44,939 nt of DNA from Desulfuromonas sp. Lineage in GTDB: Bacteria > Desulfobacterota > Desulfuromonadia > Desulfuromonadales > Geopsychrobacteraceae. The stretch covers positions 1 through 44,939 of the forward strand of contig PKUD01000078.1 in the NCBI GenBank assembly GCA_002869695.1. Direction: 5' to 3'. Below the pieces are notes generated by a model that saw only the letters and a list, made by a program, of their open reading frames with translations, did no database searches and had not been told where the DNA came from. Shown here piece by piece: positions 1 through 44,939 of the stretch (its first letter is position 1; the number at the start of each line of letters is the position of its first letter). Made by a program: the position numbers and the translations under genes.

Positions 1-426
1 GCAGGGAGCGGCGGAACTGCGAATAAGGAAATACGCATTTTCAGCCGGGACGCTCTTTCCGCTGATCAGGTCCGTTGCATGGTACTCCCCCGGTTCGGGG
101 TTCAACAGCTGGGCCTTGAGGCCGCAACCGGCACAGCAATAAAGGGTCTGCTGCTGGTCCGGCAACTGATGCAGGTAGCACAGGTGATGTTTGACTGTGG
201 TGTCACAGGCGCTGCAGAGCGCTGCGGTCCGCATCTGCTCTAGTGGCGCGCCAGGCAGGGCCCCGCCGTGGATGCGTTTTAGCTGGCCGGCCTGATCAAG
301 CATTTGAATGTCCCGGTGGATCGTCATCCTGGACACCTGGAACCGTTCGGTCAACTCGCGGACGGAGATGCCACCGTTGGTTGTCGCCAGTTGAAGAATG
401 ATTTTACGACGCTGTTTGCCGGTCAT
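1..426 (-). CDS. DeoR-type HTH regulator with Cys-rich NosL-like tail (partial)
   Basis: The reading frame runs from an ATG at 426 down to base 1 without a stop, so only the first 142 residues are seen and the C-terminus lies outside the window. Residues 3-58 form a DeoR-type winged helix-turn-helix, ending in the typical LKRIHGGA motif. The DeoR sugar-phosphate sensor domain does not follow. Instead there is a cysteine-rich stretch: Cys71/Cys74 (CSAC), Cys83, and Cys97, Cys98 and Cys101 (CCAGC). After it comes a segment (DLISGKSVPAENAYFLIRSS) resembling the NosL copper-binding fold. I infer a metal- or redox-sensing repressor. It is divergent from the XRE regulator at 776, and the two share the intervening promoter region. 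The HTH assignment is firm; the NosL likeness is from pattern recognition only. Confidence 0.7.
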   Translation of the reverse strand, partial: MTGKQRRKIILQLATTNGGISVRELTERFQVSRMTIHRDIQMLDQAGQLKRIHGGALPGAPLEQMRTAALCSACDTTVKHHLCYLHQLPDQQQTLYCCAGCGLKAQLLNPEPGEYHATDLISGKSVPAENAYFLIRSSAAPC

Positions 427-614
427 GTGACGTTTCCTAGTCGTGGGGCAGCCGAAGTTAAAGTTTAGCCTGGTTGAAATTAGGGACTGGCGGCACGGAA
501 ATCAAGGATGAACGGTTGAGTGACCGTCGCATCAGGCAGGACGATTCTCCGCGGTCGACTTTACCCCCAATGAAACCGGTTTAGCTGCACTAAAACTTTT
601 TATCGCTGATAAAT

Positions 615-643
615 ATTATAGTTGACATTTTCTACCATGCCAG
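615..643 (-). promoter_or_regulatory. Putative sigma-70 promoter for the DeoR-type gene
   Basis: Read on the minus strand, CTGGCA (638-643) is followed by a 17-base spacer and a perfect TATAAT (615-620). It faces the gene starting at 426, leaving a leader of roughly 180 bases. It overlaps the opposing promoter at 622-649, so the two probably exclude each other. The rest of the 349-base gap (427-775) shows no further gene or clear structure. Confidence 0.45.
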
Positions 644-649
644 CTATAT
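622..649 (+). promoter_or_regulatory. Putative sigma-70 promoter for the XRE-cupin regulator
   Basis: A perfect -35 box TTGACA (622-627), a 16-base spacer and TATATC (644-649) point at the gene starting at 776, with a leader of about 120 bases. The -35 box lies within the spacer of the opposing minus-strand promoter. Confidence 0.45.
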
Positions 650-775
650 CGTTCGGACGTAAAACCCTTTTTTATTTCCTTTCTGAACGTATGAGAACGA
701 CCTTGAATCATTAGTGCCGGATGGCGGACTCAGGATCGACTCAGACAATCGAATTGTACCCGGGATCCGACATTT

Positions 776-1336
776 ATGGAATTTGAAATCGGTCAAAAAA
801 TTAAAAACCTCCGCAAGGAACGCAAGTTGACCCTGCAGGATGTTGCCAACGAAACCGGGTTCTCGCCAGCGCTGATTTCCCAGATCGAAAACAATAATGT
901 TTCGCCCCCGATTGCGACCCTGTCGAAAATCGCCCGTTTTTTTGATGTCAAGATGAGCTTTTTCTTCGAAGAGGGTGAGGCGGTGACCAAGTATGAGATT
1001 GTCCGCAAGGATGATCGCAGGGTGGTCAGTCGGGTGATCTCCAAGGACGGTACCGGGCATGGCTACACCTATGAAACGCTCTCCTACCGCAAGCGGAACA
1101 AGAAGATGGAGCCCTTTCTGCTGACGGTCTCCGAGCGCGCCAAGGAGGAAACCCTCTACAGCCACGAGGGGGAAGAGTTCCTGCTGATCACCCAGGGGCA
1201 GGCGGAGCTGATTCTGGATGATGAGCGTTTTATCCTTGAAGAGGGGGATGCCGCCTATTTCGATTCTTCAGTCCGTCATCGGCTGTTGTCTCGGGATGGT
1301 GAGACGGTACAGGTGCTGGCCGTCGTCACTCGCTAA
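776..1336 (+). CDS. XRE-family HTH regulator with C-terminal cupin domain
   Basis: This 186-residue protein has an N-terminal HTH_3 domain (about residues 6-60; the recognition region includes SPALISQIENN). A short linker is followed by a small cupin barrel (about residues 105-180, around SHEGEEFLLITQGQAELIL and the HRLLSRDGE region). This is the usual architecture of MerR-size XRE-cupin repressors that sense a small ligand in the barrel. The ATG at 776 has only a weak ribosome-binding site. It lies 125 bases upstream of methylmalonyl-CoA mutase on the same strand, so control of the mutase, MeaB and epimerase genes in response to a propionate- or acyl-CoA-related signal is a reasonable inference. 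The ligand cannot be read from the sequence. Confidence 0.85.
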   Translation: MEFEIGQKIKNLRKERKLTLQDVANETGFSPALISQIENNNVSPPIATLSKIARFFDVKMSFFFEEGEAVTKYEIVRKDDRRVVSRVISKDGTGHGYTYETLSYRKRNKKMEPFLLTVSERAKEETLYSHEGEEFLLITQGQAELILDDERFILEEGDAAYFDSSVRHRLLSRDGETVQVLAVVTR

Positions 1337-1461
1337 CGAATTCGTCCGGTTCTGACTTCCTGTCTTCCCGCACCTGTCCGGACATTAATAGACAATCGCT
1401 TCCGCTGATTACTGCTTAACAGATACCTATAAACGCAGAGAGTCTCAGAGAGGATCCGCTT

Positions 1462-2406
1462 ATGAGCTGTTTCGACAAAAAAACAGTTACCGACTGGCAG
1501 CAGCAGGCCAAGAAAGAGAAGAAGACCGACGACCTGTCCAATTTCAAGTGGGATACCCCGGAAGGGATCGAGGTCAAGCCGTTGTACACGGCGGAGGATC
1601 TGGCCGGCCTGCAGCATACCGATACCATCCCCGGATTTGCGCCGTTTATCCGGGGGCCGATGGCGACCATGTATGCCGGACGGCCCTGGACCGTGCGCCA
1701 GTATGCCGGGTTCTCGACCGCCGAGGAGTCGAATGCCTTTTACAAGCGCAATCTTGCGGCCGGTCAGCAGGGTCTTTCGGTTGCCTTCGACCTGGCGACC
1801 CATCGCGGCTACGATTCCGACCACCCCCGGGTGGTTGGTGACGTCGGCAAGGCCGGGGTGGCCATCGATTCGATCGAGGACATGAAGATTCTTTTCGATG
1901 AGATACCTCTCGACAAGGTCTCGGTGTCGATGACCATGAACGGCGCGGTCCTGCCGATCATGGCCAATTACATAGTCGCCGCCGAGGAGCAGGGGGTCAG
2001 CGAAGACAAGCTAGCCGGAACTATCCAGAACGATATCCTCAAGGAGTTTATGGTTCGCAACACCTACATCTATCCGCCGACACCTTCAATGAAGATCATC
2101 GGCGATATCATCGAGTACACCAGTCAGAAGATGCCGAAGTTCAACTCGATTTCGATCTCCGGTTACCATATCCAGGAAGCTGGTGCCAACAATGCCCTGG
2201 AGCTGGCCTTCACCCTGGCAGACGGGCTGGAATATGTCCGCTCGGCGATCGCCAAGGGGCTTGATATAGACGCTTTTGCGCCACGCCTGTCGTTCTTCTT
2301 CGCCATCGGCATGAACTTTTTCATGGAAGCGTCCAAGCTGCGTGCGGCTCGGTTCCTCTGGGCGAAGATGATGGAAGAATTCAAGCCGAAGAACCCGAAA
2401 TCCTAG
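1462..2406 (+). CDS. Methylmalonyl-CoA mutase, N-terminal part (ends at in-frame TAG)
   Basis: This is the first 314 residues of a B12-dependent methylmalonyl-CoA mutase, which interconverts succinyl-CoA and (R)-methylmalonyl-CoA. It covers the first part of the substrate-binding TIM barrel. Seen here are the conserved [17 protein letters not shown] segment, the [14 protein letters not shown] segment and [11 protein letters not shown] with the catalytic-region histidine. A ribosome-binding site (AGAGG) precedes the ATG. The frame stops at TAG (2404-2406) inside the conserved stretch that in homologues reads KNPKS[16 protein letters not shown]. The next codon is ATG and the same frame runs on to 3600, so reading the TAG as one residue restores a normal 712-residue mutase. 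A TTG-to-TAG change, a sequencing error or readthrough would all explain it. Confidence 0.85.
2404..2406 (+). other. In-frame TAG inside methylmalonyl-CoA mutase
   Basis: This single amber codon stands where the family normally has a hydrophobic residue (usually Leu), one base from the Leu codon TTG. The frame is unchanged on either side and both flanks are well conserved, so there is no frameshift. The following ATG gives a TAGATG arrangement that could allow termination-reinitiation. Splitting the barrel here is not the known large/small subunit split of archaeal-type mutases, which separates off only the B12 domain. Confidence 0.8.
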
Positions 2407-3600
2407 ATGCTGCGGACTCACTGCCAGACCAGCGGCTGGTCACTGACCGAGCAGGACCCGTATAACAATGTCATCCGTACCACCCTGGAGGCGCTGGCGG
2501 CGGTGCTGGGTGGGACCCAGTCGCTGCATACCAATGCGCTGGATGAGGCGATCGCCCTGCCGACCGACCACAGTGCCCGGATTGCCCGTAACACTCAGCT
2601 GGTTATTCAGGAAGAGTCCGGCGTCTGCAACGTCGTCGATCCGCTCGGCGGCTCCTACTACGTAGAATCGCTGACCAACGCGCTGATTGAAGAAGCACAG
2701 AAGATTCTCGACGAAATCGAAGGGCTGGGCGGTATGACCAAGGCCATCGAATCGGGGATGCCGAAGTTGCGGATTGAAGAGTCGGCTGCCAAGAAGCAGG
2801 CGGCGATCGATTCCGGTCGGGACGTGATCGTCGGGGTCAACAAGTATCAGCTGGCCAAAGAGGATCCGATTGATGTCCTTGATATCGACAATACCGCGGT
2901 TCGTGAATCACAGATCTCCCGGCTGCAGAAGATGCGTGCCGAGCGGGATGAGGCCGCCTGTCAGCAGGCCCTTGCCGAGATCACCGCGGCATGTGAAAAT
3001 GGTGATGGGAACCTGCTGGCCCTGTCGGTCAATGCAGCACGGCTCAGGGCATCGGTGGGCGAAATTTCAGACGCCATGGAGAAGGTCTTCGGACGTCACA
3101 GGGCTGAAATCAGACTGGTATCGGGAGCGTACGGATCAGTGGTTGAAAAAGATAAAGATTTTGCCGCAATCAAGCAGCGGATCGATGATTTCTCTGCCAG
3201 AGAGGGGCGTCGTCCGCGCATCTTGATTGCCAAGATGGGCCAGGATGGACATGACCGGGGCGCCAAAGTGGTGGCCACTGCCTATGCCGATGCCGGGTTT
3301 GATGTCGACGTCGGTCCGCTGTTCCAGACTCCGGAAGAGGCGGCCAAGATGGCCGTGGAAAATGATGTCCATGTCGTCGGCGTTTCAAGTCTTGCCGCCG
3401 GTCACAAGACCTTGGTGCCGCAGTTGGTGGCCGAGTTGAAAAAGCTGGGAGCGGAGGATATTGCGGTGGTCTGTGGTGGTGTCATCCCACGTCAGGATTA
3501 TGATGAGCTGTACGCTGCCGGAGCCGCCAAGATTTTCGGCCCGGGCACGCCGATCACCATTTCGGCAGCACAGACACTGGACGCGATCGAAGGAAGGTAA
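2407..3600 (+). CDS. Methylmalonyl-CoA mutase, C-terminal part with B12-binding domain
   Basis: These 397 residues continue the mutase in the same frame after the TAG. About the first 250 residues complete the TIM barrel ([25 protein letters not shown]). The C-terminal 130 residues are the cobalamin-binding Rossmann-like domain with the DxHxxG motif (DGHDRG), then VSSLAAGH and CGGVIP, as in enzymes that bind B12 base-off/His-on. There is no good ribosome-binding site of its own apart from the upstream coding sequence. If translated separately, this half would lack the front of the barrel. It is followed by a repeat-rich spacer and meaB, the usual G-protein chaperone of this enzyme. Confidence 0.85.
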
Positions 3601-3613
3601 GTTAATTTCTGAT

Positions 3614-3797
3614 AGCCACCAGGACGCCAGGAGCCCAGGGTCGGCAAAGGCACTTTGCCGCAGAGACGATCGAATGCTGACCTTGCTTTTGCAGGTTAAT
3701 TCAGAAAAAGTCTTGAGCTTTTCTCTGCGGCTTCCTCGGCTCTGCGTTGAGTCGTTCCTTTCGGTTCCCTGGCGTTTTTGGTGTCCGGGTGGCTCAC
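3614..3797 (+). repeat. Palindromic intergenic repeat-like element
   Basis: The spacer between the mutase and meaB begins with GCCACCAGGACGCCAGG and ends with CCCTGGCGTTTTTGGTGTCC followed by GGGTGGC, an imperfect terminal inverted repeat. Inside are a perfect hairpin CGGCAAAG-GCA-CTTTGCCG (3642-3660), a second imperfect one around CAGAAAAAG/CTTTTCTCTG (3706-3729), and a CTCTGCGGCTTCC-type stretch. This resembles the small non-coding palindromic repeats scattered between genes in many deltaproteobacterial genomes. No protein-coding pattern is seen. No second copy is present in this window, so the mobile or repeat nature is an inference. Confidence 0.45.
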
Positions 3798-3812
3798 TTC
3801 AAGGTTGCCATT

Positions 3813-4790
3813 TTGTTTAAACTCAAACAGCTTGCCGATGGTGTCCGTTCCAGGAACCTTCGCTCTCTGGCCAAGGCCATCACTCTCATCGAAAGTCGCA
3901 ACCCGGAACATTCCCGTGCCGCGGTCAGCCTGCTGGACGAGCTTCTCCCCGATTCCGGAAACGCGATTCGGATCGGGATCTCCGGCGTCCCCGGAGCGGG
4001 CAAAAGTACCTTCATTGAAGCCCTGGGGATGGATCTGGTGCGCCAAGGGAAGCGGCTTGCGATCCTTGCAGTCGACCCCACTTCGCAGATCTCGGGGGGC
4101 TCCATCCTCGGCGACAAGACCCGGATGGAACTGCTCTCCCGCGAAGTCAATGCCTTTATTCGCCCCTCTCCGAGTGGTGACAACCTGGGTGGTGTGGCAC
4201 GAAAAACCCGGGAAACCATGCTGGTCTGTGAGGCCGCAGGGTACGATGTCATAATTGTCGAAACCGTCGGGGTCGGACAGTCCGAAGTCACCGTCGCCTC
4301 GATGGTTGATTTTTTTCTGCTGTTGCAACTGCCTAACGCCGGAGATGAGCTGCAGGGAATCAAGAAGGGGGTCATGGAGATCGCCGACGCGATTCTGATC
4401 AACAAGGCCGAAGGTGAAAACCGGCCACGCGCCGAACTGGCTCGCCAGCAGTACCAGAACGCCCTCCATCTGTTAAGGCCGAAAAGTGAGAACTGGGTTG
4501 TTCCGACTCTGCTCTGCAGCGCCCTTCACCAGGAGGGTATCACCGAGGTCTGGTCGACCATCATGGCGTACGAGGCAGCCATGAAGCAGAGCGGCGAGTT
4601 TTCCGACAAGAGGCGGCTCCAGAACACTGACTGGATGTGGACTCTGCTGATGGATGGCCTGAAAGACATGTTCCTGCGCGACAAAAAGGTTACCGGTTTG
4701 CTGGAGCCGGTCCAGCGTGGCGTCAGTGAAGGAATTACAACCCCTGGCGCAGCGGCGCAGAGGTTGCTGGAAACTTTTAAGAGATCTTGA
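3813..4790 (+). CDS. meaB: Methylmalonyl-CoA mutase-associated GTPase MeaB
   Basis: This G3E-type P-loop GTPase (MeaB/ArgK family) guards and reloads the B12 cofactor of methylmalonyl-CoA mutase. The Walker A motif GVPGAGKST is at about residues 59-67. The family segments DPTSQISGGSILGDKTRM and FIRPSPSGDNLGGVARKT follow, then the ETVGVGQSE switch region and NKAEG as the guanine-specificity motif. The frame is open upstream to 3747, but that part lies in the palindromic repeat and encodes nothing family-like. I therefore chose TTG at 3813, preceded by AAGG at a good distance, giving 325 residues, which is normal for the family. It sits between the mutase and the epimerase, the classical arrangement. 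Confidence 0.88.
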   Translation: MFKLKQLADGVRSRNLRSLAKAITLIESRNPEHSRAAVSLLDELLPDSGNAIRIGISGVPGAGKSTFIEALGMDLVRQGKRLAILAVDPTSQISGGSILGDKTRMELLSREVNAFIRPSPSGDNLGGVARKTRETMLVCEAAGYDVIIVETVGVGQSEVTVASMVDFFLLLQLPNAGDELQGIKKGVMEIADAILINKAEGENRPRAELARQQYQNALHLLRPKSENWVVPTLLCSALHQEGITEVWSTIMAYEAAMKQSGEFSDKRRLQNTDWMWTLLMDGLKDMFLRDKKVTGLLEPVQRGVSEGITTPGAAAQRLLETFKRS

Positions 4791-4860
4791 ATATGCCTTG
4801 GCGGCTCATACAGTTCGAACATGCCGCTAATCTACTGATAACAAATCAGGAGTAAATCTC

Positions 4861-5268
4861 ATGACGAAAAAAATTAACCACATCGGTATCGCCGTCAAAA
4901 ACCTCGAAACCGCAATCCCGTTTTATCGCGATGTGCTCGGGATGTCTTTTGAAGGCACCGAAGATGTCGCTGAGCAGAAAGTTCGGGTTGCCTTTCTGCA
5001 GGTCGGGGAAAGCCGGATTGAATTGCTTGAGCCGACAGCCGTCGATTCGCCGGTGGCCAAGTTTCTGGAGAAGAATGGAGAGGGGATTCATCACCTGGCT
5101 TACGAGGTCGAGGATATCGAGCAGGCGCTTGAGGCTCTCGATGCCCAGGGAGTGCGTCTGATCGACAGGCAGCCGCGCAAGGGCGCTCACAACAGTCAGA
5201 TCGCATTTCTGCATCCCAAGGCCAGTGGCGGAGTCCTGACAGAAATTTGTCAATCCGGCAACCATTAA
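4861..5268 (+). CDS. mce: Methylmalonyl-CoA epimerase
   Basis: This 135-residue protein of the vicinal-oxygen-chelate (glyoxalase) fold interconverts the (S) and (R) forms of methylmalonyl-CoA and so links propionyl-CoA carboxylation to the mutase. Two beta-alpha-beta-beta-beta modules are visible. The expected metal ligands are in place: His in INHIGIA near the start, His in IHHLAYEV in the middle, and Glu in LTEICQ at the end. The length is typical. A ribosome-binding site (CAGGAG) lies just before the ATG. It closes the methylmalonyl-CoA module; 70 bases separate it from meaB, so co-transcription is likely. Confidence 0.93.
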   Translation: MTKKINHIGIAVKNLETAIPFYRDVLGMSFEGTEDVAEQKVRVAFLQVGESRIELLEPTAVDSPVAKFLEKNGEGIHHLAYEVEDIEQALEALDAQGVRLIDRQPRKGAHNSQIAFLHPKASGGVLTEICQSGNH

Positions 5269-5346
5269 AAGAAATATTCAAACGCCGTTATAGGTTAAAA
5301 TACCCCTTTTAAATCAAATGCTTTTGCGCTTGGAAAGAATTTTCTC

Positions 5347-5374
5347 TTGACATAATCTTCGATAAAAATATACT
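5347..5374 (+). promoter_or_regulatory. Sigma-70 promoter upstream of the thioredoxin-like gene
   Basis: A perfect TTGACA (5347-5352), a 16-base spacer and TATACT (5369-5374) lie about 105 bases before the ATG at 5479, in an AT-rich stretch. This is one of the best consensus matches in the window. Confidence 0.6.
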
Positions 5375-5478
5375 GAGTTTGAAAATTTCAAAACACCGAC
5401 TCGGACCAGCAGGTCGCTTGACCGCTGTCGGGCCCTCCCCATACAATGGGAGATGTTCTGGCTCCGGGAGGTGAAAAC

Positions 5479-5973
5479 ATGAAGCGAACCCTTGCAATTG
5501 CAGTTATAGCTGGTTTAATACTCTTTAACGCCGTCTCGGCGTTTGCCGTGTCGGTGGGAGAGTTGGCCCCGGACTTCCAGGGCGAAACGCTGGCGGGTGA
5601 AGAGTTCAGGCTCTCCGATTACAAAGGTCAGCCGATCCTGCTTAAAATAGGCACGACCTGGTGTCCCAGTTGTAAGACCCAGGGGAAGGCGATCGATTCA
5701 CTCCATCCTTACCTTGAAGAGAAGGGTGTCAGGTTTGTCGATGTGTTTATCGACGAGTCGAAGTCTTCGGTCGCAAAGTATTTTGCTAAGGGGGGCTATC
5801 ATAAACCCGCAGCAATCGTGCTGGATGAGGGGGCGGCGCACAGGGCATACAATGTTTACGTTATCCCGCGCCTGCTGCTGATCGGCAGCGACTTCCGGGT
5901 CGTTCGCGACGGCGATCCGCTCCCGGCGGGCAAGTTGAAGAGGTTGATTGAAAAAATGCTGCAGGGCGATTAA
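5479..5973 (+). CDS. Secreted thioredoxin-like (TlpA/redoxin) protein
   Basis: The start at ATG 5479 is chosen because a strong GGGAGGTG ribosome-binding site lies just before it and a clean signal peptide follows (MKR, a hydrophobic stretch, then cleavage near AFA). The mature part of about 140 residues is a thioredoxin fold of the TlpA/AhpC-TSA type. It opens with VGELAPDFQGETL and has the redox motif WCPSCK at about residues 59-64; a proline-containing loop (VIPRLLLI) comes later. It probably works in the periplasm as a thiol-disulfide reductase or in cytochrome maturation; the substrate is not shown. It has its own promoter at 5347 and is not tightly linked to its neighbours. Confidence 0.8.
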   Translation: MKRTLAIAVIAGLILFNAVSAFAVSVGELAPDFQGETLAGEEFRLSDYKGQPILLKIGTTWCPSCKTQGKAIDSLHPYLEEKGVRFVDVFIDESKSSVAKYFAKGGYHKPAAIVLDEGAAHRAYNVYVIPRLLLIGSDFRVVRDGDPLPAGKLKRLIEKMLQGD

Positions 5974-6139
5974 GGAATTGCAATTCTGCGCTCTGTGGTA
6001 TAAAACCAACAGTAATACCCAGATGGTGTTTTAACCACACCACAAAAGGTCCCCTCAACGGGGCCCTGAATTCACCGTCAATTTCCCAGTTGGCGGCGAA
6101 TTCACTGATCTGGCGGGTTGTTGAAACGATCCGTCAGAA

Positions 6140-6156
6140 TTGGCACTGATACTGCA
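6140..6156 (+). promoter_or_regulatory. Putative sigma-54 (RpoN) promoter
   Basis: The sequence TTGGCAC-N5-CTGCA has the -24 GG (6142-6143) and -12 GC (6154-6155) separated by exactly 10 bases, which is the RpoN spacing. It would start transcription near 6168 and drive the small lipoprotein at 6255 and the porin at 6453. No enhancer site could be recognised. The stretch 5974-6254 holds no gene that I can support. Confidence 0.5.
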
Positions 6157-6254
6157 CAGTATGAATTCGCGATCTGCTCTCTGCCCGGTACGACAGCAGA
6201 GAACGTTTCGGTGTTTTATTGAATGACCTGGTTTTGCAAGGAGGCCCCACCCGT

Positions 6255-6389
6255 ATGAAGTACCACGTTCTGATCCTTGCTGCATGTTCACTTTTACTGG
6301 TCACTGCCTGTGCCAATCCCGGTGCAGGTGATCCGCTGCGGGCCAAATGTCCGGCCTGTGGTTATGAGTTTGATGTGGATGGTAAGTAA
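6255..6389 (+). CDS. Small lipoprotein with CPxCGYEFDVD motif
   Basis: This is a 44-residue protein with a signal peptide and lipobox (LVTAC; the lipidated Cys would be residue 19), so it should be membrane-anchored. The mature part is only about 25 residues and contains KCPACGYEFDVDG, half of a zinc-ribbon-like CxxC knuckle. An AGGAGG-type site (AAGGAGG, 6238-6244) lies 10 bases upstream of the ATG. The closest relative I can see is in this same window at 9578-9721 on the other strand, with the same lipobox and an almost identical CPSCGYEFDVD. It lies between the sigma-54 promoter and the porin, in the same direction. The function is unknown; a metal- or redox-binding surface lipoprotein is possible. 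Confidence 0.65.
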   Translation: MKYHVLILAACSLLLVTACANPGAGDPLRAKCPACGYEFDVDGK

Positions 6390-6452
6390 AGGTTTTATTG
6401 TCACGCCGAACTGTTCGGCAATCTACCCAACTGTTTAAAGGAGGTAACACCA

Positions 6453-7595
6453 ATGAGCAAATTTCTGAAGATTATGATCGTTCTGCTGACGATCGTCGCT
6501 GTTGCGGCCCCTGTTATGGCTGAAGACCGCCTCGGTCTGTCCGGTCAAATGCGTGTCCGTGGTTGGCACATTGATGATGGTGGCGATTCCACCGAAAGTT
6601 GGATGGACCAGCGCCTGCGTATCGGCGGCAAGCTCTCCATCGCTGAAGGCGTCAGCGTAACCTTCCGTTTTGACGAGACCGAGAAAAACTGGGGTGACGG
6701 TGGTAACACCTTCGGTTCCGGTCGTCTGCCTCAGGACGGTATGCAGTGGGACCGCGCTCACCTTGATATCGCTTCCGGCAACCTGCACCTGCGTGCTGGT
6801 CAGCAGTACCTCGCTTTCGGTAACTCTGGTTTCGACGCTCAGGACGCTGGTCTGACCCTGAACTACAAAGGCTCCATCCCGGTCACCGCTTTCTGGATGC
6901 TCGCCAAAGATAACGGCAAGACCACCGCTGATGACTACTATTATGGTGTCAAGGCTGGTCACAAAGGTGAGAGCTATGCTTCCAGCATCTATGTTGCTGG
7001 TCAGAAAACCCACACCACTGGCGAAGATGTCATGGTTGTTGGTGTGACCCTCGACTATGATCTCGACGCCGTTGCTCTCTACGGTGAAGTTGACTTCTTC
7101 ATGGGCGATGCTACCGATACTGTTGATGCTGCTGGTACCAACGTATTCCTGCAAGCGTCCATGGCCGCGACTGAAACCATCAACGTCGGTGGCCAGTTCT
7201 TCTTCGCTCCTGGCGAAGACGAAGACATGAATTACAGCGTCCTCGGTAACGACTTCGGTGGCTGGGATCCCCTGTTCGCCATCGGTACCGGTCTTGACAA
7301 CGAGCAGATCGGTGCTGGTCGTCCTTGGCTCGTATTTGGCAACGCAGGTATCATGGCTTTCCGCGTCTTCGGTGACGTCAAGGCTTCTGATGACCTGACC
7401 GTTTCCGGTTCCCTGGCGTTCATGCAGTCTGAAGACGACGACATCCTTGATGACGACGCTATGGCTCTGGCCGTTGGCTGCAAGTATGCCGTTATGGCGA
7501 ACACCAGCCTGGGCGTTCAGATTGAGTACATCGACGTTGATTCCAACGAAGATGAAATCCTCCAAGCTGGTACCGGCCTGTTCGTCAACTTCTAA
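6453..7595 (+). CDS. Outer-membrane porin-like protein
   Basis: This 380-residue protein has a signal peptide (cleavage near VMA-ED) and a mature part made of alternating hydrophobic strands and acidic, Gly/Asp-rich turns, ending in a phenylalanine (LFVNF), the signature of an outer-membrane beta-barrel. The ribosome-binding site AAAGGAGGTAAC is near perfect. Codon use is strongly biased (GGT, CGT, GCT, AAC, ACC and CTG dominate), unlike most neighbours, which suggests very high expression. A strong terminator follows. A barrel of this size fits a general or anion-type porin of the Geobacter/Desulfuromonas kind. The transported solute is not evident. Confidence 0.75.
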   Translation: MSKFLKIMIVLLTIVAVAAPVMAEDRLGLSGQMRVRGWHIDDGGDSTESWMDQRLRIGGKLSIAEGVSVTFRFDETEKNWGDGGNTFGSGRLPQDGMQWDRAHLDIASGNLHLRAGQQYLAFGNSGFDAQDAGLTLNYKGSIPVTAFWMLAKDNGKTTADDYYYGVKAGHKGESYASSIYVAGQKTHTTGEDVMVVGVTLDYDLDAVALYGEVDFFMGDATDTVDAAGTNVFLQASMAATETINVGGQFFFAPGEDEDMNYSVLGNDFGGWDPLFAIGTGLDNEQIGAGRPWLVFGNAGIMAFRVFGDVKASDDLTVSGSLAFMQSEDDDILDDDAMALAVGCKYAVMANTSLGVQIEYIDVDSNEDEILQAGTGLFVNF

Positions 7596-7625
7596 TCCTC
7601 GATTAGAAAAGACGCACGCTACATG

Positions 7626-7659
7626 AAAAAGCCCGCTGCTCCGGCAGCGGGCTTTTTTT
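7626..7659 (+). terminator. Rho-independent terminator after the porin
   Basis: A perfect GCCCGCTGC/GCAGCGGGC stem (7631-7639 and 7644-7652) with a TCCG tetraloop is followed by a run of seven T. The A run before it may make it work in both directions. Confidence 0.9.
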
Positions 7660-7759
7660 ATCTGCGCCGCCGCTTCAGCCTTTCCATTTTTTGCTCATCT
7701 CGCTAGAATACAGCCTCGTCGTTCGAATTTCTTAACCCGCACATATCTCAGGGTGTCAA

Positions 7760-9475
7760 ATGAACAGACTCGTCTTTCTTTGCCTGCTGTTTTTTCTCTC
7801 TGCCCCGGTTTCAGGGTTTGCTCAGATTCCGCAGTCCATGGCCGATGACTTTTCACCTCTGGACGGCTATGTCATCATGCCGGTCGATCAGGAGTACCTG
7901 GTCGATCTGGATGCGTCGAAAGGACTGCGTGAAGGGGATATCCTGACCCTGGTCGAGCAGGGAGAGAAGGTGATTCACCCGGTGACCAAGGAGATTCTCG
8001 GTTCCCTCGACCGGGCCAAGGGGTTTCTCCAGGTGACCCGCTTGAAGGCGGGTTATGCCTATGCCCGGCTGTTAAGCGCTGATATCGTTCCGCAAAAGGG
8101 GGATCCTATTCGGCGGTATGAACAGGTTCCGGCACAAATCACGGGATTGCAGAGCCCCCTTGACACCGAACTGAAAGCCACACTGCCCCATCTGGAATGG
8201 CTGGATGAGGTTACGAGCGAAACTCCTCAGCTCGTCTTTGGTCTGGTGGGAAAACGGCTGGTGGTCAAGGATAGTGCAGGAATGGTCTTGAAAAGCTATC
8301 CTTTCCTGGGAGAGGAACCCGCACTGATTTCGCCACCGGTTGAAACGCACGTTGCATCTGCACCTGTGGCAGCAAGTGCTCCAAGCATTGCACCGGCAGC
8401 AGGTCCTGTCGGGATTCCGACGGCGGGGATTGTCCCTGCGGATGGCTCGGCGCAGAAGTCCCAAACCCCGGCTATTATCCAGCAGGCCAAGCAGGAGAGC
8501 GGCCTCTGGATGGGACCGAACCTGCGTGGCAATCAGGTCGGTTTTTCTGTCGGTGATTTTGACGGTGATGGGCGGCAGGAAACCGCAATTGCCACCGAGG
8601 ACTATCTACTGATCAATGAACTCGTTCAGGGCGTGCTGACTCAGGAGGCGAAGGTCGAGTTTGCCAAAGGAACCTCTCTGTTGAGTGTCGATACCATCGA
8701 CCTTGACGGCAACGGGTTGCCTGAACTCTATCTGAGTGCCGCCAGCGGCAACAAACTGAGTTCGCAAGTGGTTGAATTCAGCAATGGCAGCTACAAGAAC
8801 ACGATCTCAGGCATGCCCTGGTTTTTCCGGGTTGGTGAGTTGCCGGGTGAGGGGCGTACTCTGCTGGCGCAACCGGTCGCAGAAGGGGAAGATCCGTATA
8901 GCGAAAACATGTTCCGGGTACTCCGTTCCGGCAATGAACTGACGGAAGGACAAAGTGTACCGCTTGCCAAGGAGGTCAATGTCTTCAGCTTTCTGCCCCT
9001 TGCTGATGCAGAGGGTCAGCAGCTCTATGCCTACCTGACCAAGGGGGACTACCTGAAAGTGATTACTGCCACGGGTGACGACCTCTGGGAATCGAGTGAA
9101 TACTTTGGCGGTTCAAAGGTCAGCTTTTATGCAACGGATCCGGATGGCCAGGAGCTGGTGACCCCGGTCTATGTTCAGCAACGACTGCTTAAAACCACCA
9201 ACGGTGACATTATCTCAGCCCAGAATGAAGGGAACAGAACGCTCCAGCGGTTCCGCACCTATCAGAAAAGCCGGATCGTTGCCTTGGGCTGGAACGGATT
9301 TGCGATGCAGGAGCGCTGGCGGACAGCTGACCAGGAAGGGTACCTGGCCGATTTTGCCCTGGCGGATGCTGATAACGATGGCCAGGTCGAACTGGTTACG
9401 TTGATGCAGTACCAGAGGAAAAATTTGATCAGAAAAGGCCGTTCGACGGTTGTGATTTACGAATTGAATCCCTGA
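7760..9475 (+). CDS. Secreted FG-GAP/VCBS-repeat protein
   Basis: This 571-residue protein has a signal peptide (cleavage near GFA-QI). Residues 30-120 contain a domain around LREGDILTLVEQGEKV and VTRLKAGYAYARLL that resembles the FlgT-C-type beta domain. An Ala/Pro-rich linker follows (about 195-235). The C-terminal half carries calcium-binding FG-GAP-like signatures: DFDGDGRQE (about 263), DLDGNGLPE (about 313) and DADNDGQVE (about 535), pointing to a beta-propeller. Such proteins are periplasmic or surface-exposed. It follows the porin but has its own start region after a terminator. The function is unknown. Confidence 0.7.
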   Translation: MNRLVFLCLLFFLSAPVSGFAQIPQSMADDFSPLDGYVIMPVDQEYLVDLDASKGLREGDILTLVEQGEKVIHPVTKEILGSLDRAKGFLQVTRLKAGYAYARLLSADIVPQKGDPIRRYEQVPAQITGLQSPLDTELKATLPHLEWLDEVTSETPQLVFGLVGKRLVVKDSAGMVLKSYPFLGEEPALISPPVETHVASAPVAASAPSIAPAAGPVGIPTAGIVPADGSAQKSQTPAIIQQAKQESGLWMGPNLRGNQVGFSVGDFDGDGRQETAIATEDYLLINELVQGVLTQEAKVEFAKGTSLLSVDTIDLDGNGLPELYLSAASGNKLSSQVVEFSNGSYKNTISGMPWFFRVGELPGEGRTLLAQPVAEGEDPYSENMFRVLRSGNELTEGQSVPLAKEVNVFSFLPLADAEGQQLYAYLTKGDYLKVITATGDDLWESSEYFGGSKVSFYATDPDGQELVTPVYVQQRLLKTTNGDIISAQNEGNRTLQRFRTYQKSRIVALGWNGFAMQERWRTADQEGYLADFALADADNDGQVELVTLMQYQRKNLIRKGRSTVVIYELNP

Positions 9476-9498
9476 TCTGCCATAGGAGATAAACAGCA

Positions 9499-9543
9499 AA
9501 CAGGCTAAGTCCCTGCGGAAGAGGGGCTTAGCCTGTTTTTTCG
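9499..9543 (+). terminator. Rho-independent terminator after the FG-GAP gene
   Basis: An ACAGGCTAAG/CTTAGCCTGT stem, extended by a CCCT/AGGG pairing around a short loop, is followed by a T run. It lies between the FG-GAP gene and the convergent small lipoprotein gene. Confidence 0.85.
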
Positions 9544-9577
9544 GTTAAGAAATGGGTAGAAATGTCAGCTAAGGACT

Positions 9578-9721
9578 TTAGTGACCATGTCTGTCGACAT
9601 CAAACTCATAACCACATGAGGGGCACTTGACTCTGATGTTTTCACTGGTCAGGCCGCCGGCACAGGCCGTCAACGAAACTGCAAATGCTGAAATCAGGAC
9701 CCAGAAAACCAACTTTTTCAT
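9578..9721 (-). CDS. Small lipoprotein with CPSCGYEFDVD motif (paralogue)
   Basis: This 47-residue protein is read from an ATG at 9721, with a good AAGGAG site just upstream. It has a signal peptide and lipobox (LTAC; lipidated Cys20), then a short mature part with VKCPSCGYEFDVDRHGH. It is clearly related to the 44-residue lipoprotein at 6255, differing mainly in the signal sequence and in the His-containing tail. It points toward the FG-GAP gene and is separated from it by a terminator. A role in metal or thiol handling at the membrane is only a guess from the CxxC and His residues. Confidence 0.65.
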   Translation of the reverse strand: MKKLVFWVLISAFAVSLTACAGGLTSENIRVKCPSCGYEFDVDRHGH

Positions 9722-9890
9722 AACGAGCTCCTTACGGTGATATGGTTAAATGTTTGTTGAGTAAGGTAGTGTATGTTCAGATTACACCTGTTTCGCGTCG
9801 ATTCAAGGGAGATAATCATTATATTTTACTCATGGACAGGTCTCCCTCTGTCCCTGTCACGTCCTTCTCTTTGAAGAGTTCAATGTCCGT

Positions 9891-11669
9891 ATGGCTTTAA
9901 TCAGTTTAAGAGATATTTCCCTGGCCTTTGGTGGGCCGAAGTTGCTCGATAATGCATCTCTGCAGGTTGAGACGGGTGACCGGATCTGCCTGCTGGGCCG
10001 CAACGGGGCAGGGAAGTCAACCCTGCTGAGGTTGATCGACCAGCAGTTCCCCGCCGACAGCGGAGTTATTGATCGGCAGCAGGGATTGCGGGTTGCGTTG
10101 GTCGACCAGGAGGTCCCAGCTCAACTGCGTGGGAAGGTACGGGAGATCATTCGGCCCGCTCGGCCGACAGCCGACAACTGGCAGGATGAGCACGGGATTA
10201 GCCAGATCCTGTCCCATCTACAGCTGGATGGCGACGCCGATATCGCCACCCTTTCCGGAGGGATGAAAAGAAGGGTTCTGCTGGCCCAGGCGCTGGCCAG
10301 CGAGCCGGACATCCTGCTGCTCGACGAACCGACCAACCACCTTGACATCGCCACGATCGACTGGCTGGAAGAGTTTCTGCTGCGGTTGCGCACCACCTTG
10401 ATGTTCGTCAGTCATGACCGGATGTTTGCCCGCAGGCTGGCGACCCGGATTGTCGAGCTGGATCGAGGGCGACTCTATGATTTCCGCTGCGGTTACGATG
10501 AGTTTCTGCAGCGACGCGATGAGCTGCTCAACGCCGAACAAAAAGAGTGGGCGCGCTTCGACCAGAAGCTGGCCGAGGAGGAGATCTGGATCCGCAAGGG
10601 CATCAAGGCCCGCCGGACCAGGAACGAAGGGCGGGTGCGCGCTCTGCAGAAAATGCGTGAAGAGCGCAATAAACGGCGGGAGCGGACCGGCAAGGTGCGC
10701 ATGCAACTGCAGAGTGGTGAGCGGAGCGGACAGCTGGTCGCAGAGGCGGACCGGGTTTCATTCAGCTACGGTGAAGACCAGGTGATCAGCGAGTTGTCCG
10801 TGCGGATCATGCGTGGTGACCGGATCGGCATTATCGGACCGAACGGTGCGGGAAAATCGACCCTGCTGAAGCTGTTGCTCGGTCAACTGGAACCGACCGG
10901 AGGGATTTTGAAGCACGGGACCAATCTGCAGGTCGTCTATTACGATCAGCTGCGGGAGCAGCTGGACGAAGCGAAAACCGTGCAGCAGAACCTGGCCGGA
11001 ACGCAGGATCAGATCCTGATCGGCGGCAAGCCGCGGCATGTCATCGGCTATCTGCAGGATTTTCTCTTCTCCCCGGAGCGTGCGCGGACGCCGGTCAAGG
11101 TCCTGTCGGGCGGGGAACGAAACCGGCTACTGCTGGCACGGCTGTTTACCCGGCCGGCCAACCTGCTGGTGCTTGATGAGCCGACCAATGATCTGGATGT
11201 CGAGACTCTCGACCTGCTCGAAGAGCTGATCATGGAGTTTCAGGGAACGGTGCTGCTGGTCAGCCATGACCGGACTTTCCTCAACAACCTGGTGACCAGT
11301 TGCCTGGTGTGTGACGGCAGCGGCGCCGTTACGGAATCGGTGGGGGGCTATGATGACTGGCTGATGCAGCAGCGGAAGGCCGTCACCAGGGAGAAACCTT
11401 CGGCGGGAAAAAAGCGGGAGAAACCGAAAGCAGCACGCCAGAGAAAATTGACCTTCAAAGAGAGGCATGAACTGGCCGAGCTGCCGGGGTTGATAGAGCA
11501 GTTGGAAACTGAACAGGCTGAACTGCATGAGAGAATGGCTGATCCTTCTTTTTATCAGCAGTTGGACGGGTCAGCAATCAGCGCTGTACAGCTGCGGTTA
11601 CAGGAGATTGGTGCTCTTCTCGAGGGCTACTACCAGCGCTGGGAAGAATTGGAGGCCATCCCGGAGTGA
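9891..11669 (+). CDS. uup: ABC-F family ATPase, Uup type
   Basis: This 592-residue soluble protein has two ATP-binding cassettes and no membrane segment, as in the ABC-F group that acts on ribosomes. Cassette 1 has Walker A GRNGAGKST, signature LSGGMKRR and Walker B LLLDEPTNHLD. Cassette 2 has GPNGAGKST, LSGGERNR and LLVLDEPTNDLD. The linker between them (about residues 200-275) is charged and helical. The C-terminal 80 residues (LTFKERHELAELPGLIEQLE and onward) form the coiled coil typical of Uup, which contributes to DNA or ribosome binding. It stands alone, with no operon partner. Confidence 0.9.
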   Translation: MALISLRDISLAFGGPKLLDNASLQVETGDRICLLGRNGAGKSTLLRLIDQQFPADSGVIDRQQGLRVALVDQEVPAQLRGKVREIIRPARPTADNWQDEHGISQILSHLQLDGDADIATLSGGMKRRVLLAQALASEPDILLLDEPTNHLDIATIDWLEEFLLRLRTTLMFVSHDRMFARRLATRIVELDRGRLYDFRCGYDEFLQRRDELLNAEQKEWARFDQKLAEEEIWIRKGIKARRTRNEGRVRALQKMREERNKRRERTGKVRMQLQSGERSGQLVAEADRVSFSYGEDQVISELSVRIMRGDRIGIIGPNGAGKSTLLKLLLGQLEPTGGILKHGTNLQVVYYDQLREQLDEAKTVQQNLAGTQDQILIGGKPRHVIGYLQDFLFSPERARTPVKVLSGGERNRLLLARLFTRPANLLVLDEPTNDLDVETLDLLEELIMEFQGTVLLVSHDRTFLNNLVTSCLVCDGSGAVTESVGGYDDWLMQQRKAVTREKPSAGKKREKPKAARQRKLTFKERHELAELPGLIEQLETEQAELHERMADPSFYQQLDGSAISAVQLRLQEIGALLEGYYQRWEELEAIPE

Positions 11670-11725
11670 TCGTCAAGGAAGGCAGCTGGAATTCAGGACC
11701 AAGCACTGAGCACCAGCTCAACCCT

Positions 11726-12037
11726 CTACTGATACCACGGGCAGCACCTGCTGCTACGATGGTGACAGGTCAAGTCTTTTGGCCAGAGCGAAAGCTTCAA
11801 CGCGTCCGTTCTGGTGCAATGAACTCCCGCTGTTTCCACCCTGCAGATCGCTGAATTCATCTCCGGTAAGCAATTGCAGCAGCGTGATTCCGCAAAACCG
11901 TCATCGACCGGTTCACCCTCTGCAGACAGCCGGCGCGTTTGCAATTCTTCCAAGACTCCAATATCGAGGCTATCATCAGCCATCAGTAAATTGCCGAGCC
12001 CCATGATCCCTGTTCTTCCGTTGTCCTGGTCAGACAT
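11726..12037 (-). pseudogene. Decayed hydrogenase maturation protease (HyaD/HycI-like)
   Basis: On the minus strand from 12037 the frame begins with a good match to the start of nickel-hydrogenase C-terminal endopeptidases (IMGLGNLLMADDSLDIGVLEEL; family pattern GxGNxLxxDDxxGxxVxxxL). About 40 residues in, at VDDG, similarity leaves this frame. It resumes in another frame as GITLLQLLTGDEFSDL, matching the GGTAG-x-LLxLL region. A later fragment (EAFALAKRLDLSPS) resembles the usual C-terminal part. Much of the middle is missing, so I read this as a frameshifted and deleted remnant. It lies next to, and opposite in direction to, hypABCDE, fitting a former hydrogenase locus. The rest of the gap 11670-12168 shows nothing clear. 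Confidence 0.6.
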
Positions 12038-12168
12038 TCATACCGGATCGATGCTCCCCTTTGCTGTTTACAGATAAAGGGTTTGTTGTGGATGTGTTTA
12101 CGTTATTATATTAAACAGTTGTTGCAGAGCGATGGTGGAAGACTCCATCCGGCTGTAAAGGAAAAAAA

Positions 12169-12510
12169 TTGCACGAACTTGGGATTGCGCAGAGTATTGT
12201 AGAAATAGCCGAAAAGAATGCCCGGCAGCAGGGAGCTAAGAGGGTTCTTACGGTGACCGTCGAAGTTGGAGTCCTCGCCGGAGTGCTGCCGGAAGCACTT
12301 GAGTTCTGTTTTGATGCCTGCTGCCGGGAGACCCTGCTGGAAGGCAGCCGGTTGCGGATTCAGCAGATCCCCGCTCGAGCTAGATGCCGTGACTGTCACC
12401 AGGAATATGAGCTAAAAAGTTTTTTTGATAACTGTCCCGCCTGTGACAGCACTGTCGGCGATCAGCTGAGCGGCGAGGAACTGCGGATCAAGGAAATGGA
12501 GATAGACTGA
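12169..12510 (+). CDS. hypA: Hydrogenase nickel incorporation protein HypA
   Basis: This 113-residue metallochaperone delivers nickel to [NiFe]-hydrogenase together with HypB. The start is TTG at 12169, supported by AAAGGA upstream and by the invariant family start MHELGIAQ, in which His2 binds nickel. The zinc site is formed by CRDC and CPAC (about residues 74-95). The length is normal. It ends one base before hypB, so the two are translationally linked. It begins the hypABCDE run. Confidence 0.95.
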   Translation: MHELGIAQSIVEIAEKNARQQGAKRVLTVTVEVGVLAGVLPEALEFCFDACCRETLLEGSRLRIQQIPARARCRDCHQEYELKSFFDNCPACDSTVGDQLSGEELRIKEMEID

Positions 12511-12511
12511 T

Positions 12512-13246
12512 ATGTGTATCGATTGCGGCTGTGCCGGCCCCGACCCTCATCACCATCACGATGAACCCCAATTGGGGAAAACGGTTCGGATCGAAGAAGA
12601 TTTGCTGGCCAAAAATGATCGGCTGGCGGCCGGAAATCGCAGACTCTTCGACGGACATGGCCTGTTTGTGCTCAACCTGGTCAGTTCGCCCGGTTCCGGA
12701 AAAACCACGATTCTTGAAAAGACCCTGGGCGATCTCAAGAAAAAGCTGGCTTTTGCAGTGCTGGAGGGCGACCAACAGACCTCAAATGATGCGGATCGGA
12801 TCGCAGCCACAGGGGTTCCCTCTCATCAGATCAACACCGGCGCCGGCTGTCATCTGGATGCGCACATGGTCGGGCACGGCGTGGAGCACCTTGATCTTGC
12901 CGGAACCGATATCCTGATGATCGAGAATGTTGGCAATCTGGTCTGCCCGGCCTCTTTTGACCTGGGAGAGGATTTCAAAGTGTCCGTGCTTTCGGTGACC
13001 GAAGGGGAAGATAAGCCGCTCAAATATCCACAAATGTTTCGCGCCAGCGATGTGTTGCTGATCAACAAGATTGACCTGTTGCCGCACCTGCGATTTGATT
13101 TGGAAAAATGTAAGGAATATGCCCGCAGGATTCACCCGGGGATTCGTATTCTGGAAATTTCCTGCTACAGCGGCGAAGGTCTCGAGCCGTGGTATCAATG
13201 GCTGTGCGAGCAGGTCGCGAGGAAAAAAGCAGCGCAGGGCAAGTGA
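12512..13246 (+). CDS. hypB: Hydrogenase nickel incorporation GTPase HypB
   Basis: This 244-residue G3E GTPase drives nickel insertion. The N-terminus has the high-affinity metal motif MCIDCGC and a short histidine stretch (HHHH, about residues 11-14), a modest nickel-storage tail. The GTPase core has the P-loop SSPGSGKTT, the metal site HLDAHM, ENVGNLVCP, and NKIDLL for guanine. The length fits the family. It follows hypA at a one-base gap and is about 50 bases before hypC. Confidence 0.95.
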   Translation: MCIDCGCAGPDPHHHHDEPQLGKTVRIEEDLLAKNDRLAAGNRRLFDGHGLFVLNLVSSPGSGKTTILEKTLGDLKKKLAFAVLEGDQQTSNDADRIAATGVPSHQINTGAGCHLDAHMVGHGVEHLDLAGTDILMIENVGNLVCPASFDLGEDFKVSVLSVTEGEDKPLKYPQMFRASDVLLINKIDLLPHLRFDLEKCKEYARRIHPGIRILEISCYSGEGLEPWYQWLCEQVARKKAAQGK

Positions 13247-13298
13247 TGCCGGGTACGGAGTTTGTCTGGTTTGACGATTGGCCTCAGGAGTCAATTCT

Positions 13299-13532
13299 AT
13301 GTGCTTAGCCGTTCCAATGCAGGTTGCAGAAATCCTTGCCGGGACCGCCGTCTGCGAAGTGGACGGGGTGCGCCGTGAGGCAAGTCTGATGATGCTCGAT
13401 GACGTCGCGGTCGGTGACTATGTGTTGATCCATGCCGGTTTTGCCATCGAGAAGATAGACCCGGTTGAGGCGGAAAAAACCTTGGAGATCTTTCGCCAGG
13501 TGCTCGATGCCGGTGGTGGGATCGATACGTGA
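13299..13532 (+). CDS. hypC: Hydrogenase assembly chaperone HypC
   Basis: This is a small chaperone of 77 residues that carries the Fe(CN)2CO unit with HypD and hands it to the hydrogenase large subunit. The ATG at 13299 is chosen because family members start MCLAVP with an essential Cys2, and an AGGAG site lies upstream; the frame itself is open slightly further. Residues 15-55 show the family beta-barrel pattern (DVAVGDYVLIHAGFAIEKID). Its TGA overlaps the GTG of hypD. Confidence 0.94.
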   Translation: MCLAVPMQVAEILAGTAVCEVDGVRREASLMMLDDVAVGDYVLIHAGFAIEKIDPVEAEKTLEIFRQVLDAGGGIDT

Positions 13533-14620
13533 AGTACAGCAGCGAATACCGCGATCCACAGCTGGCAGCAGCCATGGTGACAGCGATTGCGGCCGAGGTG
13601 GCGGATTATGCCGGGACCATGGTCCTGATGGAGGTCTGCGGAACCCACACCATGTCGATCTATCAGCATGGTATCCGCTCCCTGTTGCCTGAACAGATCC
13701 GGTTGGTCTCCGGTCCGGGTTGCCCGGTCTGTGTCACGCCGATCAGATACGTCGATCGTGCGGTGGCATACGCCCGCCAGCCCGAGAGCATCATAGCCAC
13801 CTTCGGCGATATGATCCGGGTGCCAGGTTCGAGCAGCAGCCTGTTGCGGGAAAAGGCGATGGGCGCCGCTGTGCAGATCGTTTACTCCCCTCTCGATGCG
13901 GTCAAACTTGCTGAAAATAATCCCGGCAAGCAGGTCATCTTCCTCGGAATCGGGTTCGAGACGACGGCACCGACCATCGCTGGCTCCATTCTCGAGGCAG
14001 CGCGGTGCGGTGTGGATAATTATGCCGTGTTTTGCAGCCACAAGACCATGCCGGCACCGATGGCGGTTTTGACTGCTGACCCGTATCTGCAGGTGGCCGG
14101 CTACCTTTGCCCGGCCCACGTCAGCGCAGTGATCGGTGCGGAGGCTTATCGACCGCTGGTCGAAGAGTACCAGGTGCCCTGCGTGGTGACGGGTTTCGAG
14201 CCCCTTGACATGCTGCGGGGAATTCAGCTGCTGGCGCAGCAGGTGGTCGATGGCCGTGCTGAAGTGGAGAATGAATACCAACGGATCGTCAAGCCGGAGG
14301 GGAATCTGCGCGCCTTGGAAATTCTGCGGCAGGTTTTTGAACCCTGTGATGCAGACTGGCGGGGGATCGGGCCGATTGCCGGCAGCGGACTGAGGATCCG
14401 TGAGGAATTTGCCGCCTTCGATGCCGAGCGGCGGTTTCATGTGGCGGTCGAAGAACCACGGGAGCAGAAGGGCTGTCTCTGTGGAGAAATTCTCAAGGGG
14501 AAGGTGACGCCAAAGGATTGTCCGCTGTTTCGCAGGGGCTGTACCCCGGAGAATCCGGTGGGTGCCTGCATGGTCAGCAGCGAAGGAACCTGCGCGGCGG
14601 AGTATAAATACGGCTGCTGA
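13529..14620 (+). CDS. hypD: Hydrogenase formation protein HypD
   Basis: This 363-residue iron-sulfur protein is the scaffold on which the Fe(CN)2CO cofactor is built. It shows the conserved motifs MEVCGTHT, SGPGCPVCVTP, GFETTAP and FCSHKTMP. The C-terminal cysteine set (CLCGEILKGK, DCPLFRRGCTP, CMVSSEGTC) binds a [4Fe-4S] cluster. It starts at GTG overlapping the hypC stop, indicating coupled translation. The length is typical. Confidence 0.95.
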   Translation: MKYSSEYRDPQLAAAMVTAIAAEVADYAGTMVLMEVCGTHTMSIYQHGIRSLLPEQIRLVSGPGCPVCVTPIRYVDRAVAYARQPESIIATFGDMIRVPGSSSSLLREKAMGAAVQIVYSPLDAVKLAENNPGKQVIFLGIGFETTAPTIAGSILEAARCGVDNYAVFCSHKTMPAPMAVLTADPYLQVAGYLCPAHVSAVIGAEAYRPLVEEYQVPCVVTGFEPLDMLRGIQLLAQQVVDGRAEVENEYQRIVKPEGNLRALEILRQVFEPCDADWRGIGPIAGSGLRIREEFAAFDAERRFHVAVEEPREQKGCLCGEILKGKVTPKDCPLFRRGCTPENPVGACMVSSEGTCAAEYKYGC

Positions 14621-14760
14621 GAATTCGTCACCGGTGTTGTTTCTCTTCCCTCACGGCTTAGGCGTTAGGTTTTACCTTTCAGTTTTAGAACGCTGGCAGC
14701 GGGGCCCATTGAGTTACATTCTGCGGCAGGTGAGATGACATATGCGCTTAAGGAGTTTTT

Positions 14761-15777
14761 GTGAGCAACGATATCATCCTGCTCGGGCACGGCAGTGGCG
14801 GAAAGCTCAGCCACCAGTTGCTCGATGAGCTGATTATTCCGACCCTTTCCCGGGTGGCGCAGCGAGATCAGAACGATTCCGCTGTGCTGGAAGGGATTGA
14901 GAGTAACCGGTTGGCATTCACCACCGATTCGTATGTGGTCGACCCGATCTTTTTTTCTGGCGGCAATATCGGCGATCTGGCGATCAACGGCACGATCAAC
15001 GATCTGGCCATGAGTGGTGCTTGCCCGTTGGCGATCAGCGTCGGATTGATCCTTGAAGAGGGGTTGCTGCTGGATGACCTGCGCCGCATCCTGGAGTCGA
15101 TGCGGCAGGCAGCCGAAGCGGCGGGGGTGGTAATCGTCACCGGTGATACCAAGGTCGTACCGCGTGGCAAGGGAGACAAGGTTTTTATTAACACCTCAGG
15201 GATCGGCGTGTTTGATCATGGCCTGCGGATCGGCGGAAGCGGGGCTCGGCCCGGGGACAAGGTGCTGATCAATGGGACCATCGGCGACCACGGTATGGCG
15301 GTCCTGGCCAGTCGCGAGGGACTGGAACTGGAGTCGGATATCGCGACCGACAGTGTCGCATTGAACGGCATGGTCAGTGACCTGCTGAATCAGTTCGGAG
15401 AGGCCATCCACGTGCTGCGTGATCCGACCCGTGGCGGAGTTGCCACCACTCTGAAGGAGATTGCTCTACAGTCGGGAGTTGATATCTGTCTGCAGGAAAA
15501 GGAGCTCCCTGTCAAAGAAGCCGTTGCCGGGGCCTGCGCCATCCTCGGACTGGACCCCATGTTTGTCGCCAACGAAGGCAAACTGCTGGTTTTTGTCGAC
15601 CCGCATCGGGCCGATGACGTATTGGCCGCCATGCGCCGCCGCCCGGAGGGGGAGCGGGCAGCGCTGATCGGCGAAGTTGAAGCGACGTCGACGGGTCGGG
15701 TGATGATGCGCACTGCAATTGGCGGACTGCGGGCCATAGAGATGCTGACCGGTGAGCAGTTGCCGCGAATCTGCTGA
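14761..15777 (+). CDS. hypE: Hydrogenase maturation protein HypE
   Basis: This 338-residue AIR-synthase-like enzyme dehydrates a C-terminal thiocarbamate to thiocyanate, the source of the cyanide ligands. The chain ends in PRIC, the functional C-terminal cysteine tail. HGSGGKLS at the start and the NGTIND/MSGACP region are family motifs. The start is GTG with an AAGGAG site 8-9 bases upstream. A gap of 140 bases separates it from hypD, with no clear gene in it. HypF, which supplies the carbamoyl group, is not found in this window. Confidence 0.95.
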   Translation: MSNDIILLGHGSGGKLSHQLLDELIIPTLSRVAQRDQNDSAVLEGIESNRLAFTTDSYVVDPIFFSGGNIGDLAINGTINDLAMSGACPLAISVGLILEEGLLLDDLRRILESMRQAAEAAGVVIVTGDTKVVPRGKGDKVFINTSGIGVFDHGLRIGGSGARPGDKVLINGTIGDHGMAVLASREGLELESDIATDSVALNGMVSDLLNQFGEAIHVLRDPTRGGVATTLKEIALQSGVDICLQEKELPVKEAVAGACAILGLDPMFVANEGKLLVFVDPHRADDVLAAMRRRPEGERAALIGEVEATSTGRVMMRTAIGGLRAIEMLTGEQLPRIC

Positions 15778-15893
15778 AGGAAGCCCTGCATATTGTGGCC
15801 TTTTGAACTGGTGCCGGGGCCCTGCCGGGTGGCCCGGGTCATTGCAATCTTCTATATCTGTGATATCTTAGGTTAAGCTATGGGAGGCGTGCG

Positions 15894-16088
15894 ATGATGA
15901 TTCGTGTCATGTACCCGAACGGTGACTACGATATGGTTCGTAATGATCTTCTCGATCTGCTGGTTGCCAATCATCGGGTGAAAAAGTTCAAGCGGTCGAG
16001 TGGCTGGATCGATATTGACCGGGAGAATGCCCGCTTGCGGACAGGCCCGAACCCTAAATGGGATGGAGTCGAGCGCAGAGTCTCCTGA
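15894..16088 (+). CDS. Small conserved-looking protein ending in a GxERR motif
   Basis: This 64-residue soluble, basic protein begins MIRVMYPNGDYDMV and ends WDGVERRVS. Its middle KKFKRSSGWIDI has the rhythm of a small beta-barrel. I recall similar short proteins in Geobacter-type genomes but know no function. A GGGAGG site precedes two adjacent ATG codons (15894 and 15897), and either may be used. It lies between hypE and a phosphatase gene, without overlap. The C-terminal ERR motif also occurs in PilZ-associated and signalling proteins, which is only a weak hint. Confidence 0.6.
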   Translation: MMIRVMYPNGDYDMVRNDLLDLLVANHRVKKFKRSSGWIDIDRENARLRTGPNPKWDGVERRVS

Positions 16089-16272
16089 TCATCAAAGAAA
16101 CGCGTAAAAAGAGTTTTTAGCCAGATCCGGGATCGTGACAGATGTTGCGGTCCTATTTTTTGTGTCGGTGAAAGCGAACTATACAGCGCCGGCTGTCTTT
16201 CTGGGCTGGCTGTGGCGCTATGCTGAGACCAGGCCTGGTTTTGTTTGCGGTCTGACACAGAATGGGAGACTG

Positions 16273-16995
16273 ATGCGTCTTTTGGCTATCGGAGATGTGC
16301 ATGGGCAGTCTGAGCGGTTGGCTAAGCTGCTGGATAAGGTCTGCCCGCAACCGGACGATCAGTTGATTATGCTGGGTGATTATATCGACCGCGGCCCTGA
16401 TTCAAGGGGAGTGGTGGATAGGCTGATCAGGCTTCAGCGTGATTGGCCCGGTGCTGTTTTTCTGCGGGGCAACCATGAGCAGATGTTGCTCGACGCCCTC
16501 TACGAGCTTAATTTGATGGAGGATTGGCAATCGCTGCAGAGCTACCCGGGAACTCCGGACTGGCCGCCCGGTAGGGCAGTTATGCTGCATGGAATAAACG
16601 GGGGAGATGCTACGCTGTCAAGTTACCGTCAGGGTTCTTCCGGCGCAGAAGATCAGCTTGGCGTGAACTCACTCTACCGGGCTATTCCGCAATCGCATAT
16701 CGATTTTTTCAGAAACACCCTTCTTTTCTTCCGCTATGGACGTTTCCTGTTTGTGCATGCCGGCACCAATCCGGAAGACCCTATGGGGGCAGAGTCTGGA
16801 CCTTTCGACCTGTTGTGGAGTCGCACGTTTGTGCCCTGTTACATCGATGGCGAGAGGGTGACGGTGGTGCATGGGCACAGTCCCCGCACGTTGCCGCTGA
16901 TCACTCGAGCGGAAATCAATCTGGATACCGGTGCCGGATTTGGGCGAGAGCTGACCTGCTGCGACGTTTTTTCGGGAAAATTCTGGCAGGTCTAG
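16273..16995 (+). CDS. Calcineurin-type phosphoesterase (PrpA/PP1-like)
   Basis: This 240-residue metallophosphoesterase of the bacterial serine/threonine phosphatase or diadenosine-tetraphosphatase group shows all the metal motifs: GDVHG near the N-terminus, GDYIDRGPDSRG, GNHEQM, VHAG and VHGHSP. The frame is open to 16135, but the ATG at 16273 gives the usual start MRLLAIGDVHG and has a GGGAG site, so the upstream part was discarded. It ends in TAG, which appears to be a true stop because a hairpin follows. The substrate could be phosphoproteins or Ap4A. Confidence 0.85.
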   Translation: MRLLAIGDVHGQSERLAKLLDKVCPQPDDQLIMLGDYIDRGPDSRGVVDRLIRLQRDWPGAVFLRGNHEQMLLDALYELNLMEDWQSLQSYPGTPDWPPGRAVMLHGINGGDATLSSYRQGSSGAEDQLGVNSLYRAIPQSHIDFFRNTLLFFRYGRFLFVHAGTNPEDPMGAESGPFDLLWSRTFVPCYIDGERVTVVHGHSPRTLPLITRAEINLDTGAGFGRELTCCDVFSGKFWQV

Positions 16996-17039
16996 GCGGA
17001 GCCTTTCTGCAGGGGGAGGATTCCGGGTAAAATGAACAC

Positions 17040-17070
17040 AAGGGGCCGTCGAGTTATCGCCGGCCCCTTA
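17040..17070. terminator. Hairpin between convergent genes
   Basis: AAGGGGCCG and CGGCCCCTT can pair around an 11-13-base loop. The T-rich tail on the plus strand is poor, so it may act as a weak or bidirectional terminator between the phosphatase gene and the minus-strand DksA-like gene. Confidence 0.5.
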
Positions 17071-17124
17071 CTTTGGAAAAAGAATATCTTTCTGTCAGGG
17101 CCTCAGCCCGGGAGGGAGGTCAGC

Positions 17125-17481
17125 TCAACTGATCCGTTCCTGTCGCTCCTGCTCTGTTTTGCAGTCGATGCAGAGAGTGGTGACGGGTCGAGCTTTTAGT
17201 CGCTCGATGCCGATCTCCTCCTCACAGCTTTCGCATTCGCCAAAGTTTCCATCCTCGATCCGATCGAGAGCTTCTCGAATCTTGGCGATCAGCTTACGCT
17301 CCCGGTCTCTGATCCGCAACTCGAAGTTCCGATCCGATTCAAGGCTGGCCCGATCTGTGGGGTCGGGAAAGTTGGTTTTTTCTTCCGTCATGTCGGAGAC
17401 GGTTTTTCCCGCTTCCTGCAGCAGATCATCCATCTGCTTCTGCAGCAACTCTTTGAATTCATTCAGTTGTTTTTTATCCAT
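17125..17481 (-). CDS. DksA/TraR-family zinc-finger protein (copy 1)
   Basis: This 118-residue protein has a long N-terminal coiled coil. A DPTDRAS stretch at its tip corresponds to the DxxDxA motif through which DksA acts in the RNA polymerase secondary channel. The C-terminal four-cysteine zinc finger is CESC-x17-CIDC. The ATG at 17481 has a GAGG site. It is one of two such proteins here (the other is at 30350). Regulation of transcription with ppGpp is known for the family; whether this copy is the true DksA cannot be told. Confidence 0.88.
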   Translation of the reverse strand: MDKKQLNEFKELLQKQMDDLLQEAGKTVSDMTEEKTNFPDPTDRASLESDRNFELRIRDRERKLIAKIREALDRIEDGNFGECESCEEEIGIERLKARPVTTLCIDCKTEQERQERIS

Positions 17482-17569
17482 GATCAACCTCAAATTTCAA
17501 TGGCTGTCGTATCGGGGATACGTCCGGCTGACGAAAATCTGACAAGGGTCATAGTAACCCAAAACTGGG

Positions 17570-18091
17570 TTAAAATTCTCCCCCCAACTGTGCATACAGG
17601 ATCAATAGTAGTAGCCCCGCTGCCAACCAGGCTGAAAAAATATCACCGCTCTTGGTTGGCGGGGCTTCTGCCAGCTGACGGGTTTCAGCGCTGATAGCTG
17701 ATTGAGGAACTTTTTTCAGCAGTTCCTCGAGCAAAACAGCAAAATCAGCATAGCTGTTTGACAGGATAACAAAATCGGGTTCTGTACTGATACTTAAAAA
17801 TGCCCGTCGTCTGACCCGGACCGTGTCGACCGAAGTAATGTCGGTATAAACCAGCCGCTTGCTGCGAAACAGCTTCTGGACGATCAGAGCTTCTTCTTCC
17901 AGTTTGACGCGCCGCAGACTGCTTTCGACGAAAAGAATAGCCACCGGAACGAGTACCGTTGCGAGAATCAGAATCTTGGCGGTTGGTTGCTGCTGAATGA
18001 TGCAGAGAACCAGCAAGGTCATGCTGAGAAGCATAACCAGCCCCAAGGGAAAAAGAAATTTCTTGCGTATGCTGAACTCTCTGACGTTCAT
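17570..18091 (-). CDS. Membrane protein with PH-like domain
   Basis: This protein of about 173 residues has two N-terminal transmembrane helices (around FLFPLGLVMLLSMTLLVL and ILILATVLVPVAILFV). A cytoplasmic domain of about 90 residues with the pattern of bacterial PH-like domains follows (LEEEALIVQKLFRSKRLVYT, then ITSVDTVRV). A final hydrophobic helix (AWLAAGLLLLILYA) closes the chain. The start at 18091 is a judgement; another ATG lies four codons upstream. It sits between the DksA-like gene and radA on the same strand. The function is unknown. Confidence 0.65.
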   Translation of the reverse strand: MNVREFSIRKKFLFPLGLVMLLSMTLLVLCIIQQQPTAKILILATVLVPVAILFVESSLRRVKLEEEALIVQKLFRSKRLVYTDITSVDTVRVRRRAFLSISTEPDFVILSNSYADFAVLLEELLKKVPQSAISAETRQLAEAPPTKSGDIFSAWLAAGLLLLILYAQLGGEF

Positions 18092-18225
18092 TCTGGCCAC
18101 CATGCAAGTTGTTAAATCGGTGAATACTAGCAAATCAGAGCGATTTTGCAAATCGCAAACGACAGATGCCCTTTCCTCGCGCTAAAGATCAGCATCTTGA
18201 TGTTTTGCCGCCGCAACCCTGCGGG

Positions 18226-19581
18226 TCAGTCGAAAATAGCCTCAAGCGCCTCACTGGCATGGCGGACCCCAATGAGCTGCATCCCCTGCGGGGGCTCCAG
18301 GTTTTTCAAATTTCCTTTGGGCAGAACACAGCGATTGAAACCGAGTCGGGCAGCTTCACGGACCCTGAGCTCGGGACGGGAGACGGCCCTGACCTCTCCG
18401 GTCAGTCCGACTTCGCCAAAGATGACTGTCTGGGCTTCAATCGACCGATTCAGGTGGCTTGAGGCGAGCGCGGCGATCGCCCCCAGGTCAACGGCCGGTT
18501 CGTCCAGCCGGACTCCGCCGGCGACGTTGAGAAAGATATCCTGCCCGGCGATGGAGAATTCCACTTTTTTCTCGAGGATGGCGACCAGCAGGGCAATCCG
18601 TTTATGCTCGATGCCGATGGCGGTACGCTGGGGGGTACCGAAGGTACTGGTGGAGACCAGGGCCTGAAGCTCAACCAGGATCGGTCGACTCCCTTCCAGC
18701 GTCGGTACCACTGCACTGCCGGCACTCTTTTCCGGGCGTTCGGCCAGAAACAGCTCTGATGGGTTGCTGACTTCGGTCAGGCCCTCCTCTTTCATTTCGA
18801 AGACGCCGATTTCGTTGGTCGATCCGAAGCGGTTTTTGACGGCGCGCAGAATGCGATAGGGGTGGCCCGGATCACCTTCGAAATAGAGGACCGTATCGAC
18901 CATATGTTCCAGCATTCTCGGCCCCGCGATGGCACCGTCCTTGGTGACGTGGCCGACCAGGAAGGTGGGGAGACCATCCCCTTTGGCGAGCAACATCAGC
19001 CGGCCGGCACATTCTCGTACCTGGCTAACGCTGCCCGGAGCGGACTCCAGGTTGCTGGTGAAGATCGTCTGGATCGAGTCGATCACCAGAAAGTCCGGCT
19101 GCAATTCCTTGACCCGCTGAATAATCTGCTCCAGCGATGTTTCGGCCAGCAGATAGAGTTCCTCGGCGGAGATGCCGAGCCGCTCCCCGCGCAGCTTGAC
19201 CTGTCGAGCCGATTCCTCGGCGGTGACGTAGAGCGCCTTGCCGCGACGGGCCAACTGATCGACCGCCTGGAGAAGCAGGGTCGATTTGCCAATGCCGGGG
19301 TCGCCGCCGACCAGAACCAGCGAGCCGGAGACGACGCCGCCGCCCAGGGTGCGGTCAAGTTCGCTGATACCACATTTCAGGCGATCTTCTTCCCGGACAT
19401 CGACCTCTGTCAGCCGTTGAGGTCGGCCGGGGGCAGCCAGGCTGCGTCCTTTGGTCGCTGTCGAGACCGAAGACTCCTCGGCCAGGGTGTTCCATTGCTG
19501 GCAGTCCGGACATTTGCCGAGCCACTTCGGGCTCTGAAAGCCGCATTGCTGGCAGGTGAAAAAGGTCTTCTGTCTGGCCAA
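18226..19581 (-). CDS. radA: DNA repair protein RadA (Sms)
   Basis: This 451-residue RecA-like ATPase promotes branch migration in recombinational repair. In order it has an N-terminal zinc finger (CQQCGFQSPKWLGKCPDC), the Walker A motif GGDPGIGKST, the RadA-specific KNRFGSTNEIG motif at about residue 250, and a C-terminal Lon-protease-like domain. The start codon is TTG at 19581 (MARQKTFF). The length is standard. A very good promoter lies just upstream on the minus strand. Confidence 0.95.
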   Translation of the reverse strand: MARQKTFFTCQQCGFQSPKWLGKCPDCQQWNTLAEESSVSTATKGRSLAAPGRPQRLTEVDVREEDRLKCGISELDRTLGGGVVSGSLVLVGGDPGIGKSTLLLQAVDQLARRGKALYVTAEESARQVKLRGERLGISAEELYLLAETSLEQIIQRVKELQPDFLVIDSIQTIFTSNLESAPGSVSQVRECAGRLMLLAKGDGLPTFLVGHVTKDGAIAGPRMLEHMVDTVLYFEGDPGHPYRILRAVKNRFGSTNEIGVFEMKEEGLTEVSNPSELFLAERPEKSAGSAVVPTLEGSRPILVELQALVSTSTFGTPQRTAIGIEHKRIALLVAILEKKVEFSIAGQDIFLNVAGGVRLDEPAVDLGAIAALASSHLNRSIEAQTVIFGEVGLTGEVRAVSRPELRVREAARLGFNRCVLPKGNLKNLEPPQGMQLIGVRHASEALEAIFD

Positions 19582-19617
19582 GGGAGCCCCCTGCTGGATA
19601 GATTTGACGAAAGAGCC

Positions 19618-19646
19618 ATCCTATGCTGAAGCAGGTTCACTGTCAA
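19618..19646 (-). promoter_or_regulatory. Sigma-70 promoter of radA
   Basis: On the minus strand TTGACA (19641-19646) is followed by a 17-base spacer and TAGGAT (19618-19623). This gives a leader of about 30 bases before the TTG start of radA. On the opposite strand a perfect TATAAT (19694-19699) without a good -35 box may serve the J-domain gene. Confidence 0.6.
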
Positions 19647-19740
19647 TTGTCCGCAGGGGTGAAATCGCTCTGTTCCCGGCTGCAGGGCTGCGCTATAATC
19701 ATACCGGACAGTTGGTTCAGGATGCGCATGGAGAATCGCT

Positions 19741-20037
19741 ATGACCTACCGGGAACTCCAGGATGCTTTGGCCGAATTCGACCTACCGCAAAGGGTCACG
19801 TGGCGACAATTGAAGGAGCGTCATCGCCAGCTTGTGCGACGCCACCATCCCGATAACGACGATGGCTCCGATCCGGAGAAAATCCGGCGGATAAATGCCG
19901 CCTACAAGATTCTTCATGAGTACTGCAACGATTATCAATTCGATTTTTCCCGCCAGGAATTTATGGAGCAGTGTCCCGAAGAACGTCTGCGCGAACAGTT
20001 TTCCATGGATTCGATGTGGAGCGACGGCGGACAGTAA
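19741..20037 (+). CDS. J-domain protein (small DnaJ-like)
   Basis: This 98-residue protein consists almost entirely of a J domain (about residues 1-65), with the HPD tripeptide in RRHHPDND, the site that stimulates DnaK ATPase. Helix IV reads INAAYKILHEYC. The short C-terminal tail is acidic and Met-rich. There is no Gly/Phe or zinc-finger region, so it is a type III co-chaperone for a specific client. A GGAG site precedes the ATG. It is divergent from radA. Confidence 0.82.
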   Translation: MTYRELQDALAEFDLPQRVTWRQLKERHRQLVRRHHPDNDDGSDPEKIRRINAAYKILHEYCNDYQFDFSRQEFMEQCPEERLREQFSMDSMWSDGGQ

Positions 20038-20169
20038 TTGGTTAGAGAGAAAAAGTCTTTTCACCGGACAGTTGTTCTTCCCCCGTCAGCATGAAGCATG
20101 CTACTCTTTTAAGTTCTCAATATTGAAACCGTTTTTATATAGACGTTTGCATTAAGATAGAAGACAGCT

Positions 20170-22680
20170 ATGAAACACTTGGAAGCGCTGACCGAAGTCA
20201 GTCGCCCGTCCCGTTATCTGGGTGGAGAACTCGGCAGTATCTGTAAGGCTCCGGGAACTGTCGATCTGCGGATTGCCCTGGCGTTCCCCGACGTCTACGA
20301 AATCGGTATGAGCCATATCGGTTTTCCGATTTTGTACCATATCCTCAACCGCCTCGACTGGGTTGCGGCGGAACGTGTTTATGCCCCCTGGCCTGACATG
20401 ACCGAGTGGCTCAGGGAGCATCAGGAACCGCTCCGCTCCCTGGAATCGAACCTGCCGCTTGCTGATTTCGATATCATCGGTTTTACCCTCCAGTATGAAC
20501 TCAGCTATACCAATCTGCTCGGTATGCTAGAGCTGGCCGGGCTGCAACTGCGCCGCGAAGATCGCGACGAAGCGGCACCGCTGGTTGTGGTTGGCGGCCC
20601 CTGTGCGTTTAACCCGGAGCCTCTGGCCGATTTTTTTGACTGTGCGGTGATCGGTGACGGGGAAGAGGCGGTCGTTGAGTTGTGCCAGGCGGTCCATCAA
20701 GCAAAAAAGGAAGGCCTGTCCCGCGCCGAATTGTTGCAGCGGCTGGCAAGAATTGACGGCGTTTATGTGCCGTCACTGTTCGCCGTCGCCTATCATGACG
20801 ATGGCCGGATCAGTGCCTTATCGCCCTTGCAGGGCGATTATCCAGGCGTTCGCCGGCGTTTTCTTGCTGATCTGGATCAGGCGGAGTTTCCAACCCGACC
20901 GATCATCCCGTTTATGCAGACAGTTCACAATCGGGTTGCACTGGAGATCGCCCGCGGCTGTACCCGTGGCTGCCGTTTCTGCCAGGCCGGCTACATCTAT
21001 CGTCCGGTGCGCGAACGGACCCCGCAGCGGATCGCTGCTTTGATTGATGAGGCGCTGGAGAACTCCGGTTACGAGGAGATCTCGCTGCTGTCATTATCGA
21101 CCGGTGATTACAGTTGTATCGAGCCGCTGATGCAGGGGCTGATGGCCCGCTATGCCGAGGACCAGGTGGCAGTCTCCTTCCCCAGCCTGCGGGTCGGCTC
21201 GTTGACCCCGGAGCTGATGGAAGAGATCAAAAAGGTCCGGAAAACCGGTTTCACGCTGGCCCCCGAAGCGGGGACCGAACGCTTGCGCGCGGTGATCAAT
21301 AAGGGGATCAGTGAGGCGGACCTGCTGCAGACCACCCGTAGCGCTTATGAGCTCGGTTGGCGACTGATCAAGCTCTACTTTATGATGGGGCTGCCAACCG
21401 AGACCGAGGCGGACCTGCAGGCTCTGATTGAACTGGCGGCACAGGTCAAGCGGAGTGGCAAGGGGACCCAGGGGGGTGCCGATGTCAACGTTGCCGTTTC
21501 GACCTTCGTGCCGAAGCCGCATACTCCGTTTCAGTGGGAGGCGCAGATCGGGATTGAACAGGTCCTTCAGCAGCAGGTCCTGCTGCGCGACGGGTTAAAA
21601 AAGAAGAAACTGCGCTTCAAGTATCACGAGGCTGAACTCTCCTTTCTTGAAGGCGTATTCGCCCGTGGCGACCGGCGCCTGGGCCGGGTCCTGGAGCGGG
21701 CTGTGGCTCTCGGCTGCCGTCTCGACGGCTGGCGTGAGCATTTCAACTTTCAGCTCTGGCAGCAGGCTTTTGCTGATTGTGGAATCGATCCGTCCTGGTA
21801 TCTGCGTGAACGTCAGGAGGATGAAATTCTCCCCTGGGATCATATCGACTGCGGCCTGCCCAAGAAATTTTTCCGCGAGGAACGCCGGCGGGCACTTAGC
21901 GGAGAGGCGACTCCCGATTGTCGCGACGGCAATTGCCACAATTGTGGCGTCTGTGATTTCGAGACGTTGCGGATGCAGCTGGTTGAGGCATGTCCGCTTG
22001 AGTTCGCTGCCCCGCAACAAGTCAAGGAACCGCTTCCCGACCCGGACGACGAGGCCCGGCGCTACAAAATTCGCCTGCGGCTCAGCAAACGCGGGCGGGC
22101 GCGGATGGTCGGCCATCTTGAGTATCTGACCATGTTTCAGCGTGCGGTGCGTCGGGCCGGTCTGCCGGTGCGCTTTTCCCAGGGGTTTCACCCGACGCCG
22201 AAGGTGTCTTACCTCGAAGCGCTGCCCCTCGGGGTGGAGAGCGATGCGGAGCTGGTCGATATCGAACTTTACCAGCCGCCGAATGCCCGCGAGGTGGTCA
22301 CCGCGCTCAATCAACAGTTGCCGCAGGGGTTTGCTATTATTGAAGGGACGGTCATCGATTGGCGCAGTCCGTCTCCTTCTGCAGCGGTTGCCCGGAGTCT
22401 TTACCGGGTGCCGTTGCCGGTGCCGGTTCCTGAGAATTTGGCCCAGCGGATCAGCAGTTTTCTCGCAGCAGAAGAGATTCCGTTGGTCAAAATCAAGAAA
22501 GGCCGCGAAGTGCGTAGCGACCTGCGCCCTGACCTGGTCGATCTGCGCTTGCTGGAGGGCGAGCTGGAGCTGACCCTGACCAAGGGCAGTCCGTTGCAGA
22601 TGGCTGCTCAGGTACTCGATCTGGACGTGGAGCAGGTGCGCAAGCTCGGTGTCTGCAAAACAGCCATCGAACTCAAATAG
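20170..22680 (+). CDS. B12-binding radical SAM protein fused to DUF2344 domain
   Basis: This 836-residue protein joins two families often encoded side by side. Residues 1-600 are a TIGR03960-type protein: a B12-binding-like Rossmann region, then a radical SAM core with CTRGCRFC (about residues 263-270) and GLPTETEAD. A CxxC element (CHNCGVC) follows at about 585. The C-terminal 200 residues match the TIGR03936/DUF2344 domain (YKIRLRLSKRGRARMVGHLE, then FSQGFHPTPKVSY). It lies directly upstream of rng and rplU-rpmA, an arrangement common to many bacteria, hinting at a role in RNA or ribosome modification. The substrate is unknown. It ends in TAG. Confidence 0.88.
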   Translation: MKHLEALTEVSRPSRYLGGELGSICKAPGTVDLRIALAFPDVYEIGMSHIGFPILYHILNRLDWVAAERVYAPWPDMTEWLREHQEPLRSLESNLPLADFDIIGFTLQYELSYTNLLGMLELAGLQLRREDRDEAAPLVVVGGPCAFNPEPLADFFDCAVIGDGEEAVVELCQAVHQAKKEGLSRAELLQRLARIDGVYVPSLFAVAYHDDGRISALSPLQGDYPGVRRRFLADLDQAEFPTRPIIPFMQTVHNRVALEIARGCTRGCRFCQAGYIYRPVRERTPQRIAALIDEALENSGYEEISLLSLSTGDYSCIEPLMQGLMARYAEDQVAVSFPSLRVGSLTPELMEEIKKVRKTGFTLAPEAGTERLRAVINKGISEADLLQTTRSAYELGWRLIKLYFMMGLPTETEADLQALIELAAQVKRSGKGTQGGADVNVAVSTFVPKPHTPFQWEAQIGIEQVLQQQVLLRDGLKKKKLRFKYHEAELSFLEGVFARGDRRLGRVLERAVALGCRLDGWREHFNFQLWQQAFADCGIDPSWYLRERQEDEILPWDHIDCGLPKKFFREERRRALSGEATPDCRDGNCHNCGVCDFETLRMQLVEACPLEFAAPQQVKEPLPDPDDEARRYKIRLRLSKRGRARMVGHLEYLTMFQRAVRRAGLPVRFSQGFHPTPKVSYLEALPLGVESDAELVDIELYQPPNAREVVTALNQQLPQGFAIIEGTVIDWRSPSPSAAVARSLYRVPLPVPVPENLAQRISSFLAAEEIPLVKIKKGREVRSDLRPDLVDLRLLEGELELTLTKGSPLQMAAQVLDLDVEQVRKLGVCKTAIELK

Positions 22681-22752
22681 ATCAACACACCGCTTGCGGT
22701 GTTCACATTTTAGACGTTTATATATTTTACAGATTTGATTGGAGAATTGAGC

Positions 22753-24258
22753 ATGACCAAGGAGTTGGTAATCAATACCACCTCCCATGAGACCCGTGTT
22801 GCTTTGCTTGAAGGGGGGCACATCGCCGAGCTCTATATCGAGCGTGAGCGGGAAATGGGAATTGTCGGGAATATCTACAAGGGCCGGGTGATCCGGGTTC
22901 TGCCGGGAATGCAGGCGGCTTTTGTCGATATCGGTCTGGAGAAGGCCGGCTTTCTTTATGTCGCCGATGTGCTTGACGAGATGGAGGAAGTGGCCCGATC
23001 CATTGATGGCGACGAGGAGTCTCCGGAGCAGCAGGGGGAGAGCGAATTGCCGGTTCTTCCGCCGATCGAGGACCTGTTGAGCGAAGGGCAGGAACTTCTG
23101 GTGCAGGTGTCCAAGGAGCCGATCGGGACCAAGGGGGCGCGGATCACTTCGCACATCTCGTTGCCCGGGCGCCATCTGGTTTACATGCCGACGGTTGACC
23201 ATATCGGGATCTCCCGACGTATCGACTGCGAAGAGGAGCGGGAGCGGCTGCGTGAAATTGTTGAGTCGATCAGGCCTGCCGGCACAGGTTTTATTGTCAG
23301 GACGGTTTCCGAAGGGAAGAGCGAGGAGGATCTAAGCTCCGATATGAACTTCCTGGTCGGGCTCTGGGAGAACCTCAGTCGCGATCTTGACCAGCAGGAG
23401 GTGCCGAGTTTGATTCACTCCGATCTGGATGTGACCAGCAAAGTTCTGCGTGATATTCTCACCGAGGAGGTCAAGCGGATTGTCGTCGATTCCCGCGAGG
23501 AGTATGACAAGATCGTTCGTTTTATCCGTACCTTCATGCCGCGGCTGAATTATTCCATCGAGTTTTATGACGGGAGTGAACCGATTTTCGACTCTTTCGG
23601 TCTTGAGGTTGAAATTTCCCGTGCCCTGGGCCGCAAAGTCTGGCTCAAGAGTGGTGGCTCTATCATCATTGAGCAAACCGAGGCGTTGACCGCCGTGGAT
23701 GTTAACACCGGGCGCTATGTCGGCAAGCACAACCTGGAAGATACCATTCTTAAGACCAATCTGGAGGCGGTGAGGGAGATCGCTTTTCAGTTGCGACTGC
23801 GTAACATTGGCGGGCTGATCATTATCGATTTCATCGATATGGAGAAGGAGGCTCACCGCGAAAAGGTGCATTCGGCTCTGGAAGAGGCCCTGCGCAGCGA
23901 TAAGAATAAGACCAATATTCTCAAGATCAGTGAGCTCGGACTGGTGGAGATGACCCGTAAGCGGGTGCGAGAGAGTATCGGCCGGACGCTCTGTGAGCCC
24001 TGTCCCTACTGCGAAGGGAAAGGTTATGTCAAGGGTTCGCTGACGGTTATCTATGAAATCCTGCGCGAATTGCAGAGAGAGCTCGCGGATATGCCGGCCG
24101 GCCGGATCACCCTCTTGACCCATCCGGATGTCGCCGGGTTGCTGGTTGATGAGGAACGGGCCGGGATCGATGAGATGGAACGTCGACACGGGCGGCACAT
24201 TGCGATCAACTCTCGGCCGGGTTTTCACCTGGAGCAGTTTGAAATTGCGCTTGGCTGA
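22753..24258 (+). CDS. rng: Ribonuclease G (RNase E/G family)
   Basis: This 501-residue endoribonuclease matures 16S rRNA and degrades mRNA. ATG 22753 (MTKELVIN) is preferred, with a GGAGAA site upstream. It has an S1 domain near residues 36-130 (GNIYKGRVIRVLPGMQAAFVDIG), the catalytic DNase I-like region with AVDVNTGRYVG and LIIIDFIDM carrying the two catalytic Asp, and the zinc-link CEPCPYC. There is no long RNase E scaffold tail, so it is the RNase G type. Genes for L21 and L27 follow. Confidence 0.93.
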   Translation: MTKELVINTTSHETRVALLEGGHIAELYIEREREMGIVGNIYKGRVIRVLPGMQAAFVDIGLEKAGFLYVADVLDEMEEVARSIDGDEESPEQQGESELPVLPPIEDLLSEGQELLVQVSKEPIGTKGARITSHISLPGRHLVYMPTVDHIGISRRIDCEEERERLREIVESIRPAGTGFIVRTVSEGKSEEDLSSDMNFLVGLWENLSRDLDQQEVPSLIHSDLDVTSKVLRDILTEEVKRIVVDSREEYDKIVRFIRTFMPRLNYSIEFYDGSEPIFDSFGLEVEISRALGRKVWLKSGGSIIIEQTEALTAVDVNTGRYVGKHNLEDTILKTNLEAVREIAFQLRLRNIGGLIIIDFIDMEKEAHREKVHSALEEALRSDKNKTNILKISELGLVEMTRKRVRESIGRTLCEPCPYCEGKGYVKGSLTVIYEILRELQRELADMPAGRITLLTHPDVAGLLVDEERAGIDEMERRHGRHIAINSRPGFHLEQFEIALG

Positions 24259-24288
24259 GGACGTGCAGGGGGACGGAGCAGAATCAAG

Positions 24289-24450
24289 ATGGGTAAATGT
24301 TTAAAAGGTGAATCTGAAGTCAAAAAAAAAGACGCTAAATTCCAATGCTCAAAGTGTGGTGCGGCGGCGACAAAAAAAGATCATCTGTGCAAGGCGGAAG
24401 AGCTGAAGGACCGTAAGGCAGCGCCGAAAGAGAAAAAGAAGAAAAAATAG
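24289..24450 (+). CDS. Small Lys-rich CxxC protein
   Basis: This 53-residue basic protein contains Cys4, the pair CSKC (residues 20-23) and Cys34, separated by lysine-rich runs, and it ends in five lysines. The Cys pattern could form a small zinc knuckle, and the basic tail suggests nucleic-acid or ribosome binding. I recall similar short ORFs in Geobacter-type genomes. The A-rich coding stretch stands out from its GC-rich neighbours. It ends in TAG, 43 bases before the rplU promoter. Confidence 0.6.
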   Translation: MGKCLKGESEVKKKDAKFQCSKCGAAATKKDHLCKAEELKDRKAAPKEKKKKK

Positions 24451-24492
24451 GGTGGCGGGAAACGCCATTTGACGGCGTTAACCGCTTTTCTC

Positions 24493-24521
24493 TTGACAGC
24501 AGCTGCAGGCCAATCTATAGT
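24493..24521 (+). promoter_or_regulatory. Sigma-70 promoter of rplU-rpmA
   Basis: A perfect TTGACA (24493-24498), a 17-base spacer and TATAGT (24516-24521) lie about 60 bases before rplU. The leader is short and no autoregulatory structure was clear. Confidence 0.7.
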
Positions 24522-24583
24522 CCGCCGTTGCAGCGGAATTCGCCTGCTGTGAAGAATGAAGTCTGTAACCAAGGAGTAGAAAC

Positions 24584-24892
24584 ATGTATGCGGTGATCAA
24601 GACCGGAGGAAAACAGTACAAAGTTTCCGAAGGCGACCTGTTAAAGGTCGAGAAGGTCGAAGGCGCGGTGGGTGAAACCATCGAGCTGGACCAAGTCCTC
24701 ATGGTCGGTGGCGCAGAGGTTAAACTCGGAACACCTCTCGTACCAGGCGCCAAGGTAAAGGCGCAGATCGTTGCCCAGGAAAAAGACAAGAAAATCCTCG
24801 TCTTCAAATCCAAGCGGCGCAAAGGGTACCGTAAGAAAAACGGCCACCGCCAACCCATTACCCGACTCAAAGTCGCGGCAATCGAAGCTTAA
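24584..24892 (+). CDS. rplU: 50S ribosomal protein L21
   Basis: This 102-residue protein has the standard start [14 protein letters not shown] and the C-terminal family motif [16 protein letters not shown]. It assembles early on 23S rRNA. AAGGAG precedes the ATG. It is followed after 12 bases by rpmA, the universal pair, with its own promoter at 24493. Confidence 0.97.
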
Positions 24893-24904
24893 GGAGGCTA
24901 ACTC

Positions 24905-25159
24905 ATGGCTCATAAGAAAGCTGCCGGTAGTTCCAAGAATGGCCGCGATAGCGCTGGCAAGCGTCTCGGGGTGAAACGTTTTGGTGGTCAGGAAGTGACC
25001 GCCGGTTCGATTCTGGTCCGCCAGAGGGGCACCACCTTCCACCCTGGCACCAATGTCGGCTGCGGCAAGGACTATACCCTGTTCGCATTGATCGACGGCG
25101 AGGTCAAGTTTGAGACCAAGGCTAAGGGACGTAAGCATATCAGCGTTTACGCTTCCTGA
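24905..25159 (+). CDS. rpmA: 50S ribosomal protein L27
   Basis: This 84-residue protein has the usual [16 protein letters not shown]-terminus, which reaches into the peptidyl transferase centre, and [10 protein letters not shown]. The unprocessed-leader form seen in Firmicutes is absent. AAGGAGG lies just upstream of the ATG. The gene ends before a strong terminator, so rplU-rpmA form a two-gene unit ahead of obg. Confidence 0.97.
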
Positions 25160-25182
25160 GGCGTTTCGTTGGAAACAGCTTG

Positions 25183-25219
25183 AAAAAACCCGGTTCGCCA
25201 GTGCGTACCGGGTTTTTTC
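25183..25219 (+). terminator. Rho-independent terminator after rpmA
   Basis: AAAAAACCCGGT and ACCGGGTTTTTT form a 12-base-pair stem around a 12-base loop, with U-rich and A-rich flanks that suit both directions. Confidence 0.88.
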
Positions 25220-25299
25220 TGTTTAGCTCGGGATCGGCGGGATATACCACAACGCCAATCCCGAAGGTTGTCACCAAGGGGTGATGACGGGAGTAATGA

Positions 25300-26325
25300 A
25301 TGAAGTTTGTTGATCAGGTCAAAATTGAAGTCAGGTCGGGTGACGGCGGCCGCGGCTGTGTCTCTTTCCGCCGGGAAAAGTTTGTTGAAAAGGGTGGGCC
25401 GAACGGCGGTGATGGCGGCAAGGGCGGCGACGTCTACTTTGTCGTCGATAACGCCCTGACCACCCTGCTCGATTTTCGTTATCTGCGCCATTATAAGGCC
25501 CAGAATGGTGGGCCGGGCCTCGGTAAGGACATGCACGGCAAGAATGGTGAGTCCCTGGAACTGAGGATCCCGCCTGGGACCCTGGTGTACGATGATGAGA
25601 CAAATGAACTGCTGGCCGACCTGACCGCGTCGGGGGAGCGGATCCTGTTTCTAAAGGGTGGACAGGGTGGTCGTGGCAATGCCCGTTTCTGTACCAGTAC
25701 CAACCGGGCTCCACGCCACGCTCAGCCGGGAATCCCTGGGGAGCATAAAACCCTGCGACTGGAGTTGAAGCTTTTAGCCGATGTCGGTTTGGTAGGGCTG
25801 CCAAACGCTGGAAAATCAACCCTGATCTCGGCTGTCTCTGCAGCCAGGCCGAAAGTGGCCGACTACCCGTTCACCACCCTGGTGCCGAACCTGGGCGTGG
25901 TCCGTTACGGGGGGTATAAAACTCTGGTGATGGCCGATATCCCCGGTTTGATCGAAGGAGCCAGCGAGGGGCATGGTCTGGGAACGCGCTTCCTGCGCCA
26001 TGTCGAACGAACCGACTTCTTCCTCCATCTGGTCGATCTCTCCTGCATGCAGGAAGGGGATGCCCTCGATAACTTCCAGCTGATCAACAACGAGCTCAAT
26101 CGCTACGACGCTTCGCTGGCGCAGAAACCGCAACTGGTCGTTCTGACGAAAATCGATATTCCGGAAGTTCGGGAAGAGGCAGAATCCTTGAAAGCCCATT
26201 TTGAATCTCTGGGCTATCCGACCTTTTTGATCTCCGCCGTGACCGGAGAAGGGGTAAAAGAACTTGTGCATGCGGTTGGCGACGAGCTGGACAAGCGCCG
26301 CCAAAGCCGCGATGAGACCGCTTGA
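25300..26325 (+). CDS. obg: GTPase Obg (CgtA)
   Basis: This 341-residue GTPase acts in late 50S assembly and stress control. Residues 1-158 form the glycine-rich Obg fold (GDGGRGCVSFRREKF, GGDGGKGGDV). The G domain has GLPNAGKST, the DIPGLIEGAS switch II and TKIDIP. There is no OCT domain, as in other short Obg proteins. Its TGA overlaps the -35 box of the likely proB promoter. Confidence 0.95.
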   Translation: MKFVDQVKIEVRSGDGGRGCVSFRREKFVEKGGPNGGDGGKGGDVYFVVDNALTTLLDFRYLRHYKAQNGGPGLGKDMHGKNGESLELRIPPGTLVYDDETNELLADLTASGERILFLKGGQGGRGNARFCTSTNRAPRHAQPGIPGEHKTLRLELKLLADVGLVGLPNAGKSTLISAVSAARPKVADYPFTTLVPNLGVVRYGGYKTLVMADIPGLIEGASEGHGLGTRFLRHVERTDFFLHLVDLSCMQEGDALDNFQLINNELNRYDASLAQKPQLVVLTKIDIPEVREEAESLKAHFESLGYPTFLISAVTGEGVKELVHAVGDELDKRRQSRDETA

Positions 26326-26350
26326 CAGGCCCTTCCTCGGGCGCTAGTCT
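26322..26350 (+). promoter_or_regulatory. Possible sigma-70 promoter of proBA
   Basis: A perfect TTGACA (26322-26327), overlapping the obg stop codon, is followed after 17 bases by TAGTCT, a moderate -10 box. It would give a leader of about 40 bases. Confidence 0.4.
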
Positions 26351-26398
26351 GCGGTGTTTACACGACTTTATTAACAGCTGACATCTTCTTGAGGGTAT

Positions 26399-27538
26399 AT
26401 GCGCAGCGCTCTTCTTTCCCATGTGAAACGGGTGGTCGTCAAAATCGGCAGTGGTGTCATTTCCACTGACGCCGGGTTGGATCTGCCGATGTTGACAGCG
26501 ATCGCCGATGACCTTTGTGCACTCCGACAGCGGGGTCTTGAGGTGATCGTTGTGTCGTCCGGGGCCGTGGCGGCCGGCAAGGGCCAGCTCGGTATTGTCG
26601 GTCGTCCGCAAACGATCCCCCAGAAGCAGGCGGCAGCGGCCATCGGCCAGACACGGATTATCCGTGCCTACAAGGAGACCTTCCTGAAGCACGAGCGGAT
26701 GGTCGCACAGGTCTTGTTGACCCGTGACGATCTTTCCAACCGGCGCCGCTATCTAAATGCGCGCAATACCCTGACAACCCTGCTTGAGTACGGGGTGACC
26801 CCGGTCGTTAACGAAAACGATACGGTGGTTGTTGAGGAGATCCGTTTCGGTGATAATGACAACCTGTCGGCGTTGGTAACCAGCCTGATTGAAGGGGATC
26901 TGCTGATCATCCTGTCCGATGTTGACGGCTTTTACGATAGTGACCCCTCTACCAATCCTGGTGCCCGACTGATCCCTTTGGTCGAGCGGATCACGCCGAA
27001 GATTGAGGCGCTGGCCGGCGATGCCCGGGGGACATTAGGCACCGGAGGGATGTTGACCAAGGTCCAGGCCGCCAAGCGGGTCGGTCTGGCCGGGGTCAGC
27101 ACCCTGATCGTCAACGGCCGGACGCCCGGGATCCTGCAGCAGGTTTTTGCCGGAAAGGAGGTCGGCAGCTACTTTCTCCCGGCTCAGTCCAAGCTGGCGG
27201 CGAAAAAACGCTGGATCGCATTCACCAAGAAGCCCCGTGGCAGACTGCTGGTCGATGACGGCGCCTACCGGGCCGTTGTTAAGCAGGGAAAGAGTCTGCT
27301 CCCCTCCGGGATCTGTGAAATCGAAGGCAATTTCGAGCGTGGTGACGCGGTCCGTCTGTCAGATCGTCACGGAAAGGAGTTTGCCATGGGGGTGACCAGC
27401 TATTCCCTGGCGGAACTGGAACAGATTGCCGGCAAGCAGTGTGCGGAAATCGAAAAAATCCTTGGCTATAAATACCGTGATGAAATCATATACCGTGATG
27501 ATCTGGTTTTGACTCTGGCAGAGGAGGATGATGGATGA
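26399..27538 (+). CDS. proB: Glutamate 5-kinase
   Basis: This 379-residue enzyme makes gamma-glutamyl phosphate, the first step of proline synthesis. The amino-acid-kinase domain (about residues 1-260) shows [18 protein letters not shown] and NENDTV. The C-terminal PUA domain (about 280-360) is present, as in full-length feedback-inhibited ProB. The stop overlaps the start of proA by four bases (ATGA), giving coupled translation. Confidence 0.95.
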
Positions 27539-28791
27539 GCGTATATGAAGAGATGTTGACTCTGGCGGAGGACGCCAAGGAGGCAGCGCAGGTGATGGCC
27601 AATCTCTCCTCCGGGGTAAAAAACGAGGTGTTGCTAAACATGGCGGCGCAGCTTGAAGCTCAGCAGGCCGTTCTGCAACGGGAGAATCTCAAGGACCTCG
27701 AGGCGGCCCGTGCCCGGGGCATGGCGGCAGCCATGGTCGATCGGCTGGAGCTGACGCCGGAGCGGATCAGGGGGATGGCAGATGGGTTGCGGGAAGTGGC
27801 GGCACTGCCCGATCCGGTGGGGGAGGTGACCGGGATGTGGTTGCGGCCCAACGGAATTCAGGTGGGTCGGCGGCGGATACCGCTGGGTGTGATCGGCATC
27901 ATCTACGAATCGCGGCCCAATGTTACCGCCGATGCGGCCGGTCTCTGCCTGAAAAGCGGCAATGCGGTGATTCTGCGGGGTGGTTCCGAGGCGATTCATT
28001 CAAACAGCGCGATCGGGCACATCCTTCAGCAGGTGATGGTGTCGATGCAACTGCCGCAGGCGGCTCTGCAGGTGGTGACCACCAGTGATCGCACTGCGGT
28101 CACCGAACTGCTCAAACTGGAAGATCAGATCGACCTGATCATCCCGCGTGGTGGTGAAGGGCTGATCCGTTTTGTCGCGGAGAATTCGCGGATCCCGGTG
28201 ATCAAGCACTACAAGGGCGTCTGCCATACCTATGTCGATGCCGCCGCCGATCTGCAGATGGCGGAAGATATTTGCCTCAATGCCAAAGTTCAGCGCCCGG
28301 GCGTCTGTAACGCGATGGAAACGCTGCTGGTCCACCAGGATGTTGCAGCTGAATTTCTGCCGCAGATTGCTGCAGCGATGCAGCGGGCTGGAGTCGAACT
28401 GCGTGGTTGTGAAGAGGCCCGCAAATATGTACCGAAGATGAAGCCAGCGACGGAAGAGGACTGGTACGAGGAGTACCTGGACCTGATTCTGGCAGTGCGG
28501 GTCGTGAACGGATTCGAGTCTGCGCGCGAGCACATCCAGCAGTACGGTTCGCTGCATACCGAAGTCATCGTCACCAATGATTATATGGCTTCGCAACGGT
28601 TCCTCAGGGAGATCAATTCGAGCGTGGTGATGGTCAATGCGTCATCCCGGTTCTCCGATGGTAACCAGCTCGGCCTGGGTGCCGAGATCGGCATCTCCAC
28701 CACCAAGTTGCACTCCTTCGGCCCGATGGGGTTGGAGGACTTGACGACCCGTAAGTTCGTCGTCCTGGGTGAGGGACAAGTCCGGAGTTAG
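27535..28791 (+). CDS. proA: Gamma-glutamyl phosphate reductase
   Basis: This 418-residue NADPH-dependent reductase of the aldehyde-dehydrogenase superfamily carries out the second step of proline synthesis. The catalytic cysteine lies in [14 protein letters not shown] (about residue 260). Other family segments are [22 protein letters not shown] and the C-terminal [14 protein letters not shown]. It is coupled to proB by overlap. It ends in TAG and is followed closely by nadD. Confidence 0.96.
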
Positions 28792-28814
28792 TCAAAAGAG
28801 ATAGAGGGCTGGCG

Positions 28815-29471
28815 ATGAAAATTGGCATTCTCGGCGGGACCTTTAATCCGATTCACTTCGGTCATCTGCATATTGCCGAAGAGGTCATGGTGGCCTGCGG
28901 ACTCGATCAGGTCTGGTTTGTCCCGACCTGCCAACCGCCGCACAAGTCCCTGGCCGAGGAGGTCTCTTTTGCCCAGCGCCTGGAGATGGTGAATGCGGCG
29001 ATTGCCGGGGATGGGCGGTTTCTGGCCTGTGATATGGAAGGTCGCCGCGGCGGCAAAAGCTTCTCGGTTACGACACTGGAGCTATTGCGCGAGCAATATC
29101 CCGAGCACGAGTTCTTTTTTATCATGGGGCTTGACTCGTTTCGCGAGGTCGGTTCCTGGAAATCCTATCACCGGCTTTTCGAACTGGCTCACATCGTTGT
29201 GACTGCTCGGCCCGGGTTCACCGGCGATCCGCGTCAGTTGCTTCCGGTTGCCATCGCAGATCGCTTCTGCTATGATGCCGACGCCGAAAAACTGCGCCAT
29301 GACGCAGGGTTTACGGTGATTTTTGTTTCTCACACCAGCCGCGATATCTCCTCCACCAGAGTCCGCCAAGCGGTCGCAGATGGAGAGGCGATTGACGGGC
29401 TGGTGCCTGCGGCAGTCATCGATTGTATCGACTGCCATCATCTTTACACGACGGCTGCGCCGTCAGACTGA
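28815..29471 (+). CDS. nadD: Nicotinate-nucleotide adenylyltransferase
   Basis: This 218-residue nucleotidyltransferase forms nicotinate adenine dinucleotide in NAD synthesis. It has the N-terminal GGTFNPIHFGH motif and the C-terminal ISSTRVR motif, both nucleotide-binding, with FIMGLDSF between them. A ribosome-binding site is present before ATG 28815. It precedes rsfS by a few bases, the usual nadD-rsfS-rlmH order. Confidence 0.94.
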   Translation: MKIGILGGTFNPIHFGHLHIAEEVMVACGLDQVWFVPTCQPPHKSLAEEVSFAQRLEMVNAAIAGDGRFLACDMEGRRGGKSFSVTTLELLREQYPEHEFFFIMGLDSFREVGSWKSYHRLFELAHIVVTARPGFTGDPRQLLPVAIADRFCYDADAEKLRHDAGFTVIFVSHTSRDISSTRVRQAVADGEAIDGLVPAAVIDCIDCHHLYTTAAPSD

Positions 29472-29481
29472 AAGGATTCAT

Positions 29482-29841
29482 TTGCAAGCGAAAGAATGTG
29501 CATTAACTGCAGCGCACTATGCCCTGGAAAAAAAGGGGCTTGATTTGCGTTTGCTGGAACTCAGCGGGTTGTCGTCATTGACCGATTTTCTGCTGATTGT
29601 GACCGGTCGTTCCGATCGCCAGGTTCAGGCCATCGCCGAGGCGATCCGGCTGGGCTTGAAGAAAGACCATCAGACCTTTCCGTTGGCTGTCGAGGGGATG
29701 AACGAAGGCCGCTGGGTGCTGCTCGATTATGGTGAGGTGATGATTCATGTTTTCCAGGAATCGGTCCGGCATTTTTACGACCTTGAAGGCCTCTGGAGTG
29801 AGGCGCCTGAGGTGCCGGTTCCCGGAGTGGAAGGGGAGTGA
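29482..29841 (+). CDS. rsfS: Ribosomal silencing factor RsfS
   Basis: This protein of about 119 residues binds L14 and blocks subunit joining under starvation. The start at TTG 29482 is chosen for an AAGGA site five bases upstream; the frame is open further into nadD, but no better start is seen. Family segments include LSSLTDFLLIVTGRSDRQVQ and EGMNEGRWVLLDYGEVMIHVF. Its TGA overlaps the GTG of rlmH. Confidence 0.92.
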   Translation: MQAKECALTAAHYALEKKGLDLRLLELSGLSSLTDFLLIVTGRSDRQVQAIAEAIRLGLKKDHQTFPLAVEGMNEGRWVLLDYGEVMIHVFQESVRHFYDLEGLWSEAPEVPVPGVEGE

Positions 29842-30311
29842 AAATCCGCCTGATCTGTGTCGGCAAGCTTTCGCTGGCCTGGATCAAAGAGGGAGCGGAT
29901 GAGTATGCCGCGCGCCTCAAGCGCCATTTTACTCTGGAAATTATCGAGCTGAAGGAAGAGAAGGGGGGACGGCGGGGCGATACTGCCAGCCTGCTACGTC
30001 GTGAAGGGGAGCGAATTCTGGCGAAAGTTCCCGAGCAGGCGTTTGTTGTTGTCCTCGATGAACGGGGTAAGCAGCTCGGGTCGGAACGGTTAGCGGAACT
30101 GCTCGGCGAGCAGATGCTGCACGGTGGTCGTCCCTGGTGCCTGGTGATCGGTGGCCCGTATGGCCTTGATCCGGCGGTCAGAACGCGTGCTAACCTGCTG
30201 CTCTCCCTGTCGAAAATGACTTTTACCCACCAGATGGCTCGCCTGTTCCTGCTGGAGCAGCTCTATCGTAGCAGCACGATTCTGCGAAACGAGCCCTATC
30301 ATAACCAATAA
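29838..30311 (+). CDS. rlmH: 23S rRNA pseudouridine-1915 N3-methyltransferase RlmH
   Basis: This 157-residue SPOUT methyltransferase shows the knot motifs VLDERGKQLGSERLAELL, FVIGG-type VIGGPYG, LSLSKMTFTHQMARLFLLEQ and the ending NEPYHNQ. It starts at GTG overlapping rsfS. The length is exactly typical. Confidence 0.95.
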   Translation: MKIRLICVGKLSLAWIKEGADEYAARLKRHFTLEIIELKEEKGGRRGDTASLLRREGERILAKVPEQAFVVVLDERGKQLGSERLAELLGEQMLHGGRPWCLVIGGPYGLDPAVRTRANLLLSLSKMTFTHQMARLFLLEQLYRSSTILRNEPYHNQ

Positions 30312-30349
30312 ATGTTACAATCAAAAACCGAGTGAGAGGGAACTGCAAG

Positions 30350-30703
30350 ATGGACGAAGAACAACTGGATGCAGCAAGAAAACGCCTTCTGGAGATGCGC
30401 GAGGAACTCATGGCCGACTCGCTGAAAGCCTATGCGGCATCTCAGGAGTTGGGCAAGGATGGAGTCCCTGATATTGGCGATATGTCCTCCAACAGCTATA
30501 CTCAAGAAGTGTTGATGAACTTAAGCGAAACTCAGCGCGCCCGGGTACGGGATATAGATGCTGCCCTGGAGCGGATGGATAAGGGCGTCTACGGGCTTTG
30601 TGCCCGCTGTGAGGAGGAAATCCCCACGCGGCGAATGGAAGTCCGGCCATTTTCCCGTTACTGTGTTGAATGTAAGTCGGAAGTGGAGAAGTTCGGAGAA
30701 TAA
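30350..30703 (+). CDS. DksA/TraR-family zinc-finger protein (copy 2)
   Basis: This 117-residue protein has an N-terminal coiled coil, a tip motif DIGDMSS in place of the canonical DxxDxA, and the zinc finger CARC-x17-CVEC. ATG 30350 follows a weak GAGGGA site. It differs clearly from copy 1 at 17125 in the tip region, so the two likely act on different promoters or conditions. It lies between rlmH and the LapB-like gene. Confidence 0.87.
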   Translation: MDEEQLDAARKRLLEMREELMADSLKAYAASQELGKDGVPDIGDMSSNSYTQEVLMNLSETQRARVRDIDAALERMDKGVYGLCARCEEEIPTRRMEVRPFSRYCVECKSEVEKFGE

Positions 30704-30753
30704 CCCACTGTCTGCCGTTGCCGTTTGCGGTCAATGATGTCTGGAGAGGTGCC

Positions 30754-32115
30754 ATGGTCAAGATTGCCCTGTTCATGTTTGTTTTTATCGTCTTTGCCTT
30801 CTGTTTTCTCTACTTCTGGGGCATTAATCCGGGGGATATTACGGTCTACGTTACTGCCGATCAGGGTATTACCTTTCCGGCACCCATCATCCTGATCACT
30901 GCTGTGCTGATCGGTCTGTTACTCGGAAACGGTGTCCATGTTCTCAGTATCGGCGCATTCTCGCTTGGCCAGTGGCGGCGCAACCGCAGGCAGAAAAAAG
31001 ATGAAGAAATCGGCGCTATCTATCGTGATGGAGTGGCGCGGCTGCTTTCGGGTGATCTGAAAAAAGCTCGGCAGTTGCTCCAGAAAGCTCTGGATCGTGA
31101 TTCCCGTCGAACTGATACATACCTGGCGCTGGCCAGCGTAGCACTGCAGGAAGGGAGTATGGGCCAGGCGATTGATCTTTTGCTCAAGGCCCGTGATCTG
31201 GATCCGAAAAGCGTCGAGGTCCTCTTCAAACTGGCCGCCACATATGCCGAGGCCGGTCGCGTAACAGACGCGATAGAGGTTTATCGCGAGCTTTTGGCCA
31301 GCGACAGTGAGAACCGCAAGGCTCTCCGTGCCCTGCGCGATCTGCATGTCGAGCAGGGAGAATGGCAGGATGCTCTCAGCCTGCAGAAACGCATCCTCAA
31401 GGCCGCTTCCGCCGGGCCCAAGGCTGACAGCGAGAAACAACAGCTGCTCCAGCTGCGTTACGAGGTGGCCTTCCAGGCCCTTGAGAGCGGCGAGATCGAA
31501 GACGCTTCCACCACCTTCCGTGAACTGATCAAACAGGACGCCACTTTTACCCCGGCCCGGGTGTCTCTGGGTGATGCCTATCGTCGCCTGAAGCGCAGTT
31601 CCGATGCGGCCGAGGTGTACCAGGAGGGTTACCGAGTGCTGAAGAAGAGCGTCTTCCTCAGCCGCCTGGAGGATCTTTACATGAGTGCCGAAGACCCTTC
31701 AGCGCTGCTCGGTTTTTATCGTGCACAGATGCAGAAGGATAATGATGATCTGTTGTTGAAACTATACCTGGGCCGCCTGTGTCTGCGTCTGGAGATGGTC
31801 GACGAAGCCCTGGAACAGCTGCATGCGGTGGAAAGTACCGGGGTAGAGTTCCGCCAGTTACACCTGCTACTGGGCGAGGCCAACCGGCGCCGCAATAAAA
31901 TTGATGAGGCGTTGGCTGAATATCAACAGGCACTGGGGATCGACAATCATCTCAACCTCGGTTTTGTCTGCAGCAGTTGCGCCGCTGCGCACGGCAGTTG
32001 GCTCAGTCGCTGCCCGAGTTGCGGAGCCTGGGACAGCCTGGTGCTGCCCGAGCGGCAGCAGATTCAGGACGCGCGGCCGCTGGAACAGAAAGCCATTCCC
32101 CACGGGCAGAGGTAG
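30754..32115 (+). CDS. LapA/LapB-like fusion: membrane anchor, TPRs and rubredoxin-like zinc knuckle
   Basis: This protein of about 453 residues starts at ATG 30754 after a GGAGAGG site. Residues 1-85 contain two transmembrane helices with the LapA/DUF1049 pattern ([13 protein letters not shown], then [16 protein letters not shown]). A long TPR array follows (about residues 100-400). The chain ends with FVCSSC and [10 protein letters not shown], the rubredoxin-type metal knuckle diagnostic of LapB (YciM). In E. coli, LapA and LapB are separate, and LapB guides FtsH-dependent control of LpxC and lipopolysaccharide assembly. Here both appear in one chain. It is directly followed by gpmI. Confidence 0.8.
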
Positions 32116-32123
32116 GTCAGGCT

Positions 32124-33647
32124 ATGGCAAAACATCCGCTAGCCCTGGTCATTCTCGATGGCTGGGGAATCAGCCAGGCAACGGAAGATAATGCTGCCTT
32201 ACTGGCGGAGACTCCCTTTCTTGATGGGTTGCTCGAACACTATCCCACCTCCCGGCTCGGTGCCTCGGGACGGGATGTCGGTTTACCGGACGGCCAGATG
32301 GGAAACTCCGAGGTCGGCCATCTGAATATCGGCGCGGGCCGGATTGTCTATCAGGACCTGACCCGGATCAGCCTTGCGATAGAGGATGGCTCCTTTGCTC
32401 AGAACCCGGCTCTGGTCGATATCTGCCGGCGGGTTCTCGCCAGCAACGGCAAGCTGCACCTGCTTGGATTGCTTTCCGACGGCGGGGTCCATTCCCACAA
32501 TACCCATCTCTATGCTCTGGTTCGCCTGGCAAAACAGTTCGGCATCCGCGATGTCTGTATCCACGCGTTTCTCGACGGCCGCGACACCCCGCCCACCAGT
32601 GGAGCCAGCTATCTGGCTGAGTTGGAGGCAGAACTGGGTCGGATCGGTCTGGGGCGAATCGCGACGATCACCGGCCGCTACTGGGCAATGGACCGGGACA
32701 ACCGCTGGGACCGTGTCAAGCGGGCCTACCTGGCGATGACCGCTGGTGAGGGGCAGCGGACCGCCACCCCAGCGGAGGCGATTGCAACCGCCTATGCAGC
32801 ACAGCAGACCGATGAATTCGTCGATCCGTGGGTGGTCGGTGATGGTGGCAATATCGAGGATGGTGACGGGGTTATCTTCTTCAACTTCCGCGCTGACCGG
32901 GCCAGGGAGATGACCCGCGCTTTGACCGATCCGGAGTTCTCTGGGTTTTCACGTAGTCGTATGGTCGACCTGGCTGGTTATGTCTGCATGAGCGAATACG
33001 ACGAGACCTTCGATTTAGCGGTCGCTTTTCCTTCCGAGACTCTTGACAATATCCTGGCACAGGTTCTTGCCGACGCCGACCGGACCCAACTGCGGATTGC
33101 TGAAACCGAAAAGTACGCGCACGTCACCTTCTTTTTCAACGGTGGGGTCGAGAAGGCCTGGCCCGGAGAAGATCGGGTCCTGATCCCCTCCCCCCAAGAC
33201 GTTGCGACCTATGATCAGAAGCCGGCGATGAGCGCGGTTGAGGTGACCGACGAGGTGGTCGCACGGGTTGCCGCCGGTCGCTATGACCTGATCGTGCTCA
33301 ACTATGCCAATCCGGACATGGTTGGGCATACCGGAGTTCTCAGTGCTGCCGTCGCAGCAATGGAGACGGTCGACCATTGTGTCGAGCGGGTCGTCGCTGC
33401 CGTGCTGGGCGCGGGGGGCCAATTGCTGATCACTGCGGATCATGGCAACTGCGAGCAGATGAAAGACGGCAATGGCGGCGTCCATACGGCCCATACCAGC
33501 AACCCGGTTCCGCTTATTCTGGTCGGAGGGCAGGGGCGTTCAGTTCACCTGCGCGACGGTATCCTTGCCGATTTGGCACCGACCATTCTCGACCTGCTCG
33601 GTCTGGAGAAACCGGCCGAAATGACGGGATCAACCTTGATCCTCTAA
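32124..33647 (+). CDS. gpmI: 2,3-bisphosphoglycerate-independent phosphoglycerate mutase
   Basis: This 507-residue, Mn-dependent enzyme interconverts 3- and 2-phosphoglycerate. It has ILDGWG at the start, the catalytic-serine motif [31 protein letters not shown] and [10 protein letters not shown] for the metal sites, in the expected order. The start at ATG 32124 gives the family N-terminus [15 protein letters not shown]. Although the frame is open upstream, that part overlaps the preceding gene. Confidence 0.95.
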
Positions 33648-33665
33648 GCGGCCATGGGAGGGGGC

Positions 33666-34391
33666 ATGTCAGGCTGGTTGCGAACAGAGGTGCAAGGTTT
33701 TTTCGATCTGCTCTTTCCGCCGGCCTGTGCCTTCTGCCAGACAACCCTCTCACTGAAAACCCAATCCCCCTTTTGTGAGAGCTGTACCCAGGGTATTCGG
33801 CCCCTGCCGTCAGGGCGTTGTCCCAGGTGCGCGCTTCCATTCGTTGCCTCTGACAGCTCCAGCCATCTTTGTGCGGAGTGCAGTCGCACGCTGCCACCCT
33901 TTCTCTCGGTCCACTCTGCCGGACTCTATGAGGCCGGTTTACGCGAACTGGTTCACCGGTTCAAGTTTGAGCAGGGGCATTATCTTGATCGCGGTCTCGC
34001 GCAGTTGATGCATCGGGTGCTTGACCCGGTCGTGAATCCGGATATCATTATACCGGTCCCCCTGCACAATCTGAGATTGCGCCAACGAACCTATAACCAG
34101 TCGCTGCTGCTGGCTCGTGAACTGGCTGGTCGGCTCGCCAGGCCAGTATCGTATTGCCTGCTCGAGCGGGTTCGCAATACTCGGCAGCAACAGGGTTTGC
34201 GCGCCGTTGAAAGAGCCCAGAACCTGCGTGGCGCGTTTCTCTGCCGCAGCCAGCTGGATGGAGAAAAAATCCTCCTGGTTGACGATGTCATGACGACCGG
34301 TGCGACCGCAGCAGCCTGTAGCCGGGTTCTCCTCGATGCCGGTGCGTCGGAGGTCAGGGTTGTGGTTGCTGGACGGGCCGGGCGCAGTTAG
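33666..34391 (+). CDS. ComF-family phosphoribosyltransferase
   Basis: This protein of about 241 residues has an N-terminal four-to-six-cysteine zinc finger (CAFC, CESC, CPRC, CAEC) and a C-terminal PRTase fold with ILLVDDVMTTGATAAAC, the PRPP-binding loop. This is the ComF/GntX architecture, linked in other bacteria to DNA uptake or use. ATG 33666 is favoured by a GGAGGGG site; another ATG lies 12 bases upstream. It ends in TAG. Confidence 0.87.
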   Translation: MSGWLRTEVQGFFDLLFPPACAFCQTTLSLKTQSPFCESCTQGIRPLPSGRCPRCALPFVASDSSSHLCAECSRTLPPFLSVHSAGLYEAGLRELVHRFKFEQGHYLDRGLAQLMHRVLDPVVNPDIIIPVPLHNLRLRQRTYNQSLLLARELAGRLARPVSYCLLERVRNTRQQQGLRAVERAQNLRGAFLCRSQLDGEKILLVDDVMTTGATAAACSRVLLDAGASEVRVVVAGRAGRS

Positions 34392-34441
34392 AATGTGCTG
34401 AACCGGAAACGCTGATTGCTATCGAAGGATCGGGAGAAGGC

Positions 34442-35329
34442 ATGAACCCTAGCGCAAAAAAAATGCTCGCGGCTTATCCCCTGCAGCAGTTGCTGCAGAC
34501 GATTCCGACCGGTCTGTTCCTGGTCGATACAGAGATGCAGATTATCTATTGGAACGCCGAAGCCGAACGAATTACCGGCTACCGGGCAGAAGACGCGGTC
34601 GGCCGGCACTGTTCGTTCCTCGAGGGGATTCCCTGCGGCCATAAATGCGGACTGTTTGAGGAGCAGAAGGAGAAGCCGATTACCGGCGTTTCCTGCACGG
34701 TTACAGCCCGGGACGGCCAACGGGTCACCCTGAGTAAAAATATCGATCTGTTACGTGACGCCGACGGTGAGGTGATCGGCGGTATCGAGGCCTTTGTCGA
34801 TATCAGCCGCCAGAAGCAGATGGAGCGGAGCCTGCGCCAGAGTGCCGTCAGGTTGCGCTCCGCCGTTGCCGAACGGACCAGAGAACTGGAACAGGAAAAA
34901 TCGAGTCTGCGCGCGGTTCTCGACGGGATGCTCGACCCGGCCTATATCTGCACCGGTGATTACCGAATCAGCTATATCAACCGGGCGATGCGTGATCTGC
35001 TCGGCCCTTTGGAAAACAAGCCCTGTTATGCCGCTCTCAATCACATTGATCAGCCCTGTGATGATTGTCCGCTGCCACTGACGGCAGAGGGTGAAACAGT
35101 GATTCAGGAACGCCAGATGGGGGGGCGGGGTCAGACCTTTGAAATTGTCCATTCTCCCCTTCCCCAAGGGAACGGGTCGTTCCAGAAACTCGGGGTCTGC
35201 CGTGATATCTCCGAACGAATGGAAACGGCGGAAAGGCTCCGCCAGGCCAACCGGGAGCTTGACGCTTTTGTTTCAACAGTCTCCCATGATCTGCGTTCGC
35301 CGCTGACCCCGGTGATCGGTTTTGCTTAG
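34442..35329 (+). CDS. PAS histidine kinase, N-terminal part (ends at in-frame TAG)
   Basis: These 295 residues hold a PAS domain (about 10-120, with cysteines CSFLEGIPCGHKCG that are typical of a PAS subtype in redox-active deltaproteobacteria), a short coil, a second PAS domain (about 155-255), and the start of the dimerisation/phosphoacceptor region with the H-box SHDLRSPLTPV (His282). The frame then stops at TAG (35327-35329) right after VIGFA, where homologues continue with Glu-Phe-Leu. The same frame resumes immediately and supplies the ATPase domain. Reading TAG as a residue would give a normal kinase of 491 residues. A GAG-to-TAG change is the simplest explanation. No response regulator is adjacent. 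Confidence 0.8.
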   Translation: MNPSAKKMLAAYPLQQLLQTIPTGLFLVDTEMQIIYWNAEAERITGYRAEDAVGRHCSFLEGIPCGHKCGLFEEQKEKPITGVSCTVTARDGQRVTLSKNIDLLRDADGEVIGGIEAFVDISRQKQMERSLRQSAVRLRSAVAERTRELEQEKSSLRAVLDGMLDPAYICTGDYRISYINRAMRDLLGPLENKPCYAALNHIDQPCDDCPLPLTAEGETVIQERQMGGRGQTFEIVHSPLPQGNGSFQKLGVCRDISERMETAERLRQANRELDAFVSTVSHDLRSPLTPVIGFA

Positions 35330-35917
35330 TTTTTACAGGAGCGTTATGCTGAGTCCCTCGATGCTGTGGGCCAGGAATGTCTTGAGGAAATCGCCAAGTC
35401 CGGGAAGAAAATGCTCCACCTGCTGGAAGACCTGCTGGCGCTGGCCCGGGTCGGACAGCTGGAACGTCCCAGTGCAGGGGTCTCGGCCACCCGTGTTGCT
35501 GAGGAGGTGATCCAGGAGTTGGCGGTTGATATCATCAAAGCTCAAGGGAAAGTGACCGTCGGTGATTTGCCGGCGGTGTATGTTCCGGAATCGTTACTTG
35601 CTGACCTGTTTCGAAATCTGTTAACCAATGCGCTGCGCTATGCGGGTGATAGGCCTCAGATCGAGATCGAAGGGAATCATTTCGGCGGCTGCAGCTGTTT
35701 GCTGGTTCGCGATCATGGACCGGGAATTCCGTCCGTTGAGCGGGAACTGGTATTTGAGCCGTTTATGCGAGGCAGCAGCGGTGAAAAAATTCCCGGAACC
35801 GGGATCGGACTGGCCACGGTGCGCAAGATCGTCCGGCTTTACAGCGGTCAGGTGAGAATTGAAGAAACCCCGGGTGGTGGCGCAACCTTTATCCTCGAGT
35901 TTTTTGACCCGCAGTAG
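35330..35917 (+). CDS. PAS histidine kinase, C-terminal ATPase part
   Basis: This continues the same frame after TAG 35327-35329. It contains the end of the dimerisation helices (FLQERYAESLDAVGQECLEE, LLEDLLALARVGQLE) and the complete HATPase domain: N-box FRNLLTNALRYA, G1 DHGPGIP, F-box FEPFMRG, G2 GTGIGLATV. The first usable start codon in the frame is a GTG at 35366, without a convincing ribosome-binding site, so it is probably not made separately. It ends in TAG at 35915-35917. Confidence 0.75.
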   Translation, partial: FLQERYAESLDAVGQECLEEIAKSGKKMLHLLEDLLALARVGQLERPSAGVSATRVAEEVIQELAVDIIKAQGKVTVGDLPAVYVPESLLADLFRNLLTNALRYAGDRPQIEIEGNHFGGCSCLLVRDHGPGIPSVERELVFEPFMRGSSGEKIPGTGIGLATVRKIVRLYSGQVRIEETPGGGATFILEFFDPQ

Positions 35918-36114
35918 CGATCTGCAAAGGAACATGCTGTTTCTGCCTCTCTTATGTGCCCTGCCGAAGCGGGAATTCAGGCCTGGTTTGACAGGGGTTT
36001 TATCGTGAAAGAAGCTCTTTTTACCGGATATGTTCGTTTCTGCGAATACGGGAATATCTAAGCAATTCTAGATAGTTCTGTTGAGACAATGTTTCGATTT
36101 TTTTGCCGTGATGA

Positions 36115-36143
36115 TTGACAGTTGAGGTGCGTTACGGGATACT
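36115..36143 (+). promoter_or_regulatory. Putative sigma-70 promoter of the TRAP operon
   Basis: A perfect TTGACA (36115-36120), a 17-base spacer and GATACT (36138-36143) lie about 80 bases before dctP. The remainder of the 304-base gap 35918-36221 is AT-rich and shows no gene. Confidence 0.55.
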
Positions 36144-36221
36144 TGAGTTTGGTTTTATGGCCGTTTCGTTCGGAAGCACTTGTTATCCGGACCGGTTTTA
36201 CTCACAGCAAGAGGAGGAAAT

Positions 36222-37310
36222 ATGCAGACAGCGACAAAGTTCACCCGGTTGATGGTTGTCCTGATGGTTGGCCTTTGCCTGATTCTTGCCAACGGGATCT
36301 TGACCCCGGCAGATGCGGCTCCGAAGTACCGCTGGAAGCTGGCCCAGACTTGGGGGACCGGGTTCCCGATTTTCGGTGACGCGGTTATCAAGATGGCCGA
36401 GATGGTCAAGGTCATGTCCAACGGCGAGATGGAGATCCGTATCGACTCCTCCAACAAGCACAAGGCGGCCTTCGGTATTCTCGATATGGTCAAGGCTGGC
36501 CAGTATGAAATGGGTCATTCCGCGTCCTATTACTGGAAGGGCAAAGACGTCAACACGATGTTCTTTACCACCATGCCTTTCGGTATGATCGCCCCCGAGC
36601 AGTACGCTTGGTTTTACTATGGCGGCGGCATGGAACTGATGAAGAAAATCTACGACAAGCAGGGTGTCTATGCCTTCCCCGGCGGCAACACCAGTAACCA
36701 GATGGGTGGCTGGTTCCGCAAGGAAATTAATACCTTGAATGACTTCAAGGGCTTGAAGATGCGCATCCCCGGTTTCGCCGGAGAAGTTCTCTCCAAACTG
36801 GGCGTTGTTGTCACCAACATTGCCCCCGGTGAACTCTACACCGCCCTCGACCGTGGCACCATTGATGCACTCGAATGGGTCGGCCCATCCCTCGATCTGA
36901 ATATGGGCTTCCAGAAGATCGCTCCGTACTACTACACCGGCTGGCATGAGCCGGCTACCGAGTTGCAGTTCATGGTCAATCAGAAAAAATTTGACGCACT
37001 GCCAGCACATCTGCAGGAGATTTTGTCGACCGCCATGAAATTCGCCGCCTATGATATGTATGCACGTTCCTACCATGAAAGTGCAATTAACTGGGCATCG
37101 ATCGAAAAGGAATACCCGAACGTCAAAATCCGCACCTTCTCTCCGGAGATTATTTCGGCCATGAAAAAGGCCAATGATCAACTGCTGGCCGATACCGCTG
37201 CTAAGGATGCAACCTTCAAAGAGATTCTTGATTCCCAGAAGGCCTATATGAAAAAGGTCCGCAAGTGGACGGAAATTTCCGACTATGCGTATCTGAAAGA
37301 TAATCTGTAG
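36222..37310 (+). CDS. dctP: TRAP transporter substrate-binding protein (DctP, 2-oxo/monocarboxylate type)
   Basis: This 362-residue periplasmic binding protein starts at ATG 36222, with a strong GAGGAGGAAAT site. The signal peptide is cleaved near ADA-AP. It resembles the TakP/monocarboxylate branch rather than the C4-dicarboxylate one: PFGMIAPEQYAWFYYGGG, FPGGNTSNQMGGWFRKEI, GLKMRIPGFAGEVL and the binding-site segment ALEWVGPSLDL. Pyruvate, lactate or another 2-oxo/2-hydroxy acid is a likely ligand by family; this is not proven by sequence. A strong hairpin separates it from dctQ. It ends in TAG. Confidence 0.88.
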   Translation: MQTATKFTRLMVVLMVGLCLILANGILTPADAAPKYRWKLAQTWGTGFPIFGDAVIKMAEMVKVMSNGEMEIRIDSSNKHKAAFGILDMVKAGQYEMGHSASYYWKGKDVNTMFFTTMPFGMIAPEQYAWFYYGGGMELMKKIYDKQGVYAFPGGNTSNQMGGWFRKEINTLNDFKGLKMRIPGFAGEVLSKLGVVVTNIAPGELYTALDRGTIDALEWVGPSLDLNMGFQKIAPYYYTGWHEPATELQFMVNQKKFDALPAHLQEILSTAMKFAAYDMYARSYHESAINWASIEKEYPNVKIRTFSPEIISAMKKANDQLLADTAAKDATFKEILDSQKAYMKKVRKWTEISDYAYLKDNL

Positions 37311-37341
37311 GTTGCTTTTGGGTTCTTCATGATTGATAATC

Positions 37342-37384
37342 GAGGGGTTCCCGGCACCAGCCGGGAACCCCTCACTCTTTTCTC
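37342..37384 (+). terminator. Attenuator-like hairpin between dctP and dctQ
   Basis: A perfect 14-base-pair stem (GAGGGGTTCCCGGC with GCCGGGAACCCCTC, at 37342-37355 and 37360-37373) with an ACCA tetraloop is followed by a pyrimidine-rich, T-containing tail. Located inside the operon, it probably lowers transcription of the membrane genes and stabilises dctP mRNA, so that more binding protein is made than permease. Confidence 0.75.
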
Positions 37385-37400
37385 TGTTTCAGGATTTCCC

Positions 37401-37940
37401 ATGTTAATGACGCTGGAACGTGTCTTTGATCGTTTCTCCAACCTGATGGGCTGGATTGCCGGTTTTCTGAACCTGGTGATGTTGGTCAATGTTTTTTATG
37501 ATGCCATCATGCGCTATTTCTTTCGCAGCGGCTCCATCGCTCTGCAGGAGATGGAGTGGCATCTGTTCTCCATCGTGTTTCTGTTCGGCATGGCCTACAC
37601 CCTCAAAGAGGACGCGCACGTGCGCGTCGATATTCTCTATGACCACTTCTCTCCGCGTTGGAAGGCTGTGGTGAATATCGCCGGGACACTGCTTTTCCTG
37701 GTCCCTCTGTGCGCTTTGATTATCGAGGGATCGGTCTGGTACGTGCATGAAGCTTATGTGTCGAGCGAAATCAGCGGTGACCCGGGGGGGCTGACGCATC
37801 GCTGGCTGATCAAGGCGGTAATTCCCGCTTCGCTGATTTTTCTGATCGTCTCGGCGGCTGGTTTTGTGGTCCGCAATATCAATATCTTCCGTGGCGTGGA
37901 AGAGCCGCCGGTTCACGATATCAAGGACGAAATTCTCTAA
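37401..37940 (+). CDS. dctQ: TRAP transporter small membrane subunit (DctQ)
   Basis: This protein of about 179 residues has four predicted membrane helices (for example WIAGFLNLVMLVNVFY, HLFSIVFLFGMAYTL, IAGTLLFLVPLCALII, LIFLIVSAAGFVV). It has the DctQ hallmark LQEMEWHLF...KEDAHVRVDI. ATG 37401 starts the family-like part; the open frame before it spans the hairpin. It couples the binding protein to the DctM channel. Confidence 0.87.
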   Translation: MLMTLERVFDRFSNLMGWIAGFLNLVMLVNVFYDAIMRYFFRSGSIALQEMEWHLFSIVFLFGMAYTLKEDAHVRVDILYDHFSPRWKAVVNIAGTLLFLVPLCALIIEGSVWYVHEAYVSSEISGDPGGLTHRWLIKAVIPASLIFLIVSAAGFVVRNINIFRGVEEPPVHDIKDEIL

Positions 37941-38012
37941 TGTCTGTGCATGTTTTCCGGTTATACCCTTGCGGCTTCCGGTTTAGTGCCTCTCTCTGAA
38001 CAGGGATAAAGA

Positions 38013-39305
38013 ATGATTGGTCTGATCATGTTTGGCGTTGCGCTGCTGATGCTGCTGGTGGGTTTTCCCGTGGCGTTCACTTTCGGCGGCGTGGCGGTTT
38101 TTTTTGGATTGTTTGCCGAAGGGAAACAGATTTTTGCCCTGATGCCGCACCGCATCTGGTCGATTATGAACAATACTATCCTTATGGCGATTCCGCTGTT
38201 CATCTTTATGGGGATCGTTCTGCAGAAATCGAAGCTCGCGGAACGCTTACTTGAGTCGATGGGTTTTCTGTTCGGAGAGATCCGCGGCGGTATCGCAATA
38301 TCGACTGTCCTGGTCGGTGCCCTGCTGGCCGCCTCCACCGGTGTTGTCGGTGCCAGCGTGGTCGCCATGGGGGTGATCTCGCTGCCGGTCATGTTGAAAT
38401 ACAACTACGACAAAAAGCTGGCCTGTGGCTCGATTTGTGCGGCCGGGACTCTGGGGCAGATCATCCCACCCTCGATCGTTCTGATTATCCTCGGCGATGT
38501 CTTTCAGGAACCGGTTGGCGATCTGTTCAGGGCCGCTTTGTGGCCCGGCCTCACCCTGGTTCTGTTCTATGTCGTCTATATCCTGATTCTGACCTTTTTC
38601 AAAAAAGATCTGGCGCCGCCGATCAAGCTCGAGGAACTGGTTGGAGACAAAAAAAAGCAGATTAAAAAAGCCTTGATGGCTGTGGTTCCGCCGCTGACCC
38701 TGATCATCCTGGTGCTTGGTTCGATTTTGACCGGAGTCGCCACCCCGACCGAATCCTCGGCGGTCGGTGGGATCGGCGCCATCATCCTTGCCGGCATGTA
38801 CCGCCAGCTGTCAGTTAAGATGGTGTGGGAAAGTTCGCTGGATACGATCAAGATCTCCTCCATGGTGTTCGCCATCCTGATCGGTGCTACTGCCTTCTCG
38901 ATGGTATTTACTTATACCGGCGGTGACTGGATTGTTGAAGATTTCATGATGGGACTCCCAGGAGATAAATGGGGCTTTATCATTCTTTCCATGCTGGTCA
39001 TCATGGTCCTTGGTTTCTTCATCGATTTTGTCGAGATATCCTACATAATCGTGCCGATTCTCGCCCCGATTGCTGCCAATCTCGGAATTGATCCGATCTG
39101 GTATGCGATCCTGGTGGCGATGAACCTGCAGACCTCGTTTTTGACTCCGCCGTTCGGGTTCAGCCTGTTCTACCTCAAAGGGGTCGCGCCGCCGGGAGTC
39201 AGAACCACAGATATCTATTCCGGGGTCATGCCGTTTATCATCCTGCAGGTGCTGGTGCTGGGTATTTTGGTTGTTTTCCCGGGTTTCTTCGGTTTCTCCT
39301 TCTGA
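38013..39305 (+). CDS. dctM: TRAP transporter large permease subunit (DctM)
   Basis: This 430-residue membrane protein has about 12 hydrophobic helices and the DctM family pattern (MIGLIMFGVALLMLLVGFPVAFTF, GVVGASVVAMGVISLP, GTLGQIIPPSIVLI, LQTSFLTPPFGFSLFYLKG). It carries out sodium-coupled uptake with DctP and DctQ. The ATG at 38013 follows a weak site. It is the last gene of the TRAP operon, followed by a terminator. Confidence 0.93.
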   Translation: MIGLIMFGVALLMLLVGFPVAFTFGGVAVFFGLFAEGKQIFALMPHRIWSIMNNTILMAIPLFIFMGIVLQKSKLAERLLESMGFLFGEIRGGIAISTVLVGALLAASTGVVGASVVAMGVISLPVMLKYNYDKKLACGSICAAGTLGQIIPPSIVLIILGDVFQEPVGDLFRAALWPGLTLVLFYVVYILILTFFKKDLAPPIKLEELVGDKKKQIKKALMAVVPPLTLIILVLGSILTGVATPTESSAVGGIGAIILAGMYRQLSVKMVWESSLDTIKISSMVFAILIGATAFSMVFTYTGGDWIVEDFMMGLPGDKWGFIILSMLVIMVLGFFIDFVEISYIIVPILAPIAANLGIDPIWYAILVAMNLQTSFLTPPFGFSLFYLKGVAPPGVRTTDIYSGVMPFIILQVLVLGILVVFPGFFGFSF

Positions 39306-39334
39306 GCGGACTGCAAAGAACCGTCACTTTAGAA

Positions 39335-39360
39335 ACGCCCCGTCCGGGGCGTTTTTTTTT
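39335..39360 (+). terminator. Rho-independent terminator after dctM
   Basis: ACGCCCCG/CGGGGCGT forms an 8-base-pair stem with a very short loop, followed by nine T. Confidence 0.88.
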
Positions 39361-39422
39361 GTCCGGGCCCTGCAGACATAGAAAAAAACTATGGCGACTA
39401 TCGGATGAATAAAAATAATCGA

Positions 39423-39452
39423 TTGGCATTCTCTGTTTTTTTTCCGGATAAT
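39423..39452 (+). promoter_or_regulatory. Putative sigma-70 promoter of the MerB-like operon
   Basis: TTGGCA (39423-39428), an 18-base spacer and GATAAT (39447-39452) match five of six bases in each box. Transcription would begin about 35 bases before the GTG at 39493. No MerR-type operator dyad with a long 19-20-base spacer was seen. Confidence 0.45.
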
Positions 39453-39492
39453 CGGGTCATTTCATATCACTGTTAACAAAGGTCAGGCCCGA

Positions 39493-40137
39493 GTGGATAA
39501 ATCCAGGATCGATCATTCAGCAGCAATGCTTGCGGTTGACAGGCTCAGCCATCGGCTTGATCACGAAGAGAACAAGCTGCGGCTGGAGCTGATGAACCTT
39601 ATGATCGACCATGGGCAACCTCTCCAGGAAACCGACCTTTGCCGATTTCCGGAGCTGGCCAGCTTTGACCTTGAACGGAGCTATCCGGCATTGATCGACA
39701 AGCAGATGCTGGTCTCCGACGCCGGGAAGATACTCTTTGTCTACCCGGTTTCAGCTCTACCGACCCGGCATCGGGTGCGCCTGGCCGATGGCCGGGGCTT
39801 GCATGCCATGTGCGCCATTGATGCCATGGGAGCCGCTTATACCTTCCGCCAGGATGTGTCGATCAGGTCAAGCTGCAGCGAGTGCGCTGAACCGATTGAA
39901 CTGGCGATCCGGGATGGAGACCTAGCCGCTCTCCAACCGGCAGACGGCCGCATACTGCATGTCGATCTGAACAGGGTTTCAGACTGGTCTGAGAACTGTT
40001 GAAACGTGATGAATTTCTTCTGTACGAAGAAACATCTCGTCGAATACCAGCAGAGAATGAAGTTGCAGGATGAAGATATCTTCTGTCTCACCCTCGGACA
40101 AGGGTTGCAGGTCGCGAAGATGCTTTTTGCTCTCTGA
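39493..40137 (+). CDS. MerB-like (organomercurial lyase family) protein, probable selenoprotein: TGA at 40000-40002 read as Sec
   Basis: The protein is 169 residues up to TGA 40000-40002, or 214 if the TGA is decoded. Residues 75-169 match alkylmercury lyase: VYPVSALPTRHRV, then GLHAMCAIDAMG. Here Cys107 and Asp110 correspond by spacing to catalytic Cys96 and Asp99 of MerB. Cys169 corresponds to Cys159, and the TGA falls where MerB has Cys160. After the TGA the same frame gives NVMNFFCTKKHLVEYQQ and then LTLGQGLQVAKMLFAL, which resembles the MerB C-terminus and would be missing otherwise. A SECIS-like hairpin lies at 40008-40036. Residues 1-75 look like the winged-helix lead. The start is GTG. 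A nonsense mutation of TGC or TGT is the main alternative. The substrate could be an organomercurial or another organometal compound. Confidence 0.75.
40000..40002 (+). other. In-frame TGA, candidate selenocysteine codon
   Basis: The TGA directly follows the codon of the second catalytic cysteine, giving a possible Cys-Sec pair. The frame continues to a second TGA at 40135-40137. Confidence 0.6.
40008..40036 (+). promoter_or_regulatory. SECIS-like hairpin inside the MerB-like gene
   Basis: The upper stem TTTCTTC/GAAGAAA (40014-40020 and 40026-40032) is perfect. The apical loop TGTAC has G as its second base. A lower stem GATG/CATC (40008-40011 and 40033-40036) pairs across an AA bulge. The loop begins 18 bases after the TGA, in the range known for bacterial SECIS elements, which lie just 3' of the codon within the coding region. 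Confidence 0.6.
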
Positions 40138-40186
40138 GCCGGCTTTCCGGTTCAGGTGAATTGTTGTTGCTGAAGGACCATTAGAA

Positions 40187-42682
40187 ATGAAGACCGATCT
40201 TCATGGGGCGACAGTTTCGCTTGCACCTCAGCGGCCTGCCCTGCAGGAACAGCTGCTGCAGGTCAGGCATCAGTGTACCCAGTGTCAGCGCTGCGTTGTC
40301 GAATGCCAGTTCCTGAAAAACTACGGTGATCCCAAACGGATCGCCGATGGCTACGATCCCGCCGAGAACTACCATCTCGGCCTGCCTTTCGAATGCAGTC
40401 TCTGTGGACTCTGTACCGCAGTCTGCCCAGACGGTGTCAATCCGGTGCCGATGTTCCTTGAGATGCGCCGCGAAACCTTCGACCGGGGCGAGGGGGCATA
40501 CCCGGAGCACAGGGGGCTGCAGGGCTACGAGAAGAAAGGCACCTCGCAACGCTTCAGCTGGTACGCCCTGCCGGAGAACTGCGACACCATCTTTTTCCCC
40601 GGTTGCGGTCTGCCCGGTACCCGGCCGGAACAGACGCTCAAGGCCTTCGAAGTGCTGCAGCGCAGCGTGCCGAACGCCGGCATTGTCCTCGATTGCTGCA
40701 CTAAGCCCTCGCACGATCTGGGTAAGGAAAAGTATTTCCACGCCATGTTCGGCGAGTTGAAAGAGTTCCTCTGCGGTCACGGGATCAAGACTGTTCTGGT
40801 GGCCTGCCCCAATTGCGACAAGGTCTTTACCGAGTACGGTCCGGAGTTTGAAACCACAACCATCTACGAATTTCTAGATGCCGGCGAACTGCCGGAGACC
40901 GGCAATGTCTCCGGGACGGTCAATGTCCACGACCCCTGCGTTTCCCGCTTCTCAGGGAAGGTGCACGAAGCGGTGCGTAGCCTGGCGGAGAAAAAGGGAC
41001 TAAGCGTCGTCGAGACCAGGCATTCGCGCGAGACCACTCTCTGCTGCGGAGAGGGTGGCGCGGTCGGATGTATTTCCCCCGAACTGGCGCGAGGCTGGGC
41101 CAGGAAGCGAACCGGTGAAGCTGATGGCAGCCGGACGGTGACCTACTGTGCCGGTTGTGCCCATCATCTTGGTGTCCACGGGCCGACTAATCATATCCTC
41201 GACCTGGTCTTTACCCCGGAGGCGGCACTTGCCGACAAGGCGAACGTGTCCAGGGCCCCGCTCACCTATTTCAATCGGTTGCGGCTGAAAAAAACTTTGA
41301 AGAAGAATGTTGCTGCTACGGTGACCCGGGAGAGAACCTTTACCGCCGGTGAAGAGGCCACGGGGGGGCTGCTGAAAAAGTTAGCCATCCTGGCGATAGT
41401 CGTTAGCGCTATCGTCGCGGTGAGGGCCACCGGGTTTACCGAATATTTCGATCAGGAGAAACTCCGCGTTCTGATCGAGGGGTACGGTATGCTGGCACCG
41501 ATCATCTATATGGCTATCTATTGCATCGCTCCGGCGCTGTTTTTGCCGGGCCTGCCGATTTCCATCGTTGGTGCGATCCTCTTCGGTCCGGTCATGGGAG
41601 TGGCTTACACGATCAGCTCAGCCAGTGTCGGCGCCTGCGTCGCCTTTCTGGTCTCCCGCTACCTGGCGCGCGGCTGGATCGAAAGCAAGCTGAAAAGCCC
41701 GCGCTGGAGACATCTGGATGAACAGGTGCAGAAGCATGGCTGGAAGATGGTCGCCTTTACCCGGCTGATTCCACTCTTTCCCTTCAATCTGCTCAACTAC
41801 GCCTTCGGTCTCACGAGGGTTAAGTTCAGCCATTATGCCCTGGCGACATTGTTGTTCATGCTGCCCGGCACCATCGCCTTTATCACTTTCTCCAGTTCGC
41901 TGCTCGATGTCATCCGCGGAAAAATTTCGCCGACCTTCCTGCTTGGGCTGGGACTGATGGTGCTGGTCTCGCTGATGCCAATGTTTCATAAGCGTTACAA
42001 GGCGAAACGCGAGGTCCGCGCACAACAGGCAGCTCCGTCACGCCCCTGCTACTCTTTTAAGAAATCTCTGAAAGTAAAAACGGCAGTCTTTGCCGGAATC
42101 TCCCTAGTCGTCGCAGCCGGGTTCTTTCTGGTCAATCACTACTTCTGGGCTGTGAATGCCCATGTCTATACTGCCGAATTCCACCTGATGTTCCTGCTGA
42201 AAAACCTGCAGGCCGCCAATCTGGAGCTGTTCACCGATTATTTCAAGCCGATGGGGACCAGCCTCAACGGGTTTGTTCTGCTGTTGCTGGCAAACCTGTT
42301 CCAGGGCTTCTGGCTGCCCTTTTCCAAGCCGATCCTGGTCACCGCCCAGGTTGGTGCCCAGGGGCTGATGGTCGGACTCCTGTTCAGTTACCTGAGCCTG
42401 TTGCTGAGCGGAATTCTCTCCTTCGGGTTCGCCCGGTTCCTGCTCGGTGATATTCGTCCGTTGCTGCGGAACGGGAAGACGGGGCCGCCTAAAAATGGAC
42501 GTTCCCGGCTGATGACCCTCGGTCTTCCGGTGGCGGCTGCGCTGCCCTGGCTGCCGTTATCGGTGATGCCGATGCTGGCCGGGGTGTTGCGGGTTCCGTT
42601 GGCACAAACCTCAGTTCTGATGGGGTGCGGATTGCTGCTCCGGATTGTCATATTGATGTTGATTCCAAGTCTGTTCATCTAA
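40187..42682 (+). CDS. Iron-sulfur (CCG-domain) protein fused to TVP38-type membrane domains
   Basis: This is an 831-residue fusion. Residues 28-90 hold two ferredoxin-like [4Fe-4S] motifs (CTQCQRCVVEC and CSLCGLCTAVCP). Residues 125-345 hold two CCG domains of the heterodisulfide-reductase HdrB/GlpC type, with DCC...CPNC and CCGEGG...CAGC. From about 395 the chain is a membrane protein. Residues 410-600 match the TVP38/TMEM64 (VTT, DedA-like) domain (FLPGLPISIVGAILFGPVMG, then FTRLIPLFPFNLLNYAFG). A second hydrophobic domain (about 625-831) has several more helices. I infer membrane-linked electron transfer to or from a disulfide or metal-thiolate, coupled to transport. It follows the MerB-like gene by 49 bases, in the same direction. 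Confidence 0.8.
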   Translation: MKTDLHGATVSLAPQRPALQEQLLQVRHQCTQCQRCVVECQFLKNYGDPKRIADGYDPAENYHLGLPFECSLCGLCTAVCPDGVNPVPMFLEMRRETFDRGEGAYPEHRGLQGYEKKGTSQRFSWYALPENCDTIFFPGCGLPGTRPEQTLKAFEVLQRSVPNAGIVLDCCTKPSHDLGKEKYFHAMFGELKEFLCGHGIKTVLVACPNCDKVFTEYGPEFETTTIYEFLDAGELPETGNVSGTVNVHDPCVSRFSGKVHEAVRSLAEKKGLSVVETRHSRETTLCCGEGGAVGCISPELARGWARKRTGEADGSRTVTYCAGCAHHLGVHGPTNHILDLVFTPEAALADKANVSRAPLTYFNRLRLKKTLKKNVAATVTRERTFTAGEEATGGLLKKLAILAIVVSAIVAVRATGFTEYFDQEKLRVLIEGYGMLAPIIYMAIYCIAPALFLPGLPISIVGAILFGPVMGVAYTISSASVGACVAFLVSRYLARGWIESKLKSPRWRHLDEQVQKHGWKMVAFTRLIPLFPFNLLNYAFGLTRVKFSHYALATLLFMLPGTIAFITFSSSLLDVIRGKISPTFLLGLGLMVLVSLMPMFHKRYKAKREVRAQQAAPSRPCYSFKKSLKVKTAVFAGISLVVAAGFFLVNHYFWAVNAHVYTAEFHLMFLLKNLQAANLELFTDYFKPMGTSLNGFVLLLLANLFQGFWLPFSKPILVTAQVGAQGLMVGLLFSYLSLLLSGILSFGFARFLLGDIRPLLRNGKTGPPKNGRSRLMTLGLPVAAALPWLPLSVMPMLAGVLRVPLAQTSVLMGCGLLLRIVILMLIPSLFI

Positions 42683-42709
42683 CGTAACAGTCTTTCAAGG
42701 GAGTAAAAG

Positions 42710-43582
42710 ATGATTGAAAAAACGGAAAAAGCTTGTTCCTGCTGCAGTGGAGATTCCTATTCAGTGCTGGTCGGTGATCAGGCGCAGGATGAGGCCGTTA
42801 GCCAGCGTGGTTTGAATCGTGGCCAATTCCTTAAGGTGATGGGGCTTGGCATGCTCGGGCTGAGCACCGTCCCCGGCAGCAAGGCTTTCGCCGCGGTTGA
42901 GCATCAGAAGGCCGCTAAAATTGTCAAGGGCGGCGACGATCGGATGGTTGTTGATCTTGAAAACAAGGAACTGCGCATCTCAGCCACCGTCACCAAAAAC
43001 GGTGCCGCTCCTTCGGTTCTCGACTGGGGTCGCCGGTTTCAAGGGTTCTTCGGGGTCAAGGGGGGGAAGATGGAGTCCTATTTCGTTTTCACCACAGAGC
43101 TTGACCGACGTGACATCGATTCCTCCCTGCAGGAAATCGGCCTGACGTCCCGGCGCCAGATCCCCATGTCAGAGGTCAAGCAGCGCACCGGCCTCAAACC
43201 GACAACCACCGTTGAGGATTATCTCGACGGCGACCCGGTGATCTGTACCATCCGTTTCGTCAAGAACGACAAGGTTGTCGAAGGGGCAATCGAGGATTTT
43301 ATCGAGGAAAAGATCGAAGTCCAGGGCAAGGACGTTATCAAGCCGTACACCCCGCACTTTGTCTACCATGGCACCGCCGAGGTGATCAACTTCCCCTCGG
43401 GGTGCATCCTCTGCCCCTCCGACTGCAACGGTGGCATCATCACTGACAATGTGCTGCCGCTCAAGACCACGGTCAACTACTACCGGGTGAACTGGGATCG
43501 CATGCCGCCGGTCGGCAGCAAGGTCGAGGTGGTGCTGCGCTCGATTTACGGCCCGCATCGGCTGTCATCGACCCAGGGCTAA
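42710..43582 (+). CDS. YdjY-like secreted protein with Cys motifs
   Basis: This is a 290-residue protein. The N-terminus has CSCCSGD (residues 9-15). It is followed by a Tat-like signal around residues 34-63 (NRGQFLKVMG, then GLSTVPGSKAFA), in which the second arginine of the twin pair is a glycine. The mature part has the YdjY-type pattern VVDLENKELRISATVT, FFGVKGGKMESYFVF, QRTGLKPTTTVEDYL and PSGCILCPSDCNGG with a second Cys cluster. AGGGAG precedes the ATG 27 bases after the fusion gene, so the three genes probably form one operon. The function is unknown; the Cys cluster could bind a metal or cluster outside the membrane. Confidence 0.72.
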   Translation: MIEKTEKACSCCSGDSYSVLVGDQAQDEAVSQRGLNRGQFLKVMGLGMLGLSTVPGSKAFAAVEHQKAAKIVKGGDDRMVVDLENKELRISATVTKNGAAPSVLDWGRRFQGFFGVKGGKMESYFVFTTELDRRDIDSSLQEIGLTSRRQIPMSEVKQRTGLKPTTTVEDYLDGDPVICTIRFVKNDKVVEGAIEDFIEEKIEVQGKDVIKPYTPHFVYHGTAEVINFPSGCILCPSDCNGGIITDNVLPLKTTVNYYRVNWDRMPPVGSKVEVVLRSIYGPHRLSSTQG

Positions 43583-43626
43583 GATTATTATCCAAGCTGG
43601 TTGTCACGAGGTTTCAGGGAAAAGGG

Positions 43627-43664
43627 AGGCCACAACCCCGTCAAAGGTTGTGGCCTTATTTTTT
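43627..43664. terminator. Bidirectional terminator between convergent genes
   Basis: AGGCCACAACC (43627-43637) pairs perfectly with GGTTGTGGCCT (43646-43656) around an 8-base loop and is followed by TATTTTTT. It ends the operon and sits right at the end of the minus-strand VOC gene. Confidence 0.88.
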
Positions 43665-43665
43665 A

Positions 43666-44019
43666 TCAGAGGTCCGACCAGACTGCGTACTCGTTACCGC
43701 TGGGATCGGAGAAGTGGAAGCGCCGTCCGCCGGGGAAAGAGAAAATAGGCTTGACGATGACGCCGCCAGCCGCTTTGATTTTTGCCTCGGTCTGCTCAAG
43801 GGTCTTGCTGTAGAAAACGATCAGTGCGCTGCCGCTGGCAGTGACCGCCGATTTGTCCGACCGGTAAAACCCGCCGTCGAGACCCTGGTTGGAAAAGGCT
43901 GTATAGTCAGGGCCGAAGTCGTTGAACGACCAGTCGAAAACGGTTGCAAAGAACGCCTTGGTCGCGGCCATGTTCCGGCTGGGAAACTCCACATAGTTGA
44001 TTTTTTCGTGCTCATACAT
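43666..44019 (-). CDS. VOC-superfamily (glyoxalase-like) protein
   Basis: This protein of about 117 residues has one tandem set of beta-alpha-beta-beta-beta modules. INYVEFPSRNMAATKAFF is at the N-terminus and FSFPGGRRFHFSDPSGNEYAVW near the C-terminus, as in the YdcJ/PhnB-type branch. The start at 44019 (MYEHEKINYVEF) is chosen because a GGAGG site lies just upstream. The substrate is unknown; such proteins may be lyases, dioxygenases or resistance proteins. Confidence 0.82.
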   Translation of the reverse strand: MYEHEKINYVEFPSRNMAATKAFFATVFDWSFNDFGPDYTAFSNQGLDGGFYRSDKSAVTASGSALIVFYSKTLEQTEAKIKAAGGVIVKPIFSFPGGRRFHFSDPSGNEYAVWSDL

Positions 44020-44079
44020 GGCATTGCCTCCTGCCGGCATTATAACGAATGAGAACGAATCTAGGGCTGGGGAGGGTTG

Positions 44080-44718
44080 TCAGTCGACATACACCTCGAT
44101 CCGTTCCTTGCCCCTGCCGATGTTATTCCGCTTCAGGCGAATCCGGCCGACTTCGCCGGTGCGTCGCAGATGGGTGCCGCCACAGGGGATCCGGGCAAAC
44201 CCCTGCACTTCCCAGGTGCGCAGCTGCTGCAATTCATCGGCAAAGGCGCTGATGATCGCAGCATCCTGATCGATGATCGCCTGGGCCTGTGCCGTCAGCT
44301 CAGAGAACAGCGGCGTGAGGCTTTCCGGCCAGGTAAAGTCGAGTCGCGCCTTGTCGGCCGCAATGTGCGCGCCGATCTTCTCGACACCCTCCAGCCTGCG
44401 GTACACCAGTTCGAGGATCAGTTCCGCGGCGAAGTGCAGCCGCATCAGCTGATAGCGACGGTGCCAGTCGATCTTGACTCGCACCCGCTCGCCAATCCGC
44501 AGTCCGTGATCAGATGACAGCAGGTACCTGATCTCCGTTCCGGACTTGGCCGCTTCGAGAACAGGGTAGCCGCCGATGGTTCCGCTGTCTCTCTCCTGCC
44601 CGCCTGAGAAGGCGTAGAAAATGGTCTCCCGCAACATGATGATGTTACCATCCACAGTCGTGACGTGGGTGTCGAGGGTGGTGAGGTAGGGGTCGCTCCA
44701 GAACAGTTTTTTGGTCAT
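44080..44718 (-). CDS. AlaX-type alanyl-tRNA editing protein
   Basis: This 212-residue free-standing relative of the AlaRS editing domain removes Ser or Gly from tRNA-Ala. It has the N-terminal AlaX region (DPYLTTLDTHVTTVDGN, FYAFSGGQERDSGTI) and the zinc/active-site motif CGGTH. The usual HxxxH in the first zinc motif appears here as RLHFAAELIL, with Glu in the second His position, so metal binding may differ from the classical form. Its start overlaps the stop of the upstream DUF1330 gene (TGATG), indicating coupling. Confidence 0.85.
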   Translation of the reverse strand: MTKKLFWSDPYLTTLDTHVTTVDGNIIMLRETIFYAFSGGQERDSGTIGGYPVLEAAKSGTEIRYLLSSDHGLRIGERVRVKIDWHRRYQLMRLHFAAELILELVYRRLEGVEKIGAHIAADKARLDFTWPESLTPLFSELTAQAQAIIDQDAAIISAFADELQQLRTWEVQGFARIPCGGTHLRRTGEVGRIRLKRNNIGRGKERIEVYVD

Positions 44719-44939
44719 CAGTCTGCTTCGTATGTTGTTATGACGACATCCGCAGCACGGTCGCGCAGGGGGATCAATGCCTGGTATGTGTCACTATTGA
44801 ACCAGTTTTCCAAGGTCGTTTGGTCGCGGAATTCTATGACCACCGCCAGATCGCGATCGTTCGTACCGGCGAGGGTTGCTGCGCGGGTCCCCCGGAAGAC
44901 AATTCTGGTATCAAAGGGAGCGAGGGATTCGGCGACTCC
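44718..44939 (-). CDS. DUF1330-family protein (partial)
   Basis: The last 73 residues of a small protein are seen; the start lies beyond the window. The pattern VVIEFRDQTTLENWFNSDTY followed by ALIPLRDRAADVV is that of DUF1330 proteins, ferredoxin-like dimers of about 95-100 residues with unknown substrate. It overlaps the AlaX gene. Confidence 0.75.
   Translation of the reverse strand, partial: GVAESLAPFDTRIVFRGTRAATLAGTNDRDLAVVIEFRDQTTLENWFNSDTYQALIPLRDRAADVVITTYEAD

Follow-up and report, generated by a model that had tools for sequence, protein, structure and literature searches.

Catalysis by the organomercurial lyase MerB is outlined in PMC4525700: the mercury sits on Cys96 and Cys159, Asp99 lends assistance, and after the release of methane Hg(II) is taken away by thiols; passages of PMC8261052 describe Cys96, Asp99, and Cys159 as strictly conserved in the family. 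A MerB-like selenoprotein has also been described. NCBIfam model NF040728 is named “MerB-like organometallic lyase SaoL”; Table 1 of a 2026 inventory of prokaryotic selenoproteins lists SaoL with the motif CU and one selenocysteine (Sec, U), crediting Haft and Gwadz 2023 (PMC13188914); and a 2022 review (PMC9312934) includes, under an identical representative accession, an “alkylmercury lyase MerB-like protein.” These entries correct an earlier sequence-only reading of the DNA studied here, which knew of no described MerB-type selenoprotein. For the bacterial SECIS element (bSECIS), limits set out in PMC13188914 are a loop of 3 to 9 nt with G in its first two positions, an upper stem of 4 to 16 bp, a distance of 16 to 37 nt from the UGA, and a minimum free energy (MFE) of −7.5 or lower.

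The window analyzed here is the whole 44,939-nucleotide contig PKUD01000078.1 from a Desulfuromonas sp. draft genome (assembly GCA_002869695.1; 3.29 Mb, 96.8% complete, 219 contigs). On its forward strand, positions 39493 through 40137 hold a gene with a GTG start, herein saoL, whose matches to NF040728 and Pfam MerB (PF03243) mark its product as a MerB-like selenoprotein of 214 residues with Sec at position 170. The frame comprises 169 codons, a TGA at 40000 through 40002, a further 44 codons (40003 through 40134, forward strand), and a final TGA at 40135 through 40137. Truncated at the first TGA, the 169-residue product scores 63.8 bits against PF03243 (cut-off 27) in an alignment that ends inside the profile; with read-through the score is 92.0 bits, a gain of 28 bits, and the alignment reaches profile position 125 of 126. 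To the sequence-only reading these 44 codons looked like the C-terminus of the family, and they do form its conserved C-terminal part. The product scores 169 to 170 bits against NF040728, exceeding the cut-off of 140, and carries the CU motif as C169-U170; it lies below the cut-offs of the NCBIfam MerB models (52.5 versus 193 bits for NF009710 and 47.8 versus 200 bits for NF033555). The window gene is a further member of SaoL, a family already described. SaoL is scarce: matches over cut-off occur in just 3 of the 136 genomes searched from the order and in 3 of the 395 in the phylum sample, the window genome being counted in both. A plasmid search with the SaoL protein returned 49 records, all below 60% identity and, among the matches listed, at 27 to 34%; there was no plasmid DNA match to the SECIS region, and a scan of viral contigs for SaoL relatives gave none that was confirmed.

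To look for relatives of saoL, we searched a named genome collection with four aligned SaoL proteins; of 53 pattern matches, 14 were confirmed. The 14 loci come from Tissierella (three), Clostridium (two), a Clostridiaceae MAG, Paraclostridium, a Dorea MAG, Lachnospiraceae MAGs (three), and Thermodesulfobacteriota MAGs (three); L049, L050, and L056 apparently duplicate the records L020, L019, and L023. In all 14 relatives the codon equivalent to the window TGA is also TGA (15 of 15 counting the window), kept across Thermodesulfobacteriota and Bacillota, and every one of the 15 genes continues in frame past it for 44 to 47 codons. Between the window gene and L049, pN is 0.29 and pS 0.77 past the TGA, and 0.30 and 0.75, respectively, ahead of it, with pS near saturation; six further SaoL pairs have pN well under pS on both sides of the TGA, with pS saturated in several. 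Judged by these substitution patterns, the codons after the TGA appear to be constrained as protein like the rest of saoL. In a tree built from 57 proteins, the 15 SaoL sequences group together as a single supported clade (98/98).

Downstream of the window UGA, at a distance of 18 nt, a SECIS-like hairpin (40014 through 40032, forward strand) has a 7-bp upper stem, 40014 through 40020 pairing with 40026 through 40032, and the loop UGUAC (40021 through 40025). With an MFE of −12.5 kcal/mol it lies within the bSECIS limits. The sequence-only reading had called this a strong hairpin with a G-containing loop at the expected distance; loop and distance stand, and the strength does not, for 32 of 200 dinucleotide shuffles (z = −1.04) and 164 of 1,000 synonymous recodings fold as well. 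Against synonymous recodings the 15 SaoL genes have a mean z of −1.43, with p below 0.05 in 5 of 15. A hairpin that stays within every bSECIS limit is present in 11 of the 15 genes and was not obtained for L054, L056, L059, and L062. Codon choice within the structure is skewed: the 5′ arm has two Phe codons, which count 29 TTC and 1 TTT, as against 20 TTC and 70 TTT for the upstream Phe codons of the same genes (Fisher p = 1.2 × 10−13, not to be taken as a true probability given the relatedness of the rows). Pair counts are modest: 80.0% of cells are paired, versus 58 to 71% for slid versions, and 89 of 500 shuffles reach this value. Part of the reason is that the hairpin of three Lachnospiraceae rows is shifted by a few bases. 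An Rfam search over 39300 through 40300 gave five subthreshold matches, all within 39300 through 39627 and none at the UGA, and we took them as chance. The window hairpin by itself is no better than shuffled sequence; the case for Sec170 rests on comparison.

The window genome also holds the Sec genes that the earlier reading had proposed to look for. Matches to selA (594 bits), selB (368 bits), and selD (355 bits) adjoin one another on contig C196, and a tRNA-Sec (76.6 bits) lies on C182, all of them over cut-off. The selD gene (G000:C196:631-1554, L063) was reported with one in-frame TGA, and for this reason SelD of the window genome is probably itself a selenoprotein.

An AlphaFold2 model of SaoL (pLDDT 89.7, from 15 sequences) matches 11 PDB chains at E ≤ 0.001, all of them MerB or MerB2. 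In alignment with MerB, Cys107 (codon 39811 through 39813, forward strand, as are those that follow) falls on catalytic Cys96, Asp110 (39820 through 39822) on catalytic Asp99, and Sec170, the UGA itself, on catalytic Cys159, while in the solved MerB chains the position of Cys169 (39997 through 39999), the Cys of the CU pair, is occupied by Phe158 of MerB or a Thr of MerB2. No variation is seen among the 15 SaoL sequences at C107, D110, C169, or position 170. The sequence-only reading had placed the TGA right after the second catalytic-type cysteine; the TGA and the preceding Cys are both there, and the catalytic role given to that Cys needs amending. Because Sec170 aligns with Cys159 and Cys169 with Phe158 or Thr, Cys169 is predicted to be at a noncanonical position and the TGA itself to encode the second catalytic residue. 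The suggestion of a Cys-Sec pair in the active site of a MerB-like protein gains support, at the level of sequence, from the TGA common to all 15 genes.

Upstream, between TRAP transporter genes and saoL, lies an intrinsic-terminator-like hairpin with a T tail (39331 through 39356, forward strand; consensus match), one of two such hairpins found in the region versus 1.1 expected in shuffles. It is followed by a sigma-70-like promoter site, TTGGCA-18-GATAAT (39423 through 39452, forward strand), for which the evidence is weak (two found in the region, 0.5 expected). Next after saoL, on the same strand and 49 bases downstream, is a gene for an 831-residue fusion of 4Fe-4S dicluster, Cys-rich (CCG), and VTT membrane domains (40187 through 42682), and 27 bases further on is one for a 290-residue YdjY-domain protein (42710 through 43582, forward strand; NF040466, 80 bits, cut-off 50), the third gene of the presumed unit. 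The fusion protein partly matches NF045663 (“diclust_near_Sec”), below cut-off. L049 keeps the three-gene order, with 64% identity in the fusion (840 aligned columns) and 75% in the YdjY protein; the pair after saoL is thus conserved in two Desulfuromonadales genomes (window, 40187 through 43582; L049, 8603 through 12159). With tblastn the two downstream genes had no match in the other 13 SaoL loci, including L050 (L050 and L053 start at contig ends). The same order in two genomes would point to a joint function of saoL, the Fe-S/VTT fusion, and the YdjY protein.

Thirteen window ORFs from the 30.7- to 44.5-kb interval were scanned; among the matches listed (up to 25 families for each of three of the proteins), there is no Sao family but SaoL and no mer family except for the weak MerB matches of saoL; hgcA is absent from the window genome. 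Ten proteins of L055 (Clostridium ihumii) and L056 (Syntrophobacteraceae) were scanned. Around saoL in L055, saoE, saoC, saoX, saoP, saoA, and saoD are over cut-off and a saoB fragment is below it; near saoL in L056, saoA is over cut-off and saoP scores 289.6 bits (cut-off 295). The neighbors of the window saoL differ from this usual SAO transport set, and a divergent SaoL without adjoining SAO genes suggests an enzyme able to function alongside different partners.

Were the TGA an ordinary stop, SaoL would be a protein of 169 residues and the frame that follows would be untranslated. That the window hairpin alone is no better than chance would fit, as would the NF040728 match, which reaches the end of the model at residue 169, right ahead of the TGA. 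Yet the 44 to 47 in-frame codons are conserved in all 15 genes, which span two phyla, and in the seven pairs compared their pN/pS is like that ahead of the TGA; the Pfam MerB match extends through them, and truncation would cost the protein its Cys159 position together with the subsequent helices and strand. We regard an ordinary stop as highly improbable. A pseudogene, or a sequencing error hiding a true TGC or TGT, is more improbable still. The window sequence does come from a single draft assembly of 219 contigs, but the same codon is TGA in 14 other records, from Thermodesulfobacteriota as well as Bacillota, which makes the resequencing-type error named by the earlier reading very unlikely. 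When homologs were compared at this codon, as that reading had proposed, none of the 14 ended there and none had Cys, even though Cys was written into one of the two search patterns (CCN[VI]MNF). The TGA at 40000 through 40002 very probably encodes Sec in a SaoL protein.

Harder to set aside is a reading in which Sec is inserted and the protein, no longer able to cleave carbon-metal bonds, serves as a metal-binding or redox carrier. SaoL is distant from characterized MerB (17 to 25% identity) and misses the NCBIfam MerB cut-offs, and the genes that follow encode the iron-sulfur/membrane fusion and the YdjY protein, with no mercuric reductase. Both metal-binding positions and the Asp are, however, kept in 15 of 15 SaoL proteins, and a mere carrier would not need them. 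We consider the carrier unlikely, though well short of negligible, and by analogy with MerB it is probable that the SaoL protein cleaves a carbon-metal bond.

We favor, as the likely description of saoL with its lyase chemistry included, a MerB-fold organometal lyase with Sec in place of Cys159, whose UGA is decoded via SelA, SelB, SelC, and SelD together with a SECIS. In such an enzyme, ribosomes would read the UGA at 40000 as Sec by means of these four factors and the hairpin 18 nt downstream. The Cys107 thiolate and the Sec170 selenolate would then bind the metal of an organometallic compound as the two cysteines do in MerB, and Asp110 would help to deliver a proton to the carbon, upon which the carbon-metal bond would break. 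The metal would stay on the Cys/Sec pair until handed on. Cys169 probably acts as an additional ligand for passing the metal out of the site, or else as a resolving thiol that keeps Sec reduced, and the iron-sulfur/VTT protein may reduce or accept the product.

A search with the SaoL profile in a sample of 395 genomes drawn from Thermodesulfobacteriota returned weak matches with in-frame TGA, among them two separate MerB-like families for which we coined the names D1 and D2. D1 follows the pattern LYAAU-A-x-D ... FU-x-x-SVFF and D2 the pattern KWFGQU-x-x-E ... AU-STMNLF. In both profiles the first U falls on MerB Cys96 and the second on Cys159, and the equivalent of Asp99 is kept as Asp in D1 and is Glu in D2. 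There are 14 strong D1 places (E ≤ 4e-64) in 14 genomes, and both TGA were confirmed by letter in 14 of 14 (L067 through L080, with flanks L124 through L133 for ten; the divergent L080 is outside the SECIS counts and the tree). D2 has 26 places with two TGA (E ≤ 4e-81) in 22 genomes, and both TGA are present in the 22 of 22 read by letter (L094 through L115, with flanks L134 through L143 for ten). The D1 and D2 loci read by letter come to 36 in total. The D2 counts by letter exclude G274:C177, G218:C100, G218:C133, and G212:C123, all reported with two TGA; partial or broken places (L116, L117, L118, and fragments in G284 and others) are also excluded. Extra stops occur in three D1 places, one TAG in G248 and a third TGA in each of G276 and G513, all of them outside the stretch that runs from 60 codons ahead of the first Sec site to 40 codons past the second. 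The sole match to either profile in the window genome is saoL itself.

A bSECIS-compliant hairpin follows the first and the second UGA in 13 of 13 D1 genes each and in 22 of 22 D2 genes each (counts without a shuffle control); after the second UGA of three of the 22 D2 loci (L106 through L108), the best qualifying structure is not the shared GGUC hairpin. Over 35 genes (32 distinct), 99.1% of cells in the second-UGA hairpin are paired versus 50 to 66% when it is slid. None of 500 shuffles, which ignore relatedness, reaches the observed cells paired, double-change cells, or covariation score. Changes on both sides occur in 3 of 7 pairs, a number reached by 8 of 500 shuffles, and the pair-type count, reached by 486 of 500, is uninformative. 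In the D2 loop the Arg codon is CGG and the Ser codon TCG in 22 of 22 genes; elsewhere in the stretches counted, these codons make up 41 of 127 and 20 of 152, respectively.

The Pfam MerB cut-off is passed by all eight proteins scanned (four D1, three D2, and the single-Sec L024), and the NCBIfam 20.0 cut-offs by none of these eight. A model of D2 (pLDDT 85.9, from 10 sequences) matches 11 PDB chains at E ≤ 0.001, again all MerB or MerB2. SaoL, D1, and D2 are three separate supported clades in the tree of 57 proteins (bootstrap not settled; the points where D1 and D2 join bring long branches together), in which the Cys-type L036, L039, and L041 are sister to D2. These three D2 relatives without TGA read KWYGEC or KWFGEC. 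Several TGA-less relatives have open frames of about 300 codons, and those reported for G204 and G227 belong to genomes without a selA match. All 33 genomes with D-type matches have selA, which is weak support because 355 of the 395 phylum genomes have it over cut-off. Among 20 neighbor proteins, taken from 16 of the 20 flanked D1 and D2 loci, no shared partner was seen; a 149-residue ORF lies upstream in 3 of 10 D1 loci, and the one scanned is MarR-like. Two further loci have a TGA at the Cys159 position only: L024 (1369 through 1983, forward strand; AYTUPLINFF) and L025 (minus strand; HSLURKMVFL), the latter grouping with the Cys forms L021 and L022. Inspected by eye, the surroundings of L024 and L025 showed nothing informative. 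In the surroundings of L021 and L022, which are from the window's order, MerR-like and MerP-like frames were seen by eye, as in a mer-type gene group.

In the open papers covered, among which neither Haft and Gwadz 2023 nor Haft and Tolstoy 2025 figures, no double-Sec MerB was found. Table 1 of PMC13188914 has no entry for D1 or D2, and the main texts of PMC12013277, PMC5029168, and PMC2398784 make no mention of MerB. D1 and D2 are thus apparently families not found before, rather than new for certain. From sequence comparison it seems quite likely that selenium at the MerB active site is recurrent in Thermodesulfobacteriota and that D1 (Sec/Asp/Sec) and D2 (Sec/Glu/Sec) are undescribed bis-selenolate organometal lyases of anaerobes, which standard gene calling would fragment and merB surveys based on Cys96 and Cys159 would miss, with the window SaoL as a single-Sec member of this wider group. 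If bis-selenolate MerB-like enzymes exist, anaerobes would have a route for breaking carbon-metal bonds that present annotation misses, because the genes look truncated and Cys96, Asp99, and Cys159 are regarded as strictly conserved. A possible use is perhaps the demethylation of methylmercury by sulfate reducers and their relatives. If true, D1 and D2 would also provide a natural test of two selenolates versus two thiolates in metal binding and release.

Compared with known systems, the window gene is closest to SaoL of the SAO system (NF040728), with which it shares a score over cut-off, the CU motif, Sec machinery in the genome, and membership of one clade; it differs in that it is not beside SAO genes and is followed instead by the Fer4/CCG/VTT fusion and the YdjY gene. 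With MerB (PF03243; PDB 3f0o and 1s6l) and MerB2 (PDB 5c17), it has in common the fold, the equivalents of Cys96 and Asp99, and the second catalytic position. It departs from them in the Sec at Cys159, the Cys that precedes it, and scores below the NCBIfam MerB cut-offs. MerB in the strict sense has Cys96, Asp99, and Cys159, whereas the window protein has Cys, Asp, and Sec, and unlike MerB loci the 13 window ORFs scanned include no mer genes. D1 and D2 resemble SaoL in belonging to the Pfam MerB family, in the predicted Sec at the Cys159 position, and in the same kind of hairpin, and they differ from it in having Sec also at the Cys96 position and in forming separate clades.
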